Assembly: GCA_017538105.1 (NCBI GenBank)
Contig: JAFYJN010000099.1
Location: 24,016-88,015, forward strand
DNA: 64,000 nucleotides
Direction of reading: 5' to 3'
From: Prevotella sp.
Lineage (GTDB): Bacteria > Bacteroidota > Bacteroidia > Bacteroidales > Bacteroidaceae
In this document: positions 1-64,000 of the stretch, in pieces
Position numbering within the stretch: position 1 is the stretch's first letter
Layout of the letters: each line of letters opens with the position of its first letter
Translations under genes and position numbers: made by a program
The notes under the pieces: generated by a model
Told to the model about the DNA's origin: nothing
What the model saw: the letters and a program-made list of their open reading frames with translations, nothing else
The model's database searches: none

Positions 1-63
1 CACCATGAATGGCTCACATGGCGCCGTTGCTTCAAGAACTTCATCCCACATCTGTTCAAATAA
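1..63 (+). CDS. C-terminal end of an esterase-like alpha/beta hydrolase (partial)
   Basis: Frame 1 is open from the window edge to a TAA at 61-63 and reads HHEWLTWRRCFKNFIPHLFK. A His followed by an aromatic-rich EWxxWR stretch and a short tail is what I know from the end of enterochelin-esterase / feruloyl-esterase type alpha/beta hydrolases of Bacteroidales, where the His is the catalytic one. Only 20 residues are visible, so the family is a recognition call and the substrate is unknown. The strong hairpin at 112-148 lies 49 bases past the stop, as expected for a gene end. Confidence 0.5.
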   Translation, partial: HHEWLTWRRCFKNFIPHLFK

Positions 64-111
64 CTTAGAAATCGCATACAAGATTTATGTGAAAATAGTC
101 ACATGACAATA

Positions 112-148
112 GAAAGCCGCACGTCCCCTCTCGGGGAGTGCGGCTTTC
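112..148. terminator. Intrinsic terminator hairpin between convergent genes
   Basis: GAAAGCCGCA (112-121) pairs with TGCGGCTTTC (139-148), and an inner CCCC/GGGG helix closes on a TCTC loop. It sits between the end of the left-edge esterase gene (plus) and the end of the dcp gene (minus), so it can stop transcription from both sides. Confidence 0.8.
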
Positions 149-174
149 CTTATATCCTTCCTATAGGTAATGAG

Positions 175-205
175 CACCCTCCCTTTGGGAGGGCCGGGGT
201 GGGTG
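175..205. repeat. REP-like palindrome, family E (copy 1)
   Basis: CCCTCCCTTTGGGAGGG followed by a GGGGTGGGT tail. Close relatives occur at 22602, 25545, 35888, 39148, 45384, 47388 and 62391. The palindrome can form a GC hairpin; the tail is a second G-rich stretch. This copy lies 10 bases beyond the dcp stop codon. Confidence 0.75.
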
Positions 206-214
206 TCATCTTCC

Positions 215-2383
215 TCACAACCCTCTCGCTTTCAGCAATGCAGCAGCGTCGGGCTGCGCCAGTCCAGTGAAGTTGCTGAACATCTCCATCAGGTCACCGG
301 TATTGCCACGGCTCAACACTTGGTCGCGGAAGGCTTGTCCCACCTCTCTGCGCAGGGCACCACGGTTCACGAAACAGTCGGCCACATTCACGGCAAGGAC
401 TTCCGTCCAGAGATAGCTGTAGTACCCCGCAGCGTAACCGCCGCCCCAGACGTGGTTGAAATAGCTGGTGGAGTAGCGCGGTGGTACCTGATGGTCGAGC
501 AGCCCCACACGTTGCAGGGCCTCGGTCTCGAATTGGCTCGCTTGCTCGGCTGTGGGTATGTCCGAAATGTTGAGGGTGTGCCAAGCCAAGTCCAGACAGG
601 TGGCAGCCAGGTTCTCACCCAATGCGTAGGCGGAATGGAAATTGATTGATTCCAGCATCTTCGCCTTCAGGTCAGCAGGCATCGGTTGTCCTGTCTCCGC
701 ATGGCGGGCGTAATGGTCGAAAATCTCGGGGATGGTGGCGAACGACTCGTTGAACTGCGACGGCATCTCCACAAAGTCGCGAGCCACACTGGTGCCGGCT
801 AACTTGGAGTATCGGCAGTCCGACAACATGCCGTGCAGGGCATGGCCGAACTCATGGAACATTGTGGTCACCTCATCCCACGTGAGCAACGACGGTTGGC
901 CATCGGGTGCCTTGGCATTGTTGCACACATTGTAGATGATGGGGTGCTGGTGGCGCAGGTGACTCTGCTGGGCAAACTCGCTCATCCATGCTCCGCCACG
1001 CTTCGTGGGACGGCGGAAATAGTCGCAGTAGAACAGCGCACGCGACTGCCCGTCCTTGTCCAATACCTCAAACACTTTCATGTCGGGATGATAGGTGGGT
1101 ATGTCCTTGCGCTCTTTGAACGTCAGGCCGTATGCACGCTCAGCGGCATAGAACACTCCGTTGATGAGCACGCTGTCAACATTGAAATAAGGCTTCACCT
1201 CGTCGTCGGATAGGTTATATGTCTCTTGCTTCATCTTGGCGGAGTAATAGAAACGGTCGTAGGGCTCCAATTGGAAATCGTTACCCATCGTCTTGCGGGC
1301 ATAGGCCTCGATGGCCTGCGTCTCGGCATCAGCTTTTGGCCGGTAGGCCTCGATGAGTTGGCGGAGGAAGGCATACACCCTGTCGGTGGTCTTGGCCATG
1401 GTCTTCTCCAACGAATACGAGGCATAGTTGCCGTAACCCATCAGCTGGGCTTTCTCGGCACGCAGACGGGCCATCTCACTCACGATGGGGAAGGTGTTGT
1501 ACGACCCGCTACCATCGGCACGGTGGATAGATGCCTCATATACACGACGGCGCAAATCGCGGTTGTCGAGACTTGACAATAGGGGCTGTTGCGTGGTGTT
1601 GATAATGACGATGCAATAGGGGGCCTGACCGCCACGGCTCTCGGCGTCTTTCTTGCATTGGGCGATGTCGGCCTCGCTTAAGCCCGAAAGCTCCTCACGG
1701 TTGTTCACCCATACCACGGCATGGTTGGTGGCGGCGGGCAACAGGTCGCCCCATTGCTGTTGCAGGTCGGAGATACGTAGGTTGATGGCTTTCATCCGCT
1801 CCATCTTCTCGTCCGACAGCAGGGCACCGCTGCGCACAAAATCTTTGTACACTTCTTCCAACAGTTTCTTGTCTTCGCCCTGCAATGTCGACAACTCATG
1901 GTCGTAAACATATTTGATACGCTGGAACAGCAATTTGTCGAAAATAATGTCGTTCTCCAAATCAGTGAGCAGGGGGATGGCTGCTTTTTCCGTCTCGGCT
2001 ATCTCTGGCGTCTTGTCGGCACTCGTCAGACCAAAGAAAATACTCGTCACACGCTCCAACAACACACCGCTCTCCTCAAAGGCCACAATGGTATTCTGGA
2101 AAGTGGGTGTAGCGGAGCTGAGGACAATACGTCCTATGTTCTCACGCTGTTGACGGATGCCCTCCTGGATGGCGGGCAGGTAGTCCGATGCTTCAATCTT
2201 ACTGAAGTCGGGAGCACCGAAGAGCAGGCCACTCTCCACCAGCAATGGGTTCTCTCTTCCGACAGACGGACCTTGTCCGTTGCCTCCTCTGTCGTTCATG
2301 CCATTGCCGTCATACGGCATGGCGGCGGAATGCATCATCGCGGATGCCAATCCGATGGTCAAAAGTGTTTTCGTAATATTCAT
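215..2383 (-). CDS. dcp: M3 family metallopeptidase, peptidyl-dipeptidase Dcp
   Basis: A 722-residue zinc peptidase of the M3 (thimet oligopeptidase / Dcp) family, which removes dipeptides from the C-termini of short peptides. The zinc signature HEFGH is at residues about 510-514 and the third ligand is the Glu in DFVEMPSQ near 539, the expected 29-residue spacing. The first 20 or so residues (basic start, then LLTIGLASAMMHSAA) look like a signal peptide, so the protein is probably periplasmic, with a Gly/Asn-rich linker before the catalytic part. Full length for the family. The epimerase gene ends 15 bases upstream on the same strand, so the two are probably co-transcribed. Confidence 0.93.
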   Translation of the reverse strand: MNITKTLLTIGLASAMMHSAAMPYDGNGMNDRGGNGQGPSVGRENPLLVESGLLFGAPDFSKIEASDYLPAIQEGIRQQRENIGRIVLSSATPTFQNTIVAFEESGVLLERVTSIFFGLTSADKTPEIAETEKAAIPLLTDLENDIIFDKLLFQRIKYVYDHELSTLQGEDKKLLEEVYKDFVRSGALLSDEKMERMKAINLRISDLQQQWGDLLPAATNHAVVWVNNREELSGLSEADIAQCKKDAESRGGQAPYCIVIINTTQQPLLSSLDNRDLRRRVYEASIHRADGSGSYNTFPIVSEMARLRAEKAQLMGYGNYASYSLEKTMAKTTDRVYAFLRQLIEAYRPKADAETQAIEAYARKTMGNDFQLEPYDRFYYSAKMKQETYNLSDDEVKPYFNVDSVLINGVFYAAERAYGLTFKERKDIPTYHPDMKVFEVLDKDGQSRALFYCDYFRRPTKRGGAWMSEFAQQSHLRHQHPIIYNVCNNAKAPDGQPSLLTWDEVTTMFHEFGHALHGMLSDCRYSKLAGTSVARDFVEMPSQFNESFATIPEIFDHYARHAETGQPMPADLKAKMLESINFHSAYALGENLAATCLDLAWHTLNISDIPTAEQASQFETEALQRVGLLDHQVPPRYSTSYFNHVWGGGYAAGYYSYLWTEVLAVNVADCFVNRGALRREVGQAFRDQVLSRGNTGDLMEMFSNFTGLAQPDAAALLKARGL

Positions 2384-2398
2384 ATTATTATTTAAGGG

Positions 2399-3433
2399 TT
2401 ATTCATCACTCGTCACTCGTAACTCTCCCTTTGCCTTCTCTATCGCGTCAATCACCCTGTCGCACCATTGGTCGAACTCGGGATCTTCAACTTGACATTC
2501 GGGATGGCTCAAGAGGTATTCCACGCAACGGCGCGCGCCCTCCTCGAACCGCACGCGGGCTTGGAATCCGGGAACGGCTCGTTTCAGTTTCGAGCAGTCG
2601 AACACCACTGTCACGGATTTGTCGCCCAACAGATTGCCCTCCACGTCATATTCTTTCGGAGCCACGGCATTCAGGAAGTCGGATGATACATGATAGGGCT
2701 TGAGTGTCACACCGAGGGCTGCCGCCACGGCCTCGTAAATCTGGTCCCAAGAGAGCGACTCGTCCGACATAATCTGGAAAGCCTCGCCGATGGCGTGTGG
2801 GTTGCCCAACAGACCGATAAATCCTTGGGCGAAGTCTTCGTTCCAGGTCATCGTCCACAGCGAACTGCCGTCACCATGCACCAACACGGGCTTGCCTTCC
2901 ATCATACGCTTTAATACCTGCCAACTGCCTTTCGGACCATGGAATCCCACTGGCACGCTGCGCTCGCAATAGGTATGGCTCGGACGGACGATGGTCACAG
3001 GAAAACCAATCTCACGGTACCATTTCATCAACATCTCCTCACAGGCTATCTTGTTGCGTGAATACTGCCAGTGGGGGTTGGCCAGCGTTGTACCTTCGGT
3101 GATGACGTAATTACGGGCGGGTTTATGATATGCTGACGCACTGCTGATGAACACATATTGTCGTGTGCGGTTCTTGAATAGACGGTAATCGCGCTCCAAT
3201 TGGTCTGTTGTGAACACGATGAAGTCGCACACCACGTCAAAACGGGTGTCACCCAATTCACGAAGCACAGCCGCCTCATCGTTGATGTCGACAATCACCT
3301 GTCTTACGCCTTCGGGCACTTCGTTCCGACGGTTGCCTCGATTCAACAACCACAATTCATGTTCGCTCTTCGCCAATTGTCTTGTGATGGCCGAGCTAAT
3401 GGTACCAGTGCCACCGATAAAAAGAATTCTCAT
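2399..3433 (-). CDS. NAD-dependent epimerase/dehydratase family protein (extended SDR)
   Basis: A 344-residue Rossmann-fold SDR protein. The N-terminus carries the nucleotide-binding GGTGTISSAI motif, and the YSRNK sequence provides the catalytic YxxxK. It resembles the atypical SDR group that includes plant CSP41-type proteins; the substrate cannot be told from sequence. The last residues (GELRVTSDE) are encoded by a copy of the TCATCACTCG simple repeat (family A), so the natural C-terminus has probably been replaced or extended by repeat DNA. A -7/-33 promoter lies at 3482-3513. It is the first gene of a likely two-gene unit with dcp. Confidence 0.85.
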   Translation of the reverse strand: MRILFIGGTGTISSAITRQLAKSEHELWLLNRGNRRNEVPEGVRQVIVDINDEAAVLRELGDTRFDVVCDFIVFTTDQLERDYRLFKNRTRQYVFISSASAYHKPARNYVITEGTTLANPHWQYSRNKIACEEMLMKWYREIGFPVTIVRPSHTYCERSVPVGFHGPKGSWQVLKRMMEGKPVLVHGDGSSLWTMTWNEDFAQGFIGLLGNPHAIGEAFQIMSDESLSWDQIYEAVAAALGVTLKPYHVSSDFLNAVAPKEYDVEGNLLGDKSVTVVFDCSKLKRAVPGFQARVRFEEGARRCVEYLLSHPECQVEDPEFDQWCDRVIDAIEKAKGELRVTSDE

Positions 3434-3481
3434 TTTGTAATAGTTTAGGGTTCAGTAATTAGTTCTCCAAAATATGATGTG

Positions 3482-3513
3482 CAAATATACTACTTTTTTC
3501 GCAATCTTTGCAA
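3482..3513 (-). promoter_or_regulatory. Bacteroidota-type promoter for the epimerase-dcp unit
   Basis: On the minus strand, TATATTTG (complement of 3482-3489) matches the TAnnTTTG -7 element, with TTG (complement of 3511-3513) 21 bases upstream as the -33 element. Transcription would start near 3475, about 40 bases before the epimerase ATG. Confidence 0.6.
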
Positions 3514-3570
3514 CACGGCTCTTTTTTCCTTCTTTTTTCTTAATTCTTCAGAATTTTCATTACCTTTACA

Positions 3571-3718
3571 CTCATAATTCATCACTCATCACTCATCACT
3601 CATCACTCGTCGCTCATCACTCGTCGCTCATCACTCGTCGCTCATCACTAGTCGCTCATCACTCGTCTCTCATCACTCTTCTCTCATCACTCATCACTCA
3701 TCACTCATCACTCGTCAC
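3571..3718. repeat. Tandem 10-bp repeat array, family A (TCATCACTCG)
   Basis: About 14 units of TCATCACTCG/T with small changes (CTCGTCGCTCATCA, CTCGTCTCTCA). The gap 3434-3936 contains no gene; besides this array it holds the minus promoter at 3482 and the plus promoter at 3845. The same family recurs at 2400-2424 and 25831-25964. There are no unique spacers, so this is not CRISPR. Confidence 0.9.
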
Positions 3719-3844
3719 CATCCAAGTGGTGGGCTGACCTTTCCAAAGTATAAAAACCAGTGTCAAAAACAATCCCTAATATTTTATAACAAGCTCTTCC
3801 TTAATCGGTTACGATTTTCAAGTGTGTCAATAACAGTGAAGGTA

Positions 3845-3875
3845 TTGCAATAACCTGATTTTTGTTTTATCTTTG
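3845..3875 (+). promoter_or_regulatory. Bacteroidota-type promoter for the DUF4919 gene
   Basis: TATCTTTG at 3868-3875 fits TAnnTTTG, and TTG at 3845-3847 lies 20 bases upstream as a -33 element. The start of transcription would be about 55 bases before the ATG at 3937. Confidence 0.65.
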
Positions 3876-3936
3876 CAACAAGAGGTAAGGACCATAGAAA
3901 CCCTATAGTATAGTATTTTTCAAAAAGAAACAGAAG

Positions 3937-4635
3937 ATGAGACAGTTATTCAGTATTTTCGTTTTTCTTCTTTTGATGCCATTGACAGTAAATGCTCAGG
4001 AAGAAGGCCGTATGATTATTCCGGTTGATTGGAAAAAGATAAAAGATGTGGCCGACAAAGACCCTGAGAGAATAAGGGCTTTAGTGGCAAGAATGGCTGC
4101 CAGCGAACTTGACACTACCATAACGTGGAATGAGAGAATACTGGCATATTATGGACAGTCATTCCTCACGCCATTTACAGAATCAGATGATGGAAGGAAT
4201 CTGGATGTCCTGATGAAAGATGGGAAGTATGAGGAATGTCTTGAGGGAGCAAGAGAACTGCTTAAGAAGAACCCTGTGAGTTTGAAAGCCTTGTTCAATG
4301 CAGCGTTTGCAATAGCTTACATCTTAAAAGACTCAACTGCTCAACATTGCGTATCCCGCAATGAGGGACAGGTCTACTACTACCGCATGCAAAGAATATT
4401 CAATACAATTGCTATCACAGGCGATGGGACGGAGGAACAACCTTTTTATGTGACGGCCGTCTCCGATGAATATTTGTTCATGCATTACTATCTTGAAATC
4501 TGGGAGTTTGAACGTCAATTCATGACAAGCCATTGTGATGGCTTCGATTTGAAAGAGTCAAGCCAATATTATTCTCGTCCACAGTTATTCTTTGAAATAA
4601 CCCGTGTATTGGAGATTGAGCGAGGTATAAATTGA
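3937..4635 (+). CDS. DUF4919 family secreted protein
   Basis: A 232-residue protein with a clear signal peptide (MRQLFSIFVFLLLMPLTVNAQ, cleavage after NAQ), so it is exported to the periplasm or cell surface. The mature part looks like the DUF4919 family, known mainly from Bacteroidota and of unknown function. It has a helical, TPR-like feel (EECLEGARELLKKNPVSLKALFNAAFA). No catalytic motif was seen. It has its own promoter at 3845-3875, and no same-strand neighbour is close enough to suggest an operon. Confidence 0.7.
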   Translation: MRQLFSIFVFLLLMPLTVNAQEEGRMIIPVDWKKIKDVADKDPERIRALVARMAASELDTTITWNERILAYYGQSFLTPFTESDDGRNLDVLMKDGKYEECLEGARELLKKNPVSLKALFNAAFAIAYILKDSTAQHCVSRNEGQVYYYRMQRIFNTIAITGDGTEEQPFYVTAVSDEYLFMHYYLEIWEFERQFMTSHCDGFDLKESSQYYSRPQLFFEITRVLEIERGIN

Positions 4636-4684
4636 AAACGATAATTAAAAAACAGCTATTCTAGGGAAGAAGTAGGACATTTTC

Positions 4685-4726
4685 CTCATCTTTTAATCTT
4701 TTAATTTTCTAATCTTTCAATTTTTC
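4685..4726. repeat. AT-rich simple repeat, family C (TTTTAATC)
   Basis: Units of TCTTTTAATCTTTTAATTTTCTAA lie directly upstream of the yfhO promoter. The same family is at 15692, 16361, 28950 and 29280. Confidence 0.7.
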
Positions 4727-4728
4727 CG

Positions 4729-4736
4729 TACTTTTG
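4729..4736 (+). promoter_or_regulatory. -7 promoter element for the YfhO gene
   Basis: TACTTTTG fits TAnnTTTG; the ATG at 4771 is 34 bases downstream. The -33 part would fall in the family C repeat, where no clear TTTG is visible. Confidence 0.5.
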
Positions 4737-4770
4737 CAGGTTGTAACAATTCGAATTAAACAACCCTACT

Positions 4771-7290
4771 ATGGATACATTGAAAAAATGCCTGCCCGAC
4801 GTGTTGGCAGTGCTCCTCTTCGCGGTCATCGCCTTCGCCTATTTCTTCCCGGCCGACACCGAAGGCCGCATACTCTACCAGCACGACACATCGGCGGGTA
4901 GGGGAGCGGGACAGGAAGCCACGGAGTATTACCAACGACATGACGGCGAACGCACGCGCTGGACAAACTCAACATTCTCGGGTATGCCCACCTACCAGAC
5001 ATCACCTTCCTACAGCAGCACCGACAAGTTGCAGACGGCGGTGAAGGCATACCACCTGTGGTTGCCCGAAAACGTGTGGTACGTGTTCGTCTACCTCCTC
5101 GGCTTCTACATCCTGCTGAGGACGTTCAACTTCCGTCAGGCATTGGCGGTACTTGGCTCCATCATCTGGGCTTTCTCGTCCTATTTCTTCATCATCATAG
5201 CGGCGGGACACATCTGGAAGGTGTGGGCATTGGCATACCTGCCACCGTTGATAGCGGGTATGGTGCTCGCCTATCGGGGCAAATACCTCTGGGGCATGGC
5301 AGTGCTGGCACTCTTTACGGCATTCGAAATTAATGCCAACCATGTGCAGATGACCTATTACTACCTCTTCCCCATCTTCTTCATGCTTATTGCCTTCTTC
5401 GTGCAAGCATTGCGCGAGAAACGGCTGGCTCACTTCGCAAAAGCCACAGCGGTATGTGTCGTAGGGGCGCTCATCGGCATCTGCATGAACCTGTCCAACC
5501 TGTACCATACGTGGCAGTACTCGCAAGAGTCGATGCGCGGAAAGAGCGAATTGGTGAAGGCGGATGCTGCTAACCAAAGTGCAAGCGGTCTCGACCGCGA
5601 CTACATCACGCAGTGGAGCTATGGCATCAGCGAGACATGGACGCTCCTTGTGCCCAATGCCAAGGGCGGCACATCGCAGGCGGCACTGGCAATGAACGAG
5701 ACGGGCATGAAAAAGGCGAACCCCGAATTCTATCCCATTTATCAACAGATTGGTCAGTATTGGGGTGAACAGCCGGGAACGAGCGGCCCTGTATATGTGG
5801 GGGCGTTTGTGCTCACGCTCTTCTTCCTCGGCCTGTTCATCGTCAAGGGACCGATGAAGTGGGCACTCCTTGCTGCGACCATCTTATCCATCATGCTCGC
5901 ATGGGGAAAGAACTTTATGGGGCTGACAGACTTCTTCATCGACCATTTCCCGATGTATGCTAAATTCCGAACGGTGGCATCCATACTCGTCATCGCCGAG
6001 TTTACCATACCATTGTTGGCGATGATGGCGTTGAAAGAGGTGTTCGACCGTCCCGAGTTGTTGAAGGAGAAAGCGAAAGCTCTCTATCTGAGCGTGGCGC
6101 TTACGGGGGGCATCGCACTGCTTTTCGCACTGGCACCGGGACTGTTCTTCTCCGACTTCGTATCTTCGGCGGAGATGAATGCGCTGTCGCAGTTCCCCCC
6201 CGATCAGCTGAACCCGCTGCTCTCCAACCTCACCGAGGTGCGTCAGGCCATCTTCTCGGCCGATTGTTGGCGGACGGTCATCGTTATCGCCATAGGTACG
6301 GCTTTGCTTCTGCTCTATCGTGCACAGAAACTGAAGGCACTGCCTACCATCGGTGGCATCGCATTGCTCTGCTTGGTCGATATGTGGATGGTGAACAAAC
6401 GCTATCTCAACGACGATATGTTCGTGGGTAAGAGCGTGCGCGAGCAACCGCAGCCCATGACGGACACAGACCGTATGATTCTGGAAGACAAAACACTCGA
6501 CTATCGTGTGCTCAACTTCGCCACGAACACATTCAACGAAAACGAGACATCGTTCTACCACAAGAGCATCGGCGGCTACCATGCGGCCAAGCTGCGTCGT
6601 TACCAAGACCTCATCGAACGCTATATCGCGCCGGAGATGGAAAAGGCCATGCCGGCGGTGGCTGAGGCACAGGGCGACATGACACAGGTGAAGGGCGACA
6701 GTATCTTCCCGATTATCAACATGCTCAACGCACGTTACTTCATCTTCCCCTTGCAGGGAGGACAGACCGTGCCGCTTCAGAATACGCAGGCCATGGGTAA
6801 TGCGTGGATGGTTGACAGCCTGGTATATGTGAACAATGCCAACGAAGAAATGGATGCCTTGGGCACTATCGACCTACATCGTGTGGCGGTGGCGGACAAC
6901 CGCTTCAAGGAGACACTTGGCGAGGCGGTCAAGCAAGACAGCACATCGTCAGTGACGCTCTCTTCCTATGAGCCGAATGACCTGAAATATGAGGTGAAGA
7001 CGGGCAAGGGCGGTATCGTGGTCTTCTCGGAAATCTATTACCCGGGATGGAAGGCAGAGGTGGACGGAAAGCCGGTCGACGTGGCCCGTGTCAACTATGT
7101 GCTCCGTGCCATCCGCGTGGAACCGGGAACGCACCAGGTACGCCTGTCATTCTTCCCAGAGAGTGTCAACCGCACTGAGACGGTGGCTTACATCGCCATG
7201 GCACTATTCCTTCTCGCACTTCTCGCCTGCCTCTTTTTTGCATTCAAGAAAAAAGGAGCTAATGACAAGGAGCAAGACACTCAACAGTAA
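4771..7290 (+). CDS. YfhO family multi-spanning membrane protein
   Basis: An 839-residue integral membrane protein. It has about a dozen hydrophobic segments: one near residues 10-27, a run of segments from 95 to 230, another set from 340 to 460, one near 505, and a last one near 805-825. Long extracytoplasmic loops and a C-terminal soluble part (GWKAEVDGKPVDVARVNYVLRA) are typical of YfhO-like proteins, which are GT-C fold relatives linked in other bacteria to sugar modification of cell-envelope polymers. The donor and acceptor are not known here. The next gene, fkp, is in fucose metabolism, but its gene start is 58 bases away and no functional link is shown. Confidence 0.8.
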   Translation: MDTLKKCLPDVLAVLLFAVIAFAYFFPADTEGRILYQHDTSAGRGAGQEATEYYQRHDGERTRWTNSTFSGMPTYQTSPSYSSTDKLQTAVKAYHLWLPENVWYVFVYLLGFYILLRTFNFRQALAVLGSIIWAFSSYFFIIIAAGHIWKVWALAYLPPLIAGMVLAYRGKYLWGMAVLALFTAFEINANHVQMTYYYLFPIFFMLIAFFVQALREKRLAHFAKATAVCVVGALIGICMNLSNLYHTWQYSQESMRGKSELVKADAANQSASGLDRDYITQWSYGISETWTLLVPNAKGGTSQAALAMNETGMKKANPEFYPIYQQIGQYWGEQPGTSGPVYVGAFVLTLFFLGLFIVKGPMKWALLAATILSIMLAWGKNFMGLTDFFIDHFPMYAKFRTVASILVIAEFTIPLLAMMALKEVFDRPELLKEKAKALYLSVALTGGIALLFALAPGLFFSDFVSSAEMNALSQFPPDQLNPLLSNLTEVRQAIFSADCWRTVIVIAIGTALLLLYRAQKLKALPTIGGIALLCLVDMWMVNKRYLNDDMFVGKSVREQPQPMTDTDRMILEDKTLDYRVLNFATNTFNENETSFYHKSIGGYHAAKLRRYQDLIERYIAPEMEKAMPAVAEAQGDMTQVKGDSIFPIINMLNARYFIFPLQGGQTVPLQNTQAMGNAWMVDSLVYVNNANEEMDALGTIDLHRVAVADNRFKETLGEAVKQDSTSSVTLSSYEPNDLKYEVKTGKGGIVVFSEIYYPGWKAEVDGKPVDVARVNYVLRAIRVEPGTHQVRLSFFPESVNRTETVAYIAMALFLLALLACLFFAFKKKGANDKEQDTQQ

Positions 7291-7348
7291 CCTGTAGGGG
7301 CTTATAGTTTGTCCTAAAGTTTAATACAACCTGTGATATGAACTAATA

Positions 7349-10249
7349 ATGCAGCAACGGGCATTTCTCTCACCTCTCACCCCTTACCCCTCACCTCTTA
7401 AAGGGGTAGGGGCTTTCCTCCTCTCCCTCCCTCCCAACCTCGTCGACTGCTTCCACGAGATAACGGGACTTCCCCGTGAGCGGTGGTTCTGCACCAACGA
7501 CCCCGTGGGTCATAAACTGGGCAGCGGCGGCGGTACGGCACATTTGCTGCTGGAGGCGCACAAAGCCATGGCTCCTGACATGGACTTCTATGGGTGGCTG
7601 GCTTCGGAAAAGCGTATTCTCCTCCATGCAGGGGGACAGGGAAGACGACTGCCCGCATACGCTCCGTCGGGGAAAATCCTCACGCCCATACCGGTGTTCC
7701 GATGGGAGAGGGGACAGCGACTGTCACAGAACCTGCTCGATATTCAGGTGCCGCTCTACCAGGAAATCATGGCAGCGGCTCCCGACTGTCTGCATACGAT
7801 GATTGTCAGCGGTGATGTGTTCATACGTACCACCGAACCGCTGCAACCCATACCCGAGGCAGATGTGGTGTGCTACGGACTGTGCCTCGGACCGGAGATA
7901 GCCAAGGACCACGGGGTGTTCGTGGCCGAGCGCACGACTCCGGACATGCTCAAATACATGATGCAGAAACCGTCGGTGGAGATACTGGACGCATTGCTCA
8001 AAGACCATACTTACCTTACCGACATAGGTATCTGGCTGCTCTCCGACAAAGCGGTGGAACGACTGATGCAAAAAGCATCGAAAGAGGGAACAGCACAGTA
8101 CTATGACCTTTATTCCGACTTCGGCAGGGCACTGGGTACACATCCGGAAATCAACGACCCGCTACTTGCCGACCTCTCGGTGGCCATACTGCCGCTGCCG
8201 GGGGGCGAGTTTTACCATTTTGGCACATCGCACGAACTGTTGTCGTCGATGCTCGACATTCAAAACCTCGAGTCAGACCAACGGTACATCATGCCCCGTG
8301 ATAGCCAACCTCTTCCGTCGGTGTTCGTACAGAACGCACAGGTGTGGATAGAAACCAAGGCTGAAAACCAAAACCTGTGGATTGAAAACAGCTGTGTGAG
8401 CGAGCAGTGGTCCATCGAAAGCAACCATATCATCACGGGGGTGCCGGAGAATGCATGGAAAATAGAATTGCGCCATGGACAATGCGTGGACATCGTGCCC
8501 ATAGGCGATAAGGCTTTCGCCGTGCGACCCTATGGTTACAATGACTTGTTCCGGGGCGACCTGAACGACCCTTCGACAGAGTTCATCGGACAGCCGTTCA
8601 TGCAATGGGCAGTGGAACGACGCATCGACATCAATGCCATCGAAGGAACCGATGACTTGCAACGGGCTCGTATCTTCCCCGTGGTTGAGACTCTCAACGA
8701 TGTGCAACTGGTACTGCGGTGGATGCTCAACGAACCCTATCAAGAAGGTGGACGGATGCTCTGGTACATGTCGCGACGCATCAGCGCGGAGGAGATAGCC
8801 GATGAAGCGAACCTGCTACGGCTTTGTGAACAGCGGAAGGAATATCGGCTTTTCAGCTGGCCTTTCTTGGCAAAGAACTACAAGCAAAGCGTGTTCTACC
8901 AAGTCGATCTCGAAGAGGCGGCTCATGAATTTGTGGAGGGGAACATCGCCTTGCCGCATCCTATCGACATCGAGACACCACTGCTCACACGCATCCACGA
9001 CGCAATGTTCCGAAGCGAGGTACTGCGCCAAAAGGGTGGTGATGGCTCCGAATACGACCGACAGGCGTTCAGCCTCCTTCGTGAGGGACTGACGGCGGCG
9101 GCCATGAGGGTGAAACAACATCCGCATATGATGGTGCCCGACGAACAAATGGTATGTGGACAATCGCCCGTGCGCATCGACTTAGCGGGGGGATGGACAG
9201 ACACGCCCCCCTATTGTCTCATGGAGGGTGGTGATGTCATCAATATCGCCATTGACCTCAATGGACAACAGCCCATACGGGCATACGTCAAATCATGCCA
9301 ACAGCATCAACTGGTGCTGCGAAGCATTGATCTGGGAGCGGAAGAAGTGGTGACAACATATGAACAATTGGCCGATTACCACCATGTGGGAAGCCCGTTC
9401 TCCATACCCAAGGCGGCATTGGCACTGGCGGGCTTCTTGCCGGAATTCAGTGATACATCCTACACTTCGCTCGATGAACAACTGCAGGCGTTTGGTGGTG
9501 GCATCGAGGTGACATTACACTCTGCCATTCCTGCAGGCAGTGGCATGGGCACGAGCAGCATACTGGCGGCCACGGTGCTTGGGGCACTCAACGACTTCTG
9601 CGGACTCTCTTGGGACAAATATGAACTGGGTATACGTACGTTGGTGCTCGAACAACTGCTCACCACGGGCGGCGGCTGGCAGGACCAATATGGTGGTCTT
9701 TTGCCAGGAGCGAAATGGTTGCACACAAATCCAGGCTTTGAACAGAATCCCGAGGTACAATGGCAGCCCGACACCCTGTTCACACAACCTGAATACAGCC
9801 CTTGTCATCTGCTCTACTATACGGGTATCACTCGCACGGCGAAAGACATCTTGGCGGAGATAGTCCGTCGGATGTTCCTCAACCAACATGATGAACTGAT
9901 GCTGCTCCGACAGATGAAACAACATGCGCGGGAGATGGCGGAGACCATACAACAATGCGACTTCCTGCAATTTGGACGACTCGTTAGAAAGACCTGGATG
10001 CAAAACCAGTCCATTGATAGAGGAACGAATCCTCCCGAGGTGCAAAAGATTACGGAACTAATTGATGACCTATGCCTAGGATACAAACTCCCGGGTGCCG
10101 GCGGTGGAGGTTTCCTCTACATGGTGGCCAAAGACCCTGACGCGGCGGCTCGCATCAAACAGATACTCACCACAAACCCACCCAATGCCAACGCCTGCTT
10201 CGTAGACATGACACTCTCCGACCAAGGCCTCCAAATAAACCGCTCATAG
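7349..10249 (+). CDS. fkp: Bifunctional L-fucokinase / GDP-L-fucose pyrophosphorylase
   Basis: 966 residues, slightly longer than the roughly 950 of Bacteroides Fkp. The N-terminal half is the guanylyltransferase that makes GDP-fucose from fucose-1-phosphate (LGSGGGTAHLL, LLHAGGQGRRLPAYAPSGK). The C-terminal half is a GHMP kinase (SPVRIDLAGGWTDTPP near 605 and the ATP loop IPAGSGMGTSSILAA near 727). The enzyme salvages L-fucose for surface glycans and capsule. Odd: residues about 8-23 (SPLTPYPSPLKGVGAF) are translated simple repeat DNA (7369-7411). From memory, Bacteroides Fkp starts with MQKLLSLPPNLV, so here MQ and LLSLPPNLV seem to be separated by an in-frame insertion. The 7349 ATG is therefore plausible, although a later start cannot be excluded. 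Confidence 0.95.
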   Translation: MQQRAFLSPLTPYPSPLKGVGAFLLSLPPNLVDCFHEITGLPRERWFCTNDPVGHKLGSGGGTAHLLLEAHKAMAPDMDFYGWLASEKRILLHAGGQGRRLPAYAPSGKILTPIPVFRWERGQRLSQNLLDIQVPLYQEIMAAAPDCLHTMIVSGDVFIRTTEPLQPIPEADVVCYGLCLGPEIAKDHGVFVAERTTPDMLKYMMQKPSVEILDALLKDHTYLTDIGIWLLSDKAVERLMQKASKEGTAQYYDLYSDFGRALGTHPEINDPLLADLSVAILPLPGGEFYHFGTSHELLSSMLDIQNLESDQRYIMPRDSQPLPSVFVQNAQVWIETKAENQNLWIENSCVSEQWSIESNHIITGVPENAWKIELRHGQCVDIVPIGDKAFAVRPYGYNDLFRGDLNDPSTEFIGQPFMQWAVERRIDINAIEGTDDLQRARIFPVVETLNDVQLVLRWMLNEPYQEGGRMLWYMSRRISAEEIADEANLLRLCEQRKEYRLFSWPFLAKNYKQSVFYQVDLEEAAHEFVEGNIALPHPIDIETPLLTRIHDAMFRSEVLRQKGGDGSEYDRQAFSLLREGLTAAAMRVKQHPHMMVPDEQMVCGQSPVRIDLAGGWTDTPPYCLMEGGDVINIAIDLNGQQPIRAYVKSCQQHQLVLRSIDLGAEEVVTTYEQLADYHHVGSPFSIPKAALALAGFLPEFSDTSYTSLDEQLQAFGGGIEVTLHSAIPAGSGMGTSSILAATVLGALNDFCGLSWDKYELGIRTLVLEQLLTTGGGWQDQYGGLLPGAKWLHTNPGFEQNPEVQWQPDTLFTQPEYSPCHLLYYTGITRTAKDILAEIVRRMFLNQHDELMLLRQMKQHAREMAETIQQCDFLQFGRLVRKTWMQNQSIDRGTNPPEVQKITELIDDLCLGYKLPGAGGGGFLYMVAKDPDAAARIKQILTTNPPNANACFVDMTLSDQGLQINRS
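7369..7411. repeat. Family B/E simple repeat inside the fkp reading frame
   Basis: CTCACCTCTCACCCCTTACCC-type units followed by a CCCCT/AGGGG inverted pair, read through in frame by fkp. The same CTCACCTCTTACCCCTC words occur in non-coding DNA at 11233, 34051, 34132, 35850 and 38866. Confidence 0.8.
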
Positions 10250-10257
10250 AATCCTCT

Positions 10258-10289
10258 ATCTTGCCCCTTGTCCCCTGCTCCTTGTCCCC
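10258..10289. repeat. Family G simple repeat (CTTGCCCCTTGTCCCC)
   Basis: Repeats of CTTGCCCC/CTTGTCCCC fill the gap between fkp and the GSCFA gene. The same words encode part of the CarA-CarB linker at 42650-42712. Confidence 0.7.
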
Positions 10290-10298
10290 TTAAAAACA

Positions 10299-11234
10299 AT
10301 GAAATTCTCCACTACAGTCAACATTCCAGCCCCGTCATTCTCCATACAACCTATGGAGGAGATGCTTTTCGTGGGTTCTTGTTTCGCTGATGGCATAGGG
10401 CGGCGTTTCGAAGAGGAGAAATTCAAGGTTACCGTGAACCCCTTCGGCACGATGTACAATCCTGCAAGTGTGCTTCATACGCTCCAACGGCTGGATACCA
10501 TCCCGCGCATCGTCTTCCTTACCCTCGGCACCAACCATGTGTATATTCTCAAGGAAACGGGTGAGATAGTCGACAACTGCCAGAAACGACCGGCACGACT
10601 CTTTGAGGAAAGGGAACTGTCTGTGGACGAATGTGCCGATTACCTCTTACAATGTGTCGCGACGCTCCAAGCAAAACGTCCCGATGTGCAGGTGGTCTTC
10701 ACCGTCAGTCCCATTCGCTACGCCAAATATGGTTTCCATGGTAGCCAACTGTCAAAAGCCACTCTCCTCCTCGCCATTGATAAAATACTCCAACAGGACA
10801 TCAATACCTCAAAAACGACACCAGAGACTATTGTCCAAACTCCCAAACTCCCAAGCTCCCAAACCAATACCTCTAAAACGACACCAGAGACTATTGTCCA
10901 AACTCCCAAACTCCCAAACTCCCAGACTCCTCTTTCTTACTTTCCCGCTTACGAGATAGTGCTCGATGAACTGCGCGATTACCGCTTCTATTCGCCCGAC
11001 ATGCTCCATCCTTCGTCACAGACGGTGGAATATATCTTTGAACGGCTCACCGAATTTTATCTCTCTCCTGAGGCGCGTCATTTCATAGAGGAATGGCATC
11101 CCATAAAAGAGGCCCTGGCACATCGTCCCATCCACCCGGAATCGGACGAATACCAACAGTTCCTTGCCAAAACAAAAGAAAAAATCCAGCAACTCACCCT
11201 CAAATACCCCGGGTTATCAGTTGCATCGCCATAA
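10299..11234 (+). CDS. GSCFA domain protein
   Basis: A 311-residue member of the GSCFA family, named for the motif seen here as FVGSCFADGIGRRF near residues 24-37. The family is SGNH-hydrolase-like, with the Ser of GSCFA as candidate nucleophile; its substrate is unknown. Between residues about 169 and 209 there are two copies of a 21-residue unit that starts NTSKTTPETIVQ. It is encoded by a 63-bp tandem duplication carrying the AAACTCCCAAACTCCC simple repeat, and it is not expected in the family. Downstream, the conserved block SYFPAYEIVLDELRDYRFY resumes. It lies between fkp and murF-alr on the same strand. Confidence 0.85.
   Translation: MKFSTTVNIPAPSFSIQPMEEMLFVGSCFADGIGRRFEEEKFKVTVNPFGTMYNPASVLHTLQRLDTIPRIVFLTLGTNHVYILKETGEIVDNCQKRPARLFEERELSVDECADYLLQCVATLQAKRPDVQVVFTVSPIRYAKYGFHGSQLSKATLLLAIDKILQQDINTSKTTPETIVQTPKLPSSQTNTSKTTPETIVQTPKLPNSQTPLSYFPAYEIVLDELRDYRFYSPDMLHPSSQTVEYIFERLTEFYLSPEARHFIEEWHPIKEALAHRPIHPESDEYQQFLAKTKEKIQQLTLKYPGLSVASP
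10803..10928. repeat. 63-bp tandem duplication in frame in the GSCFA gene (family H)
   Basis: Unit one starts at 10803 and unit two at 10866, so the period is 63 bp (21 codons). The two copies differ at only a few bases. Each ends in AACTCCCAAACTCCC words, a further gene-border type of simple sequence. Confidence 0.85.
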
Positions 11235-11263
11235 CCCTTAACTTCTCACCCCTCACCTCTTAA
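11233..11263. repeat. Family B simple repeat (CTCACCCCTCACCTCTTAA)
   Basis: It fills the 43-base gap between the GSCFA stop and the murF-alr ATG, and it is the same word set as inside fkp. Confidence 0.65.
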
Positions 11264-11277
11264 CACTCAACCATAAT

Positions 11278-13749
11278 ATGACATACTCAATCGAAAAGAT
11301 TACAACACTCATCGGAGCACATCGTTATGGCTCCGCCGATGCGAACATAGGATGGATGCTCACTGACAGCCGCTCACTCTGCTTCCCGGAGGAGACGCTG
11401 TTTTTCGCACTCAAGTCGGAACGCAACGACGGCATGCGGTATATCCCCGACCTTTACCACCGGGGGGTGCGCAATTTCGTGGTGACAACGTTGCCTGACA
11501 ATGTTGACAATCTATATCCCAACGCCAACTTCCTCAAAGTGGCCGATACGCTCGTCGCACTGCAACGACTGGCGGAACGTCACCGCGAGGCATTTTCCAT
11601 TCCCGTCGTGGGCATCACGGGAAGCAATGGAAAGACCATCGTCAAGGAATGGCTCTACCAACTGCTGTCACCGGAAAGGGTGGTCACACGCTCGCCGCGT
11701 AGCTATAACTCGCAGGTTGGTGTGCCTCTGTCGGTGTGGCTGCTCGACAAACGCTCTGAAGTGGGTCTTTTCGAGGCGGGCATCAGCCAGAAAGGTGAGA
11801 TGGGACGGCTGCGCAGCATCATCCAGCCTACCATTGGCGTGCTCACCTCGTTGGGCTCAGCGCATCAGGAGAACTTCACGTCGCTCGAAGAGAAATGTCG
11901 GGAAAAATGTCGACTGTTCCATGATACGAAGGCTTTGGTATTTTGTGCCGACGATGACACGGCACGCAAAACCATCGACGAGGCGCATTATCCGGGCGAG
12001 CGAGTCGACTGGTCAATGGTCAACCCCAAAGCGGCGCTATTCATCAAGGACGTGAAGAAAGCGGAAGACCATACCGACGTGGAATATGTGTTCCGGGGAG
12101 AAAAAGGACAATACCGTCTGCCGTTCATCGACGAGGCATCGGTCGTCAACTCCATCACGTGCGTGGCGGTGGCACGACTGTTAGGTCTGACGGCACAACA
12201 ACTGGAGGAAAAGATGCCGACACTCGAACAAGTGGCCATGCGCTTGGAGGTAAAGGTGGGACGAGATGGGTGTACACTCATCAACGACTCCTACAACTCC
12301 GATATCAATTCTCTCGATATTGCGCTCGACTTCATGAACCGACGTCCCGACCACAAAGGACGTAAACACACGCTCATCCTCAGCGACATATTCCAAAGCG
12401 GACTGCCGGATGACCAATTGTATCAAGAGGTGGCGTCGCAACTGGAAAAACGGGCGGTGGACAAACTCATTGGCATTGGAAAGGCAATCTCCGCACAGAA
12501 ACAATTGTTCCATGTGAAAGAACAGCATTTCTTCCCTGACACCAACGAGTTCATTGCCAGCAACATCTTCGAAACGCTACACGATGAGGTGATTCTCATC
12601 AAGGGAGCACGACTTTTCAACTTCGACCAACTCACCGACCTGTTGGTGGAAAAGGTACACGAGACAACGCTCGAGGTGAACCTCAATGCGCTGGTCGACA
12701 ACGTGAACCACTTCCGATCGATGATGCGTCCCGGAACGAAGATGACGTGTATGATCAAGGCCGACGGTTATGGCTCGGGAGCGGTAGAGATAGCAAAGAC
12801 GTTGCAGGAACACCGCGTGGAATACATGGCGGTGGCGGTGGCCGACGAGGGGGTGACGCTGCGACGCAACGGGGTGACGTCGAACATCATGGTCATGAAC
12901 CCGGAGATGACGTCGTTCAAGACGCTCTTCGACTTCGAACTGGAACCGGAGGTGTATAACTTCCGTCTGCTTGACGCGCTCATACGGGCGGCTCAGAAAG
13001 AGGGTATCACCGACTATCCTGTTCATGTGAAGATAGACACGGGTATGCACCGGTTGGGATTCGACATCAACGACATGCCGTTGCTCATACAACGGCTCCA
13101 CCAACAGAATGCCATCATACCGAAATCAATATTCTCACATTTTGTGGGATCGGACAGCGACGATTTCGACCGATTCTCCGCCATACAGTTCAACCGTTTC
13201 GAAAAGGCGGCCAACATGCTACAAGCGGCGTTCCCACATCATATACTCCGACATATCTGCAACAGCGCGGGTATCGAACACTTCCCGGAACGTCAGCTCG
13301 ACATGTGCCGCTTGGGACTGGGACTCTACGGCATCAGTAGCCGCGACAACCACATCATCCACAATGTGGCGACGTTGAAGACGACCATCCTGCAAATCAG
13401 GAATGTGCCCAAAGAAGATACGGTGGGTTACAGTCGCAAGGGGGTACTCCAACGCGACAGCAGGATAGCGGCTATACCTATCGGTTATGCCGATGGACTG
13501 GACCGACACCTCGGACGGGGTAGGGGATACTGTCTCGTTAACGGCAAACCGGCACCCTACGTGGGAAACATCTGCATGGATGTGACAATGATTGATGTCA
13601 CGGACATTCCTTGTCAGGAGGGTGACAGCGTGGAAATCTTCGGCGACAACCTCCCGCCGACGACATTGGCAGAGTGGCTCGATACCATACCCTACGAAAT
13701 TCTCACCTCGGTAAGCAACCGTGTGAAACGGGTGTATTACCAAGATTGA
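11278..13749 (+). CDS. murF-alr: Bifunctional UDP-MurNAc-tripeptide:D-Ala-D-Ala ligase / alanine racemase
   Basis: 823 residues with two peptidoglycan enzymes in one chain, a fusion known from Bacteroidota. Residues 1 to about 450 are MurF, with the ATP loop GITGSNGKT at 112-120; it adds D-Ala-D-Ala to the UDP-MurNAc precursor. Residues about 455 to 823 are a PLP-dependent alanine racemase: the PLP lysine is K494 in MIKADGYGSG, and the second catalytic base is Y718 in GYSRKG. Together they supply D-alanine and use it. The gene is followed by a clear terminator at 13783-13810, so it ends the transcription unit. Confidence 0.95.
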   Translation: MTYSIEKITTLIGAHRYGSADANIGWMLTDSRSLCFPEETLFFALKSERNDGMRYIPDLYHRGVRNFVVTTLPDNVDNLYPNANFLKVADTLVALQRLAERHREAFSIPVVGITGSNGKTIVKEWLYQLLSPERVVTRSPRSYNSQVGVPLSVWLLDKRSEVGLFEAGISQKGEMGRLRSIIQPTIGVLTSLGSAHQENFTSLEEKCREKCRLFHDTKALVFCADDDTARKTIDEAHYPGERVDWSMVNPKAALFIKDVKKAEDHTDVEYVFRGEKGQYRLPFIDEASVVNSITCVAVARLLGLTAQQLEEKMPTLEQVAMRLEVKVGRDGCTLINDSYNSDINSLDIALDFMNRRPDHKGRKHTLILSDIFQSGLPDDQLYQEVASQLEKRAVDKLIGIGKAISAQKQLFHVKEQHFFPDTNEFIASNIFETLHDEVILIKGARLFNFDQLTDLLVEKVHETTLEVNLNALVDNVNHFRSMMRPGTKMTCMIKADGYGSGAVEIAKTLQEHRVEYMAVAVADEGVTLRRNGVTSNIMVMNPEMTSFKTLFDFELEPEVYNFRLLDALIRAAQKEGITDYPVHVKIDTGMHRLGFDINDMPLLIQRLHQQNAIIPKSIFSHFVGSDSDDFDRFSAIQFNRFEKAANMLQAAFPHHILRHICNSAGIEHFPERQLDMCRLGLGLYGISSRDNHIIHNVATLKTTILQIRNVPKEDTVGYSRKGVLQRDSRIAAIPIGYADGLDRHLGRGRGYCLVNGKPAPYVGNICMDVTMIDVTDIPCQEGDSVEIFGDNLPPTTLAEWLDTIPYEILTSVSNRVKRVYYQD

Positions 13750-13782
13750 ACATCATTGAACGCATTTGAAACATAATTGACA

Positions 13783-13810
13783 AAAAAAGCGCGAGTAATT
13801 GCGCTTTTTT
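13783..13810. terminator. Intrinsic terminator after murF-alr
   Basis: AAAAAAGCGC (13783-13792), loop GAGTAATT, then GCGCTTTTTT (13801-13810). It is a perfect 10-bp stem ending in a T run. Confidence 0.9.
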
Positions 13811-13823
13811 CGTCATGATTCAT

Positions 13824-13831
13824 TAACTTTG
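13824..13831 (+). promoter_or_regulatory. -7 promoter element for the MFS gene
   Basis: TAACTTTG fits TAnnTTTG. It lies just after the murF-alr terminator and about 97 bases before the MFS ATG, leaving a leader of roughly 90 nt. Confidence 0.6.
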
Positions 13832-13927
13832 CACCAAATTGTGAGGTTTTAACCCGTTTTCAAGGGCCGTACAAACTACTCCCATACGACAAAAACAATA
13901 TCATAAATACTATCAAACGAACAAGAA

Positions 13928-15526
13928 ATGAGTCCTGTAAAAACAACAAAAATGACCAACTATCGTTGGATTATCTGCTCAATGTTGTTCTTCGCGACAA
14001 CGGTCAACTATATGGACCGACAGGTGCTTTCCCTGACGTGGAAGGACTTTATCGCTCCTGAGTTCCACTGGACAGATGACGACTACGGCACTATCACCTC
14101 GGCTTTCTCCATCCTCTATGCCGTGTTCTGTCTCTTCGCAGGAAAATTCATCGACTGGATGGGCACGAAGAAAGGTTATCTGTGGGCTATCTTCGTATGG
14201 TCTGTGGGTGCATGTATGCACGCTGCCTGCGGATGGGCAACCTTGCAGATAAAGGGTTTCGACTCCATTGCTGCTCTCAAAGCCGTGGAGGCTGGGTCGA
14301 TGACGGCACTGAGCATAGCCTCCGTTAGCGTTTGGCTCTTCCTATTCTGTCGCGCCGTCCTCGCCCTCGGTGAGAGCGGTAACTTCCCGGCGGCCATCAA
14401 GGTGACGGCGGAATATTTCCCGAAGAAAGACCGTGCTTTCGCTACGTCGATTTTCAATGCGGGAGCTTCGGTGGGTGCCCTGGTGGCTCCTCTCAGCATA
14501 CCGCCTCTGGCAGAGGCCTTTGGATGGGAGATGGCGTTTATCATCATTGGTGGATTGGGATTCATTTGGATGGCGCTCTGGGTATTTGTCTATGACAAAC
14601 CGAACAAGAGCAAGCATGTGAATGCGGCGGAACTGACCTATATAAATCAGGATGAAATTGAGGATCATGTTAAAAATACAGAAGATGTAGAAAACGAAAA
14701 GTCACCTATCAAATTGCTACCTTATTCATGGGTATTTTTTTCTATTGGAATTGTTTTTATAATTTTAGCGTTACTCCAAAAAGAAATTACCCCCCTATTA
14801 CTACGATTGTTTATAGGAGTAATCTTCTTGAATGTTCCTTTTTATCATTATTATAAGTTACGTCAGACGTGGTCGTTCTTTGTGGGTAAGTTTATGACCG
14901 ACGGTGTATGGTGGTTTTACCTCTTCTGGGCACCGGCGTATTTCTCCGACCAGTTCGGGTATAAGTCGAGCTCGGTTATGGGACAACTGCTCATCTTCAC
15001 CCTTTATGCCATTGTGACCATCATATCCATCTTCGGTGGATACCTGCCAAAACTATTCGTGGAGAAGCGAGGCATGAACCCATATGCGGGACGTATGTTG
15101 GCGATGCTCATATTCGCCTTCTTCCCGTTGTTTGCACTCTTCGCACAGCCGCTGGCCATGTGGGACAATTCACCCATCGACCCGGCGTGGTGGCCGGCCA
15201 TCATCATCGGTCTGGCGGGTGCAGGACACCAGGCTTGGTCGGCAAACATCTTTTCTACCGTAGGCGATATGTTCCCAAAGTCCACTATTGCTACTGTTAC
15301 GGGCATCGGTGCCATGGCTGGTGGATTGGGCTCCATGCTCATCAACAAAGGTTCGGGTAAGCTCTTTACCTATGCTGAGGGACTAGGTTCGTCATTCACT
15401 TTCTTGGGATATGAGGGCAAACCGGCGGCATACATGATTGTGTTCTGCTTCTGTGCCGTGGCTTACCTCATTGGATGGGTCATCATGAAAACTCTCGTGC
15501 CGAAGTACAAACCGGTAGTGCCTTGA
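13928..15526 (+). CDS. MFS transporter, hexuronate/sugar-acid (ACS) type
   Basis: A 532-residue major facilitator similar to ExuT-like anion:cation symporters, which import sugar acids such as glucuronate or galacturonate; the actual substrate is not proven. Helix 1 has the hallmark NYMDRQVLS. The loop between helices 2 and 3 has DWMGTKKG. Longer than the roughly 430-480 usual in the family. The extra length includes residues about 238-313, encoded by strikingly AT-rich DNA (14640-14868). That segment holds a charged stretch and two hydrophobic segments (SWVFFSIGIVFIILALL and LLLRLFIGVIFLNV) in what is normally the cytoplasmic middle loop. The family sequence resumes at RQTWSFFVGKFMTDGVWWFYLFWAP. 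Confidence 0.85.
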   Translation: MSPVKTTKMTNYRWIICSMLFFATTVNYMDRQVLSLTWKDFIAPEFHWTDDDYGTITSAFSILYAVFCLFAGKFIDWMGTKKGYLWAIFVWSVGACMHAACGWATLQIKGFDSIAALKAVEAGSMTALSIASVSVWLFLFCRAVLALGESGNFPAAIKVTAEYFPKKDRAFATSIFNAGASVGALVAPLSIPPLAEAFGWEMAFIIIGGLGFIWMALWVFVYDKPNKSKHVNAAELTYINQDEIEDHVKNTEDVENEKSPIKLLPYSWVFFSIGIVFIILALLQKEITPLLLRLFIGVIFLNVPFYHYYKLRQTWSFFVGKFMTDGVWWFYLFWAPAYFSDQFGYKSSSVMGQLLIFTLYAIVTIISIFGGYLPKLFVEKRGMNPYAGRMLAMLIFAFFPLFALFAQPLAMWDNSPIDPAWWPAIIIGLAGAGHQAWSANIFSTVGDMFPKSTIATVTGIGAMAGGLGSMLINKGSGKLFTYAEGLGSSFTFLGYEGKPAAYMIVFCFCAVAYLIGWVIMKTLVPKYKPVVP

Positions 15527-15529
15527 TGA

Positions 15530-15632
15530 AAGGTAAAAGGGTAAAAAGGTAAAAGGGTAAAAAGGTAAAAGGGTAAAAAGGTAAAAAAGTAAAAAGGTAA
15601 AAAGGTAAAAAAGTAAAAAGGTAAAAAGGTAA
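15530..15632. repeat. Tandem simple repeat, family D (AAAGGTAAAAGGGT)
   Basis: AAAGGTAAAAGGGTA units of about 7-14 bp directly after the MFS stop. The reverse complement (ACCCTTTTACCTTTT) fills 62440-62497, right before another gene. Confidence 0.9.
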
Positions 15633-15653
15633 TCCCTTCCTAATGAAAGAAAA

Positions 15654-15688
15654 GCGGTCCGCAAAAGCACCAAGCTTTTGCGGACCGC
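15654..15688. terminator. Bidirectional intrinsic terminator
   Basis: GCGGTCCGCAAAAGC (15654-15668), loop ACCAA, then GCTTTTGCGGACCGC (15674-15688). It is a perfect 15-bp stem flanked by A and T runs, between the convergent MFS and lipoprotein genes. Confidence 0.92.
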
Positions 15689-15691
15689 ATT

Positions 15692-15747
15692 TTCTAATCA
15701 TTTAATCTTTTAATTTTCTAATCTTTTAATTTTTCTAATCTTTCTCA
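15692..15747. repeat. Family C AT-rich repeat
   Basis: TCTAATCATTTAATCTTTTAATTTTCTAATC units abut the end of the lipoprotein gene on the minus strand. Confidence 0.7.
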
Positions 15748-16317
15748 TCCCTTGGGTTCTGAACCGTACTTGCCGGGATTGGTATTTTCTTCAGTAATCT
15801 TGATGGTGTTGCCGTCATCCACGTCCACACCTAGAAGCATAGAATATGCGTTCTCCTTGTCACCAAAGGTACTGATCATCTGTGCTTTTGTCTTGGGGTT
15901 GCCATTGAGTGGGTTGCTGCACATGATGTCTCTTGTCTTAATCACAGCGCCATTGGCGTCTCTGGTGGTCACCTTGCAACTGAGAACGAACGAGGGCGAA
16001 TAAGTCTTGTCTTCCAATTTCGAAGCGTCCTTCAACTCAACAGTGATGCTGACATTCATCATCGTCTGTTCTTTGCCAACGAACTTACCACTGTTGGGAA
16101 GGTCATTGCTGTCCTCGATTTCCCACTTGAGAATAGTCATCGTGGTGCCCCAACCAGCAGACTGCCAATTAAACTTCAGTGCATCCTTGGCATCGGCATT
16201 CATAGAGGCTTTAAATTCAAAATCAGTACGTGCTTCACCCTCTGCGGGGTCGTCGTCGCACGCGCTGAAACTAAGCAGTGCTCCTACAAGAAGCATGAAA
16301 GGAAAAATCTTTTTCAT
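15745..16317 (-). CDS. Predicted lipoprotein, function unknown
   Basis: 190 residues starting MKKIFPFMLLVGALLSFSACDDDP: a type II signal peptide with a lipobox ending at the Cys of SFSAC, followed by an acidic DDD stretch that in Bacteroidota often marks export to the outer surface. The mature part is beta-rich (ILKWEIEDSNDLP, MMNVSITVELKD) and may be a small Ig-like or lipocalin-like domain, but I do not recognise a family. The N-terminus is very like that of the lipoprotein at 17270 on the other side of the nitroreductase. Confidence 0.75.
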   Translation of the reverse strand: MKKIFPFMLLVGALLSFSACDDDPAEGEARTDFEFKASMNADAKDALKFNWQSAGWGTTMTILKWEIEDSNDLPNSGKFVGKEQTMMNVSITVELKDASKLEDKTYSPSFVLSCKVTTRDANGAVIKTRDIMCSNPLNGNPKTKAQMISTFGDKENAYSMLLGVDVDDGNTIKITEENTNPGKYGSEPKG

Positions 16318-16360
16318 TGTTTTGTTTTTTAGGTGATTGAATAAGTATGGATAGCTAAAA

Positions 16361-16431
16361 ATTTTTTATTTTTCTAATCTTATAATTTTATAATCTTTTA
16401 ATCTTTTAATTTTCTAATCTTTTAATCTTCC
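16361..16431. repeat. Family C AT-rich repeat reaching into the nitroreductase C-terminus
   Basis: Units of TAATCTTTTAATTTTCTAATC run up to and into the last codons (LED, stop) of the nitroreductase gene, 16422-16430. Confidence 0.7.
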
Positions 16432-17165
16432 AAGAATCCCTGCCTCTTCAACGCTTTCAACAGCGTGGCCGACATGGCCTCGTTGTCTTTCTTCGTATAA
16501 CGGCAGTCGGTGAACACCTGGGCCAGCGTTTGTTTGCCATTCTCTTTGACAAAAGCTTGGTTCTCCGCCAACTGTTCCTTATCGTGATAGAAAGCGTCGA
16601 TCAGCTCCGCAGAATAGTCGCGGTAGGTCTCTTCATGCACAAAGGACTCCACATCCAGACGGTCGCTCAATGCTGGCTCCTCGGCGGGCCATCCCACGGT
16701 GAGCGTGGCTACGGGCATCACCAACTGTGGCAATCGCAACACATCGATAATTGTATCGGGCATGTAGACGGTGGTGCCAAGATAGCAATAGCCCAACCCC
16801 TCCTCATCGGCCAGGTTGCAAAAAGTCTGGGTGAACAGCAAAGCGTCAGTGGCGGCGTTGATGAAACTGAGGAAATTGCCGTAGCCGGGATTGGCCTCGC
16901 GTTCTTCGCACCAGCGGGTGGTGCGACGGAAGTCGGCGCAAATGGTGAGCACCACGGGCGCACCCTCTACCATAGGCTGGTGGAAATGGGCGGGAGCCAA
17001 GGCGGCTTTCTGCTCTTTTGAACGGGTAACAACCACGCTGTACAACTGTAGGTTGCCCATGGTCTGCGTGCGCGAAGCCAAAGCAAACAGGCGGTGCAGC
17101 AAGTCGTCGCTCACCTCACGGTCGGAATAACGACGGATAGTCCGGCGGGTCTCAAGGTTCTTCAT
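16422..17165 (-). CDS. Nitroreductase family FMN-dependent NAD(P)H oxidoreductase
   Basis: 247 residues. The start RRTIRRYSDREVSDDLLHRLFALASR is the classic nitroreductase FMN-binding opening, and GLGYCYLGTTVYMPDTI in the middle corresponds to the second FMN-contacting part. The family (NfsA-like) reduces nitro compounds, quinones or flavins with NAD(P)H; the physiological substrate is unknown. In Bacteroides a similar gene is, as I recall, near nrdJ and dnaA, which fits the order here. It probably starts from the -7 element on the minus strand at 17244-17251. Confidence 0.88.
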   Translation of the reverse strand: MKNLETRRTIRRYSDREVSDDLLHRLFALASRTQTMGNLQLYSVVVTRSKEQKAALAPAHFHQPMVEGAPVVLTICADFRRTTRWCEEREANPGYGNFLSFINAATDALLFTQTFCNLADEEGLGYCYLGTTVYMPDTIIDVLRLPQLVMPVATLTVGWPAEEPALSDRLDVESFVHEETYRDYSAELIDAFYHDKEQLAENQAFVKENGKQTLAQVFTDCRYTKKDNEAMSATLLKALKRQGFLED

Positions 17166-17233
17166 CTGTTGGCTAATTAAGTTTTAAAAGGTTAAAAAAC
17201 CACTCTTTTCTTGGCCATGCAAGCGAAATGGTG

Positions 17234-17251
17234 TATTTTTGTGCAAATATA
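17234..17251. promoter_or_regulatory. Back-to-back divergent -7 elements
   Basis: TATTTTTG (17234-17241, plus) and TATATTTG (complement of 17244-17251, minus) are separated by two bases and form an imperfect palindrome. The plus promoter serves the lipoprotein at 17270, with TTG at 17211-17213 as -33, 20 bases upstream. The minus promoter serves the nitroreductase; its -33 element is not clear. The two polymerases would compete for the same DNA. Confidence 0.5.
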
Positions 17252-17269
17252 ATAAATAATTAGATAAGA

Positions 17270-17836
17270 ATGAAAAAAATCTTCTCTTTTGTGCTCATGG
17301 CGCTGCTCTCGATGTTTACCATTGCTTGTGGCGATGATGACCCAACAGGCAACCCTGATGATTATGGTATGTCGTTTCCCAAATCCTATGTGGTGGACTA
17401 CCATGTCAAGGCAAACGATTTCGACAATACTTCAGATGTGGCTGGGCTGCGCGTGAAATATTATGATGCCAACGGCAACATCCAGCAAGAAGACCTTACC
17501 ACCGGGGAATGGACAAAACAGGTGGCGTTCACTATCGGCGAAGAAACAAAAATCGGAATGCGTGCGGAATGGGTGCTCAAATCGCACGAAGAGATAAATG
17601 CGGCAGAGAAAGATGAATACGACCTCACCCTCGACATCACTTCACTCTATGTATGCGAGAAACGCAACGGTACTACCGTCACATCGACGTTCTTCAGCAA
17701 ACAAAACGTATTTACCAACGGAAAGGTGTCAAAAGATAAACTTCTCGAACTGACGGGCAATCCTCATTCTTCTTTCCTCTTCGTATTTAAAACACTCGAC
17801 AACGGAGCCGTCATCTCATCCGAAGAATCTTTCTAA
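17270..17836 (+). CDS. Predicted lipoprotein, function unknown
   Basis: 188 residues: signal peptide and lipobox MKKIFSFVLMALLSMFTIAC followed by GDDDP, so it is a probable lipid-anchored envelope protein. The body has a DxNG-like turn (YYDANGNIQQEDL) and a beta-rich pattern, with no family that I recognise. Start, lipobox and acidic tail match the protein at 15745-16317, which hints at distant paralogy or only a shared export signal. It is followed by 319 bases without a gene (17837-18155). Confidence 0.75.
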   Translation: MKKIFSFVLMALLSMFTIACGDDDPTGNPDDYGMSFPKSYVVDYHVKANDFDNTSDVAGLRVKYYDANGNIQQEDLTTGEWTKQVAFTIGEETKIGMRAEWVLKSHEEINAAEKDEYDLTLDITSLYVCEKRNGTTVTSTFFSKQNVFTNGKVSKDKLLELTGNPHSSFLFVFKTLDNGAVISSEESF

Positions 17837-17855
17837 GACACAAGAACAAATATTC

Positions 17856-18008
17856 CGACACATGGACACATGAACTTTTTTCGACACATGGACACATGAA
17901 CTTTTTTCCCGACACATGAATACATGAACATATATGTTCTTTTGTTCCTTTGTCTAAATGATATATGTCCCTTTGTTCTTATGTCTAAATCTTTTGTCCC
18001 TTTGTCAA
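17856..18008. repeat. Mirrored repeat array around a palindrome, family J
   Basis: Two exact, adjacent 26-bp units (17856-17881 and 17882-17907: CGACACATGGACACATGAAC plus a T run), then a decayed third unit. The perfect palindrome GAACATATATGTTC follows at 17926-17939, and then the array runs in reverse sense (TTGTTCCTTTGTC, ATGTCCCTTTGTTC, TTTGTCCCTTTGTC). The array is therefore roughly symmetric about 17932. Confidence 0.8.
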
Positions 18009-18050
18009 ATTCAATCAACTGAAAATTAAGGACAAAGAATAAAGTTCTCC

Positions 18051-18098
18051 TTTTTGGAAAACTTTTCCATAAAAAATCACGGAAAAGTTTTCCAAAAA
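18051..18098. promoter_or_regulatory. Double palindrome upstream of nrdJ: operator or hairpin
   Basis: GGAAAACTTTTCC (18056-18068) and GGAAAAGTTTTCC (18081-18093) are each palindromic around a central base and are also reverse complements of one another. With the flanking T5/A5 they form an 18-bp stem with a 12-base loop, followed by an A7T7 tract. The centres are 25 bp apart. It lies about 27 bases upstream of the nrdJ -7 element, where a regulator could bind; it does not look like the NrdR box. Alternatively it ends transcription arriving from the left. Confidence 0.6.
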
Positions 18099-18124
18099 AA
18101 TTTTTTTATCCCATCATAAGTTCG

Positions 18125-18132
18125 TAACTTTG
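18125..18132 (+). promoter_or_regulatory. -7 promoter element for nrdJ
   Basis: TAACTTTG fits TAnnTTTG, 23 bases before the ATG at 18156. This leaves a leader of roughly 18 nt, too short for a cobalamin riboswitch, and none is seen. Confidence 0.65.
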
Positions 18133-18155
18133 TAACCTATTTTCATTACTACATC

Positions 18156-20714
18156 ATGGAAAATCTACAGACATATACTTATGATGAGGCTACGAAAGCC
18201 TCTCTCGACTATTTCGCTGGCGACGAATTGGCGGCACGCGTGTGGGTCAACAAATATGCGATGAAAGACTGCTTCGGGAAAATCTATGAAAAGTCACCCG
18301 AAGACATGCATCGCCGTATTGCTAACGAGATAGCAAGGATCGAGAAGAAATACAAAAATCCCCTTTCCTATGACGAGATTTTCGCGCTGCTCGACCATTT
18401 CCGTTACATCATCCCGGCAGGAAGCCCGATGACGGGCATTGGCAACGACTTCCAGGTGGCGTCGCTGTCCAACTGCTTCGTCATAGGTCTTGACGGTAAT
18501 GCCGACTCCTACGGAGCTATCTTGCGCATCGACGAGGAACAGGTGCAGTTGATGAAACGTCGTGGCGGGGTGGGGCACGACCTTTCGCATATCCGTCCCA
18601 AAGGGTCGCCGGTGAACAACTCGGCACTCACCAGCACGGGACTGGTGCCCTTCATGGAACGCTACAGCAATTCCACGCGCGAAGTGGCGCAGGATGGTCG
18701 CCGCGGGGCGCTCATGCTCTCCGTGAGCATCAAGCATCCCGACAGCGAGGCGTTTATCGATGCGAAGATGACGGAAGGTAAGGTGACGGGAGCTAACGTA
18801 TCGGTGAAAATCGACGACGAGTTCATGCAGGCGGCCATCGACGACAAGGAATACCTGCAGTCGTTCCCCATCACACCTGGAAAACACGAGGTGGAAAAGA
18901 CCATCAGCGCACGACAGCTATGGGAGAAAATCGTTCACAATGCATGGAAAAGTGCTGAACCGGGCGTCCTCTTTTGGGATACCATACTCAGGGAGAGCAT
19001 TCCCGACTGTTACGCAGACTTAGGATTCCGGACGGTGTCGACAAACCCGTGTGGGGAGATACCGCTGTGCCCCTATGACTCATGCCGGTTGCTGTGCGTC
19101 AACCTTTATTCGTATGTGGCCAATCCCTTCACCAAAGAGGCTTATTTCGATTATGATCTGTTCCGTAAGCATGTGGCCATGGCGCAGCGCATCATGGACG
19201 ACATCGTTGACCTTGAACTCGAGAAAATCGAGAAGATCATGGAGAAAGTCAAGGTTGACCCGCAAAACGAAGAGGTGAAAGAGGCGGAATACCACCTGTG
19301 GGAGAAAATACTCGATAAGAGTGGCAAAGGAAGGCGTACGGGTGTGGGTATCACTGCCGAGGGCGACATGATAGCGGCCATGGGATTACGCTATGGCACA
19401 CAGGAGGCGACGGATTTCTCTGTCAATGTTCACCGCACGCTGGCTTTGGCGGCCTATGGCTCTTCAGTGCAGATGGCGAAGGAAAGAGGGGCGTTCGCTA
19501 TCTATGATGCCAAACGTGAGGAGAAGAACCCGTTCATCCTCAGGCTGAAAGAGGCGAGTCCGCAACTCTATGATGATATGGTGAAATACGGACGCCGCAA
19601 CATCGCATGCCTCACCATAGCGCCCACGGGAACGACAAGCCTAATGACACAGACCACTAGTGGCATTGAACCGGTGTTCATGCCGGTGTATAAGCGCAGG
19701 AGAAAGGTGAACCCGGGCGACACGAACGTGCACGTCGACTTTGTCGACGAGGTGGGCGATTCCTTCGAGGAATACATCGTTTACCATCCCAAATTCCTGG
19801 AATGGATGAAAATCAACCACATTGATACGGAAAAACGGTATTCACAGGAAGAAATCGATGAACTGGTGGCCAACTCACCGTATAATAAAGCCACGGCAAA
19901 CGATGTCGATTGGCTCATGAAGGTGCGCATGCAAGGAGCCATCCAGAAGTGGGTTGACCATTCCATCAGCGTCACGGTCAATCTGCCCAACGATGTCGAC
20001 GAGGAACTGGTGAACAGACTGTATGTCGAGGCATGGCGCTCGGGATGCAAGGGATGTACCATCTATCGCGATGGAAGCCGTGCAGGTGTGATGGTGGCAG
20101 TCGATGAGAGAAAAAAGGAGAAGAAGGAAGAAGAACTGCCTTCGCCGCCTTGCCAACAGCCGGAGGTGACGGAGAAAAGACCGCAGACGTTGGAGTGCGA
20201 CGTGGTACGCTTCCAGAACAACAAGGAGAAATGGGTGGCTTTCGTGGGACTGCTCAACGGCTACCCCTACGAGATATTTACGGGTCTGCAGGATGACGAG
20301 GAGGGCATCGTGCTCCCCAAGACGGTGACGAAAGGCAAAATCATCAAACAAACGAACGAGGATGGAACGCACCGTTATGACTTCCAGTTCGAAAACCGAC
20401 GGGGATACAAAACAACCGTTGAGGGGTTGAGCGAGAAATTCAATCCGGAATATTGGAACTATGCCAAACTTATCTCGGGGGTGTTACGCTATCGCATGCC
20501 CATCGACCATGTCATCAAACTGGTGAGCTCGCTCCAACTCAAGAATGAGAGCATCAACACCTGGAAAAACGGTGTGGAGAGGGCTCTGAAGAAATATGTC
20601 GTTGACGGAACCGTGGCTAAGGGCATGGTCTGCCCTAACTGTGGACAGGAGTCGCTCGTCTATCAGGAGGGATGCCTCATCTGCAAAAACTGCGGTGCCT
20701 CACGCTGCGGGTAA
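18156..20714 (+). CDS. nrdJ: Adenosylcobalamin-dependent ribonucleotide reductase (class II)
   Basis: 852 residues; makes deoxyribonucleotides using adenosylcobalamin as radical source, so it works without oxygen. Visible family marks: ASLSNCFV near residue 106 (first active-site Cys), the NPCGEIPLCPYDSC block near 297, and IAPTGTTSLMTQTTSGIEP near 490. The C-terminal tail has four CxxC-type cysteines (CPNCGQ and CKNCGASRCG), as in NrdJ proteins with a zinc-ribbon-like end. A Lys/Glu-rich hinge lies at about 650-675. It is preceded by a striking double palindrome and its own promoter. folB follows 49 bases later. Confidence 0.95.
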   Translation: MENLQTYTYDEATKASLDYFAGDELAARVWVNKYAMKDCFGKIYEKSPEDMHRRIANEIARIEKKYKNPLSYDEIFALLDHFRYIIPAGSPMTGIGNDFQVASLSNCFVIGLDGNADSYGAILRIDEEQVQLMKRRGGVGHDLSHIRPKGSPVNNSALTSTGLVPFMERYSNSTREVAQDGRRGALMLSVSIKHPDSEAFIDAKMTEGKVTGANVSVKIDDEFMQAAIDDKEYLQSFPITPGKHEVEKTISARQLWEKIVHNAWKSAEPGVLFWDTILRESIPDCYADLGFRTVSTNPCGEIPLCPYDSCRLLCVNLYSYVANPFTKEAYFDYDLFRKHVAMAQRIMDDIVDLELEKIEKIMEKVKVDPQNEEVKEAEYHLWEKILDKSGKGRRTGVGITAEGDMIAAMGLRYGTQEATDFSVNVHRTLALAAYGSSVQMAKERGAFAIYDAKREEKNPFILRLKEASPQLYDDMVKYGRRNIACLTIAPTGTTSLMTQTTSGIEPVFMPVYKRRRKVNPGDTNVHVDFVDEVGDSFEEYIVYHPKFLEWMKINHIDTEKRYSQEEIDELVANSPYNKATANDVDWLMKVRMQGAIQKWVDHSISVTVNLPNDVDEELVNRLYVEAWRSGCKGCTIYRDGSRAGVMVAVDERKKEKKEEELPSPPCQQPEVTEKRPQTLECDVVRFQNNKEKWVAFVGLLNGYPYEIFTGLQDDEEGIVLPKTVTKGKIIKQTNEDGTHRYDFQFENRRGYKTTVEGLSEKFNPEYWNYAKLISGVLRYRMPIDHVIKLVSSLQLKNESINTWKNGVERALKKYVVDGTVAKGMVCPNCGQESLVYQEGCLICKNCGASRCG

Positions 20715-20726
20715 AAGCGAAATCCC

Positions 20727-20762
20727 CCTGGAATCTCCTAGATTTCCCTAGAATCCCCTAAA
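20727..20762. repeat. Simple repeat, family I type (CCCCTAGAATC)
   Basis: AATCCCCCTGGAATCTCCTAG-like units fill the nrdJ-folB gap, similar in style to the CTAACTCCCC array at 55818-55886. Confidence 0.5.
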
Positions 20763-20763
20763 A

Positions 20764-21150
20764 ATGAAAATACTCTCCAGCCATATCTCCCTGAAAAACG
20801 TGCGCTTCCACGCACGCCATGGTGTGATGTCCCTGGAGCGCACCGTCGGTGCCGACTTCACCGTCAACCTGACCGTCAGCACCGACCTGTCAAAAGCGGC
20901 CGACAGCGACAATGTTGACGATACGGTCAACTACGCCATTCTTTACGATATCCTGCACGAGGAGATGAACATCCCCTCACAACTGCTCGAACATGTGGCG
21001 GCACGCGTGGCACGGCGCATCTTGGAGAGGTTCTCTCACGTGAAGACCGTCGACATCGAAATCACCAAATGCAACCCGCCTATGCAGGCTGACTGTGATG
21101 GCGCGGCGGTGAGAATGGTGTTTGAACAATCTTCTCTTGGTAAAGCGTGA
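20764..21150 (+). CDS. folB: Dihydroneopterin aldolase
   Basis: A 128-residue FolB, the folate-pathway enzyme that cleaves 7,8-dihydroneopterin to 6-hydroxymethyl-dihydropterin and glycolaldehyde. The N-terminal ISLKNVRFHARHGVMSLERTVGADF pattern (FHARHG with a nearby acidic residue) and the end VDIEITKCNPPMQADCDGAAV (K and P of the active site) are typical. Length is normal. It lies between nrdJ and the amidase gene; nucleotide and folate needs are related, but co-transcription is only inferred. Confidence 0.9.
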   Translation: MKILSSHISLKNVRFHARHGVMSLERTVGADFTVNLTVSTDLSKAADSDNVDDTVNYAILYDILHEEMNIPSQLLEHVAARVARRILERFSHVKTVDIEITKCNPPMQADCDGAAVRMVFEQSSLGKA

Positions 21151-21194
21151 TTCTTAAAAATCGCTAATCATAAGGCTTTTGGGAAAAGATTCGC

Positions 21195-21202
21195 TATTTT
21201 TG
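21195..21202 (+). promoter_or_regulatory. -7 promoter element for the amidase gene
   Basis: TATTTTTG fits TAnnTTTG, 22 bases before the ATG at 21225. Confidence 0.5.
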
Positions 21203-21224
21203 CAAAATAATAATAAATAAGGTA

Positions 21225-22562
21225 ATGGGTAAACGCCTACTAACCATTCTGGTGATTTGTTTCTCCGTCATGGCCGTCGCCGTGGCAGGGGACAAAAAGT
21301 TCGTACTCGTCATCGACGCGGGACATGGTGGCCATGACCCAGGGGCGAAAGGGGCGGTGGCCTATGAGAAGAACATCAACCTCAAGGTGGCGCTGGCATT
21401 CGGACAATACGTCGAGCGCAACTGCCCAGACGTGAAGGTAATCTACACCCGTAAGACGGATGTGTTCATACCGCTGAACGAAAGGGCGGCCATCGCAAAC
21501 CGCAACAAGGCTGACCTGTTCATCTCCATACACTCCAACGCGTTACCGGCTGGGAAAATATCCCGAGGGTTCGAGACATATACATTGGGTATGCACCGCG
21601 CCGCCGACAACCTGGAGGTGGCAAAACGCGAAAACTCTGTCATCCTCATCGAACAGAACTATAAACAGCGATATGCTGGCTTCGACCCAAGGTCATCGGA
21701 AAGCTATATCATGTTCGAACTGATGCAAGACAAGAACATGGCCAACAGCGTGGAACTGGCGAAAATGATACAACGGGAGGCTTGTGCCCTCTCAGGACGT
21801 CAGAACAAAGGGGTGCACCAGGCGGGATTCCTCGTGCTCAGGGCGACGTCGATGCCCAGCTGCCTCATCGAACTGGGGTTCATCTCCACGCCCGACGAGG
21901 AGCAGTACCTCAATTCGGCCACAGGACAGGACCAACTGGCGCACGGTATCTTCAACGCTTTCGTGAAATATAAAAACAAGTATGGCAGTGGACAGGCAGT
22001 GGCGATGACAAGTCAGACAGCAACACCGGCACCTGAGTCGTCATCGACAAAAACTTCGCGGTCGTCACGCTCGTCGAAACGGAAAGGTGAACAGTCTGAA
22101 CAACAACCTGCGCAACAACAATCAACCCCACAACAAACAACTCCCCAAACCTCACAGCGTTCTACGAGGCAACAATCAACGCCACAACCTTCACAGCGCT
22201 CTACGAGGCAACAAACAACGCAGCAGCAGTCTCTTGCCTCTTCTGTTGAACCACTCACACCCTCGACAAATCAGCCTTCTTCCTCCAGCGCTGGTCTGCC
22301 GGTGTTCAAAGTGCAGATACTGTCAAGCAATCGGTCGCTCCGTCCGGGTAGCGCCCAATTCCAAGGTGTGGAAAATGTGGAGGCGTATGCTGAAGGGGGA
22401 AGCATCAAATATACTGTGGGGGCGTCTACCGACTATAACGAGATGGCGCGACTGCGCCGCTCTCTGCTCGACAAATTCCCTGAAGCCTTCGTCGTCGCCT
22501 TCTTGAATGGAGAGAAAATAGATGTCAATGAGGCGATACGCCTCTTCCGAGAAAAAAGATAA
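21225..22562 (+). CDS. N-acetylmuramoyl-L-alanine amidase (Amidase_3)
   Basis: 445 residues. The signal peptide is about 1-21 (ILVICFSVMAVAVA). The Amidase_3 domain spans about 25-250 with zinc and catalytic motifs IDAGHGGHDPGAKG, the Glu in YEKNINLK and ISIHSNA; it cuts the amide between MurNAc and the stem peptide. Then comes a Ser/Thr/Gln-rich linker at about 265-350 with repeated SQRSTRQQ units, encoded by a partly duplicated CACAGCG-TCTACGAGGCAAC DNA word. The last 85 residues (VFKVQILSSNRSLRPG...) resemble a SPOR-like peptidoglycan-binding domain. Probably a periplasmic cell-division or wall-turnover enzyme. The next gene, an MCE protein, is on the same strand 88 bases on. Confidence 0.92.
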   Translation: MGKRLLTILVICFSVMAVAVAGDKKFVLVIDAGHGGHDPGAKGAVAYEKNINLKVALAFGQYVERNCPDVKVIYTRKTDVFIPLNERAAIANRNKADLFISIHSNALPAGKISRGFETYTLGMHRAADNLEVAKRENSVILIEQNYKQRYAGFDPRSSESYIMFELMQDKNMANSVELAKMIQREACALSGRQNKGVHQAGFLVLRATSMPSCLIELGFISTPDEEQYLNSATGQDQLAHGIFNAFVKYKNKYGSGQAVAMTSQTATPAPESSSTKTSRSSRSSKRKGEQSEQQPAQQQSTPQQTTPQTSQRSTRQQSTPQPSQRSTRQQTTQQQSLASSVEPLTPSTNQPSSSSAGLPVFKVQILSSNRSLRPGSAQFQGVENVEAYAEGGSIKYTVGASTDYNEMARLRRSLLDKFPEAFVVAFLNGEKIDVNEAIRLFREKR

Positions 22563-22601
22563 CAATTCAAATACAGAATTCACAATTGCCTGCAAGATGG
22601 T

Positions 22602-22633
22602 TCCCTTCCCTTGGGGAGGGGAGAGGGGTGGGT
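22602..22633. repeat. REP-like palindrome, family E (copy 2)
   Basis: CCCTTCCCTTGGGGAGGG and a GAGGGGTGGGT tail, in the amidase-MCE gap. Confidence 0.75.
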
Positions 22634-22649
22634 AAAACTTCCAATCTAA

Positions 22650-23570
22650 ATGAACAAAATAAGCAACGAAATAAAAATCGCATTGGTGGCCATCGTGGGA
22701 ATCATTGTGCTCTTCTTCGGCATGAATTTCCTCAAGGGAATCCACCTGTTTTCCAACAATAATTCTTACTTCGTGGAGTTCGACAAAATTGATGGATTGT
22801 CAAATTCCAGTCCCGTTATGGCCAACGGATTTAAGGTGGGTGTTGTGAGAAGCATCAATTTCGACTATTCGGGAGAAAAGGGAATCGTGGCGGAACTCGA
22901 CATCGACAAAGAACTGAAGATTCCCAAGGGATCCACCGCGGCCATATCCAGCGATCTGCTCGGAAATGTGAAACTCAACCTCATCATGTCAAAGGAAAAG
23001 ACGTACCTCAAACCGGGAGATATGTTGCAGGGACATTATGATGACGGAGCCCTCGGCGAAGTGAAGAAAATGGTCCCTACACTGCAACAGATGATGCCGA
23101 AGGTGGACTCTATACTAGCCAGTGTCAACAATATTCTGGCCGATCCGCATATCCAGGGCATATTGAACAACGCATACGACGTGACGGGCAACCTGCGCTC
23201 TTCAACTGCTGAACTCACATCGCTCATGGGGGATGTGAAGACGCGTATGCCAGCGCTCTTCGACAAGGCTGGGGGAGTGCTCGACAATACTTCCCAAATG
23301 ATGACCAACGCGGGTAAAGTGACTGACCAATTGGCTCAGTCCGACTTCCAGGGAACGCTGGCCAAACTCGACGCCACAGTGGGACAGATGCAGGAACTGG
23401 CGCAGAAACTGAATTCCAACCAAGGGTCGCTGGGAAAACTCATGAATGATAACGGACTCTACGAAAACCTTAACGCTACCATGCAACAGGCTGACTCGCT
23501 GCTTATGGACCTCCGACAGCACCCCAAACGCTACGTCCACTTCTCTCTTTTCGGCAGAAAAGACAAATGA
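22650..23570 (+). CDS. MlaD/MCE family protein
   Basis: 306 residues. An N-terminal membrane anchor (ALVAIVGIIVLFFGMNFL, about 10-28) is followed by an MCE domain (about 38-115, with the family-like pattern LSNSSPVMANGFKVGVVRSI). A long helical C-terminal part then has heptad-like spacing (LAKLDATVGQMQELAQKLNS). MCE proteins form rings that carry phospholipid between inner and outer membranes with an ABC transporter. The MlaE/MlaF partner genes are not in the window, so the transporter must be encoded elsewhere. Confidence 0.87.
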   Translation: MNKISNEIKIALVAIVGIIVLFFGMNFLKGIHLFSNNNSYFVEFDKIDGLSNSSPVMANGFKVGVVRSINFDYSGEKGIVAELDIDKELKIPKGSTAAISSDLLGNVKLNLIMSKEKTYLKPGDMLQGHYDDGALGEVKKMVPTLQQMMPKVDSILASVNNILADPHIQGILNNAYDVTGNLRSSTAELTSLMGDVKTRMPALFDKAGGVLDNTSQMMTNAGKVTDQLAQSDFQGTLAKLDATVGQMQELAQKLNSNQGSLGKLMNDNGLYENLNATMQQADSLLMDLRQHPKRYVHFSLFGRKDK

Positions 23571-24091
23571 TGGTTCACCATGATTTGCCCCCAAAGGCCA
23601 CCTTCTCGAGCTCCTCGGAAGGGGTAGAAATGGACAAAAAGCACCCAACATCCTCGAATTCAACAGGATATATAAAAGGTAAAAATCCTTTACAAAATTT
23701 GATTTAAAAAAATATTCAAAAGTGGACGTAATTTAGAATTGTTCTAAATAATAAAAAATGTGTTTTCCACTTTATCAATTCGTTGCAAATTGTTGATAAT
23801 AAAAAAGATAAAGCAATTGAAATTAGGTTGAACAAGGCTTTTACCAAAAATTGAAAATATTGATGTAAATTTTTGATTTTCAGGAGGTTGTAAAAATGCA
23901 AATCGTAGTGTCGTGGCTTGTTTGTCCTATCTTTCATAAAGTACCATCAACGTGTGATTTACGAGTTTCTGCTGATTGAATACTAAAAAGCGGATTTTGT
24001 CCTCTGAGAAAAAAAAACGAAATTTGCACTCGTTAAACTAACAACAGTTCTGATACCGTCTCTTTAGACCTTCTATTTAACTACTAGGTGA
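23571..24091. other. AT-rich gap upstream of dnaA, possible origin region
   Basis: 521 bases without a gene. From about 23690 the DNA is strongly AT-rich. TGTTGATAA at 23791-23799 differs by one base from the standard DnaA box TGTGGATAA, and TTTTCCACT near 23764 is a poorer match. A perfect box cluster is not seen, so an origin here is a possibility only. Confidence 0.3.
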
Positions 24092-25498
24092 ATGAATGTA
24101 AGTCCTGACATGCTTTGGAAACGTTGTCTGCAGATCATACGCGACAACACCACGGAGCAAACATACCAAACATGGTTCATGCCGCTGGCTTTCGAGTCGT
24201 ATAACCCGTCGACGAAAGCGGTGGTTCTGCGTGTCCCCAGCCAGTATTATTATGAATACCTGGAGGAGCATTTCGTGGGCTTACTCGGAAAAGTTCTCAA
24301 CAAGGTATATGGGAACGGTGTAAAACTGCTTTATAAGGTGGCGGCCGTGAGCACACAGGGTACCGACGTGTGCTTGAAGTCTGACAACACCCCCGAGGGT
24401 ATCACTCCGCAACGGCAGACGAAAGGAAATATGCCGCCTACCATCCTCGACGTGGCGGGACAACAGCTCGATCCACAGCTCAACCCACACCAGACTTTCG
24501 ATAATTTCATTGAAGGCGTGAGCAACAGACTGCCACGAACCATTGGCATCAATATCTCGAAAAACCCCAACAGCACTCAGTTCAACCCGATGTTTGTGTT
24601 CGGGCCGTCGGGATGCGGAAAGACTCACCTCGTCAATGCGGTGGGCGTGATGACCAAACAACTGTTCCCGGCAAAAAGGGTGCTTTACATCAGCGCACGA
24701 CTCTTTCAGGTGCAATATACCAACGCCGTCAGACAAAACACCGTTAACGACTTCATCGGTTTTTACCAAACCATCGATTTGCTGATCGTCGACGATATAC
24801 AGGAGTGGATGACGGGAAAAGCCACGCAAGACACGTTCTTCCATATCTTCGACCACCTGTTCCGTAACGGCAAACGCATCATCTTGGCGTGTGACAGGCC
24901 ACCGGTAGACCTCAAGGGGATGAACGAAAGACTCGTCACGCGATTCTGCTGTGGGTTGATCGCCGAACTGCAAAGGCCCGACAAACAACTGTGCGCCGAT
25001 ATCCTTAACGATAGGATTGCGCGTGACGGATTGGCCATCCCCGAAGATGTGATTGCCTATATCGCCAATACAGCCAACGGAAGCGTGAGAGACCTCGAAG
25101 GCGTCATCAACTCGCTCCTCGCTTACTCGGTCGTCGACAACTGCAAAATTGATATGCGACTGGCTGAACGTATCATCAAACGGGCGGTGAAAATCGATGA
25201 CAAACCGCTCACCATCGATGATATACTGGAATGTGTGTGCAACCATTTCCATGTGGATGCCGAAGCGGTGAACAGCAAGAGCCGTAAACGTGAACTGGTC
25301 ATACCACGACAGGTGTCAATGTACCTTGCACAAAAACATATCAAGATGCCGGCGGCAAGGATAGGAAAACTGGTGGGAGGAAGGGACCATTCTACGGTGC
25401 TCCACTCTTGTTCACAGGTGGAAAACAGGATGAAAATGGATAAACAATTCTCCGAAGAGATCCACTCTATCGAAACCTCCTTTAAACTGAAAGACTAA
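24092..25498 (+). CDS. dnaA: Chromosomal replication initiator DnaA
   Basis: 468 residues with all four domains: N-terminal interaction domain (1 to about 85), a short linker, and the AAA+ domain with Walker A GPSGCGKT at about 171-178 and Walker B LLIVDDIQ at about 230-237. The C-terminal DNA-binding domain carries the signature GRDHSTVLHS. It opens the origin and loads the helicase. Length is normal. The neighbours nrdJ and nitroreductase are, as I recall, a conserved dnaA neighbourhood in Bacteroides. The gene is followed by a palindrome and a terminator, so it stands alone. Confidence 0.96.
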   Translation: MNVSPDMLWKRCLQIIRDNTTEQTYQTWFMPLAFESYNPSTKAVVLRVPSQYYYEYLEEHFVGLLGKVLNKVYGNGVKLLYKVAAVSTQGTDVCLKSDNTPEGITPQRQTKGNMPPTILDVAGQQLDPQLNPHQTFDNFIEGVSNRLPRTIGINISKNPNSTQFNPMFVFGPSGCGKTHLVNAVGVMTKQLFPAKRVLYISARLFQVQYTNAVRQNTVNDFIGFYQTIDLLIVDDIQEWMTGKATQDTFFHIFDHLFRNGKRIILACDRPPVDLKGMNERLVTRFCCGLIAELQRPDKQLCADILNDRIARDGLAIPEDVIAYIANTANGSVRDLEGVINSLLAYSVVDNCKIDMRLAERIIKRAVKIDDKPLTIDDILECVCNHFHVDAEAVNSKSRKRELVIPRQVSMYLAQKHIKMPAARIGKLVGGRDHSTVLHSCSQVENRMKMDKQFSEEIHSIETSFKLKD

Positions 25499-25544
25499 CC
25501 TTTCAGTTTGAAAGCGTAATCCTTTTTCCTTTTCGGACTATCGT

Positions 25545-25575
25545 TCCCCCTCCTTGGGAGGGGGTTAGGGGGAGG
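25545..25575. repeat. REP-like palindrome, family E (copy 3)
   Basis: CCCCCTCCTTGGGAGGGGG with a TTAGGGGGAGG tail, 47 bases after dnaA. Confidence 0.75.
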
Positions 25576-25583
25576 CTAAAAAA

Positions 25584-25609
25584 ACCGCCATGTCTCACGA
25601 CGTGGCGGT
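25584..25609. terminator. Intrinsic terminator after dnaA
   Basis: ACCGCCATGTC, loop TCAC, GACGTGGCGGT: an 11-bp stem with one G-U pair. An ACTTATATTTT tract follows. Together with 25610-25830 (AT-rich, nothing recognised) and the family A array it fills the 445-base dnaA-pnuT gap. Confidence 0.8.
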
Positions 25610-25830
25610 ACTTATATTTTAAAAAAAACTAACTCAAAGTATCTACTCTCTCGAGCTGATTTTTCTTTGTTTATGAGAATATAGCGAAAAATATTTAATA
25701 AAGGCAATATTAGTTCTTTTTACACTGATTTTTATAGCGCAAAAATATATCGTTTTTGGCCATTTTGCAAATTATTTCGGACAAAAAATATGCTGTATAA
25801 CATAAAATAACATTGTGCTCGCACACATTT

Positions 25831-25964
25831 CTCATCCTTCATCACTCGTCCCTCATCACTCGTAACTCGTAACTCATCACTCGTAACTCATCGCTCGTCG
25901 TTCATAACTCATAACTCGTCACTCATAACTCGTCACTCATCACTCATCCCTCATCCTTCATCAT
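25831..25964. repeat. Tandem 10-bp repeat array, family A (second array)
   Basis: Units of TCATCACTCGTAACTCG, again without spacers. The array runs into the pnuT gene and encodes its last residues (MMKDEG, stop) on the minus strand. Confidence 0.88.
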
Positions 25965-26558
25965 CCTGCACCACTTGAAATACCCCAGGATGGCAATCAC
26001 CACATACAGTCCATACAGGCTGGCTTTGAAAGGGATGCCTTTGTAAGTGTAAAGGGCACAGCAGAGCGCGTCCACCACAAGCCATATCAACCACTGTTCA
26101 ACATATTTCCTCGACAGTGCCCACAGGGCGATAATGCTCAGTGCGTTGATGAAACTGTCACTCACGGGAACGGTGCTGTTGGTGAAACGGGCCAGAATCT
26201 CATATACTGCCAACCAAAACAGCAAGAAGACGAGTGTGGCCCATAAAGCCTGCTTACGGGGGATATGGCTGATGCGTGGCGGTTCTTTCTCCTTGCTGCC
26301 TTTGCGCCTCAACCCCCATTTCCATACGGCATAACCGTAAATGGCGGCGAGGGCGTAGTAGATGGCCATGCCGAAGTCGGCGTACAACCCGGCGGAGAGA
26401 TATAGCCACATGTCCACCAAGGGCATGATGATGCTCACCAGCCAGAGGTAGATGCTGGCGCGGTATTCCAGCAGGATATAGATGATACCTAACACTGCCC
26501 CCGCCACATCGAGGATGCGGAGGTGGTGGGCAGTGAGGAAATCAATAATCTGGTCCAT
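25944..26558 (-). CDS. pnuT: PnuC-family transporter, predicted thiamine importer PnuT
   Basis: 204 residues from the ATG at 26558 (MDQIIDFLTAHH); the frame is open further upstream, but that part overlaps the TonB receptor gene. Hydrophobic segments with the PnuC pattern (DVAGAVLGIIYILLEYRASIYLW, PVSDSFINALSIIALWAL, PFKASLYGLYVVIAILGYFKW) show a facilitator of the PnuC vitamin family. The TPP riboswitch in front of this two-gene unit points to thiamine rather than nicotinamide riboside; this is an inference from context. Five bases separate it from the receptor gene. The C-terminal MMKDEG is coded by repeat DNA (family A). Confidence 0.85.
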   Translation of the reverse strand: MDQIIDFLTAHHLRILDVAGAVLGIIYILLEYRASIYLWLVSIIMPLVDMWLYLSAGLYADFGMAIYYALAAIYGYAVWKWGLRRKGSKEKEPPRISHIPRKQALWATLVFLLFWLAVYEILARFTNSTVPVSDSFINALSIIALWALSRKYVEQWLIWLVVDALCCALYTYKGIPFKASLYGLYVVIAILGYFKWCRMMKDEG

Positions 26559-26563
26559 ACGTG

Positions 26564-28939
26564 TCAGAACCTGAGGGTGAGGAAGCCCATGGCGGTGAAT
26601 CCGGCACTGGGAACAAAACCTATCTGGTAGTAACGGTTGTCGTTGCCATGGCCGTAGCTGTCGCAGATGGCGGAATACACCCATCCGTTGGCTGCGTAAC
26701 GACGTGCGAACACATTGTTCACGTTCATGCCGATGACCACCTCCTTCAACGGACAGACTTTCGCCACCTTCGAAGTGTAACTCACGCTGAAGTCACTCAC
26801 GCTGAAGCAGGGCAGCGAACGTTGGCTGTTTTCGCTGTTGTCTAAGTACTGACGACCCACGAAGTTGGTGTGCCACACGGCTTGCCAACCATTTTTGTGC
26901 AACGTGATGAATCCGTTGAGGATGGTCGAGGGGGAGAAGGCCAGAGTCGACTCGTCATAATGGATGGTGCGGCTGCCGTTGTCCCAGTCTTCCACCACTT
27001 CGTCGAAATCCTTGATCTTGTTCATGCTCAGTGCGGCATTGCCTTCGATGGTCAGCCACGGAGTGATATCCCATCCTGCGGTCAATTCAATGCCGGCACG
27101 GTAGGAGTCGTCGATGTTGGTGGTCAGCGGCTCGCCGATGTCGCTCACCAGACCGGTTTGCACCAACTGGTCGATGTATTTCATCCAATAGAGGTTGATG
27201 CCGCCGCGCAGGGTGTTGCCGCTGTAGTTGTAGCCCAACTCATAGTCAATCATCTTCTCGGCTTTCGGGGCGGGAAGACTGCCGTTGTCGGTGAAATTGT
27301 TGCGCTCTGGCTCGCGATGGCTGTTGCCCACGGAGGCAAACACATGATGTCCACCTGTCTTGTAACTCACGCCGCCGCGCAGGTTCACGAAATCATATTT
27401 CTTGTCGATGTCCAAAGGCTGGTTGCTATAGGTGCCGTCGTCGTTGGAGTAGAACTTGTCGTTGTAGCCGTCGGTCTTATAGTTGACATGGCGGTACTGG
27501 GCGTCGCCGAAGATGCTCAGTTGGGGGGTGAATTTGTACGAGGCCTTCAAATAACCCGTGTAGTCGTCTTTTTCAGCATCGGAGTCATAGTACTGGTACT
27601 TGCCTCCCTTCATAATCTGGTTGCGCAACGTTTCATTGGCCACGTAAGTGAGGTAGCCGAAATGGTTGCCCCTGAATTGTTGTAGCGACAGACCGCCAAT
27701 GGCGTCCCAATGCGAATCCTTGAAATTGATGTTCCACACCAGACCATAGGTGTCTTGTTCCAACCCCTTTTTACGGATGAAGTCGGTGCGTTTCAACTTG
27801 CTGCCATCGCTGAGGGCGATGGTCGACAGACCGAACTTGCTCAGTTTGTTGTTTGGACGGAACTCATTGTAATAGCCGTAGCCGTGGGTGTAGTGCAACG
27901 CGCCGCGCATCTTCCACCAAGGATTGATGTCCCATGTGGCGGAGAGGATATTATGGTTCTGCCAGAAATTGTCGGTGGCCTGGCGCCACAGACTGCCGTC
28001 AGCCATGCGGTAGCGGACGGTTTGGTAGCTGCCGTTCACGAACGACATGTTGCCATCGGCATCGTAGGCGATGGTTTCATACAGGGTGTTGTAACGACCC
28101 AAGCCCACTTCATACATGTCTTTATAACTGTGGATGCCCGTTGCCATACCGTAGGTGCCGTCCATGATCGACAGGTCGTTGTCGCCGGCAGTCACGCCGT
28201 TCCACGCCTGACCGGTTTTCTCGAAATTGCCGATGTTCTTGTAACTCACCAGCCAATGGTCATTGGCATAGCTGATGCCTCCGTAGTAGCTGCCCGAACG
28301 TCCTGCCGTGCCGTGAACGTAACCGTCGGTATTGGTCTCGTGGTAGGCACCGTCAATCACCACGTGGTTCCACAATAGACCACTGGAGAACGACCCGCCG
28401 ACGTTGAACGTGTTGTACGAACCGTACGAACCGGTCAACTCAAACGAGGGGGTGGGGGAGGCGGCGCGGGTCGACAGGATGACATTGGCGCCGAAGGCAC
28501 CGTCACCATGTGTGGAGTTGCCTACGCCGCGCTGTATCTGAACGCTGCCCAACAGCGAGGAGTAGCTGTTCATGTTCGCCCAGAACACGCACTGGTCCTC
28601 AGGGGAGTTCAGCGGCACTCCGTCTATCGTCACGTTGATGCGGGCGTCCCTCACGCCACGGATTCGCATGTAGCTGGTTCCTGTGCCCATGCCGTTCTCG
28701 CTCCATGCCATGATGCTGGGCGACTGGGCAAAGAGGAGGGGCATCTCCTGGCCGGTCTTGGAAAACGCCTGCAACTCGGCCTTGCTGAAATTTGAGATGG
28801 CGTAGGGCGCGTCTTTCTGGGCACGGATGCCGCTCACTACCACCTCTTGCAACTCTTCCAAACGCAACGAGTCGATTTCCTGGGCATTCATGCCCAAGCA
28901 TAAACACATGCTCACGCAAACAAAAAACTTTCTCTTCAT
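26564..28939 (-). CDS. TonB-dependent outer-membrane receptor, predicted thiamine uptake
   Basis: 791 residues from the ATG at 28939 (MKRKFFVCVSMCLCLGMNAQ, signal peptide); the frame's earlier ATG at 28966 precedes this signal sequence and is less likely. The N-terminal plug domain starts EELQEVVVSGIRAQKDAPYA (TonB-box region) and contains YMRIRGVRDARINVTIDGVPLN. The remaining roughly 600 residues are a 22-strand type beta barrel ending in an aromatic residue (FLTLRF). A TPP riboswitch lies directly upstream, and the next gene is a PnuC-type permease. So the pair should carry thiamine across both membranes. The ligand is inferred from context, not from the receptor itself. Confidence 0.9.
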   Translation of the reverse strand: MKRKFFVCVSMCLCLGMNAQEIDSLRLEELQEVVVSGIRAQKDAPYAISNFSKAELQAFSKTGQEMPLLFAQSPSIMAWSENGMGTGTSYMRIRGVRDARINVTIDGVPLNSPEDQCVFWANMNSYSSLLGSVQIQRGVGNSTHGDGAFGANVILSTRAASPTPSFELTGSYGSYNTFNVGGSFSSGLLWNHVVIDGAYHETNTDGYVHGTAGRSGSYYGGISYANDHWLVSYKNIGNFEKTGQAWNGVTAGDNDLSIMDGTYGMATGIHSYKDMYEVGLGRYNTLYETIAYDADGNMSFVNGSYQTVRYRMADGSLWRQATDNFWQNHNILSATWDINPWWKMRGALHYTHGYGYYNEFRPNNKLSKFGLSTIALSDGSKLKRTDFIRKKGLEQDTYGLVWNINFKDSHWDAIGGLSLQQFRGNHFGYLTYVANETLRNQIMKGGKYQYYDSDAEKDDYTGYLKASYKFTPQLSIFGDAQYRHVNYKTDGYNDKFYSNDDGTYSNQPLDIDKKYDFVNLRGGVSYKTGGHHVFASVGNSHREPERNNFTDNGSLPAPKAEKMIDYELGYNYSGNTLRGGINLYWMKYIDQLVQTGLVSDIGEPLTTNIDDSYRAGIELTAGWDITPWLTIEGNAALSMNKIKDFDEVVEDWDNGSRTIHYDESTLAFSPSTILNGFITLHKNGWQAVWHTNFVGRQYLDNSENSQRSLPCFSVSDFSVSYTSKVAKVCPLKEVVIGMNVNNVFARRYAANGWVYSAICDSYGHGNDNRYYQIGFVPSAGFTAMGFLTLRF

Positions 28940-28949
28940 TGTCCTTATT

Positions 28950-28993
28950 GTTAATTTTTTAATCATTTAATTTTATAATCTTTTAATCTTACA
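28950..28993. repeat. Family C AT-rich repeat in the thiamine leader
   Basis: TTAATTTTTTAATCATTTAATTTTATAATC units between the riboswitch and the receptor ATG. On the minus strand it is an A-rich leader. Confidence 0.55.
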
Positions 28994-29019
28994 CAATAAG
29001 GGGCATATAAGATAAAACA

Positions 29020-29095
29020 ATTTCCTCCGCCGGCATTACCCGGATCAGGTTCGAGGGTGTAATCTCAGCCCAAACGGTAGGGCACCCCTTGACTT
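29020..29095 (-). promoter_or_regulatory. TPP riboswitch (THI element)
   Basis: Read on the minus strand from 29094: GGGGTGCCC, GGGCTGAGA, then ACACCCTCGAACCTGATC and GGGTAATGCCGGCGGAGGAAA. These are the conserved CUGAGA and CCUGAUC...UAAUGCCGGCG cores of the thiamin-pyrophosphate riboswitch, in the right order and spacing. It lies 80 bases before the receptor ATG and just downstream of a good promoter, so high thiamine pyrophosphate should turn the uptake operon down. No strong hairpin plus T run is seen after it, so control may be at translation start. Confidence 0.95.
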
Positions 29096-29114
29096 ACTCT
29101 CTGTAAATCGCCTG

Positions 29115-29146
29115 CAAAGTTAGTGCAAGGCGAGCGAAAAACCAAA
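29115..29146 (-). promoter_or_regulatory. Promoter of the thiamine-uptake operon
   Basis: Minus-strand TAACTTTG (complement of 29115-29122) as -7 and TTTG (complement of 29143-29146) as -33, with a 20-base spacer. Transcription would start about 29108, immediately before the riboswitch. Confidence 0.8.
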
Positions 29147-29366
29147 TAAATTTGAATTTTTCCGAGCCGACGCCTAACTTATCAAAAGGTAGTTTTTTCT
29201 TGAAATGACAAAATTTGGAGCGGCTTATGCGTGTTTTTGATTTATAAGAAATAGCGTTAAACCGGCTCAGCAAGCTTCCTTTAATCTTTAATTCTTTAAT
29301 CTTCCATGTCCCAACCTCTTCTTATTTTCATTGTTCATTTTCATTCAGTCCCTTTTTTTGTCTCTT

Positions 29367-29400
29367 TTTTCTTTTCTTTCCCAAATTCTTCGTATATTTG
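29367..29400 (+). promoter_or_regulatory. Promoter for the candidate structured RNA
   Basis: TTTG (29367-29370) and TATATTTG (29393-29400), 22 bases apart, match -33 and -7. No ORF begins within the next 600 bases. Between the riboswitch promoter and here (29150-29366) only a family C repeat (29280-29308) and pyrimidine-rich DNA are seen. Confidence 0.6.
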
Positions 29401-29406
29401 CAAATG

Positions 29407-29729
29407 CATCTGCTCGTTGGCTATGAGGTTTATTGAGATAAGCCGAGCCGCTGGGTGGGGCACTACATATTAAAAGGCGTTACTTTACGCTTTGTTTTTG
29501 GTCATTCTGAAACTACCACTTTCCGAGTCACGGTCAAGAACAATGCAGGGGTAGCTGCCACGGGGTGTGTTATAGCATCTCCGTAGTGTGCAGGGGGTAC
29601 TCGTACCTCCGAGCACACTTTACGGTGTATCTATACTCCAACGTGGGTGTTTCTCTGTCTGTTTACCGTGATGGGCTGTGGTAGGCCTCAGAATGTCGAA
29701 CAGGCTGTAGTTAAGCACCCGCGTTTTTT
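29407..29729 (+). ncRNA. Candidate structured non-coding RNA, family not identified
   Basis: Not recognised as tRNA, tmRNA, RNase P RNA or SRP RNA. What can be seen: a 5' hairpin GCTC..GGCT / AGCCGAGC (29412-29448); a closing helix CGCTGGGTGGGGCACTAC (29449-29466) against GTAGTTAAGCACCCGCG (29707-29723), followed by T6; and a long apical hairpin 29581-29625 (CCGTA, GTGTGC, GGGGGTAC, loop TC, and their complements). Smaller hairpins include GCGTTACTTTACGC. The region is more GC-rich than the flanking non-coding DNA. A promoter at 29367-29400 and a T run at the closing helix give a defined roughly 320-nt transcript. The closed-rod shape recalls 6S-type RNA (the Bacteroidales-1 class), but I cannot confirm this. 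Confidence 0.5.
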
Positions 29730-29972
29730 ATATGTAGTCATCAGTAAATTCTAACAAACTGGCTTTAGGGTGCTTGTCAGAGTAGTGTATAAAGACAAGG
29801 CAATAAAGAAGAACTGACAATCTTACGAGAATCATTTCACTTCTGGTGACATAGAACTGGAAAACAAAACAAACGCAGAAGCAGAAACGATAATGACCTC
29901 ACTAAATTGCGTGGGGGAATACGTTATGCTTTTTTCTGCAGCGTTTCCAGTCGCTTATGTCACAAGCATGAC

Positions 29973-30004
29973 CCCCTGCGCTTTTTGGAAGACGCAGGGG
30001 TTTA
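29973..30004 (+). terminator. Terminator-like hairpin directly before the methyltransferase
   Basis: CCCCTGCG (29973-29980), a 12-base loop, CGCAGGGG (29993-30000), then TTTATT. It ends 19 bases before the methyltransferase ATG, with no promoter seen between. The stretch 29730-29972 shows no gene and no clear promoter. Confidence 0.7.
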
Positions 30005-30022
30005 TTGTGTCCTAAAGATGAA

Positions 30023-31342
30023 ATGAAGAATAACGACATTAAGCTGTCTGAATTTCCCGAAGAAATAACTGAGGATGGGTTGAGATTGTACGGTGAGACA
30101 TCATATGAGAACCAGATGGCGGTTTTAAGCCACTATCTGCATAACCACTGCGAAGAAGTTACCGATGAAAAGAAGAAAGAAATCATTCTCGCCATTCGAG
30201 AATTCCTTTCGCGAAAACAATTTCGTCAGGGCAAAGATAAAGTCGGATTGAGTGATGAAGAACTTTGGATGGTTGCAGAGTCACCCTTGGAATATAATCT
30301 CTTTAAGGACTTTTTCGATGTTCCATTTCCCGCTCCCGAACATCCGAAGTTTACGTTTATCGATTTGTTCGCAGGAATCGGTGGCTTTCGCATTGCTTTC
30401 CAAAATTTGGGTGGAAAATGTGTCTATTCGTCTGAGTTCGATGCTAAGGCACAGGAATCATACCTTGCCAATTATGGTGAAATGCCATTCGGAGACATTA
30501 CAAAGGAATCCACAAAAAGTTATATTCCCCAAGAATTCGACATATTGTGTGGTGGCTTCCCTTGCCAAGCCTTCTCACTAGCTGGACGTCGCCTAGGCTT
30601 CAAGGATGAAACACGCGGAACGCTGTTCTTTGAAATTGAAGCCATTCTACGTAAGCACCAGCCTAAAGCTTTCTTCCTCGAAAACGTTAAAGGTCTCGCT
30701 ATACATGATAGAGGGCGTACTCTGAAAACAATTCTTGAACACTTGGATGATGCAGGCTATGATGTTGTGCCGCCTCAGATTCTTAATGCAATGGACTATG
30801 GTGTACCACAACATCGTGAGCGCATATACATTATAGGATTTCGTAAAGATCTCGGCATCAATGTCGCCAATTTCCATTATCCTGACCCTACAACTCCTGG
30901 CGACCGTCGCCCAAAGTTTCGTGATGTTATGGAAGAAAACGAGGTTTCTGTCAAATACTACCTATCGACAACCTATGTTGAAACACTTATCCGCCATAAG
31001 GCAAGACATGAGGCTGCAGGTCATGGTTTCGGTTACAAGATAATCGATATTGATGGGGTAGCTAATGCTATTGTCGTTGGAGGTATGGGGCGAGAATGCA
31101 ATCTGCTTATCGACAAGCGATTGACAAATTTTACGCCAATCACAAGAATCAAAGGAGAAGTTAACCGTGAAGGAATAAGAAAAATGACACCTCGTGAATG
31201 GGCGCGACTGCAAGGATTCCCAGACTCTTTCAAAATTGTTGTCGCTGATGCATCTGCTTATAAACAATTCGGCAATTCCGTGGCCATTCCTGCAATCCAA
31301 GCTACTGCTGAAAAAGAATTACAGATGTTAGGACTAATCTAA
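30023..31342 (+). CDS. C5-cytosine DNA methyltransferase, HpaII-like (CCGG)
   Basis: 439 residues from MKNNDIKLSEFP (the frame has an ATG 18 bases earlier). A roughly 100-residue N-terminal region, mostly helical, precedes the catalytic domain. Motif I is FIDLFAGIGGFR, motif IV is GGFPCQAFS with the nucleophile Cys about 181, motif VI is FLENVKGL, motif VIII is QHRERIYIIGF, and motif X-like QFGNSVAIPAIQ lies near the end. It methylates cytosine in DNA. The CCGG target is inferred from the adjacent HpaII-type nuclease. Codon use and composition are more AT-rich than the flanking genes, as expected for an acquired R-M module. Confidence 0.92.
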   Translation: MKNNDIKLSEFPEEITEDGLRLYGETSYENQMAVLSHYLHNHCEEVTDEKKKEIILAIREFLSRKQFRQGKDKVGLSDEELWMVAESPLEYNLFKDFFDVPFPAPEHPKFTFIDLFAGIGGFRIAFQNLGGKCVYSSEFDAKAQESYLANYGEMPFGDITKESTKSYIPQEFDILCGGFPCQAFSLAGRRLGFKDETRGTLFFEIEAILRKHQPKAFFLENVKGLAIHDRGRTLKTILEHLDDAGYDVVPPQILNAMDYGVPQHRERIYIIGFRKDLGINVANFHYPDPTTPGDRRPKFRDVMEENEVSVKYYLSTTYVETLIRHKARHEAAGHGFGYKIIDIDGVANAIVVGGMGRECNLLIDKRLTNFTPITRIKGEVNREGIRKMTPREWARLQGFPDSFKIVVADASAYKQFGNSVAIPAIQATAEKELQMLGLI

Positions 31343-31351
31343 AATGAGTAT

Positions 31352-32434
31352 ATGGCACTATCTGGAAATAAAGGAGAATGGAGCGAAATATATACACTGT
31401 TTCGTCTGCTAGGCGAGGGCAAAGTCTATGCAGGAGATGCAAATATGAACAAACTTGATTTGTATTATCCAATTCTCAATGTTATTCGCGAAGAAAGTAA
31501 ACGGTATGAGTTTAAGCCCAATGTACAGCAGAATATTGTGGTCATTGATGAGGGGGGCTGTGAATATGCGCGTATTTCAATGGATAGGTTCATGAAAGAA
31601 TCAAAATCGCTATTATATGCCATAAAGAGTACCAAAAAGCGTGCTTTCGAAATACCAAGTACTGAATCTTTTATGGATGAGATTGGTTGTTCAAAATTGA
31701 AAGCTCCGTCTAAAGACAAAGCAGATATTCACGTTGTTATTCATGACTTACGCACTAACATGACTCCTGAATTGGGTTTCAGTATTAAATCGCAGTTAGG
31801 TAGTGCATCTACTTTGCTTAATGCGGGTGAAACAACAAACATCTGTTATCATGTTTTGGGAGGGTATATGTCAGATTCAGAGTTGAATGAAATCAACGAT
31901 ATAGAAGAACACTTACCTAGAATGTCAAAACTTGTAGAACGTGGCTATTCGTTAGAATACTCAGACATAGAACATCCTACGTTCAAAAATAATCTTATAT
32001 TCCTTGATACATGTATGCCAGAATTCATTGCAGCTTGCTTGGTTTGTGATAGTATGCCAAATGCTACTTCATCCATTAAAGAAGCCGTGAAAATCGTAGC
32101 TTCTCAAAATCCTTTTGGTTTTACAGGAAAAGATGTTGAGGCTTTTTATGAACACAAGATGAAAGTTCTTCTTCTTGACTCTGCTTTAGGTATGACACCA
32201 GCAAAGGAATGGAAGGGAAGATATGATGCAAACGGCGGTTATCTCGTGGTTAAGAAAGACGGGGATATCGTCTGCTATCATTTCTATAATCGTAACGACG
32301 TTGAAGACTATCTTTATAATAATACGCGTTTTGAACGAGCAAGCCGTAGTCGTTATCATTTTGGTTCTCTCTATCGTAAAAGTGATGGTGGGGTCTATAT
32401 TAATCTCAATTTACAGATTAGGTTTGTTAAATAA
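31352..32434 (+). CDS. HpaII family type II restriction endonuclease
   Basis: 360 residues beginning MALSGNKGEWSEIYTLFRLL, which I recognise as the start of the HpaII restriction-enzyme family (cleaves CCGG). It starts 9 bases after the methyltransferase stop, so the pair is a tight operon with the modification gene first, which protects the host. A possible PD-(D/E)xK-type site may lie around ELGFSIKSQLG (about residues 140-150). AT-rich compared with housekeeping neighbours. No controller (C) protein gene is present, so control may lie in the leader. Confidence 0.88.
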   Translation: MALSGNKGEWSEIYTLFRLLGEGKVYAGDANMNKLDLYYPILNVIREESKRYEFKPNVQQNIVVIDEGGCEYARISMDRFMKESKSLLYAIKSTKKRAFEIPSTESFMDEIGCSKLKAPSKDKADIHVVIHDLRTNMTPELGFSIKSQLGSASTLLNAGETTNICYHVLGGYMSDSELNEINDIEEHLPRMSKLVERGYSLEYSDIEHPTFKNNLIFLDTCMPEFIAACLVCDSMPNATSSIKEAVKIVASQNPFGFTGKDVEAFYEHKMKVLLLDSALGMTPAKEWKGRYDANGGYLVVKKDGDIVCYHFYNRNDVEDYLYNNTRFERASRSRYHFGSLYRKSDGGVYINLNLQIRFVK

Positions 32435-32594
32435 AGTCATTCGCCGTTACCATAGATACCAATAACGTTGAAAATAGCATTTTTTGCGCTATTGGATTAA
32501 AATTGCCCACCAAAAAACTTTAAAATCTTTGAGCAAACCGGGCGAAAAGCAAAGAGAGCTTTTCCAAGTTGCCGCCTACATTCTATATAAAAAC

Positions 32595-32663
32595 ACCATT
32601 ATTGCGTATCTGGATTGGCTTTTAGGGGATTGACAATGATTCTTCCTTATACGCAATAATGGT
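32595..32663. repeat. Perfect 15-bp inverted repeat with 39-base spacer
   Basis: ACCATTATTGCGTAT (32595-32609) and ATACGCAATAATGGT (32649-32663). It lies between the convergent ends of the restriction gene and the secreted-protein gene, at the right border of the R-M module. It may be a shared terminator, though the loop is long for one, or a border or invertible segment. Confidence 0.7.
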
Positions 32664-32699
32664 ATTCAGTAAATAATCTTGAAAAAAGGTTTCACCACG

Positions 32700-33155
32700 C
32701 TATTCGGTGAAGATGAAATCCGTGGTGGCTCCGTTCACATTGTGGAATGTGCCTTCGAAGATGTATCCGGCTTCGCAAACATCACCCTCGCCCACAAAAG
32801 TGCCTTTTTTCTTGCCGTGGGCATCATAGGAGTTGACCACTAAATAACCGAAACCATCGTTGTCAAGTCTCGATTGCTTGGTGTCTACCTTGAGCGTGCT
32901 GCGTACCGTCTTGCCTCCCATGCGGTAGGTCAAGGTGCCGCTGGTGCCTCGTAGGTTCATCTTGGCATTGTTCACGTTTCCTATGCGTCCGGTCAAGCGC
33001 AATCTGAAGTATACTGTCAGCGCCTTGGCTTCTGACGGGGCTTCACGTGGGGTGGGGTCTTCGGTGAGGTGCCCCGATGCAATGGCTGGTGTAAGCAGCG
33101 CTGTGGCCACCAAGATGGTAGAGACCATGATGAGATTTGTCTTTTTCATGTTCAT
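32700..33155 (-). CDS. Small secreted protein, function unknown
   Basis: 151 residues. MNMKKTNLIMVSTILVATALLTPAIASG is a signal peptide (an ATG two codons on, MKKTN, is an equal start candidate). The mature part is beta-rich (LTVYFRLRLTGRIGNVNNAKMN, GTLTYRMGGKTVRSTLKVD, YIFEGTFHNVNGATTDFIF) and small enough for a single barrel or sandwich domain. I do not recognise a family. It has no close operon partner. Confidence 0.65.
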   Translation of the reverse strand: MNMKKTNLIMVSTILVATALLTPAIASGHLTEDPTPREAPSEAKALTVYFRLRLTGRIGNVNNAKMNLRGTSGTLTYRMGGKTVRSTLKVDTKQSRLDNDGFGYLVVNSYDAHGKKKGTFVGEGDVCEAGYIFEGTFHNVNGATTDFIFTE

Positions 33156-33197
33156 TTTTTGAGGTTTATAGTTTTGATATGTACTGAAAAGTAGACT

Positions 33198-34043
33198 TTA
33201 GGTCGAGAGGAAGGTGCGAACGGCGGCTACCATTTCTTCGCCTTTTTTCCTGCCAATGTCGTACACGCGCTGCATCTTTTCGGCATCGTGCTCCACATGG
33301 CCGATGACCAATGGCTCGTCAGGACAGATGACCAGAATGGCTCCCTCGCGCTCTCGCAGCGCCACGTAGGCCAGCTGCTCGTTGTACATCTCATGGCGAC
33401 GCGCCAATGCCTCCACGGCCTTGGGGTATTTGCGCAGGTTCCAACGCATCAACGGCATGAAACGGGTGGGGCGCTTCACAAACCCCTCAGGCTGAGTCAG
33501 GATGACCACATTACGCTCAAAACCAAACCGCTCCATAGCGGCCAGGGGGATACTGTCGGTGATGCCGCCATCGAGCAACTTCTTTCCTTCCAGCTCTACA
33601 ACACGCGACACGACGGGCATAGATGCGGAGGCGCGTATCCAGTCGTAACAGTCGTCATCGGCCACTGTCAACTCCTTATAGACAGCCTCGCCCGTCTCCA
33701 CGTCGGTGCAGACAACATAAAACGCCATGGGATTGGCCTCGAAGGCGTCACCATCGAAGGGGTCGTATTTCGTGGGCATCTCATGGTAGGCAAACTGGGC
33801 ATTGAAGATGTCGCCACTCTTTAACCATGACCGCACGCTGCAATAGCGGGGGTCTTTGCTGAACCGTTTATTGTAACGGATGGCGCGACCTGGCTGACGT
33901 GACTTATAGTTACAACCGAAAGCGGCACCGGCCGACACGCCGATAACGCCGTCGAACTCGATGCCGTTTTCCATCCATACGTCCATGATGCCGGCGCTGA
34001 ACAGCCCGCGCATGGCACCACCTTCCAATACCAGTCCGGTCAT
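33198..34043 (-). CDS. Patatin-like phospholipase
   Basis: 281 residues from the ATG at 34043 (MTGLVLEGGAMRGLFSAG). The open frame extends 14 codons upstream, but those codons read the family B simple repeat and precede the conserved start. The oxyanion loop is EGGAMRG, the nucleophile Ser is in GVSAG, and the catalytic Asp is in LLDGGITDS: the patatin Ser-Asp dyad, here without a signal peptide. The family hydrolyses acyl esters of lipids. It is likely cytoplasmic and similar to the YjjU group. A fumarase gene lies upstream on the same strand, separated by repeats. Confidence 0.9.
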   Translation of the reverse strand: MTGLVLEGGAMRGLFSAGIMDVWMENGIEFDGVIGVSAGAAFGCNYKSRQPGRAIRYNKRFSKDPRYCSVRSWLKSGDIFNAQFAYHEMPTKYDPFDGDAFEANPMAFYVVCTDVETGEAVYKELTVADDDCYDWIRASASMPVVSRVVELEGKKLLDGGITDSIPLAAMERFGFERNVVILTQPEGFVKRPTRFMPLMRWNLRKYPKAVEALARRHEMYNEQLAYVALREREGAILVICPDEPLVIGHVEHDAEKMQRVYDIGRKKGEEMVAAVRTFLST

Positions 34044-34050
34044 AGTTCTA

Positions 34051-34160
34051 GAGGTGAGGGGTAAGAGGTGAGGGGTAAGAAGCAAGCGACTTGCAGTTGA
34101 ACATCAATGAAATAGTCCGCAGCAGGGTGATCTCTCACCTCTTACCCCTCACAACTCACC
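34051..34160. repeat. Inverted pair of family B repeats
   Basis: GAGGGGTAAGAGGTGAG at 34056-34072 and its exact complement CTCACCTCTTACCCCTC at 34134-34150, 61 bases apart, in the patatin-fumarase gap. The two copies could fold into a large hairpin. Confidence 0.8.
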
Positions 34161-34165
34161 ACTCC

Positions 34166-35791
34166 TTACAACGTCTTAAAGAAATCGTTACCCTTGTCGT
34201 CAACGAGGATGAAGGCGGGGAAGTCTTCCACGCGAATCTTCCAGATGGCTTCCATCCCCAACTCGGGATATTCCACACACTCAATCGACTTGATGCTCTC
34301 CTGCGACAGCACGGCGGCAACACCACCGATGGTGCCGAGGTAGAAACCACCATGTTTCTGGCAGGCGTCGGTGACCACCTGACTGCGGTTGCCTTTGGCA
34401 ATCATCACCAACGAAGCACCATGGTCCTGGAACTCGTCCACATAGGGATCCATGCGGTTGGCCGTGGTCGGTCCCATGGAGCCGCAGGGATAGCCTTCGG
34501 GAGTCTTGGCAGGTCCGGCATAGAGCACGGGGTGTTCCTTGAAATAGGCAGGTATGTCCTCGCCAGCGTCCAGACGGGCCTTCAGCTTGGCATGGGCGAT
34601 ATCGCGGGCGACGATGATGGTACCGTTCAGGTTCACACGTGTCGACACGGGATATTTGGTCAACTCCTTACGGACGGCATCGATGCCTTCGTCAAGATTG
34701 ATGGTGATGCCTTTGCCACCCTCACCGGGACGGCAGAGCTCCTCGGGAATCAGTTCGCAGGGGTTGCTGTCCATCTTCTCCAACCACACGCCGTCGGCAT
34801 TAATCTTGGCCTTGATGTTGCGGTCGGCGCTACACGAAACACCCATGCCGATGGGGCAGGAGGCTCCGTGGCGCGGCAGACGAATAACGCGGATGTCATG
34901 AGCCAGGGCCTTACCGCCGAACTGGGCACCCAGACCAATCTTTGCTGCTTCCTTGAGTAATTTCTCCTCCAGGTCGATGTCGCGGAAAGCACGACCGGTC
35001 TCGTCGCCAGTGGTGGGCAGACTGTCGTAATACTTGATGGAGGCGAGCTTCACGGTCAAGAGGTTCTTTTCTGCGGACGTGCCACCGATGACAAAGGCGA
35101 TGTGGTAGGGCGGACAGGCGGCAGTGCCCAACGACTTCATCTTCTCCACCAGGAAGGGGAGTAGCGTGCCTTCGTTCTGGATGGTGGCCTTGGTCATGGG
35201 GTAGAAATAGGTCTTGTTGGCGGAACCGCCACCCTTGGCGACCATCACGAAGCGGTATTCGCAACCTTCCACGGCTTCGATGTCAATCTGGGCGGGCAGG
35301 TTGCAACGGGTGTTCACCTCGTCGTACATGTTCAACGGGGCGTTCTGCGAATACCGCAGGTTCTCCTGGGTAAACGTGTTATACACGCCCAGGCTCAAGG
35401 CTTCTTCATCCTCGAAACCAGTCCATACCTGCTGACCTTTCTCACCGTGGATGATGGCGGTGCCAGTGTCCTGACAGAAGGGGAGGATGCCCTTGCAGGC
35501 CACATCGGCATTGCGCAGGAACTGCAGAGCCACGTATTTGTCGTTTTCACTGGCTTCGGGGTCGCTCAGGATGGCGGCCACCTGCTCGTTATGGCTCCGG
35601 CGAAGCATGAACTCCACATCGTGGAAAGCTTCCTGGGCCAACAGGGTGAGGGCTTCCTTGCTCACCTTCAGAATGGGATGTCCTTCAAACTCGCCCATGC
35701 TGACGCCTTCTTTCGTCAACAGGCGGTATTCTGTGTCGTCTTGCCCCAACTGAAACATGGGGGCGTACTTGAATGCTGGTGTTGTTGCCAT
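34166..35791 (-). CDS. fumB: Fumarate hydratase, class I (iron-sulfur)
   Basis: 541 residues, the length of two-domain class I fumarases, which interconvert fumarate and malate using a [4Fe-4S] cluster. The [21 protein letters not shown] and [11 protein letters not shown] cysteines are the likely cluster ligands, and the [12 protein letters not shown] block in the C-terminal part is typical. In these organisms it acts in the reductive fumarate pathway, making succinate and propionate under anaerobic growth. The oxygen-sensitive enzyme fits an anaerobe. The gene symbol is by similarity; fumA would be equally valid. A family B/E repeat lies upstream. Confidence 0.93.
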
Positions 35792-35849
35792 AATGATTAT
35801 AATGTTTAGTGTATACTGTTATTCTCTGTTGAATACTCCTCAGGCTATT

Positions 35850-35934
35850 CTCTCACCTCTCACCTCTCACCCCTCACCTCTTCCTTACCCTCCCTTTGGG
35901 AGGGCCAGGGTGGGTTATAGGGCCAGGGAGGGGG
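35850..35934. repeat. Family B repeats and REP palindrome, family E (copy 4)
   Basis: CTCACCTCTCACCTCTCACCC units (35850-35885), then CCCTCCCTTTGGGAGGG with an AGGGTGGGT tail (35888-35915), then a partial GGCCAGGGAGGGGG duplicate. It fills the gap between the M16 stop and the fumarase ATG. Confidence 0.8.
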
Positions 35935-38841
35935 CTAATACCCAAATATCTCCTCCGTGCTCAGCCTGCGTATCTGACCAATCTTCTCCAATGCCTCCAT
36001 GTCGAGTTCTTTCTCGTCACCGAGGATGACATAACGATACGGTTTCCGGGCTATCATCTGCTGCTCAAACTTCACGATGTCTTGCAGCGTCAGATCGGGC
36101 AGGGCTTCGTAGATACGCTCGTCTATATCATAGTCGATACCGAGACGCTGGGCCGACAGCCAAGCATTGATCAGACTGAACTTCGTGGTGCGCTCCGTGG
36201 CAAGACGTTTCGTCAAAGCGTCCTTGGCGATGCTGAAGGCGGCATCGCTCTGAGGGATGGTGTCGAGAATGGTGTTGAACTGTTGGACACAGTCCATCAT
36301 CTTGTCGTTCTGGGTGATGATGTGGGTGAAGAAATACTCGGGATTGTCCTTCCAACTGGGCTCCACGTAGGCGGCGTAGGCATTGTAGGCCAGACCGCGG
36401 GCTTCGCGCAACTCCTGGAACACGATGGTGTTCATGCCTCCGCCGAAATACTCGTTGAACAGGGCTTTCACAGCGGCTTCCCTGGGCTGCCACATCCTGC
36501 GCTCGTTGTGAACCATGCGCATGTAGATGTTTTTGGCATCGTAGGGGGCGATGAACACTTCGTTTTGAGGAGTCTCCTCCATCGTGTAACGGCGTCCCTC
36601 GGGGGCGGGAAGGAAGGTCTTGCCCGTCTTGTGATGCTTAGTGACGGCTTTTGCCAATTCCTGCTCACTCATCGGACCGTAATACAATAGGGTGTGCTCA
36701 TATTGCGACAGGTTCTTCAAGAGGTCGAGCAACTCCTGCGGGTCTTGCTGGCGCATCTGCTCTATCGACAGCATATTGCGATAGGGATTGTAAGGACCGT
36801 AGATACTGTATTGCACCAAATAGGAGAAATTGCTCTGCTGGTTGAGCTTGGCATCGGCACGCTCCTTCTCGGTCAACTGAATATATTGCTCCCACGCGTC
36901 TTTGTCAACCTTGGCATTCTGCAGGACATCTTCCAACAGGGCAAGGGCCTGGGGCATGTTCTCACTGAGACCACGCAGGGTGACGTTGATGGTGCGCGTG
37001 CCTACGTTGATGCTGTAGCTGCACGCCAGCTTGTAGAACTGCTGCTTAATCTGCTCGTTCGTCAGTTTGTTGGTTCCCAGGTATTCCAGATAGGGCGCGG
37101 CATAGCTGTATTTCAGGTTCGACTCCTCACCGAACTTGTATTCAAACGACATCTGGAAACGACCGTTTTCGGTGTTCTTCACATAGATGTAGGGGATGTT
37201 CTTCGAGGTCTTGCCGAAGGTGAGGTCGCGCTGGAAATCGACGAAACGGGGTTGGATAGGCTCCACCTGGGTCGACTGGATGTCTTGCACAAACTGGCTC
37301 ATCATGTCGCGGTTGGTGGGGATGGCGGTGATGGCGGGCTTGTCAATCTTCTTCAGGTTGGGGTCTTCACCCTGCCGTTTGTACACCACCACGTAGTTGT
37401 CGCGGAAATGACGGGCCACGAAGTCCATCACCTGCTGCTTCGTCATCTTCGAGATACGGTCGAGATAACCCACCTGCTGCTGCCAGGGTATTTCGTTGAT
37501 GTAGGTCTGCACAAACTGGTTGGCACGATAGCGGTTGTTCTCCAATGCGTTGTAGTAATCCAACTTGGCATTGTTGATGACGGATGGCAATAGGTCGTCG
37601 GAGAAATCGCCACGCTTCAGTTTGTCAATCTCGCCCAACAACAGGTTCTTCACTTCATCAAGTGTCTGACCGTCCTTTGGTGTGCCGGCAAGGATAAAGG
37701 CGCAGTAGTCGCGAAGGGCTTCGCTGCCGCCCCAGGCCTGCAACATCTTCATCTGTTGGTTGATGTTCAGGTCAATCAAACCAGCGGTGCCGTTGCTCAA
37801 CATGTTCTCTACCACCCGTAGGGTGTCTGCCTGCAAGGAGTTGCCACGGTCGAAACGCCAACCCATCCACAACGTCTCGGCCTCCAGACCATAGACGGTG
37901 GTGTCGCGCGGCGCGGTGATGGGAGCCATGGCGGGGAACACGGGCTGTCGAACGTCGGCACCGGGTTGCCAACTGCCGAAATACTTGTCAATGAGGGCTA
38001 TCACCTGGTCGGGGTCGAAATCGCCGGCCATACAGATGGCGACGTTGTTCGGGCGGTACCACTTGTCAAAGTAATTCTTGATGTTCGTTATCGACGGATT
38101 CTTCAAGTGTTCCTGTGTGCCGATGGTGGTCTGTGTGCCATAGGGGTGGGTGGGGAAGAGCATCTTGCTCATCGACTCCCACAACTTCCGCTGGTCTTGG
38201 GCGATGCCGATGTTATACTCCTCATACACGGCTTCCAACTCGGTGTGGAAACCGCGGATTACCATGTTCTGGAAACGGTCCGACTGTATCTTCGCCCAGT
38301 TCTCAACCTCGTTCGAGGGGATGTCCTCGGTGTAGCACGTCACGTCGTTCGACGTGTAGGCGTTGGTACCCTCGGCACCGATGGCCGACATCAATTTGTC
38401 GTATTCATTGGGGATGAAATATTGGGCGGCCAACTGCGACACGCTGTCTATCTCGTGGTATTTCTGACGGCGAAGGGCTGGGTCGGTAATCTGACGGTAC
38501 TCCTCATAACGTGTCTGGATTTCATCCAGGAAAGGCTTCTCGGCCATGTGGTCACTGACACCGAACTTGTCGGTGCCCTTGAACATCAGGTGCTCCAAAT
38601 AATGGGCCAGACCGGTAGTCTCCGAGGGGTCGTTCTTCGAACCGGTGCGCACGGCGATGAAGGTCTGAATCCTCGGCTTCTCCTTGTTCACCGACAGATA
38701 AACAGTCAGACCATTATCCAACGTGTAGATGCGGGCCTGCATCAAGTCTCCTTGCACCGTTTCATACGGGTAGTCCTTCGCTTGCAGGGATGAAAGTCCC
38801 GTAGCAGCCAATAACAGCAATAAAAATTTCCTAAGTTTCAT
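35935..38841 (-). CDS. M16 family zinc peptidase (insulinase-like), secreted
   Basis: 968 residues from MKLRKFLLLLLAATGLSSLQA, a clean signal peptide; the promoter at 38890-38897 rules out the frame's ATG at 38892, and MKNQIN at 38859 is an alternative. The first peptidase domain has the inverted zinc motif HYLEH at about 80-84, with the third ligand expected in the EVENWAKIQSDRF / ELEAVYEEYN region. Later M16C-like domains are without HxxEH, as in two-part M16 enzymes. It degrades peptides in the periplasm. It stands alone between two repeats. Confidence 0.92.
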   Translation of the reverse strand: MKLRKFLLLLLAATGLSSLQAKDYPYETVQGDLMQARIYTLDNGLTVYLSVNKEKPRIQTFIAVRTGSKNDPSETTGLAHYLEHLMFKGTDKFGVSDHMAEKPFLDEIQTRYEEYRQITDPALRRQKYHEIDSVSQLAAQYFIPNEYDKLMSAIGAEGTNAYTSNDVTCYTEDIPSNEVENWAKIQSDRFQNMVIRGFHTELEAVYEEYNIGIAQDQRKLWESMSKMLFPTHPYGTQTTIGTQEHLKNPSITNIKNYFDKWYRPNNVAICMAGDFDPDQVIALIDKYFGSWQPGADVRQPVFPAMAPITAPRDTTVYGLEAETLWMGWRFDRGNSLQADTLRVVENMLSNGTAGLIDLNINQQMKMLQAWGGSEALRDYCAFILAGTPKDGQTLDEVKNLLLGEIDKLKRGDFSDDLLPSVINNAKLDYYNALENNRYRANQFVQTYINEIPWQQQVGYLDRISKMTKQQVMDFVARHFRDNYVVVYKRQGEDPNLKKIDKPAITAIPTNRDMMSQFVQDIQSTQVEPIQPRFVDFQRDLTFGKTSKNIPYIYVKNTENGRFQMSFEYKFGEESNLKYSYAAPYLEYLGTNKLTNEQIKQQFYKLACSYSINVGTRTINVTLRGLSENMPQALALLEDVLQNAKVDKDAWEQYIQLTEKERADAKLNQQSNFSYLVQYSIYGPYNPYRNMLSIEQMRQQDPQELLDLLKNLSQYEHTLLYYGPMSEQELAKAVTKHHKTGKTFLPAPEGRRYTMEETPQNEVFIAPYDAKNIYMRMVHNERRMWQPREAAVKALFNEYFGGGMNTIVFQELREARGLAYNAYAAYVEPSWKDNPEYFFTHIITQNDKMMDCVQQFNTILDTIPQSDAAFSIAKDALTKRLATERTTKFSLINAWLSAQRLGIDYDIDERIYEALPDLTLQDIVKFEQQMIARKPYRYVILGDEKELDMEALEKIGQIRRLSTEEIFGY

Positions 38842-38889
38842 ATTTATTTGGTTTTTCATTTTCACTTCACCTCTCACCTCTTTATTCTG

Positions 38890-38897
38890 CAAAGTTA
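38890..38897 (-). promoter_or_regulatory. -7 promoter element for the M16 peptidase
   Basis: Complement of 38890-38897 reads TAACTTTG. Transcription would begin near 38883, placing a family B repeat (38866-38882) at the start of the leader. This supports an ATG at 38841 or 38859, not at 38892. Confidence 0.6.
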
Positions 38898-39072
38898 ATG
38901 ATAAAAAATAAAAAACATAGCCTTTTCATAGAATATAATTTGGGAAAACTTCTTTTCCAGGGAAAAAAGCCAGAAAGAGACGGAATGGATGGTCACCATC
39001 CCAGTGTTCCATCTACGGCACTATAGGCGCCTTCTAATAGTTCTGAAAACAATACTAACCAATTAAAAATAT

Positions 39073-39110
39073 ATAATAGTGGAAATGACACCCGTCATTT
39101 CCACTATTAT
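39073..39110 (-). terminator. Terminator at the end of the asnB operon
   Basis: ATAATAGTGGAAATGAC (39073-39089), loop ACCC, GTCATTTCCACTATTAT (39094-39110): a perfect 17-bp stem. On the minus strand a TATATTTTT tract follows it. The rest of the 38842-39197 gap has the M16 promoter, AT-rich DNA and a REP palindrome. Confidence 0.9.
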
Positions 39111-39147
39111 TATCTCCTCCTCTTTCCCCTCCCTATGTGGGTTCTTT

Positions 39148-39178
39148 TCCCCTCCCTTTGGGAGGGATAGGGTGGGTT
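39148..39178. repeat. REP-like palindrome, family E (copy 5)
   Basis: CCCCTCCCTTTGGGAGGG with an ATAGGGTGGGT tail, 20 bases past the asnB stop; a degraded half copy is at 39126-39142. Confidence 0.75.
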
Positions 39179-39197
39179 TTAGGGTTTAGGTGGGTCT

Positions 39198-40901
39198 TCA
39201 ATACGCCTGCTCATGCACACCCTTGACAGCACGACCACTCGGGTCGTTCATATTCTTGAAGGCCTCATCCCATTCCAGGGCGATAGCGGTGGAACAAGCC
39301 ACGCTGGCCTCACTGGGCACGCTGCGTGCAGCGGAGTCTGAGGGGAAATGCTCAGCAAAGATGCTGCGGTAGTAATACTCTTCTTTGTTCTTCGGCGGGT
39401 TGATGGGGAAACGCTCGGCAGCATGCTCCATCTGCTCGTCGCTGACGGCCTCGGCAGTAATGCGTTTTAGCGTGTCTATCCATGAGTAACCGACACCGTC
39501 GCTGAACTGTTCTTTCTGGCGCCAAGCCACCTCGGATGGTAACATGTCGGCGAAAGCTTCGCGAACGATACGCTTCTCCATCGTGGTGCCAGGACACATC
39601 TTCGCCTCAGGGTTCGTGCGCATGGCGACATCTAAAAACTCCTTATCGAGGAAGGGCACACGACCTTCGACACCCCAGGCCGACAGACTCTTGTTGGCAC
39701 GCAGACAGTCGTAGAGATAAAGCTTGCTGAGTTTGCGTACGGTCTCTTCGTGAAATGCCTTGGCATCGGGAGCCTTGTGGAAATAGAGATAACCGCCGAA
39801 AATCTCATCGGCACCCTCGCCGGAGAGTACCATCTTGATGCCCATCGATTTGATAACGCGAGCCAACAGGTACATCGGAGTGGAGGCACGGACAGTGGTG
39901 ACATCGTAGGTCTCTATGAAATAGATGACATCGCGCAAGGCATCAAGACCTTCCTGGATGGTGTAGTTAATCTCATGATGTACGGTGCCGATATGGTCGG
40001 CCACCAAACGGGCTTTGGCCAAGTCTGGTGCACCCTTCAGACCAACGGCAAATGAGTGCAGGCGGGGCCAGTAAGCCTTCGTCTTCGAATCATCCTCAAT
40101 GCGCATCTCACTGTATTTCTCGGCTATGGCGGAGATAACCGACGAGTCCAGACCGCCGGAGAGTAATACGCCGTAGGGCACATCACTCATCAACTGTCTT
40201 TTAACGGCATCTTCGAGACCATCACGAATGGCATCGACGTTGGCATTGTTATCCTTCACAGCGGCATAGTCGAACCAGTCTCTATGGTAATAACGTCGCA
40301 TGCCTGGCTCACGGTTCCAATAATAATGACCGGGTAGGAAAGGCTCGTAGCGCTCGCACTGCCCTTCGAGGGCTTTCAACTCCGAGGCGACATACACCGT
40401 GCCATCGTTGTCGTAGCCGATGTAAAGGGGTATTACGCCGATAGGGTCGCGGGCTATCAGGAAATCATCACGTTCTTCGTCATAAAGCACAAAAGCAAAA
40501 ATGCCGCTGAGCCGTTCCAACATTTTACAAATCTGCTCATGGGCGTAAAGGCTCCCATCGCCATCCGGAGAGAGGCTCCTGTAGAGGGCAAGGATGACCT
40601 CGCAGTCGCTGCCAGTCTGGAATTCATACTGCCCGGCAAAGCGGCGACGTGTTTCTTGATGGTTATAAATCTCACCGTTCACCGCAAGTACTTGCTTCCT
40701 GTCGGGTGTAAACAAAGGCTGACCACCAGATTCCGGGTCAACGATGCTCAGACGCTCATGGGCGAGGATGGCCGAACCGCCACAATAGATACCACTCCAG
40801 TCTGGACCGCGATGACGAATCTTCTGACTCATCTTCAACGCCTTCTCACGCAACTCATGCGTCTGCTCCTTTACATTCAATATAGCTACTATTCCACACA
40901 T
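39198..40901 (-). CDS. asnB: Asparagine synthase, glutamine-hydrolysing
   Basis: 567 residues. The N-terminal class II glutaminase domain begins MCGIVAIL, with Cys2 as nucleophile after Met removal. The C-terminal synthetase has the ATP PP-loop SGGLDSS (LLSGGLDSSVISA, about residue 240) and the GEGADEIFGGYLYFHKAP block. It makes asparagine from aspartate, glutamine and ATP. Last gene of the amtB-pyrG-purF-carAB-asnB unit, 18 bases from carAB, and followed by a strong terminator (39073-39110). Regulated presumably with the rest of the glutamine cluster. Confidence 0.95.
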   Translation of the reverse strand: MCGIVAILNVKEQTHELREKALKMSQKIRHRGPDWSGIYCGGSAILAHERLSIVDPESGGQPLFTPDRKQVLAVNGEIYNHQETRRRFAGQYEFQTGSDCEVILALYRSLSPDGDGSLYAHEQICKMLERLSGIFAFVLYDEERDDFLIARDPIGVIPLYIGYDNDGTVYVASELKALEGQCERYEPFLPGHYYWNREPGMRRYYHRDWFDYAAVKDNNANVDAIRDGLEDAVKRQLMSDVPYGVLLSGGLDSSVISAIAEKYSEMRIEDDSKTKAYWPRLHSFAVGLKGAPDLAKARLVADHIGTVHHEINYTIQEGLDALRDVIYFIETYDVTTVRASTPMYLLARVIKSMGIKMVLSGEGADEIFGGYLYFHKAPDAKAFHEETVRKLSKLYLYDCLRANKSLSAWGVEGRVPFLDKEFLDVAMRTNPEAKMCPGTTMEKRIVREAFADMLPSEVAWRQKEQFSDGVGYSWIDTLKRITAEAVSDEQMEHAAERFPINPPKNKEEYYYRSIFAEHFPSDSAARSVPSEASVACSTAIALEWDEAFKNMNDPSGRAVKGVHEQAY

Positions 40902-40919
40902 ATCTCTTTTCTTTCTTTT

Positions 40920-43811
40920 TTACAAATACGACAAATACAGATAATTGGTCTGCGCGGGATATTCCGCTGCCAACGTATCTATCTGGTTAACGGTGGGCAC
41001 GATGCCGAACTCCTTGCGCCATCCGCGGACCACAAGTCCGGCCTGTTCCATGTTCATGTTTGCCTCCAATCCCAAGGCCCTGCCTATCTGGAAATCGGAG
41101 AAACCATAGACCTTGGCCTCATAGAGTAAGTGCATGAACGCTGGTGTCTCAAGGTACTCCAATAACTCCGTATTGTCCATAAACTCAATGAACTCCGACA
41201 CTTGAACAAACTCTTTCAAGCGAAGGTCGATATTGACGATATGCTTGAGCTTCTGTAGGAACCAGCGGTCAATCTTCGTCAACTGGTGTATCTGCTCCAC
41301 GCTGTAACCAATCTTCAGCGCTTTCGACACCACGAAGATACGCATATCCGTTGGCTCGTGGAGGGCATTGGCGATGTCAGCAATCTTTATCTCGTGGTTC
41401 TCTACGAATCCGTGCATGCCCTGGCCAATCATGCGCAAACCCTTTTGCAGTGCTTCTTCGAAGGTGCGCCCGATGGCCATCACTTCGCCCACACTCTTCA
41501 TCGACGAGCCTAACTGTCGTTTCACACCGTGGAACTTCGTCAGGTCCCAACGAGGAATCTTGCACACCACATAGTCGAGGGCGGGCTCGAAGAAAGCACT
41601 CGTAGTCTTCGTCACCGAGTTCTTCAAGTCAAAGAGTCCGTAACCCAGTCCGAGTTTGGCAGCTACGAAAGCAAGAGGATAGCCCGTAGCCTTGGAGGCC
41701 AAAGCCGAAGAACGTGACAGACGAGCGTTGACCTCGATGACACGGTAATCTTCCGACTGCGGGTCGAGGGCGTACTGCACATTACACTCGCCCACGATGC
41801 CGATATGACGGATAATCTTGATGGCCAGCGCACGCAACTTGTGGTATTCGCTGTTGGTGAGTGTCTGGCTCGGTGCTACCACAATCGACTCGCCTGTATG
41901 GATACCTAACGGGTCGAAGTTCTCCATGTTACAGACGGTGATACAGTTGTCATAACGGTCGCGTACCACCTCATACTCAATCTCTTTCCAACCCTTCAGC
42001 GATTTCTCGACAAGAACCTGAGGCGAGAAAGAGAAGGCTTCCTCTGCCTGTACCAACAACTCTTCCTCGTTGTCGCAGAAACCGGAGCCGAGACCGCCGA
42101 GAGCGTAGGCGGCTCTCAATATCACGGGGAAACCCAGTTCACGGGCTGCGCGTTGCACTTCTTCGACGGTACCACATGCTTCGCTCTTGATGGTCTTCAC
42201 GCCAATCTCATCGAGCCGCTTGACGAACAGGTCGCGGTCTTCCGTGTCAATGATGGCTTGAATAGGGGTACCCAACACCTGCACACCATATTTCTCCAAT
42301 ACACCTTTCTTGAACAGTTCCACGCCGCAGTTCAGTGCCGTTTGACCGCCAAACGACAGTAGAATACCGTCGGGACGTTCCTTGGCGATGACTCGTTCTA
42401 CGAAGTCGGCCTTCACGGGTTGGAAATATACCTTGTCGGCCACGCCCTTCGAGGTCTGCACCGTGGCGATGTTCGGATTGATGAGCACTGTCTCGATACC
42501 TTCCTCCTTCAGTGCTTTCAGCGCCTGCGAACCGCTGTAGTCAAACTCACCCGCCTGACCAATCTTTAAGGCTCCGGAACCAAGCAACAACACTTTTTTC
42601 ACAGGAACATTCTTGCCTAACGAATCTTCAAGGTATTCTCTTACCTCTTGCTCCTTGCCCCTTGCCCCTTGGCCGCTGCCTCCTGCTCCTTGCTCGTTGC
42701 CCCTTGCCCCTAACATCCAGACAAACTCATCAAATAAGAAATCAGTGTCCACGGGACCGCTGCAAGCTTCGGGGTGGAACTGTGCCGACATCCACGGCAT
42801 CGTCTTATGGCGGATACCTTCATTGGAACCATCGTTCATATTCACGAACAACGGTTCCCAATCCTCGGGGAGCGTCGAATCGTCCACAGCATAACCGTGG
42901 TTCTGCGAGGTGATGAAGCATTGCGTAGTGCCAACTTTCCGGACGGGTTGGTTATGGCTACGATGACCATATTTCAATTTGTAGGTCTTGGCACCTGCCG
43001 CCTTGGCCAACAACTGGTTGCCGAGACAGATGCCCATGCAGGGCCTCACCTTGTCCGTCGGTTTTTTCATCTCCGTATTTAAGAACGCCCTGATATGCTC
43101 CACGGCTACCTCGCATCGGTCGGGGTCGCCCGGCCCATTTGCCAAAAACAGTCCGTCGAAGTCGAGTGTGTTGAAGTCATAGTCCCACGGAACACGAACT
43201 ACCTCGATGCCACGATTTATCAGACAACGGATGATATTTGCCTTTACGCCGCAGTCCACAAGCACGACACGTTTTTCTGCTCCTTCGTTGTAGGTAATCA
43301 CTTTCTGGCAACTCACCTTCTCTACCCAGTTCACACTGCCGTAATCCTCGTATTCCCTGTGCTGTGAAACTGTCGCAGACCCTTCAATGATGATGCGCCC
43401 CATCATCACTCCGTGCTCTCTCAGCAACTTCGTCAGTCTTCTGGTGTCTATACCGGTGATGCCCGGCACTTTCTCCCGCTTCAACCACGACGCCAGCGAT
43501 TCCTTTGCGTTCCAGTGAGAGAAAGTTTCGCTATAATCAGCAACAATCAGTGCCTTGGCATGAATGCGGCCACTCTCCATGAACAGGGGTAGGCCATTTG
43601 CCGACGGTTCTGATGATGGCACACCGTAGTTGCCCGCCAACGGAAAAGTCATGACCAGCATCTGACCGGCATAGCTGGGGTCTGTCAGACTTTCTGGATA
43701 GCCCGTCATGGCAGTGTTGAACACTACTTCACCATCTGTGTCTGCTTCATAACCAAATGAACGGCCAAAGAACTGGCTGCCGTCATCGAGTATCAGTCTT
43801 GCTTCTCTCAT
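40920..43811 (-). CDS. carAB: Fused carbamoyl-phosphate synthase: CarA plus first half of CarB only
   Basis: 963 residues. Residues 1 to about 372 are the small (glutaminase) subunit: nucleophile C262 in MGICLGNQ, and the His of SAQFHPE. Residues about 374-403 are a linker made of repeat DNA (GNEQGAGGSGQGARGKEQ). From about 405 the chain is the first CarB ATP-grasp half (KVLLLGSGALKIGQAGEFDY, SFGGQTALNCGVELF, NVQYALDP) and the oligomerisation domain, ending AAEYPAQTNYLYLSYL. Normal CarB (about 1070 residues) continues with a second ATP-grasp and an allosteric domain; here a stop codon follows and asnB starts 18 bases later. The synthetase half resembles the eukaryotic CAD type more than E. 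coli CarB. Confidence 0.9.
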   Translation of the reverse strand: MREARLILDDGSQFFGRSFGYEADTDGEVVFNTAMTGYPESLTDPSYAGQMLVMTFPLAGNYGVPSSEPSANGLPLFMESGRIHAKALIVADYSETFSHWNAKESLASWLKREKVPGITGIDTRRLTKLLREHGVMMGRIIIEGSATVSQHREYEDYGSVNWVEKVSCQKVITYNEGAEKRVVLVDCGVKANIIRCLINRGIEVVRVPWDYDFNTLDFDGLFLANGPGDPDRCEVAVEHIRAFLNTEMKKPTDKVRPCMGICLGNQLLAKAAGAKTYKLKYGHRSHNQPVRKVGTTQCFITSQNHGYAVDDSTLPEDWEPLFVNMNDGSNEGIRHKTMPWMSAQFHPEACSGPVDTDFLFDEFVWMLGARGNEQGAGGSGQGARGKEQEVREYLEDSLGKNVPVKKVLLLGSGALKIGQAGEFDYSGSQALKALKEEGIETVLINPNIATVQTSKGVADKVYFQPVKADFVERVIAKERPDGILLSFGGQTALNCGVELFKKGVLEKYGVQVLGTPIQAIIDTEDRDLFVKRLDEIGVKTIKSEACGTVEEVQRAARELGFPVILRAAYALGGLGSGFCDNEEELLVQAEEAFSFSPQVLVEKSLKGWKEIEYEVVRDRYDNCITVCNMENFDPLGIHTGESIVVAPSQTLTNSEYHKLRALAIKIIRHIGIVGECNVQYALDPQSEDYRVIEVNARLSRSSALASKATGYPLAFVAAKLGLGYGLFDLKNSVTKTTSAFFEPALDYVVCKIPRWDLTKFHGVKRQLGSSMKSVGEVMAIGRTFEEALQKGLRMIGQGMHGFVENHEIKIADIANALHEPTDMRIFVVSKALKIGYSVEQIHQLTKIDRWFLQKLKHIVNIDLRLKEFVQVSEFIEFMDNTELLEYLETPAFMHLLYEAKVYGFSDFQIGRALGLEANMNMEQAGLVVRGWRKEFGIVPTVNQIDTLAAEYPAQTNYLYLSYL
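42650..42712. repeat. Family G simple repeat encoding the CarA-CarB linker
   Basis: CTTGCCCCTTGCCCCTTGG, CTCCTTGCTCGTTGCCCC and similar words, read on the minus strand as Gly/Gln/Glu-rich linker codons. The same words occur in non-coding DNA at 10258-10289. Confidence 0.8.
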
Positions 43812-43815
43812 TTTT

Positions 43816-45669
43816 CTATAATTGCATCTTTAATGTTTGCTCTACATAGTTAACGAAGGCCTGGTTCACCATGCGGATGCCTCCGGGGGTGGGGTAGTGA
43901 CCGGTGAAATACCAGTCGCCGGGATGATGGGGACAGGCATGGTGAAGACCCTCAATGCTCTGGTAAACCAGCTCCACGGGCGACTGCATGCCCTCGGGAC
44001 GGAGCATCTCCACAATCTTGCGGTTGATCTCATCCACGGTAAAGGGGGCGTAAATGTTGCGGACATGATTGAATGCAAAGCCTATGTCTTCACTATTCCT
44101 TCTTCCTTCCTCCCTCTTACAAGCTTGGTATGTCTCTGCTATCAGATGTTGCATGCCGCGCTCCTTGATGAGGGCGATGGCGGCACGGAAGGCACACAGC
44201 TCTTCGAGACGTGACATATCGATGCCGTAGTAGTCAGGATAGCGTATCTGTGGAGAACTCGATACCATGACTATCTTCTTGGGGTGCAGACGGTCGAGAA
44301 TCTTGAAGATGCTCTCCTTCAGGGTGGTGCCTCGGACGATGCTGTCGTCGATAATGACAAGGTTGTCCTCGAAAGGTTGTAACGAGCCGTAGGTGATGTC
44401 ATAGACATGGGCGGCCAGGTCGTTGCGCTCCGCTCCTTCGGTGATGAAGGTGCGCAGCTTGATGTCTTTCCATACTACTTTTTCTATACGCACGTCATGG
44501 TTGAGGCGTCGTATTCCGTCGGTCATGCCGTAGAAGGCTACCTCGGCTGTGTTGGGGATATACGAAAAGATGGTATGTGTCACATCGTTGTTGATGGCTC
44601 GCATGATGGCAGGGGTGAGTTGTTCGCCTAACTGCTTGCGCTCCATGTAGATGTCACGGTCGGAACCACGACTGAAATATATTCGTTCAAAACTGCACGC
44701 TGACAATTCTTGCGCTGGCAGTATCTGTTCCAATACACGCTCTCCGCTCTTACGGACGATGAGCGACTGACCGGGCAGCAACTCATGTATGTCATCTGCA
44801 GTAAGGTCAAAGGTGGTCTGGATGACGGGACGCTCACTGGCCAGTACCATCACCTCTTCGTCCTGATACCAAAACGCGGGACGGATACCCCATGGGTCAC
44901 GAACGGCAAACATCTCACCCGAACCTGTCAGGCCGCACATCACATAGCCGCCATCGAAGTGGGGCATCGTCGTTCGGAGTACATTGGCCATGTCTACATG
45001 GTTATCTATATACTGAGTGATTTCTTGACCCTGCAACCCCTTTTCCTCCTTAGCTTCAATGAACAGCCTTTCCACCTCGCGGTCCAGACGGTGACCCATC
45101 AGCTCCAACGTGATGTACGAGTCTCCATAGATACGTGGCGACTGCCCCTGCTCTGTCAGGAAAGCGAAGACCTCATCGATGTTCGTCATGTTGAAGTTGC
45201 CACAGAGGCAGAGGTTCTTGGCACGCCAGTTGTTGCGGCGCAGAAACGGGTGGACATACGTTAGTCCGCTCTTGCCCGTGGTGGAATAGCGCAGATGACC
45301 CATAAATAGCTGTGCTCCTTCCCATCCTCTTACCGTAGAAGAGACTTCATGTGTTACCATAGGAGTTGCTTCACGTGCACCAGCTCCCCTCCCTTCTGGG
45401 GAGGGGTTGGGGGTGAGGTTCTTAAACACCTCGGTAATGGCATCTTTGCCCTCCGCCCGTTCACGGAACATATATTCCTCACCCACGGGAGCAAAAAGGT
45501 TGACACAGGCAATACCGGCACCCTCTTGACCACGGTTGTGTTGCTTCTCCATCATCAGATAGAGCTTGTTCAAACCATAACGACAAGTACCGTATTTCTG
45601 TTCGTAATATGTCAGTGGCTTCAACAAGCGAATCATCGCTACGCCACATTCATGCTTCAACTGTTCCAC
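43816..45669 (-). CDS. purF: Amidophosphoribosyltransferase (PurF family)
   Basis: 617 residues. MEQLKHECGVAMI gives a short propeptide and Cys8 as the class II glutaminase nucleophile. The C-terminal PRTase domain has the PRPP-binding loop LVIIDDSIVRGTTLKES. It transfers glutamine nitrogen to PRPP, the first committed step of purine synthesis. Residues about 82-102 (NLTPNPSPEGRGAGAREATP) are a translated REP palindrome, sitting inside the glutaminase domain between KDAITEVFK and MVTHEVSS. Four bases separate it from carAB. Long for PurF, as in Bacteroidota homologues. Confidence 0.92.
   Translation of the reverse strand: MEQLKHECGVAMIRLLKPLTYYEQKYGTCRYGLNKLYLMMEKQHNRGQEGAGIACVNLFAPVGEEYMFRERAEGKDAITEVFKNLTPNPSPEGRGAGAREATPMVTHEVSSTVRGWEGAQLFMGHLRYSTTGKSGLTYVHPFLRRNNWRAKNLCLCGNFNMTNIDEVFAFLTEQGQSPRIYGDSYITLELMGHRLDREVERLFIEAKEEKGLQGQEITQYIDNHVDMANVLRTTMPHFDGGYVMCGLTGSGEMFAVRDPWGIRPAFWYQDEEVMVLASERPVIQTTFDLTADDIHELLPGQSLIVRKSGERVLEQILPAQELSACSFERIYFSRGSDRDIYMERKQLGEQLTPAIMRAINNDVTHTIFSYIPNTAEVAFYGMTDGIRRLNHDVRIEKVVWKDIKLRTFITEGAERNDLAAHVYDITYGSLQPFEDNLVIIDDSIVRGTTLKESIFKILDRLHPKKIVMVSSSPQIRYPDYYGIDMSRLEELCAFRAAIALIKERGMQHLIAETYQACKREEGRRNSEDIGFAFNHVRNIYAPFTVDEINRKIVEMLRPEGMQSPVELVYQSIEGLHHACPHHPGDWYFTGHYPTPGGIRMVNQAFVNYVEQTLKMQL
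45384..45419. repeat. REP-like palindrome, family E (copy 6), inside purF
   Basis: CTCCCCTCCCTTCTGGGGAG and a GGGTTGGGGGTGAGG tail, in frame in purF (minus strand). Confidence 0.88.
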
Positions 45670-45671
45670 GT

Positions 45672-45718
45672 ATATTCAATTACCAATGTTCAATGATCAA
45701 CGTTCAATGTTCAACGTT
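45672..45718. repeat. Family F simple repeat (GTTCAATGTTCAACG)
   Basis: TTCAATTACCAATG, TTCAATGATCAACG, TTCAATGTTCAACG units in the purF-pyrG junction. They reach into pyrG and encode its end (GTLNIER, stop). A second copy set is at 53641-53668. Confidence 0.75.
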
Positions 45719-47352
45719 CCCCGTTCCACGCAAGCCTTGATAAACGACATAAACAACGGATGCGGATGCAGCACTGTCGAGGAGTATTCGGGATGGAATT
45801 GTGTGCCGATGTACCATCGCTTGTCGGGAATCTCCACAATTTCAACAAGGTTGGTGGTGGGGTTGATTCCGACACATTTCATGCCTGCCTGTTCATATTC
45901 CTCCTGATAGGCATTGTTGAACTCATATCTGTGCCTGTGCCGTTCACTGATGGTCACGGTGGCAGAGGATTGCTTAGTCTTCTCTCTTGACTTCTCATTT
46001 TCGTACGCTTGCCATGCGTGGCTACCCTTCACCAACTCACACTCGTAGGCTCCCAGACGCATCGTGCCGCCCATCTGCGTGATGTTCTTCTGCTCCTCCA
46101 TCATGTCGATGACATTATGCGAAGTGGAAGAATCCATCTCGGCACTGTGGGCATCTTTGTACCCTAATACGTTACGCGCAAACTCAATGACCATCATCTG
46201 CATACCCAGACAGATGCCGAAGGTGGGCACATCATGGGTACGGCCATATTCGGCGGCGATAATCTTACCCTCAATACCACGGCTGCCAAAACCGGGACAG
46301 ATAACGAGTCCCGTCATGTTGCCAAGCTTCGATGCGACATCTTCCTCGGTCATCTCTTCGCTGTTGACAAAATGCAACTTCACCTTTACGTCGTTATAAA
46401 CCCCGGCGAGATTGAGACTCTCGCGGATGCTCTTGTAGGCATCCTGAAGGTCGTACTTACCTACCAATGCAATATGTATTTCACGGGTGGCACGACGTTG
46501 CTTGTCCAAAAAAGCGTGCCAGGCCTGCATGACGGGTGTCTCACCTACGGGAATACCTATCTTACGGAGGATGGCAGCATCAAGCCCCTGACGTTGCATG
46601 TTCACGGGAACCTCGTAGATAGAGGGCATGTCCTCGCTCTGAACCACACACTCTAAATCGACGTTACAAAACGACGCCACCTTCATGCGTAGGGCATTGT
46701 CGAGGTGGCGTTCTGTTCTTAAGACAAGGATGTCGGGCTGTATACCCATACTCTGAAGTTCCTTCACTGAGTGTTGCGTGGGTTTGGTCTTCAACTCGTC
46801 GGCGGCCTTCAGGTAGGGCACATAGGTCAGGTGTACACAAACCGCTGCGCGACCCAGTTGCCAGCGCAACTGACGTATGGCCTCCATGAAAGGGGCACTC
46901 TCAATGTCGCCGATGGTGCCGCCTACCTCGGTGATGACGAAATCAAGTTCCTCATCACTTTCCATCCTCAACATCCTACGCTTGATCTCGTCGGTGATGT
47001 GAGGTACCACCTGGATGGTCTTTCCCAGATAATCGCCGCGACGCTCACGGTCGATGACGGTCTTGTAGATACGCCCGGTTGTAATAGAATTGTTGCACGT
47101 TGTATGTATGCCTGTAAACCGTTCGTAGTGACCCAGGTCGAGGTCTGTCTCCATACCGTCAACAGTGACGTAACATTCGCCGTGCTCATACGGATTCAGT
47201 GTCCCAGGGTCGATGTTAATGTAGGGGTCGAACTTCTGGATGGTGACTTTGTAACCACGCGCCTGAAGTAATTTGCCGATACTGGCGGAGATAATTCCCT
47301 TGCCTAACGAGGAAACAACACCGCCCGTGACAAAAATGTATTTTGTATCCAT
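45697..47352 (-). CDS. pyrG: CTP synthase
   Basis: 551 residues from the ATG at 47352 (MDTKYIFVTGGVVSSLGKG); an ATG one codon earlier (MMDTK) and a further one upstream are weaker. The N-terminal synthetase contains the P-loop-like GGVVSSLGKGI and the glutaminase domain has GICLGMQ (nucleophile Cys) and the FHPEYSS triad part. It makes CTP from UTP using glutamine nitrogen. The last residues (CVERGTLNIER) come from family F repeat DNA. Second gene of the amtB operon; 67 bases after the amtB stop. Confidence 0.96.
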   Translation of the reverse strand: MDTKYIFVTGGVVSSLGKGIISASIGKLLQARGYKVTIQKFDPYINIDPGTLNPYEHGECYVTVDGMETDLDLGHYERFTGIHTTCNNSITTGRIYKTVIDRERRGDYLGKTIQVVPHITDEIKRRMLRMESDEELDFVITEVGGTIGDIESAPFMEAIRQLRWQLGRAAVCVHLTYVPYLKAADELKTKPTQHSVKELQSMGIQPDILVLRTERHLDNALRMKVASFCNVDLECVVQSEDMPSIYEVPVNMQRQGLDAAILRKIGIPVGETPVMQAWHAFLDKQRRATREIHIALVGKYDLQDAYKSIRESLNLAGVYNDVKVKLHFVNSEEMTEEDVASKLGNMTGLVICPGFGSRGIEGKIIAAEYGRTHDVPTFGICLGMQMMVIEFARNVLGYKDAHSAEMDSSTSHNVIDMMEEQKNITQMGGTMRLGAYECELVKGSHAWQAYENEKSREKTKQSSATVTISERHRHRYEFNNAYQEEYEQAGMKCVGINPTTNLVEIVEIPDKRWYIGTQFHPEYSSTVLHPHPLFMSFIKACVERGTLNIER

Positions 47353-47387
47353 CATATAATGTTTGATAGTTTGCATCGATTAGGATT

Positions 47388-47440
47388 TCCCTTCCTTATG
47401 AGGGGGACAGGGGGAGGGCTTACCCTTTTACCATTTTATT
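47388..47440. repeat. REP-like palindrome (family E, copy 7) plus family D unit at the amtB end
   Basis: TTCCCTTCCTTATGAGGGGGACAGGGGGAGGG-type element (imperfect palindrome), then TACCCTTTTACCATTTTATT. The latter codes the amtB end (KNKMVKG, stop). Confidence 0.65.
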
Positions 47441-48811
47441 TTTTATATGCTCCTCATACTCTGCCAACTCCCTTTCACCGATATGTGCTAAACCGTAGTG
47501 CTCGTCATGCTGTGAGAAGTCGAGACCCACCTTCTCACTGTAGGCCGAGACACGCATGGGAATGAGACGGTCAATGAGCTTATAGCCCAACCAACTCATG
47601 GCGAAGGTATAAACGAACACGATGACGATGGCCAACAAGTGATAGAGGAAAATGACGAATCCATCCCATGTGCCTGCGATGAGTCCTTCCTGAATGAAGA
47701 TACCTGTCAACACCGTGCCGAATATGCCACCCGTGCCATGGGTGGGGAAAACATCAAGGGCATCATCGATACTGCTGCGCGAACGCCAATAGACAGCGAT
47801 GTTGCAGATAAGTGTGATGACAAAGGCAATGAAAATACTCTGACCCACCGTGACGTAACCTGCTGATGGGGTGATGGCAACCAAACCTACCACACAACCC
47901 ACAGCGGCACCCATGGCCGACGGCTTGCGACCGCGCAGACAGTCGAAGAATATCCACGTCATCATGGCCGTCGCGGAAGCGGTGTTTGTGTTTAGGAAGG
48001 CCTTGATGGCCTGTCCGTCGGCATGGAGCGATGAGCCGGCGTTAAAGCCGAACCAACCCAGCCAGAGCATGGCAGCACCAAGTAATACAAAGGGGATGTT
48101 GGCGGGCTCGCTCTTGCGCGTATCTGCCTTTCGACGACCAAGGAAGATGGCACCTGACAGGGCAGCTACGCCCGATGAGGCATGTACCACGATGCCACCT
48201 GCAAAATCAATGACACCCCAACGACAGAACAAACCCTCGGGATGCCACGTCATGTGGGCCAGCGGACAATAGATGACAAAGAAAAAGAACATCATGAAGA
48301 ACATGTAGGCCGAGAACCTGACACGCTCGGCAAATGAACCCGTGATGAGCGACGGCGTGATGATGGCGAACTTCATCTGGAACAAGGCGAAGAGAGCTAA
48401 AGGAATAGTTGCGCCACCAAGGATATTGCCCGCTGGCGTGGTGTAAACCTCACCTCCCACACCGTGGAACATCAAAAAAGTAAGCGGGTTACCAATCACA
48501 CCGCCGATATCGTCACCGAAACAAAGCGAAAAACCGACAACCACCCAAAGAACTGATATCAATCCCATGGCAATAAACGACTGTAACATGGTGGAGATGA
48601 CGTTTTTGGCACCCACCATACCACCATAGAAGAAAGATAGTCCGGGTGTCATCATCAATACGAAAATGGTGGCTGTAATCAGCCATGCTACGTCGGCGGC
48701 AGATATGACCGACCAATCGCACTCAAAGGTAGGTTCTCCAACTGCTAAACCTGCAATGGCAATCAGCGTTATCGCTACCATCAGGATTTTCCAACGTCTC
48801 TTTACCTTCAT
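47420..48811 (-). CDS. amtB: Ammonium transporter
   Basis: 463 residues with an N-terminal hydrophobic stretch (MVAITLIAIAGLAVG) and eleven or so membrane segments, including SFFYGGMVGAKNVIS and the conserved RGRKPS-AMGAAVGCVVGLVAITPSAGYV. It moves ammonium into the cell for assimilation. A GlnK partner gene is not adjacent. First gene of the operon that continues with four glutamine-using enzymes; divergent from gltB. Promoter at 48845-48852. The C-terminal tail (EHIKNKMVKG) ends in repeat-derived residues. Confidence 0.95.
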   Translation of the reverse strand: MKVKRRWKILMVAITLIAIAGLAVGEPTFECDWSVISAADVAWLITATIFVLMMTPGLSFFYGGMVGAKNVISTMLQSFIAMGLISVLWVVVGFSLCFGDDIGGVIGNPLTFLMFHGVGGEVYTTPAGNILGGATIPLALFALFQMKFAIITPSLITGSFAERVRFSAYMFFMMFFFFVIYCPLAHMTWHPEGLFCRWGVIDFAGGIVVHASSGVAALSGAIFLGRRKADTRKSEPANIPFVLLGAAMLWLGWFGFNAGSSLHADGQAIKAFLNTNTASATAMMTWIFFDCLRGRKPSAMGAAVGCVVGLVAITPSAGYVTVGQSIFIAFVITLICNIAVYWRSRSSIDDALDVFPTHGTGGIFGTVLTGIFIQEGLIAGTWDGFVIFLYHLLAIVIVFVYTFAMSWLGYKLIDRLIPMRVSAYSEKVGLDFSQHDEHYGLAHIGERELAEYEEHIKNKMVKG

Positions 48812-48844
48812 AACTAACCTATTTTAATATTGCATATCTCGTTG

Positions 48845-48852
48845 CAAAGGTA
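48845..48852 (-). promoter_or_regulatory. -7 promoter element for amtB
   Basis: Complement of 48845-48852 reads TACCTTTG (TAnnTTTG). The gap 48812-49102 separates amtB from gltB and carries both promoters back to back; AT-rich DNA at 48890-49020 lies between them, where a nitrogen regulator would be expected to bind. Confidence 0.55.
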
Positions 48853-49028
48853 CAACAAATGTGAAATATAAAACCTGTAAAAACGATTCGTTTGATTGTT
48901 AAAAACACAGGATAGTATCAAATCGTTATCATTTTTACGGAAAGATTGTAATTTTGACACGAATTTTTGCTATTTTTATTGCAAATTGTAATTTTTCGTC
49001 TATTCTTAGAATTAAAAAGAAAGCAAAA

Positions 49029-49062
49029 TTTGTTGGTAATTCGACAAAATGTGTTACTTTTG
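49029..49062 (+). promoter_or_regulatory. Promoter of gltB
   Basis: TTTG (49029-49032) and TACTTTTG (49055-49062), 22 bases apart. Transcription would begin near 49069, so the gltB start is at 49103; the frame's first ATG (49049) overlaps the promoter and is not transcribed. Confidence 0.75.
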
Positions 49063-49102
49063 CAGCGAAAAATGTCAGAAAGAAAGAAAAAGTAAGGATA
49101 AT

Positions 49103-52100
49103 ATGACAAAATGTAAATGTCAAAACCAAGCAAAAGGACTCTATCAAAGTAGCTATGAACATGATGCCTGTGGGGTGGGCATGATTGTCAATATTCATGG
49201 CAATAAGAGTCACGAACTGGTGGATAACGCGCTGAAAGTATTGGAGAACATGCGACATCGTGGTGCCGAAGTGGGAAAGGACGGCGATGGCGCAGGTATT
49301 ATGATTCAGATACCGCATGAATTTATTCTGTTGCAGGGTATCCCTGTGCCGGAAAAGGGAAAGTATGGCACGGGACTGGTGTTCCTGCCGAAAGAAGAAA
49401 AGGAACAGCAGGTAATACTGAGCATCATGATTGAGGAGATCGAGCGGGAGGGACTGCAATTGATGCACTTGCGTACCGTACCGACGAACCCGGAATGTCT
49501 GGGAGAAGCAGCACTGGGTACAGAACCCGATATCAAACAGGTGTTTGTCACAGGGGTCTCAGACGAAAAGGTCGATACTTTTCCGCGCACATTATATCTA
49601 ATCAGGAAAAAGATTGAACGACGCATCACACACAAAGACTTTTACATCTGCTCGCTGAGCAATACAAACATCATCTATAAAGGAATGCTGTCGTCGATGC
49701 AGGTACGACAGTATTTCCCCGACTTGACGAATCCATACCTGACAAGTGGACTGGCTTTGGTACATTCTCGTTTCAGCACCAATACGTTCCCGACGTGGAG
49801 CCTGGCACAGCCGTTCCGCTTGCTTTGTCACAACGGTGAAATCAACACCATCCGTGGTAACCGTGGATGGATGAAAGCGAGAGAGGCTGTGCTGAGCAGC
49901 GATGCTTTGGGCGATGCGAAAGCCATATCTCCCATAGTGCAAGAGGGCATGTCTGACTCAGCATCACTCGACAACGTGTTGGAGTTTTTCGTGATGTCGG
50001 GATTATCTCTGCCCCATGCGATGGCGGTATTGGTTCCTGAGTCGTTTAACGACAAAAACCCCATAAGCGAAGATCTGAAAGCATTCTACGAATACCACTC
50101 TATATTGATGGAGCCATGGGATGGACCTGCCGCACTGCTGTTCTCTGACGGACGGTTTGCTGGTGGTATGCTTGACCGTAACGGATTGCGCCCGGCAAGA
50201 TATACCATCACGAAAAACGACACGATGATTGTGGCATCGGAGGTGGGCGTGATGGATTTCGACCCTACTGAGATAGCGGAAAAAGGACGCCTGCAGCCAG
50301 GAAAAATCCTGCTGGTTGACACCAAGGAAGGAAAGATATACTACGATGGGGAAATCAAACAGCAACTGGCTGACGAACATCCCTACCGACAGTGGCTGAG
50401 CACCAACCGAATACAGTTGGAGAAACTGAAGAGTGGGCGCCATGTGGAAAACGGTGTAAGCAACCTGCTACAGAAGGAAATCATGTTCGGCTATGGTGCT
50501 GAGGACATCGACGCGACGATTATACCGATGGCTGTGAATGGACAGGAACCGACGGCTTCGATGGGTAACGATACTCCTCTGGCTGTGCTCTCCGACAAAC
50601 CGCAGACATTCTTCAACTATTTCCGACAGCAATTCGCACAGGTGACAAATCCTGCCATTGACTCGATACGTGAGGAACTGGTGATGAGCCTGACGGAGTA
50701 TATCGGACGGGTGGGCACGGGTATCCTTAACCCCGACGAGACGAACTGTAAGATGGTGCGGTTGCCGCATCCCATTCTGAACAATACGCAGCTGGATATC
50801 CTTTGTAACATCCGGTATAAGGGCTTCAACACGATAAAACTGAATACCACATTCGAAGGTGGAGGCTGTATTTCACCGACACAAGCAGGGGAAAGGCTCC
50901 GCGATGCTATCGACAAACTGTGTAAAGATGCGGAGAAAAGCGTGGATGAGGGCTATAACTATATCATCCTCAGCGACCGGGAGGCTGATGCCACTCACGT
51001 AGCAATACCAAGTTTGTTGGCCGTGTCTGCCGTTCACCATTATCTCATTGGCGTGGGAAAAAGGGTGCAGACGGCTCTGATCGTGGAGAGCGGGGAAATA
51101 CGTGAGACAATGCATGCGGCATTGCTGTTAGGCTACGGCGCTTCGGCTCTCTGTCCCTATATGACGTTCGCCATACTGGATGATTTGGTGAAACGGCACA
51201 AGATCCAGGAAGACTACTCAACTGCTGAGAAGAACTATGTCAAGGCCGTGAAGAAGGGACTCTTCAAAATCATGGCGAAGATGGGCATTTCAACTATACG
51301 TTCCTATCGAGGGGCGAAAATCTTTGAAAGTATAGGACTGAGCGAGAGCCTGCTAAAGAGTTATTTTGGCACGGAGGTAAGCACCATCGGTGGTGTGGGA
51401 CTGGAGAAAATTGCCCAAGATGCCATAGCCATGCAACGCGCCTCCTTCTCCTCCGCCAATCCCTCCTTCTCCGCAGGCAGCGGCTCAGCCGCTGCTAATC
51501 CCTCTTTCCTTCCCAACCTCGGACAGTTCCATTGGCGTAAGGATGGTATCAAGCACGCTTGGAATCCAGAAACAATAGCCAAACTGCAGTTGGCTTGCCG
51601 CACGGGCAACTACAAACAATTCAAGGAGTGGGCTGCACTGGTCGATGAGAAGGAGTCACCTATCTTCATCCGCGATTTCCTTGGCTTTACAAAAAGAAAG
51701 GCTATCCCCATCGATGAGGTGGAGCCGGTGAGCGAGATAGTGAAACATTTCGTGGCGGGAGCCATGTCGTTCGGGGCATTGTCGAAGGAGGCTCACGAAG
51801 CCATCTGTCTGGCTATGAATAAACTCGGCGCGCGCTCGAACACGGGCGAAGGTGGAGAAGACTCTGAACGTTTCCACTCCTCATTTGATGGCATCAGCCT
51901 CTGTTCTAAGACGAAACAGGTGGCAAGTGGACGGTTTGGTGTGACAACGGAATATTTGGTGAACGCCGAGGAGATACAAATCAAGGTGGCTCAGGGTGCG
52001 AAACCGGGCGAAGGTGGACAGCTGCCCGGATTCAAGGTCAACGAGGTCATCGCCAAGACTCGACACTCTATTCCTGGCATCTCACTCATCTCGCCGCCGC

Positions 52101-53641
52101 CACATCATGACATCTATTCGATTGAAGACTTGGCGCAATTAATATTCGATCTGAAGAATGTAAATCCTAAGGCTGCCATCAGCGTGAAACTTGTAGCAGA
52201 GAGTGGCGTGGGAACGATTGCGGCAGGTGTGGCGAAAGCCAAGGCCGACCTCATCGTCATCAGTGGCGCTGAGGGTGGAACGGGAGCCAGTCCGGCATCA
52301 AGCATGCGCTTCGCAGGGATATCGCCTGAAATAGGACTGAGCGAGACGCAACAGACGCTGGTGCGCAACGGACTGAGAGGCGATGTGCGCCTGCAAGTGG
52401 ATGGACAGATAAAAACAGGACGCGACGTGGTGCTGATGGCAATGCTCGGTGCCGAGGAGTTTGGCTTCGGCACGGCGACGCTCATCGTGTTGGGATGCGT
52501 GATGATGCGCAAGTGCAACTTAAACACGTGTCCGATGGGTGTAGCTACGCAAAACGCTGAACTGAGAAAACATTTTGTGGGACGATACGAATATCTCGTC
52601 AATTACTTCACATTCCTTGCCGAGGAAGTGCGTGAGTATCTGGCTGAGATGGGATTCAAGAGCCTCAACGACATAGTGGGACGAACGGATCTCATAGAAA
52701 CAAAACCGACCATACTCGACTTCAACAGACTGCTGCACAAGGAAGAAGGAACGCTCCATTTCACGGGCGATGCCAAGAAACCTGCAGTGCCACTCGGTAT
52801 GCAGGGTACCATCCTCGACCAGCAGATGATGTCGGCGGCGGAAAAAGCCATCGAGCGGCAAGAAGAAGTGTCACTCGACTATGCTATCAAGAACACCGAC
52901 CGTGCCGTGGGAACGATGCTCTCCGGGGTGATTGCACAGAGATATGGTCTCGCCGGACTGCCCGACAACACCATCAACGTGAAATTCAAAGGCTCGGCAG
53001 GGCAGTCGTTTGGAGCATTCCTGGAACATGGTGTCAGCTTCAAACTCGAAGGTGAGACGAATGACTACTTCGCCAAGGGTCTGTCTGGTGGTCTCATCGC
53101 CATACTGCCACCTACACGCTCGAACTTCAAGGCTGAAGACAATGTCATCGCGGGAAATACAGGTCTCTATGGTGCCACCTCTGGCGAGCTATATATCAAT
53201 GGACGTGTCGGCGAACGCTTCGGCGTGCGCAACAGCGGTGCCATCGCAGTCATAGAGGGGGCTGGCGACCACTGCTGCGAGTACATGACGGGTGGCCGCG
53301 TGGTGGTGCTTGGACAGACGGGACGCAACTTCGCGGCGGGTATGTCGGGAGGCGTGGCGTATGTCTATGACCCAAATCATACTTTCGACTATTTCTGCAA
53401 CATGGACATGGTGGAAATCAATCTTGTCGAGGACAGCGTCAGCCGAAAAGAACTACTGGAACTGATTCGCCAACACTATCTGCATACAGGGTCGGCACTT
53501 GCTGGACGTATGCTCGACGACTGGCACCGTTACGTGGAGGACTTTATCCAAGTGGTGCCCATCGAGTATAAACGTGTGCTGCAGGAGGAACAGATGAGGA
53601 AACTGAGAGAGAAAATCGCTGATATGCAGCGTGAGTATTAA
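49103..53641 (+). CDS. gltB: Glutamate synthase (NADPH), large subunit
   Basis: 1512 residues from the ATG at 49103 (preceded by AAGGA). The glutaminase nucleophile is Cys23 (HDACGVG), exposed after propeptide removal. A central domain follows, then the FMN-binding synthase barrel with the iron-sulfur cysteines CVMMRKCNLNTCPMG and the C-terminal beta-helix (GLSGGLIAIL...). It makes two glutamates from glutamine and 2-oxoglutarate. Insertion: residues about 780-807 (SSANPSFSAG..ANPSFLPN) before QFHWRKDG are low-complexity and repeat-derived. gltD follows 29 bases later. Divergent from amtB. Confidence 0.96.
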   Translation: MTKCKCQNQAKGLYQSSYEHDACGVGMIVNIHGNKSHELVDNALKVLENMRHRGAEVGKDGDGAGIMIQIPHEFILLQGIPVPEKGKYGTGLVFLPKEEKEQQVILSIMIEEIEREGLQLMHLRTVPTNPECLGEAALGTEPDIKQVFVTGVSDEKVDTFPRTLYLIRKKIERRITHKDFYICSLSNTNIIYKGMLSSMQVRQYFPDLTNPYLTSGLALVHSRFSTNTFPTWSLAQPFRLLCHNGEINTIRGNRGWMKAREAVLSSDALGDAKAISPIVQEGMSDSASLDNVLEFFVMSGLSLPHAMAVLVPESFNDKNPISEDLKAFYEYHSILMEPWDGPAALLFSDGRFAGGMLDRNGLRPARYTITKNDTMIVASEVGVMDFDPTEIAEKGRLQPGKILLVDTKEGKIYYDGEIKQQLADEHPYRQWLSTNRIQLEKLKSGRHVENGVSNLLQKEIMFGYGAEDIDATIIPMAVNGQEPTASMGNDTPLAVLSDKPQTFFNYFRQQFAQVTNPAIDSIREELVMSLTEYIGRVGTGILNPDETNCKMVRLPHPILNNTQLDILCNIRYKGFNTIKLNTTFEGGGCISPTQAGERLRDAIDKLCKDAEKSVDEGYNYIILSDREADATHVAIPSLLAVSAVHHYLIGVGKRVQTALIVESGEIRETMHAALLLGYGASALCPYMTFAILDDLVKRHKIQEDYSTAEKNYVKAVKKGLFKIMAKMGISTIRSYRGAKIFESIGLSESLLKSYFGTEVSTIGGVGLEKIAQDAIAMQRASFSSANPSFSAGSGSAAANPSFLPNLGQFHWRKDGIKHAWNPETIAKLQLACRTGNYKQFKEWAALVDEKESPIFIRDFLGFTKRKAIPIDEVEPVSEIVKHFVAGAMSFGALSKEAHEAICLAMNKLGARSNTGEGGEDSERFHSSFDGISLCSKTKQVASGRFGVTTEYLVNAEEIQIKVAQGAKPGEGGQLPGFKVNEVIAKTRHSIPGISLISPPPHHDIYSIEDLAQLIFDLKNVNPKAAISVKLVAESGVGTIAAGVAKAKADLIVISGAEGGTGASPASSMRFAGISPEIGLSETQQTLVRNGLRGDVRLQVDGQIKTGRDVVLMAMLGAEEFGFGTATLIVLGCVMMRKCNLNTCPMGVATQNAELRKHFVGRYEYLVNYFTFLAEEVREYLAEMGFKSLNDIVGRTDLIETKPTILDFNRLLHKEEGTLHFTGDAKKPAVPLGMQGTILDQQMMSAAEKAIERQEEVSLDYAIKNTDRAVGTMLSGVIAQRYGLAGLPDNTINVKFKGSAGQSFGAFLEHGVSFKLEGETNDYFAKGLSGGLIAILPPTRSNFKAEDNVIAGNTGLYGATSGELYINGRVGERFGVRNSGAIAVIEGAGDHCCEYMTGGRVVVLGQTGRNFAAGMSGGVAYVYDPNHTFDYFCNMDMVEINLVEDSVSRKELLELIRQHYLHTGSALAGRMLDDWHRYVEDFIQVVPIEYKRVLQEEQMRKLREKIADMQREY
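51440..51523. repeat. Repeat insertion in gltB with a 19-bp palindrome
   Basis: GCAGCGGCTCAGCCGCTGC at 51477-51495 is a perfect palindrome around a central C. It is flanked by two copies of AATCCCTC-TTCT/TTCC words in direct orientation. The insertion keeps the gltB reading frame. Confidence 0.75.
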
Positions 53642-53668
53642 TTTTCAATGTTCAATCTTCAATAGTCA
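53641..53668. repeat. Family F simple repeat (TTCAATGTTCAATC)
   Basis: TTTTCAATGTTCAATCTTCAATAGTC between gltB and gltD, the same words as at 45672-45718. Confidence 0.65.
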
Positions 53669-53670
53669 AA

Positions 53671-55020
53671 ATGGGAAATCCGAAAGCATTTTTAGAGATA
53701 AACCGCCAGGAGGCGGGCTACCGTCCTATTCACGATAGAATACATGACTTTGGTGAGGTGGAACAGACGCTCAACACACACCAACGTCGTGAGCAGGCAT
53801 CACGATGCATGGATTGTGGCGTACCTTTTTGTCACTGGGCTTGTCCTCTCGGTAACAAAGCGCCTGAATGGAACGAGGCACTGTATAAAGGTGACTGGGA
53901 ACTGGCTTACCATCTGCTGAACAGCACGAACCCCTTTCCGGAATTCACGGGACGGGTATGTCCTGCCTTGTGCGAGAAGGCATGTGTGCTCAACCGCTAT
54001 AACCATGAGCCGACAACCAACCGCGAAGACGAGGCAGCCATCACGGAAATGGCTTTTCAGGAGGGCTATATCCTTCCGATTACGGACATTCAGAGAAATG
54101 GGAAGACGGTGGCGGTCATCGGGGCAGGACCAGCAGGATTGGCATGTGCCGATACGCTCAACAAAATGGGGTATGCGGTTACGGTCATTGAGAAGAACGA
54201 AGCCGCAGGTGGACTCCTGCGTTACGGCATCCCTAACTTCAAACTAAACAAAACCATCATCGACCGACGGATGCAAATCCTCGAGGCTGAAGGCATAGAA
54301 TTTCGCTATGGCGAAACGGTAGAATCTGTCGAGATGTTATCGCGACAATACGATGCCGTCGTCATCGCCACGGGAACACCGACTGCACGCGACCTCAAAG
54401 CACCAGGACGGGAACTCAAAGGTGTTCATTTCGCCCTCGAACTGCTGTCACAGCAGAACCGTGTGCTCGCAGGCATGGAGTTCGGCAAAGACGAACGTAT
54501 CACTGGAAAGGGAAAGAACGTACTGGTCATCGGTGGTGGCGACACGGGCTCTGACTGCATAGGCACCGTCCACCGACAGGGCTGCAAGAGCGTGACGCAG
54601 ATAGAAATCATGCCAAAGCCGGTCGAAGGACCTGATGACCCGCAGAATCCTTGGCCAAATTGGCCACGAACACTGAAAACAACTTCGTCTCACGAAGAGG
54701 GATGTGTCCGCCGTTGGAATATCAACACGTTGGAATTCCTTGGCGAGGATGGCAAACTGACGGGTGTCAAAGTACAAGAGATAGACTGGGAACCGAACCC
54801 TGAGGGAGGGCGTCCTCTGATGGTGGAAAAAGGAAAACCCGAAATCATCAAGGCCGAATTGGTTCTCCTTGCCATGGGTTTCCTCAAACCGGAACATCCC
54901 GAATATCCAGAGAATGTCTTTGTAAGTGGTGATGCCGCCAGCGGTGCCAGTCTCGTTGTACGCGCCCTTGCCTCGGGAATAGAGACAGCACGGAAAGTCA
55001 ATGAATACCTGAAGAAATGA
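53671..55020 (+). CDS. gltD: Glutamate synthase small subunit
   Basis: 449 residues. N-terminal iron-sulfur cysteines [23 protein letters not shown] and [10 protein letters not shown], then FAD-binding [15 protein letters not shown] and NADPH-binding [15 protein letters not shown]. It passes electrons from NADPH to GltB. Normal length. The stop overlaps the dapF start by four bases (ATGA), so translation is probably coupled. Confidence 0.95.
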
Positions 55021-55823
55021 GCATGATTCCCTTCACTAAGATGCACGGCTGTGGCAATGACTATATCTACGTCAATACCATGCTCCACAATGTGCCGAAT
55101 CCACAAGAGGCGGCACGTATTTGGAGCGACCGCCACAAGGGTATAGGTTCCGACGGACTGGTGCTTATCGGTGCGTCACCACTGCCTGAGGCAGATTTTT
55201 CAATGCGCATCTTCAATGTTGACGGGAGCGAGGCCATGATGTGCGGTAATGCCAGCCGCTGCATCGGAAAATACTTGTTTGAACGGGGATTGACCGACAA
55301 GACAGAGATACGCTTGCTGACTCTCTCTGGCATAAAAATGCTCTGGCTTCATGTCGATAACAATAAAGTGCCATCTGTCACCGTTGATATGAATGAACCG
55401 GTATTTGAGGATGAGACACTGTTCCTGCCAATTCGTGGGATAAGCGAGGGGGTGTTCGTGTCTATGGGCAACCCACACTACGTCATCTTCACCGACGACG
55501 TCGACCAGGTTGAAGAAAGAGGTCGCATGCTGGAGTGTTTCCCTTCCTTCCCGCAACGATGCAACATAGAGTTCGCACATATTGAAGACAATGGTGCCAT
55601 TCGCACCCGCGTATGGGAGCGGGGTAGCGGCATCACTCAAGCTTGTGGTACGGGTGCATGTGCTACGGCCGTCGCTGCGGCACGGACGGGGCGCGCCGGA
55701 CGTAACTCGCAAATAGTAATGGACGGCGGAATGCTCTCTATCGAGTGGCGTGAATCGGATAACCATGTTTATATGACTGGCCCAGCCGCATTCGTCTTCG
55801 ATGGCGAAGCGGAACTCCCCTAA
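55017..55823 (+). CDS. dapF: Diaminopimelate epimerase
   Basis: 268 residues; converts LL- to meso-diaminopimelate for lysine and peptidoglycan. Both catalytic cysteines are present: MCGNASRC (first) and ACGTGACATA (second). The ATG overlaps gltD by four bases. Next comes dapL, which makes its substrate, so the two steps of the DapL route are side by side and follow glutamate synthase, which provides their amino donor. Confidence 0.95.
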
Positions 55824-55886
55824 CTCCCCAAACCTCTATCTAACTTCCCCTAACTTATTCTAACTCCCTTTAACTCCCTTTATAAA
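55818..55886. repeat. Family I simple repeat (CTAACTCCCC)
   Basis: CCCCTAACTCCCC, TCTAACTTCCCCTAAC, TTCTAACTCCC, TTTAACTCCC fill the dapF-dapL gap. Confidence 0.75.
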
Positions 55887-55888
55887 CA

Positions 55889-57121
55889 ATGGCTCTTGTA
55901 AACGAACACTTCCTGAAATTGCCGAACAACTACTTGTTCGCGGATATAGCCAAGAAGGTGAATGCCTTCCGTGTGATGCACCCTAAGGCCAATGTCATCT
56001 CCCTTGGCATAGGCGATGTTACACAACCCCTTTGTCCGGCTGTCATCGAGGCCATGCACAAGGCTGCTGATGAAATGGGAACAGCTGCCGGTTTTCATGG
56101 ATATGGTCCTGAACAGGGCTATGACTTCTTACGTGAAGCCATATTGAAGAACGATTTCCTGCCACGGGGCATCCATCTCGATATCGACGAGGTCTTTGTA
56201 AATGACGGTGCAAAGTCCGACACGGGTAATATACAGGAACTTATACGGTGGGATAACAGCATCGGTGTCACCGATCCCATCTATCCCGTATATATCGACT
56301 CGAACGTGATGATTGGCCGCGCTGGAACGGTTGAAAATGGTCGTTGGTCAAATGTCGTCTATATGCCTTGTACCGCAGAGAACGGATTCGTGCCGCAGAT
56401 TCCAGACCGTCGCGTGGATGTCATATACCTATGCTATCCTAACAATCCCACGGGTATGGTCATCACCAAGGCAGAACTGCGTAAGTGGGTGAACTATGCG
56501 CTGAAGAACGATACGCTCATCTTCTATGATGCTGCCTATCAAGCATATATTCAAGACGATGATATTCCGCATTCTATTTATGAGATTCGTGGGGCACGGA
56601 AATGCGCTATAGAATTCCATTCCTATTCAAAGACCGCCGGATTTACGGGTATCCGCTGTGGCTACACCATCGTGCCTAAAGACCTCTCAGCGGCTACGCT
56701 CACGGGTGAACGTATAGCACTCAATCCCCTATGGTATCGTCGGCAGTGTACGAAGTTCAATGGCACCAGCTACATCTCGCAGCGAGCTGCAGAAGCCATT
56801 TATACACCGGATGGCAAGCAACAGGTACGTCAGACTATAGATTATTATATGCGTAATGCACACCGCATGCTCACCACGCTTCGGTCACTGGGCTTCGAGG
56901 TGTATGGCGGTGAGAACGCACCCTATCTCTGGATGCGTACGCCTAATGGCTGTGGCTCATGGCAACTCTTTGAAAACCTGCTCTACGGTGCCAATGTCGT
57001 ATGCACGCCAGGTGTCGGCTTCGGACCAAGCGGCGAGGGCTACGTCCGTTTTACGGCCTTCGGCAGTCAAGAAAGCACAGAAGAGGCTCTTGATTGTATC
57101 GCCAAGTGGAGCCGAGGGTAA
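55889..57121 (+). CDS. dapL: LL-diaminopimelate aminotransferase
   Basis: 410 residues, a class I/II fold PLP aminotransferase that makes LL-diaminopimelate from tetrahydrodipicolinate and glutamate in one step, in place of the succinylated DapC-D-E route. The start NYLFADIAKKVNAF and the PLP lysine in FHSYSKTAGFTGIRCGY are family features. Well known in Bacteroidota, plants and Chlamydia. It is followed by a terminator at 57146-57180. Confidence 0.95.
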   Translation: MALVNEHFLKLPNNYLFADIAKKVNAFRVMHPKANVISLGIGDVTQPLCPAVIEAMHKAADEMGTAAGFHGYGPEQGYDFLREAILKNDFLPRGIHLDIDEVFVNDGAKSDTGNIQELIRWDNSIGVTDPIYPVYIDSNVMIGRAGTVENGRWSNVVYMPCTAENGFVPQIPDRRVDVIYLCYPNNPTGMVITKAELRKWVNYALKNDTLIFYDAAYQAYIQDDDIPHSIYEIRGARKCAIEFHSYSKTAGFTGIRCGYTIVPKDLSAATLTGERIALNPLWYRRQCTKFNGTSYISQRAAEAIYTPDGKQQVRQTIDYYMRNAHRMLTTLRSLGFEVYGGENAPYLWMRTPNGCGSWQLFENLLYGANVVCTPGVGFGPSGEGYVRFTAFGSQESTEEALDCIAKWSRG

Positions 57122-57145
57122 TTACCTTTGTCTCAACAGTATTTC

Positions 57146-57180
57146 AATCCGTGATACCTGTAGGTGTTACGGATTTTTAT
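57146..57180 (+). terminator. Intrinsic terminator after dapL
   Basis: AATCCGT..ACCT..AGGT..ACGGATT with a following TTTTAT tract. It ends the gltB-gltD-dapF-dapL unit. The remaining gap to glnN (57181-57396) has the perfect DnaA-box word TGTGGATAA at 57281-57289 in AT-rich DNA. Confidence 0.85.
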
Positions 57181-57339
57181 TTGATAGTTACTGTGTCGAA
57201 GTTATACATTGATGGTCATTGATGCCATATAGGTTTCATTTTGAAATCATTTTATGGAAAATGACAACAAAATGAAAGTTTGTGGATAAATATTAATAAA
57301 TAATGATAGAAATTTAATAGATTTGTTGTCTATTTGCAC

Positions 57340-57347
57340 TAATTTTG
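57340..57347 (+). promoter_or_regulatory. -7 promoter element for glnN
   Basis: TAATTTTG fits TAnnTTTG, 49 bases before the glnN ATG. A -33 element at normal distance is not clear. Confidence 0.5.
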
Positions 57348-57396
57348 CAGCATAATCATAGCAAATAGTAATTATTTAATTCGAAAGGTAGAGATT

Positions 57397-59619
57397 ATGG
57401 AAGCATTAAGATTTCAGGTTGTCGGCGAGGCATTCAAGAAAAAGCCGCTCGACGTAAAAACACCAAGTGAAAGACCAGCTAAGTATTTCGGAAGTAAGGT
57501 CTTCAACCGAGAGAAAATGTACAAGTATCTCTCGAAACAGGTGTATGAGAAAATGATTGACGTGATGGACAATGGTGCTCGACTGGACCGCGAGGTGGCC
57601 GATGCAGTGGCTGCGGGTATGAAGCAGTGGGCCACCGAAAACGGCGTGACACATTATACCCACTGGTTCCAGCCTCTGACAGAAGGAACAGCGGAAAAAC
57701 ACGACTCATTTATCGAACATGATGGTAAGGGCGGTATGGTGGAGGAGTTCACAGGTAAACTGCTGGTACAGCAGGAACCTGACGCATCGTCGTTCCCCAG
57801 CGGTGGCATACGCAGCACGTTCGAAGCAAGAGGATATTCTGCATGGGATCCCACATCACCCGTGTTCATCATCGACGACACGCTCTGCATACCTACCGTT
57901 TTTATATCCTATAGTGGTGAGGCGTTGGACTACAAAGCTCCACTTCTCAGAGCGCTGCATGCCGTGAATGTGGCGGCCACCGATGTGTGCCATTACTTTG
58001 ATCCGACGGTGAAAAAGGTGACATCGAACCTGGGATGGGAACAGGAGTATTTCCTCGTGGATGAGGGACTCTATGCTGCCCGTCCCGACCTGTTACTTAC
58101 AGGACGTACACTGATGGGACATGACTCGGCGAAAAACCAGCAGATGGACGACCATTATTTTGGCTCTATACCTGAGCGAGTAGCCGCCTTTATGCGCGAA
58201 TTGGAAATCGTTGCGCTCGAACTGGGCATTCCCTGCAAGACGCGACATAACGAGGTGGCTCCCAACCAGTTTGAATTGGCTCCTATCTTTGAGGAGACAA
58301 ACCTTGCTGTCGACCATAACATGTTGTTGATGTCGGTGATGAAACGCGTGGCACGCAAACATGGTTTCCGCGTGCTGCTCCACGAAAAACCATTCGCAGG
58401 CATCAATGGCTCAGGCAAGCATAATAACTGGAGCTTGTCGACCGACAATGGCATACTGCTCCATGCGCCAGGCAAGACGGTTGAACAGAACCTGCGCTTC
58501 GCCACGTTCATCGTGGAGACATTGATGGGTGTGTATCGCCATAATGGACTGCTCAAGGCGAGCATCATGTCGGCCACGAACGCACACCGTCTGGGTGCCA
58601 ATGAGGCTCCACCAGCCATCATCTCCAGCTTCCTCGGACGACAGGTGAGCGAACTGCTCGACCACATAGAGAAGGCCGATAGGGAGGATATTCTCTCGTT
58701 CGCAGGCAAACAGGGAATGAAGATGGATATTCCGGAAATACCCGAACTGCTTATCGACAATACCGACCGCAACCGCACTAGCCCCTTTGCATTCACCGGT
58801 AACCGCTTTGAGTTCCGTGCAGTGGGAAGCGAAGCCAACTGTGCCAGCGCGATGATTGCGCTCAACAGTGCTGTTGCTGAGGCCCTCGTCAGTTTCAAAA
58901 AGCGTGTCGACCAGAAGATTGCCGAAATATCCGAGAAACCCGAGTTTGCCGATGGCAAGCACACGGCGAAGTTCCACGCCATCATCGACATCCTGCGTGA
59001 CGATATTAAGACCTGCAAACCTATTCGCTTCGATGGTAACGGATATTCCGATGAGTGGGTGGCCGAGGCTGAGAAACGGGGTCTCGACGTGGAGAAATCA
59101 TGCCCGGTAATCTTTGAACGTTATCTTGATCCGGAAAGTGTCGAGATGTTCGAAAGTCTCGGAGTGATGACGAAGAAAGAACTCGAGGCACGCAACGAAG
59201 TGAAGTGGGAGACCTACACCAAAAAGATACAGATTGAGGCTCGTGTGCTCGGCGACCTGTCGATGAACCACATCATCCCTGTTGCCACTCGTTACCAGAG
59301 CTCACTGCTGAAAAATGTCGAGAACATGGCTACCATCTTCCCGGCTGAAAAAGCAGAGAAACTATCCGCACGCAACGTTAAACTCATCGAGGAGATAGCG
59401 GAACGTACCAGCACCATCGAGAGCATGGTCGAGGAACTGGTCAATGCCCGCAAACTGGCCAATAAGATTGTTAACGAACACGACAAGGCCATTGCCTATC
59501 ACGACACCGTGGAACCAAAACTCGATGACATACGCTACCAGATAGACAAGCTGGAACTTATCGTTGACGACTCACTTTGGCCGCTGCCAAAATATCGTGA
59601 ATTGTTGTTTATTAGATAG
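57397..59619 (+). CDS. glnN: Glutamine synthetase, type III
   Basis: 740 residues, the size of GSIII enzymes, which dominate glutamine synthesis in Bacteroidota. It starts LRFQVVGEAF and has the GSIII blocks RGYSAWDPTSPVFI, NLGWEQEYFLVD, ETNLAVDHNMLL, GINGSGKHNNWS and NTDRNRTSPFAFTGNRFEFRA. The long C-terminal helical part (AEKLSARNVKLIEEIAERTSTIESM) is typical. It makes glutamine from glutamate, ammonia and ATP, feeding the amidotransferases of the neighbouring operon. Own promoter and hairpin at the end. Confidence 0.96.
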   Translation: MEALRFQVVGEAFKKKPLDVKTPSERPAKYFGSKVFNREKMYKYLSKQVYEKMIDVMDNGARLDREVADAVAAGMKQWATENGVTHYTHWFQPLTEGTAEKHDSFIEHDGKGGMVEEFTGKLLVQQEPDASSFPSGGIRSTFEARGYSAWDPTSPVFIIDDTLCIPTVFISYSGEALDYKAPLLRALHAVNVAATDVCHYFDPTVKKVTSNLGWEQEYFLVDEGLYAARPDLLLTGRTLMGHDSAKNQQMDDHYFGSIPERVAAFMRELEIVALELGIPCKTRHNEVAPNQFELAPIFEETNLAVDHNMLLMSVMKRVARKHGFRVLLHEKPFAGINGSGKHNNWSLSTDNGILLHAPGKTVEQNLRFATFIVETLMGVYRHNGLLKASIMSATNAHRLGANEAPPAIISSFLGRQVSELLDHIEKADREDILSFAGKQGMKMDIPEIPELLIDNTDRNRTSPFAFTGNRFEFRAVGSEANCASAMIALNSAVAEALVSFKKRVDQKIAEISEKPEFADGKHTAKFHAIIDILRDDIKTCKPIRFDGNGYSDEWVAEAEKRGLDVEKSCPVIFERYLDPESVEMFESLGVMTKKELEARNEVKWETYTKKIQIEARVLGDLSMNHIIPVATRYQSSLLKNVENMATIFPAEKAEKLSARNVKLIEEIAERTSTIESMVEELVNARKLANKIVNEHDKAIAYHDTVEPKLDDIRYQIDKLELIVDDSLWPLPKYRELLFIR

Positions 59620-59736
59620 GGAATAGGCTTAATTCTATGATTTGGCTGTTATTCTTTTTGCTTTATAATCGATTACACGAGTGCCATAAAAAATATGCCT
59701 GATGGCCGAGTGTGAGAGTATTTGTTGAAAATGTAT

Positions 59737-59767
59737 AGGCCTCGAAACTGTGATAGTTTCGGGGCCT
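59737..59767. terminator. Hairpin after glnN
   Basis: AGGCC-T-CGAAACT, loop GTGAT, AGTTTCG-G-GGCCT; a 12-bp stem with one mismatch. It is only weakly followed by T residues on the plus strand. Confidence 0.6.
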
Positions 59768-59813
59768 TGCGCAATTTCTGCAAAAAACAAGAAAGCGTTT
59801 CATCTTGTTTTCT

Positions 59814-59821
59814 TATTTTTG
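59814..59821 (+). promoter_or_regulatory. -7 promoter element for the GH94 gene
   Basis: TATTTTTG fits TAnnTTTG, 71 bases before the ATG at 59893. Confidence 0.5.
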
Positions 59822-59892
59822 CACCGTAATACCATTTTGGCCATTTTCTATGCCAGTGAAACCCTAAACACCTAATAAAAATATTACGCATA

Positions 59893-62385
59893 ATGGAAAA
59901 CAAACGCTATGGACATTTCGACGACCTTCACCGCGAATATGTCATCACCGACCCACAAACACCGTGGCCGTGGATCAACTACTTAGGCAACGAGGACTTC
60001 TTCTCGCTCATCTCCAACACGGCGGGTGGCTATTCATTCTACAAAGACGCCAAATTCCGACGCATCACTCGTTACCGTTACAACGGGGTGCCCATGGACA
60101 ACGGTGGTCGCTATTTCTATATCAATGACAATGGCACCATCTGGAACCCGGGATGGAAACCCTGCAAGACACCGCTCGATTTCTACGAGTGCCGCCACGG
60201 CATGAACTATACCCGCATCACCGGACGTAAGGGTGGGGTGGAGGCCTCTGTCCTCTTCTTCGTGCCGCTGGGCACGTGGGGCGAGGTGCAACGGTTAACG
60301 CTCACCAACCTCTCCGACGAAAAGAAAACGCTCAAACTCTTCTCTTTCCAGGAGTGGTGCCTCTGGAACGCGGCCACCGACATGGAGAACTTCCAGCGCA
60401 ACTTCTCCACGGGCGAGGTGGAGATAGAAGGGTCGACCATCTACCATAAGACGGAATACCGTGAACGCCGCAACCATTATGCGTTCTATTCGGTCAACAC
60501 GCCCATACATGGCTTCGACACCGACCGTGAGACGTTCATCGGTCTCTACAACGAGTTCGCCAATCCCGATGCGGTGGTAGAGGGAAAACCGCGCAACAGC
60601 CACGCCCACGGGTGGAGTCCCATCGCCTCGCATTACATCGAGGTGGAACTGCAACCGGGCGAAAAACGCGACTTCATCTTCCTGCTTGGCTACGTCGAGA
60701 ACGAACAGGACAAGAAATTCGTCAAGCCCTCCGATAGCACACTAAACACTAAACCCTCAACCATAAACAAGGAGAAGGCCCTCGCCATGATGGCGCAGTT
60801 CGATACGGTCGAAAAAGTGGAAAAAGCCTTCGCCGAACTCAACGCTTATTGGGACAACCTCCTTAATATATATAAGGTACGCACGGGTAACGACAAACTC
60901 GACCGTATGGTCAACATCTGGAACCAATACCAGTGCATGGTCACCTTCTGCATGTCGCGCTCGGCTTCGTTCTTCGAGAGCGGCATCGGACGTGGCATGG
61001 GCTTCCGCGACTCCAACCAAGACCTCGTGGGCTTCGTCCACCAGATTCCCGAACGCGCCCGCCAGCGTATCATCGACATCGCCTCCACACAGTTCCCCGA
61101 CGGTGGATGCTACCACCAGTACCAGCCGCTCACCAAACGTGGTAATAACGACATCGGCGGCGGATTCAACGACGACCCCTGCTGGCTAATCTTCGGTACC
61201 GTGGCATATATCAAGGAGACGGGCGATTTCTCCATCCTCGACGAGATGGTGCCCTTCGACAACCAACCGGGTTCGGAGGTGACGCTCTTCGAACACCTCC
61301 GCGTGTCGTTCGACCATGTGGTGAAAAACCTCGGACCGCACAAGCTGCCGCTCATCGGACGTGCCGACTGGAACGACTGCCTCAACCTCAACTGCTTCTC
61401 GTGGGATCCCAACGAAAGTTTCCAGACAACGGAAAACAAGAGCGAGGGCTCCAAGGCGGAATCGCTCATGATTGCGGGTCTCTTCGTGGTCACTGGCAAC
61501 GACTATGTGGCGTTGTGTCGCAAACTGGCCGAGAAATCCGACTGCTCCACGAAATACCTCGCCGAGGCGGAGCGTGCCGAGAAACATGTCCAGGAGATGG
61601 TTGAGGCGGTGAAACGCGACGGTTGGGATGGCGAGTGGTTCCTCCGCGCCTACGACTTCTTCGGCAATAAGATTGGTTCCGATGAGAACGAGGAAGGAAA
61701 AATCTTCATCGAGAGTCAGGGATGGTGTACCATGGCGGGCATTGGTCTCGAAGAGGGACTTGTCGGCAAGGCGCTCGATAGCGTGAAGGAACGCCTCGAA
61801 TGTGAACACGGCATTGTGCTCAACAACCCGGCATATACCGTTTACCATGTAGAGATGGGTGAGATATCCTCCTATCCCGAGGGATACAAGGAGAATGCGG
61901 GCATCTTCTGCCACAACAACCCGTGGGTCATCATCGGCGAGACGGTGGCGGGAAGAGGCGACGACGCGTGGAACCACTACCGTAAGATTCTGCCCTCCTA
62001 TGTCGAGGAGAAATACCAGACGCTGCATAAGGTGGAACCCTATGTCAATTGCCAGATGGTGGCGGGCAAGGATGCTTTCCGACCGGGCGAGGGCAAGAAC
62101 TCGTGGCTCACGGGTACGGCGGCATGGATGTGGTACACCATCTCCGAACATATCCTCGGCATCAAACCCGACTACGATGGTATCCTCATCGACCCCTGTC
62201 TGCCTTCCACGGCTAAGGAATACACGGTGAACCGCCGTTTCCGTGGCGCGGAATATACCATCCACGTCTCCAATCCCAATGGCGCCAACAAGGGCGTGAA
62301 GTCCATCACCCTCGACGGAAAACCCATCGACGGCACTGTCGTCCCCTTCACCCCCGGCACCCACACTGTCGAAGTAACATTGTAA
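59893..62385 (+). CDS. Cellobiose phosphorylase (GH94)
   Basis: 830 residues, very like clostridial cellobiose phosphorylases from start ([24 protein letters not shown]) to end. The enzyme splits cellobiose with phosphate to glucose-1-phosphate and glucose inside the cell, saving ATP; no signal peptide is seen. The [10 protein letters not shown] block (near residue 490) carries the catalytic acid Asp, and the QWCTMAG and [11 protein letters not shown] regions are also conserved. At residues about 279-293 ([14 protein letters not shown]) there is an insertion of repeat-type sequence between an N-terminal beta domain and the helical domain. It suggests growth on cellulose breakdown products. 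Confidence 0.93.
60727..60773. repeat. Simple-repeat insertion in the GH94 gene (family K)
   Basis: ACACTAAACACTAAACCCTC followed by AACCATAAACAA, read in frame as [12 protein letters not shown]. Similar words (AACACTCAACCATAA) precede murF-alr at 11262-11276. Confidence 0.65.
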
Positions 62386-62390
62386 TTCCC

Positions 62391-62423
62391 ATTCCCTCTC
62401 CCCTCCCGAAGGGGAGAGGGAAT
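62391..62423. terminator. Terminator hairpin / REP palindrome, family E (copy 8)
   Basis: ATTCCCTCTCCCC (62391-62403), loop TCCCGAA, GGGGAGAGGGAAT (62411-62423): a perfect 13-bp stem just after the GH94 stop. It lacks the G-rich tail of other family E copies and a T run. Confidence 0.75.
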
Positions 62424-62439
62424 GTTAAACAAGGTCCCT

Positions 62440-62497
62440 TTTTACTCTTTTACCTTTTTACCCTTTTACCTTTTTACCCTTTTACCCTTTTTACCCT
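62440..62497. repeat. Tandem simple repeat, family D (ACCCTTTTACCTTTTT)
   Basis: TTTTACCTTTTTACCCTTTTACC units end 6 bases before the next ATG. It is the reverse complement of the array at 15530-15632. Confidence 0.85.
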
Positions 62498-62503
62498 TAT
62501 ATC

Positions 62504-64000
62504 ATGTACAACAAAGAACTCATCATGAACGCCAACCCCCTGGTGGCGTTTCTCCAAAAGCCCTCGGCCGAATTCACCCGCGCCGACATCATCCACTTCG
62601 CTCGCGAACACGAGATACGCATGGTCAATTTCATGTACCCCGGCGGCGATGGCAAACTGAAAACCCTCAATTTCGTCGTCACCAACATGGCCTATCTCGA
62701 GACTATACTCACCTGCGGTGAGCGTGTCGACGGCTCCAGCCTCTTCACCTTCGTCCAGGCCGACAGCAGCGACCTTTATGTCATCCCGCGCTACTCCACA
62801 GCCTTCGTCGACCCCTTCGCCGAGATTCCCACGCTCTGCATGCTCTGCTCCTTCTTCGACAAGGACGGCAATGCCCTCGAGAGCGCACCGGAACAGACGC
62901 TGGCCAAGGCGTGCCGCGCCTTCCGTAAGGTCACGGGTATGGATTTTCACGCCATGGGCGAACTGGAGTATTATGTCATCTTTCCCGATGAAGGGATGTT
63001 CCCCGCCATCGACCAACATGGCTACCATGAGTCGGCACCCTATGCCAAGGCCAACGAGTTCCGCACCAAGTGCATGAAGTACATAGCCCAGGCGGGTGGA
63101 AACATCAAATACGGTCATTCCGAGGTGGGAAACTTCGTGCAGGATGGTATGGTCTACGAGCAAAACGAGATAGAGTTCCTTCCTGTCGAGGCAGAACGGG
63201 CGGCCGACCAGCTCACCATTGCCAAATGGGTCATCCGTAACCTGGCTTACCAGATGAACCTCAATGTCACCTTTGCCCCGAAAATCACTTCGGGCAAGGC
63301 GGGTTCGGGCTTGCATATCCACATGCGACTGATGAAAGATGGACGGAACCGTATGCTCGACAATGGACAACTCTCCGATGATGCGCGCCGCATGATTGCG
63401 GGCATGATGGACTTGGCACCGAGCATCACGGCTTTCGGCAACAAGAACCCCATGTCGTATTTCCGTCTCGTGCCCCATCAGGAGGCACCCACCAACGTGT
63501 GCTGGGGCGACCGTAACCGCTCCGTCCTCGTGCGTGTGCCGTTGGGATGGACGGCACAGGCGGATATGTGCAGCAAGGCCAATCCCCTCGAGCGCACCGA
63601 ACACCACGATACTTCGATGAAACAGACTGTCGAGATGCGTTCCCCCGACGGCTCGGCCGATGTTTACCAACTCATCGCCGGCCTTTGTGTCGCCTGTCGC
63701 CATGGCTTCGAGATGGCCGACGCTCTCGACGTGGCCGAACGGACGTATGTTAATGTCAATATCCACGACCAGGCCAATGCCGATCGCCTTGCAGAATTGG
63801 CACAACTGCCTGACAGTTGTGTGGCTTCTGCCGACTGTCTCGAGCAGCAGCGCAAGGTATACGAGGAATATGGAGTCTTCAGTCCCGCCATGATCGACGG
63901 CATCATCCGCGACCTCCGTGCTTTCGACGACCGTACCCTCCGCCACGATGTCACCCTTCATCCTTCTGACCTCGTCAATCTCGTCCGCCAATATTTCCAC
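62504..64000 (+). CDS. Glutamine synthetase family protein (3' end cut by the window)
   Basis: Open from the ATG at 62504 (MYNKELIMNANPLVAFLQKP) to the window edge, 499 codons, no stop yet. Residues about 260-270 (SGKAGSGLHIHMRL) form the GS catalytic loop with the His residues, and FMYPGGDGKLKTLNFVVT, MGELEYYVIF and FRLVPHQEAPTNVCWGDRNRSVLVRVP are GS domain blocks. It differs from GlnN and is closer to the GlnA-like type I fold; whether it makes glutamine or acts on another amine is unknown. The antisense strand is open over the whole gene as a codon-bias effect. Repeat DNA lies immediately upstream. Confidence 0.88.
   Translation, partial: MYNKELIMNANPLVAFLQKPSAEFTRADIIHFAREHEIRMVNFMYPGGDGKLKTLNFVVTNMAYLETILTCGERVDGSSLFTFVQADSSDLYVIPRYSTAFVDPFAEIPTLCMLCSFFDKDGNALESAPEQTLAKACRAFRKVTGMDFHAMGELEYYVIFPDEGMFPAIDQHGYHESAPYAKANEFRTKCMKYIAQAGGNIKYGHSEVGNFVQDGMVYEQNEIEFLPVEAERAADQLTIAKWVIRNLAYQMNLNVTFAPKITSGKAGSGLHIHMRLMKDGRNRMLDNGQLSDDARRMIAGMMDLAPSITAFGNKNPMSYFRLVPHQEAPTNVCWGDRNRSVLVRVPLGWTAQADMCSKANPLERTEHHDTSMKQTVEMRSPDGSADVYQLIAGLCVACRHGFEMADALDVAERTYVNVNIHDQANADRLAELAQLPDSCVASADCLEQQRKVYEEYGVFSPAMIDGIIRDLRAFDDRTLRHDVTLHPSDLVNLVRQYFH

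Follow-up and report, generated by a model that had tools for sequence, protein, structure and literature searches.

A CarA–half-CarB fusion from Prevotella as a candidate homodimeric, glutamine-dependent carbamoyl phosphate synthetase beside a second, complete CarB

How could carbamoyl phosphate, a precursor of arginine and of the bases of DNA and RNA that is made by a widespread enzyme, be produced by a glutaminase subunit joined to only one half of CarB? This question is raised by an open reading frame (ORF) in a stretch of 64,000 nucleotides of Prevotella sp. DNA (the window), in which CarA is followed by a single CarB ATP-grasp half and the D3 oligomerisation domain, after which the protein ends. 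The best explanation that we can offer, with a probability of roughly 45%, is that CarA and half-CarB constitute a natural GLN-CPS.A homodimer devoid of the allosteric domain, which would act beside a second, CarA-independent full CarB (CarB2).

Architecture of the fusion and its genomic setting

The fusion ORF and its parts lie at the following positions of the window:

40920..43811, minus strand: CarA-half-CarB fusion ORF, 963 aa (ORF call, Pfam, NCBIfam)
42702..43811, minus strand: CarA part, a class-I glutaminase, about residues 1-370 (Pfam and triad alignment)
42612..42701, minus strand: low-complexity linker, about residues 371-400, without counterpart at the separate-gene locus L133
42647..42711, minus strand: degenerate tandem array of a 7-bp unit, about 9.3 copies, where carA joins half-carB (position compared with L133)
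40923..42611, minus strand: half-CarB, residues 401-963, with pre-ATP-grasp, bicarbonate ATP-grasp and D3 oligomerisation domains (Pfam and alignment)
41133..41183, minus strand: about 17 extra D3 residues (about 877-893, positioned by eye on the alignment), a trait of the half clade

Pfam assigns CPSase_sm_chain to residues 6-140 and GATase to 183-364, followed by CPSase_L_D1 (405-520), CPSase_L_D2 (525-726) and CPSase_L_D3 (816-911), and lists neither a second ATP-grasp copy nor an MGS domain for this ORF. In the alignment, half-CarB ends at about residue 548 of E. coli CarB, which is a domain boundary. The ORF passes the CarA small-subunit model TIGR01368 (438.9 versus 307.35 bits) and falls short of the full-length match that TIGR01369 requires for CarB, aligning with positions 4-542 of the 1052 in that profile at 853.9 bits, below the cut-off of 1027. 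By membership, it is CarA plus an incomplete CarB from which the C-half and the MGS domain are absent, just as the original prediction had described it. The large-subunit model NF003671 is passed as well (719.6 versus a cut-off of 599 bits), which likely leads to the automatic label "large subunit" for half-CarB, so that annotation may hide such halves.

The best PDB matches of the ORF are the human CPS1 structures 5dot and 6uel, with 1150 bits across both parts, while the E. coli chains reach 642 (CarB) and 248 bits (CarA), about 890 together. An AlphaFold monomer model based on 28 close fusions (A1) has a pLDDT of 56.8 and a pTM of 0.34, and its quality along most of the chain is too low to give a homodimer any structural support.

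The fusion is flanked by these genes, with 18 bp between its stop and the start of asnB:

39198..40901, minus strand: asnB, the next gene downstream
43816..45669, minus strand: PurF-like amidotransferase, the next gene upstream, scoring below the purF cut-off
45697..47376, minus strand: CTP synthase
47420..48811, minus strand: ammonium transporter
49049..53641, plus strand: glutamate synthase large subunit, divergent

The original prediction held that the missing half is not in the window, and that either a second-half gene exists elsewhere or the enzyme is self-sufficient. The genome assembly of this organism comprises 3.61 Mb in 102 contigs (99.73% complete, 5.5% estimated contamination) and contains five PF02786 matches: the fusion, the two halves of one full CarB, PurT and a D-Ala-D-Ala ligase (Ddl). 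On the contig of the window (C19), the fusion is the sole PF02786 match, in line with the first statement. Regarding the second, the search for PF02786 in this 99.73% complete assembly revealed no gene for a lone C-half, and a self-sufficient dimer is what stands as the best single model. The only CarA match of the genome is within the fusion, and the only two D3 matches are the fusion and CarB2, a complete CarB of 1073 aa that matches TIGR01369 in full (1433.4 bits) and is an orphan on contig C26, without an adjoining CarA. Split carB genes are known, for example, in Aquifex, according to the available text of PMC6022934. Nevertheless, since the PF02786 matches other than the fusion correspond to the full CarB2, PurT and Ddl, the idea that half-CarB is complemented by a separate C-half gene, as in a known split CPS, is extremely improbable.

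Distribution and conservation of half-CarB

A CarA match was found in 132 of 247 Bacteroidales genomes. Most of these frames measure about 355-470 aa, with a few shorter fragments and six frames of 1448-1536 aa, five of which were retrieved as full CarA-CarB fusions. Half-fusions were two in this sample, that of the window (frame of 969 aa) and that of genome G211 (984 aa). In a 301-genome sample of the family, at least 22 CarA frames of 938-1056 aa appear among the matches listed, and the loci retrieved for such frames are half-fusions, which belong to genera g182, g184, g186, g191 and g193. In a 393-genome sample of the order, which includes only six genomes of the family of the window, the carriers of the D3 insert among the matches listed are the window, G211 and G845, the latter two from one other family. 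A further locus, titled Paludibacteraceae (L209), also ends as a half and has the insert.

When named genomes were scanned with the D3 region and the best 80 loci taken, 76 of these were titled Prevotella, Prevotellaceae, Bacteroidaceae or Bacteroidales. A complete N-half is present in 71 of the 80 (nine are without it), and these consist of 29 fused halves, 30 halves without a complete in-frame CarA and 12 full CarB proteins. The 59 complete half-CarB loci include 28 with separate carA and half-carB genes, 29 with fused genes and two cut by the start of the contig (L147 and L169, the latter visibly fused). Separate genes are carried by two Prevotella sp. genomes, khp7 (L133) and ne3005 (L188), that are not labelled as metagenome-assembled genomes (MAGs) in their records and have contigs of 853 and 704 kb. 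Many rumen Prevotella hold a lasting, working-looking half CPS together with a second complete copy that has no partner.

For phylogenetic analysis, 83 half-CarB rows were gathered, of which 81 are distinct (L127/L184 and L121/L171 are identical pairs), 53 are fused, including that of the window, and two (L139 and L169) come from one MAG, going by contig names. In a tree of 137 N-halves, obtained by a quick IQ-TREE search with SH-aLRT support only, the 83 rows form one clade of Prevotella-like Bacteroidales (SH-aLRT 95), within which the half-CarB of the window nests among other Prevotella halves. CarB2 constitutes a separate clade (SH-aLRT 100), the full CarA-CarB fusions sit outside the half clade, and E. 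coli is placed on a very long branch, the root and the joining of CarB2 with E. coli being unsure.

Following the original prediction, the same architecture was sought in related Bacteroidales, where the half proved to be widespread and the fusion did not prove to be a conserved trait, 28 of 59 loci having separate genes. The fused state changes 20 times on the tree, a count slightly inflated by scoring L147 and L169 as unfused owing to contig ends, and at least seven of these changes are forced by well-supported branches. There is a 4-bp overlap between carA and half-carB in 18 of the 28 separate-gene loci, and the linkers of other fused loci differ in sequence, some being visibly repetitive. 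These gains and losses, overlaps and linkers argue that CarA became fused secondarily and repeatedly, so that the fusion was discarded as the key novelty. In the genome of the window, the 7-bp array is placed where the stop/start overlap of L133 would fall, and it is the probable cause of the fusion there.

Conservation within half-CarB was studied at positions that we take to be catalytic or tunnel-lining, some of them by transfer from named residues of CPS1. Following E. coli numbering, R129, R169, G175, G176, E215, H243, Q285, E299, N301 and R303 are kept in 83/83 halves, and the same is true for E25, R306, E383, C232, A251 and A314. The residues C232, A251 and A314 were taken as counterparts of Cys648, Ala667 and Ala729, the gate residues of human CPS1 in the available text of PMC4655335. 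The alignment with CarB halves that had been suggested to judge the reactions of the protein found every checked carboxyphosphate-site residue in place. In the CarA partners, the counterpart of E. coli Cys269 is kept in 81/81, and those of His353 and Glu355 in 80/81, with one row gapped. In 25 of the 59 half loci, dN ranges from 0.077 to 0.120, and dS is at least 1.39 in 23 of 25 pairs and saturated in the other two. Half-CarB is under strong purifying selection.

These data bear on the possibility that half-CarB is a decaying remnant or an assembly artefact. The original prediction had considered an assembly error removing about 1.6 kb, and had proposed that a complete carB elsewhere would make the half a paralogue or a remnant. 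The assembly of this organism (G000) is indeed divided into 102 contigs, with the contamination given above. However, the architecture recurs in 83 rows, including khp7 and ne3005, and 82 of the 83 halves stop at E. coli residue 547-549. The recurrence of this architecture and end point in so many other genomes excludes both chance and the assembly error, and a pseudogene or assembly gap was ruled out on these rows, the two records not labelled MAG and a dN far below dS. The complete carB does exist, on contig C26, and a remnant does not agree with a conserved clade under purifying selection, so that this possibility retains hardly any probability.

The half clade also has features of its own. 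Its D3 segment measures 46 residues in 81 of 83 halves (47 and 59 in the remaining two), versus 28-37 in CarB1 and full fusions and 29 in CarB2. Among positions constant over a reference of 26 CarB1 or full fusions and 27 CarB2, those varying in at least five of the 83 halves are 7/191 in the phosphorylation domain and 5/41 in D3. The first value indicates hardly any relaxation of the phosphorylation domain, the face once occupied by the C-half included. The relatively higher relaxation of D3, which weighs against the homodimer model, suggests that the oligomerisation surface may have changed. Near-fixed replacements between halves and CarB1 affect eight positions, none of them among the catalytic positions checked. 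The longer D3 segment and these replacements, together with the loss of the second half and the retention of a second CarB, would fit a new role for the half, as a glutamine- and bicarbonate-dependent ATPase, a carbamate donor or a regulatory sensor, with all the carbamoyl phosphate being made by CarB2. We consider this improbable, as the checked catalytic positions are identical to those of CarB1 and CarB2 in 83/83 halves and the eight replacements are elsewhere.

The second CarB and a possible division of labour

Of the 61 half genomes, 59 contain a second full-type CarB, versus 6 of 18 genomes with an ordinary CarB1 or a full fusion (Fisher value of 2.8e-8, relatedness ignored). The first figure combines 23/24 genomes, one of them with a frameshifted copy, and 36/37 genomes, where contig ends truncate some copies; the second CarB is missing from G504 (63% complete) and G556 (of unstated completeness). 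By parsimony, its presence changes twice among the 61 half rows and five times among the 18 others. The second CarB was typed by sequence as CarB2 in 22 + 20 half genomes and recognised by frame length only in 16 half genomes and G588, while the copy of G536 consists of two frames and is untyped. In a family sample of 76 genomes, scored by eye on the matches listed, there are seven half genomes, 48 with CarB1, 15 with CarB2 only, one divergent and five with weak or no matches. CarB2 accompanies 6/7 halves (the exception being G288, 87% complete) versus 16/48 CarB1; five of these seven half genomes are also counted in the 24-genome half set. A CarA match is absent from 14 of the 15 CarB2-only genomes, among the matches listed, while G257 has CarA together with a short fragment of CarB1.

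CarB2 keeps the ten checked ATP-site residues of both halves in 51/51 sequences. Its position 232 is Ala in 50/51 and Val in 1/51, and R265, a position that we take to be linked to the tunnel entrance, is replaced by Gln in 49/51; half-CarB and CarB1 keep both Cys232 and Arg265. Since genomes without CarA can also contain CarB2, this protein is probably ammonia-dependent.

What speaks most strongly against a fully self-sufficient half-CarB is the near-constant second CarB, which favours one of two readings, a division of labour or a partnership in trans. In the partnership, which is the main rival explanation, CarA/half-CarB would form a hetero-oligomer with CarB2, perhaps by way of the D3 domains, and pass on glutamine-derived ammonia or carbamate, so that nitrogen from glutamine would become available to CarB2. 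Both co-occurrence counts favour it, as does the fact that the sole CarA found in the genome of the window is the one in the fusion. Nevertheless, CarB2 exists without half-CarB and without a CarA match, no gene family neighbours it in more than three of 20 loci, and the co-occurrence stems from a single half clade, so that it may partly reflect inheritance. Moreover, carbamate is labile, and no channel is evident between the two proteins. When CarB2 of half genomes (n=40) was compared with the others (n=11), leaving out L215, for which no frame was found, two positions separated them, both weakly, and this absence of a clear change slightly favours separate enzymes. On balance, the partnership appears unlikely.

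The homodimeric GLN-CPS.A is the best single model because half-CarB and its CarA keep the glutaminase, the carboxyphosphate site and half of the tunnel, and because of the pseudo-twofold symmetry of CPS (available text of PMC4655335) and the behaviour of the isolated CPS.A and CPS.B of Aquifex, each of which performs both ATP partial reactions (available text of PMC6022934). According to this model, CarA would hydrolyse glutamine and pass the ammonia to the N-half of CarB, where bicarbonate would be phosphorylated to yield carbamate. Two N-halves would pair across the pseudo-twofold face normally occupied by the C-half, and the second N-half site of the dimer would phosphorylate the carbamate. 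The outcome would be a minimal synthetase, dependent on glutamine and lacking the C-terminal regulatory domain, that is encoded among other nitrogen-assimilation genes, and the orphan CarB2 would be a separate, probably ammonia-dependent synthetase supplying the bulk of the carbamoyl phosphate. The architecture, its conservation, the single clade, the selection and the co-occurrence are observations, whereas homodimerisation, the performance of both ATP steps by a single half, the use of ammonia by CarB2 and the division of labour are inferred. The stricter proposal that the half is self-sufficient, using one ATP-grasp site for both phosphorylations in a homodimer free of UMP/ornithine control, is held tentatively, at somewhat less than even chances.

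Relationship to known carbamoyl phosphate synthetases

In a search of the open-access literature by title and start of abstract, which covers few subscription papers, no paper on half-CarB in Prevotella was found. If half-CarB is self-sufficient, it would be the present-day equivalent of the proposed pre-duplication CarB ancestor, re-created by deletion in rumen Prevotella; the internal duplication of CarB is so ancient that it has served to root the tree of life (available text of PMC11915815). Rumen Prevotella may run two parallel carbamoyl phosphate systems, one glutamine-linked and without an allosteric domain, and the other apparently independent of CarA.

The half resembles E. coli CarAB (CPS II) in its CarA glutaminase, its carboxyphosphate and oligomerisation domains and its active-site residues where checked, and differs from it in lacking the carbamate-phosphorylating half and the allosteric domain, in its longer D3 and in being fused in some species. 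Like the single-chain animal enzymes, such as human CPS1 and likewise CAD and CPS III, the fusion of the window has a GLN domain and then CPS.A within a single chain, but it stops after CPS.A. In human CPS1, moreover, the catalytic Cys is a Ser (available text of PMC4655335), and it is intact in the CarA of the half clade. The full CarA-CarB fusions of other Bacteroidales (L076-L080, 1443-1532 aa) share the single chain and the domain order, but they keep the C-half.

The 41-kDa protein of Methanobrevibacter smithii presumably lacks CarA and the D3 domain. This "smallest CPS" was proposed to carry out both steps as a dimer with a single ATP-grasp, like the model favoured here, in the available text of PMC6022934; that of PMC11915815 disputes this natural half-CPS, as the protein is not CarB by phylogeny. 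The split CPS of Aquifex aeolicus also has a separate or lone CPS.A, but with a CPS.B gene, of which none was found in the genome of the window, and the ability of one half to perform both ATP steps is known from its separated halves (available text of PMC6022934). A conserved natural half with an intact glutaminase triad, present in khp7 and ne3005, makes the question of whether one half can do everything testable. The GLN-CPS.A constructs of CAD and E. coli that Guy and Evans reportedly engineered in 1996 have the same domain make-up as the fusion of the window but were made in the laboratory.

Tandem array within the fusion frame and the neighbouring amidotransferase gene

The reading frame that joins CarA to the N-terminal half of CarB (half-CarB) contains a short tandem array, a stretch resembling it lies elsewhere in the window, and the neighbouring PurF-like gene holds an insert of its own:

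42647-42711, (-): degenerate 7-bp tandem array, within the fusion ORF
about 10259-10279, (-): stretch similar to the array pattern, with 3 mismatches
43816-45669, (-): PurF-like amidotransferase, scoring below the purF cut-off
about 45300-45420, (-): low-complexity in-frame insert starting LTPNPSPEGRG, in the PurF-like gene

As 7 bp is not divisible by 3, a change in copy number of the array could toggle the carA/half-carB fusion. The PurF-like gene, which adjoins carA in many of the examined loci, scores well below the purF cut-off (132.8 bits versus 350). Its insert is similar to the linkers of other CarA-half-CarB fusions (loci L139, L150, L151, and L163), and insert and linkers may represent repeat-like DNA translated through within genes.

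Unusual CarB forms in relatives

In locus L198, the alignment shows a full ordinary CarB (CarB1, 1090 aa) whose oligomerisation domain (D3) segment is partly lengthened, perhaps an intermediate on the way to the D3 insert of the half-CarB clade. On contig C50 of genome G257, a fragment of CarB1, about 104 residues long, comes after CarA, possibly a stage of decay; among the matches listed, the only full CarB of this genome belongs to the paralogous clade CarB2. A single MAG (G552, the genome of locus L138) carries two frames for half-CarB, of 953 aa and 959 aa, on different contigs, reflecting either a duplication or a mixed bin.

Genomes without CarA and full-length fusions

No CarA match was found in 115 of the 247 Bacteroidales genomes searched. 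All six CarA-less genomes checked from the family of the window have a CarB match, with full-length frames in five and a 687-aa frame in G262, and it is possible that a CarA-free CPS is widespread. In five loci from other Bacteroidales (L076-L080), CarA and CarB are fused at full length (1443-1532 aa), an architecture similar to that of the single-chain CPS of eukaryotes; the top PDB matches of the fusion protein in the window are human CPS1.
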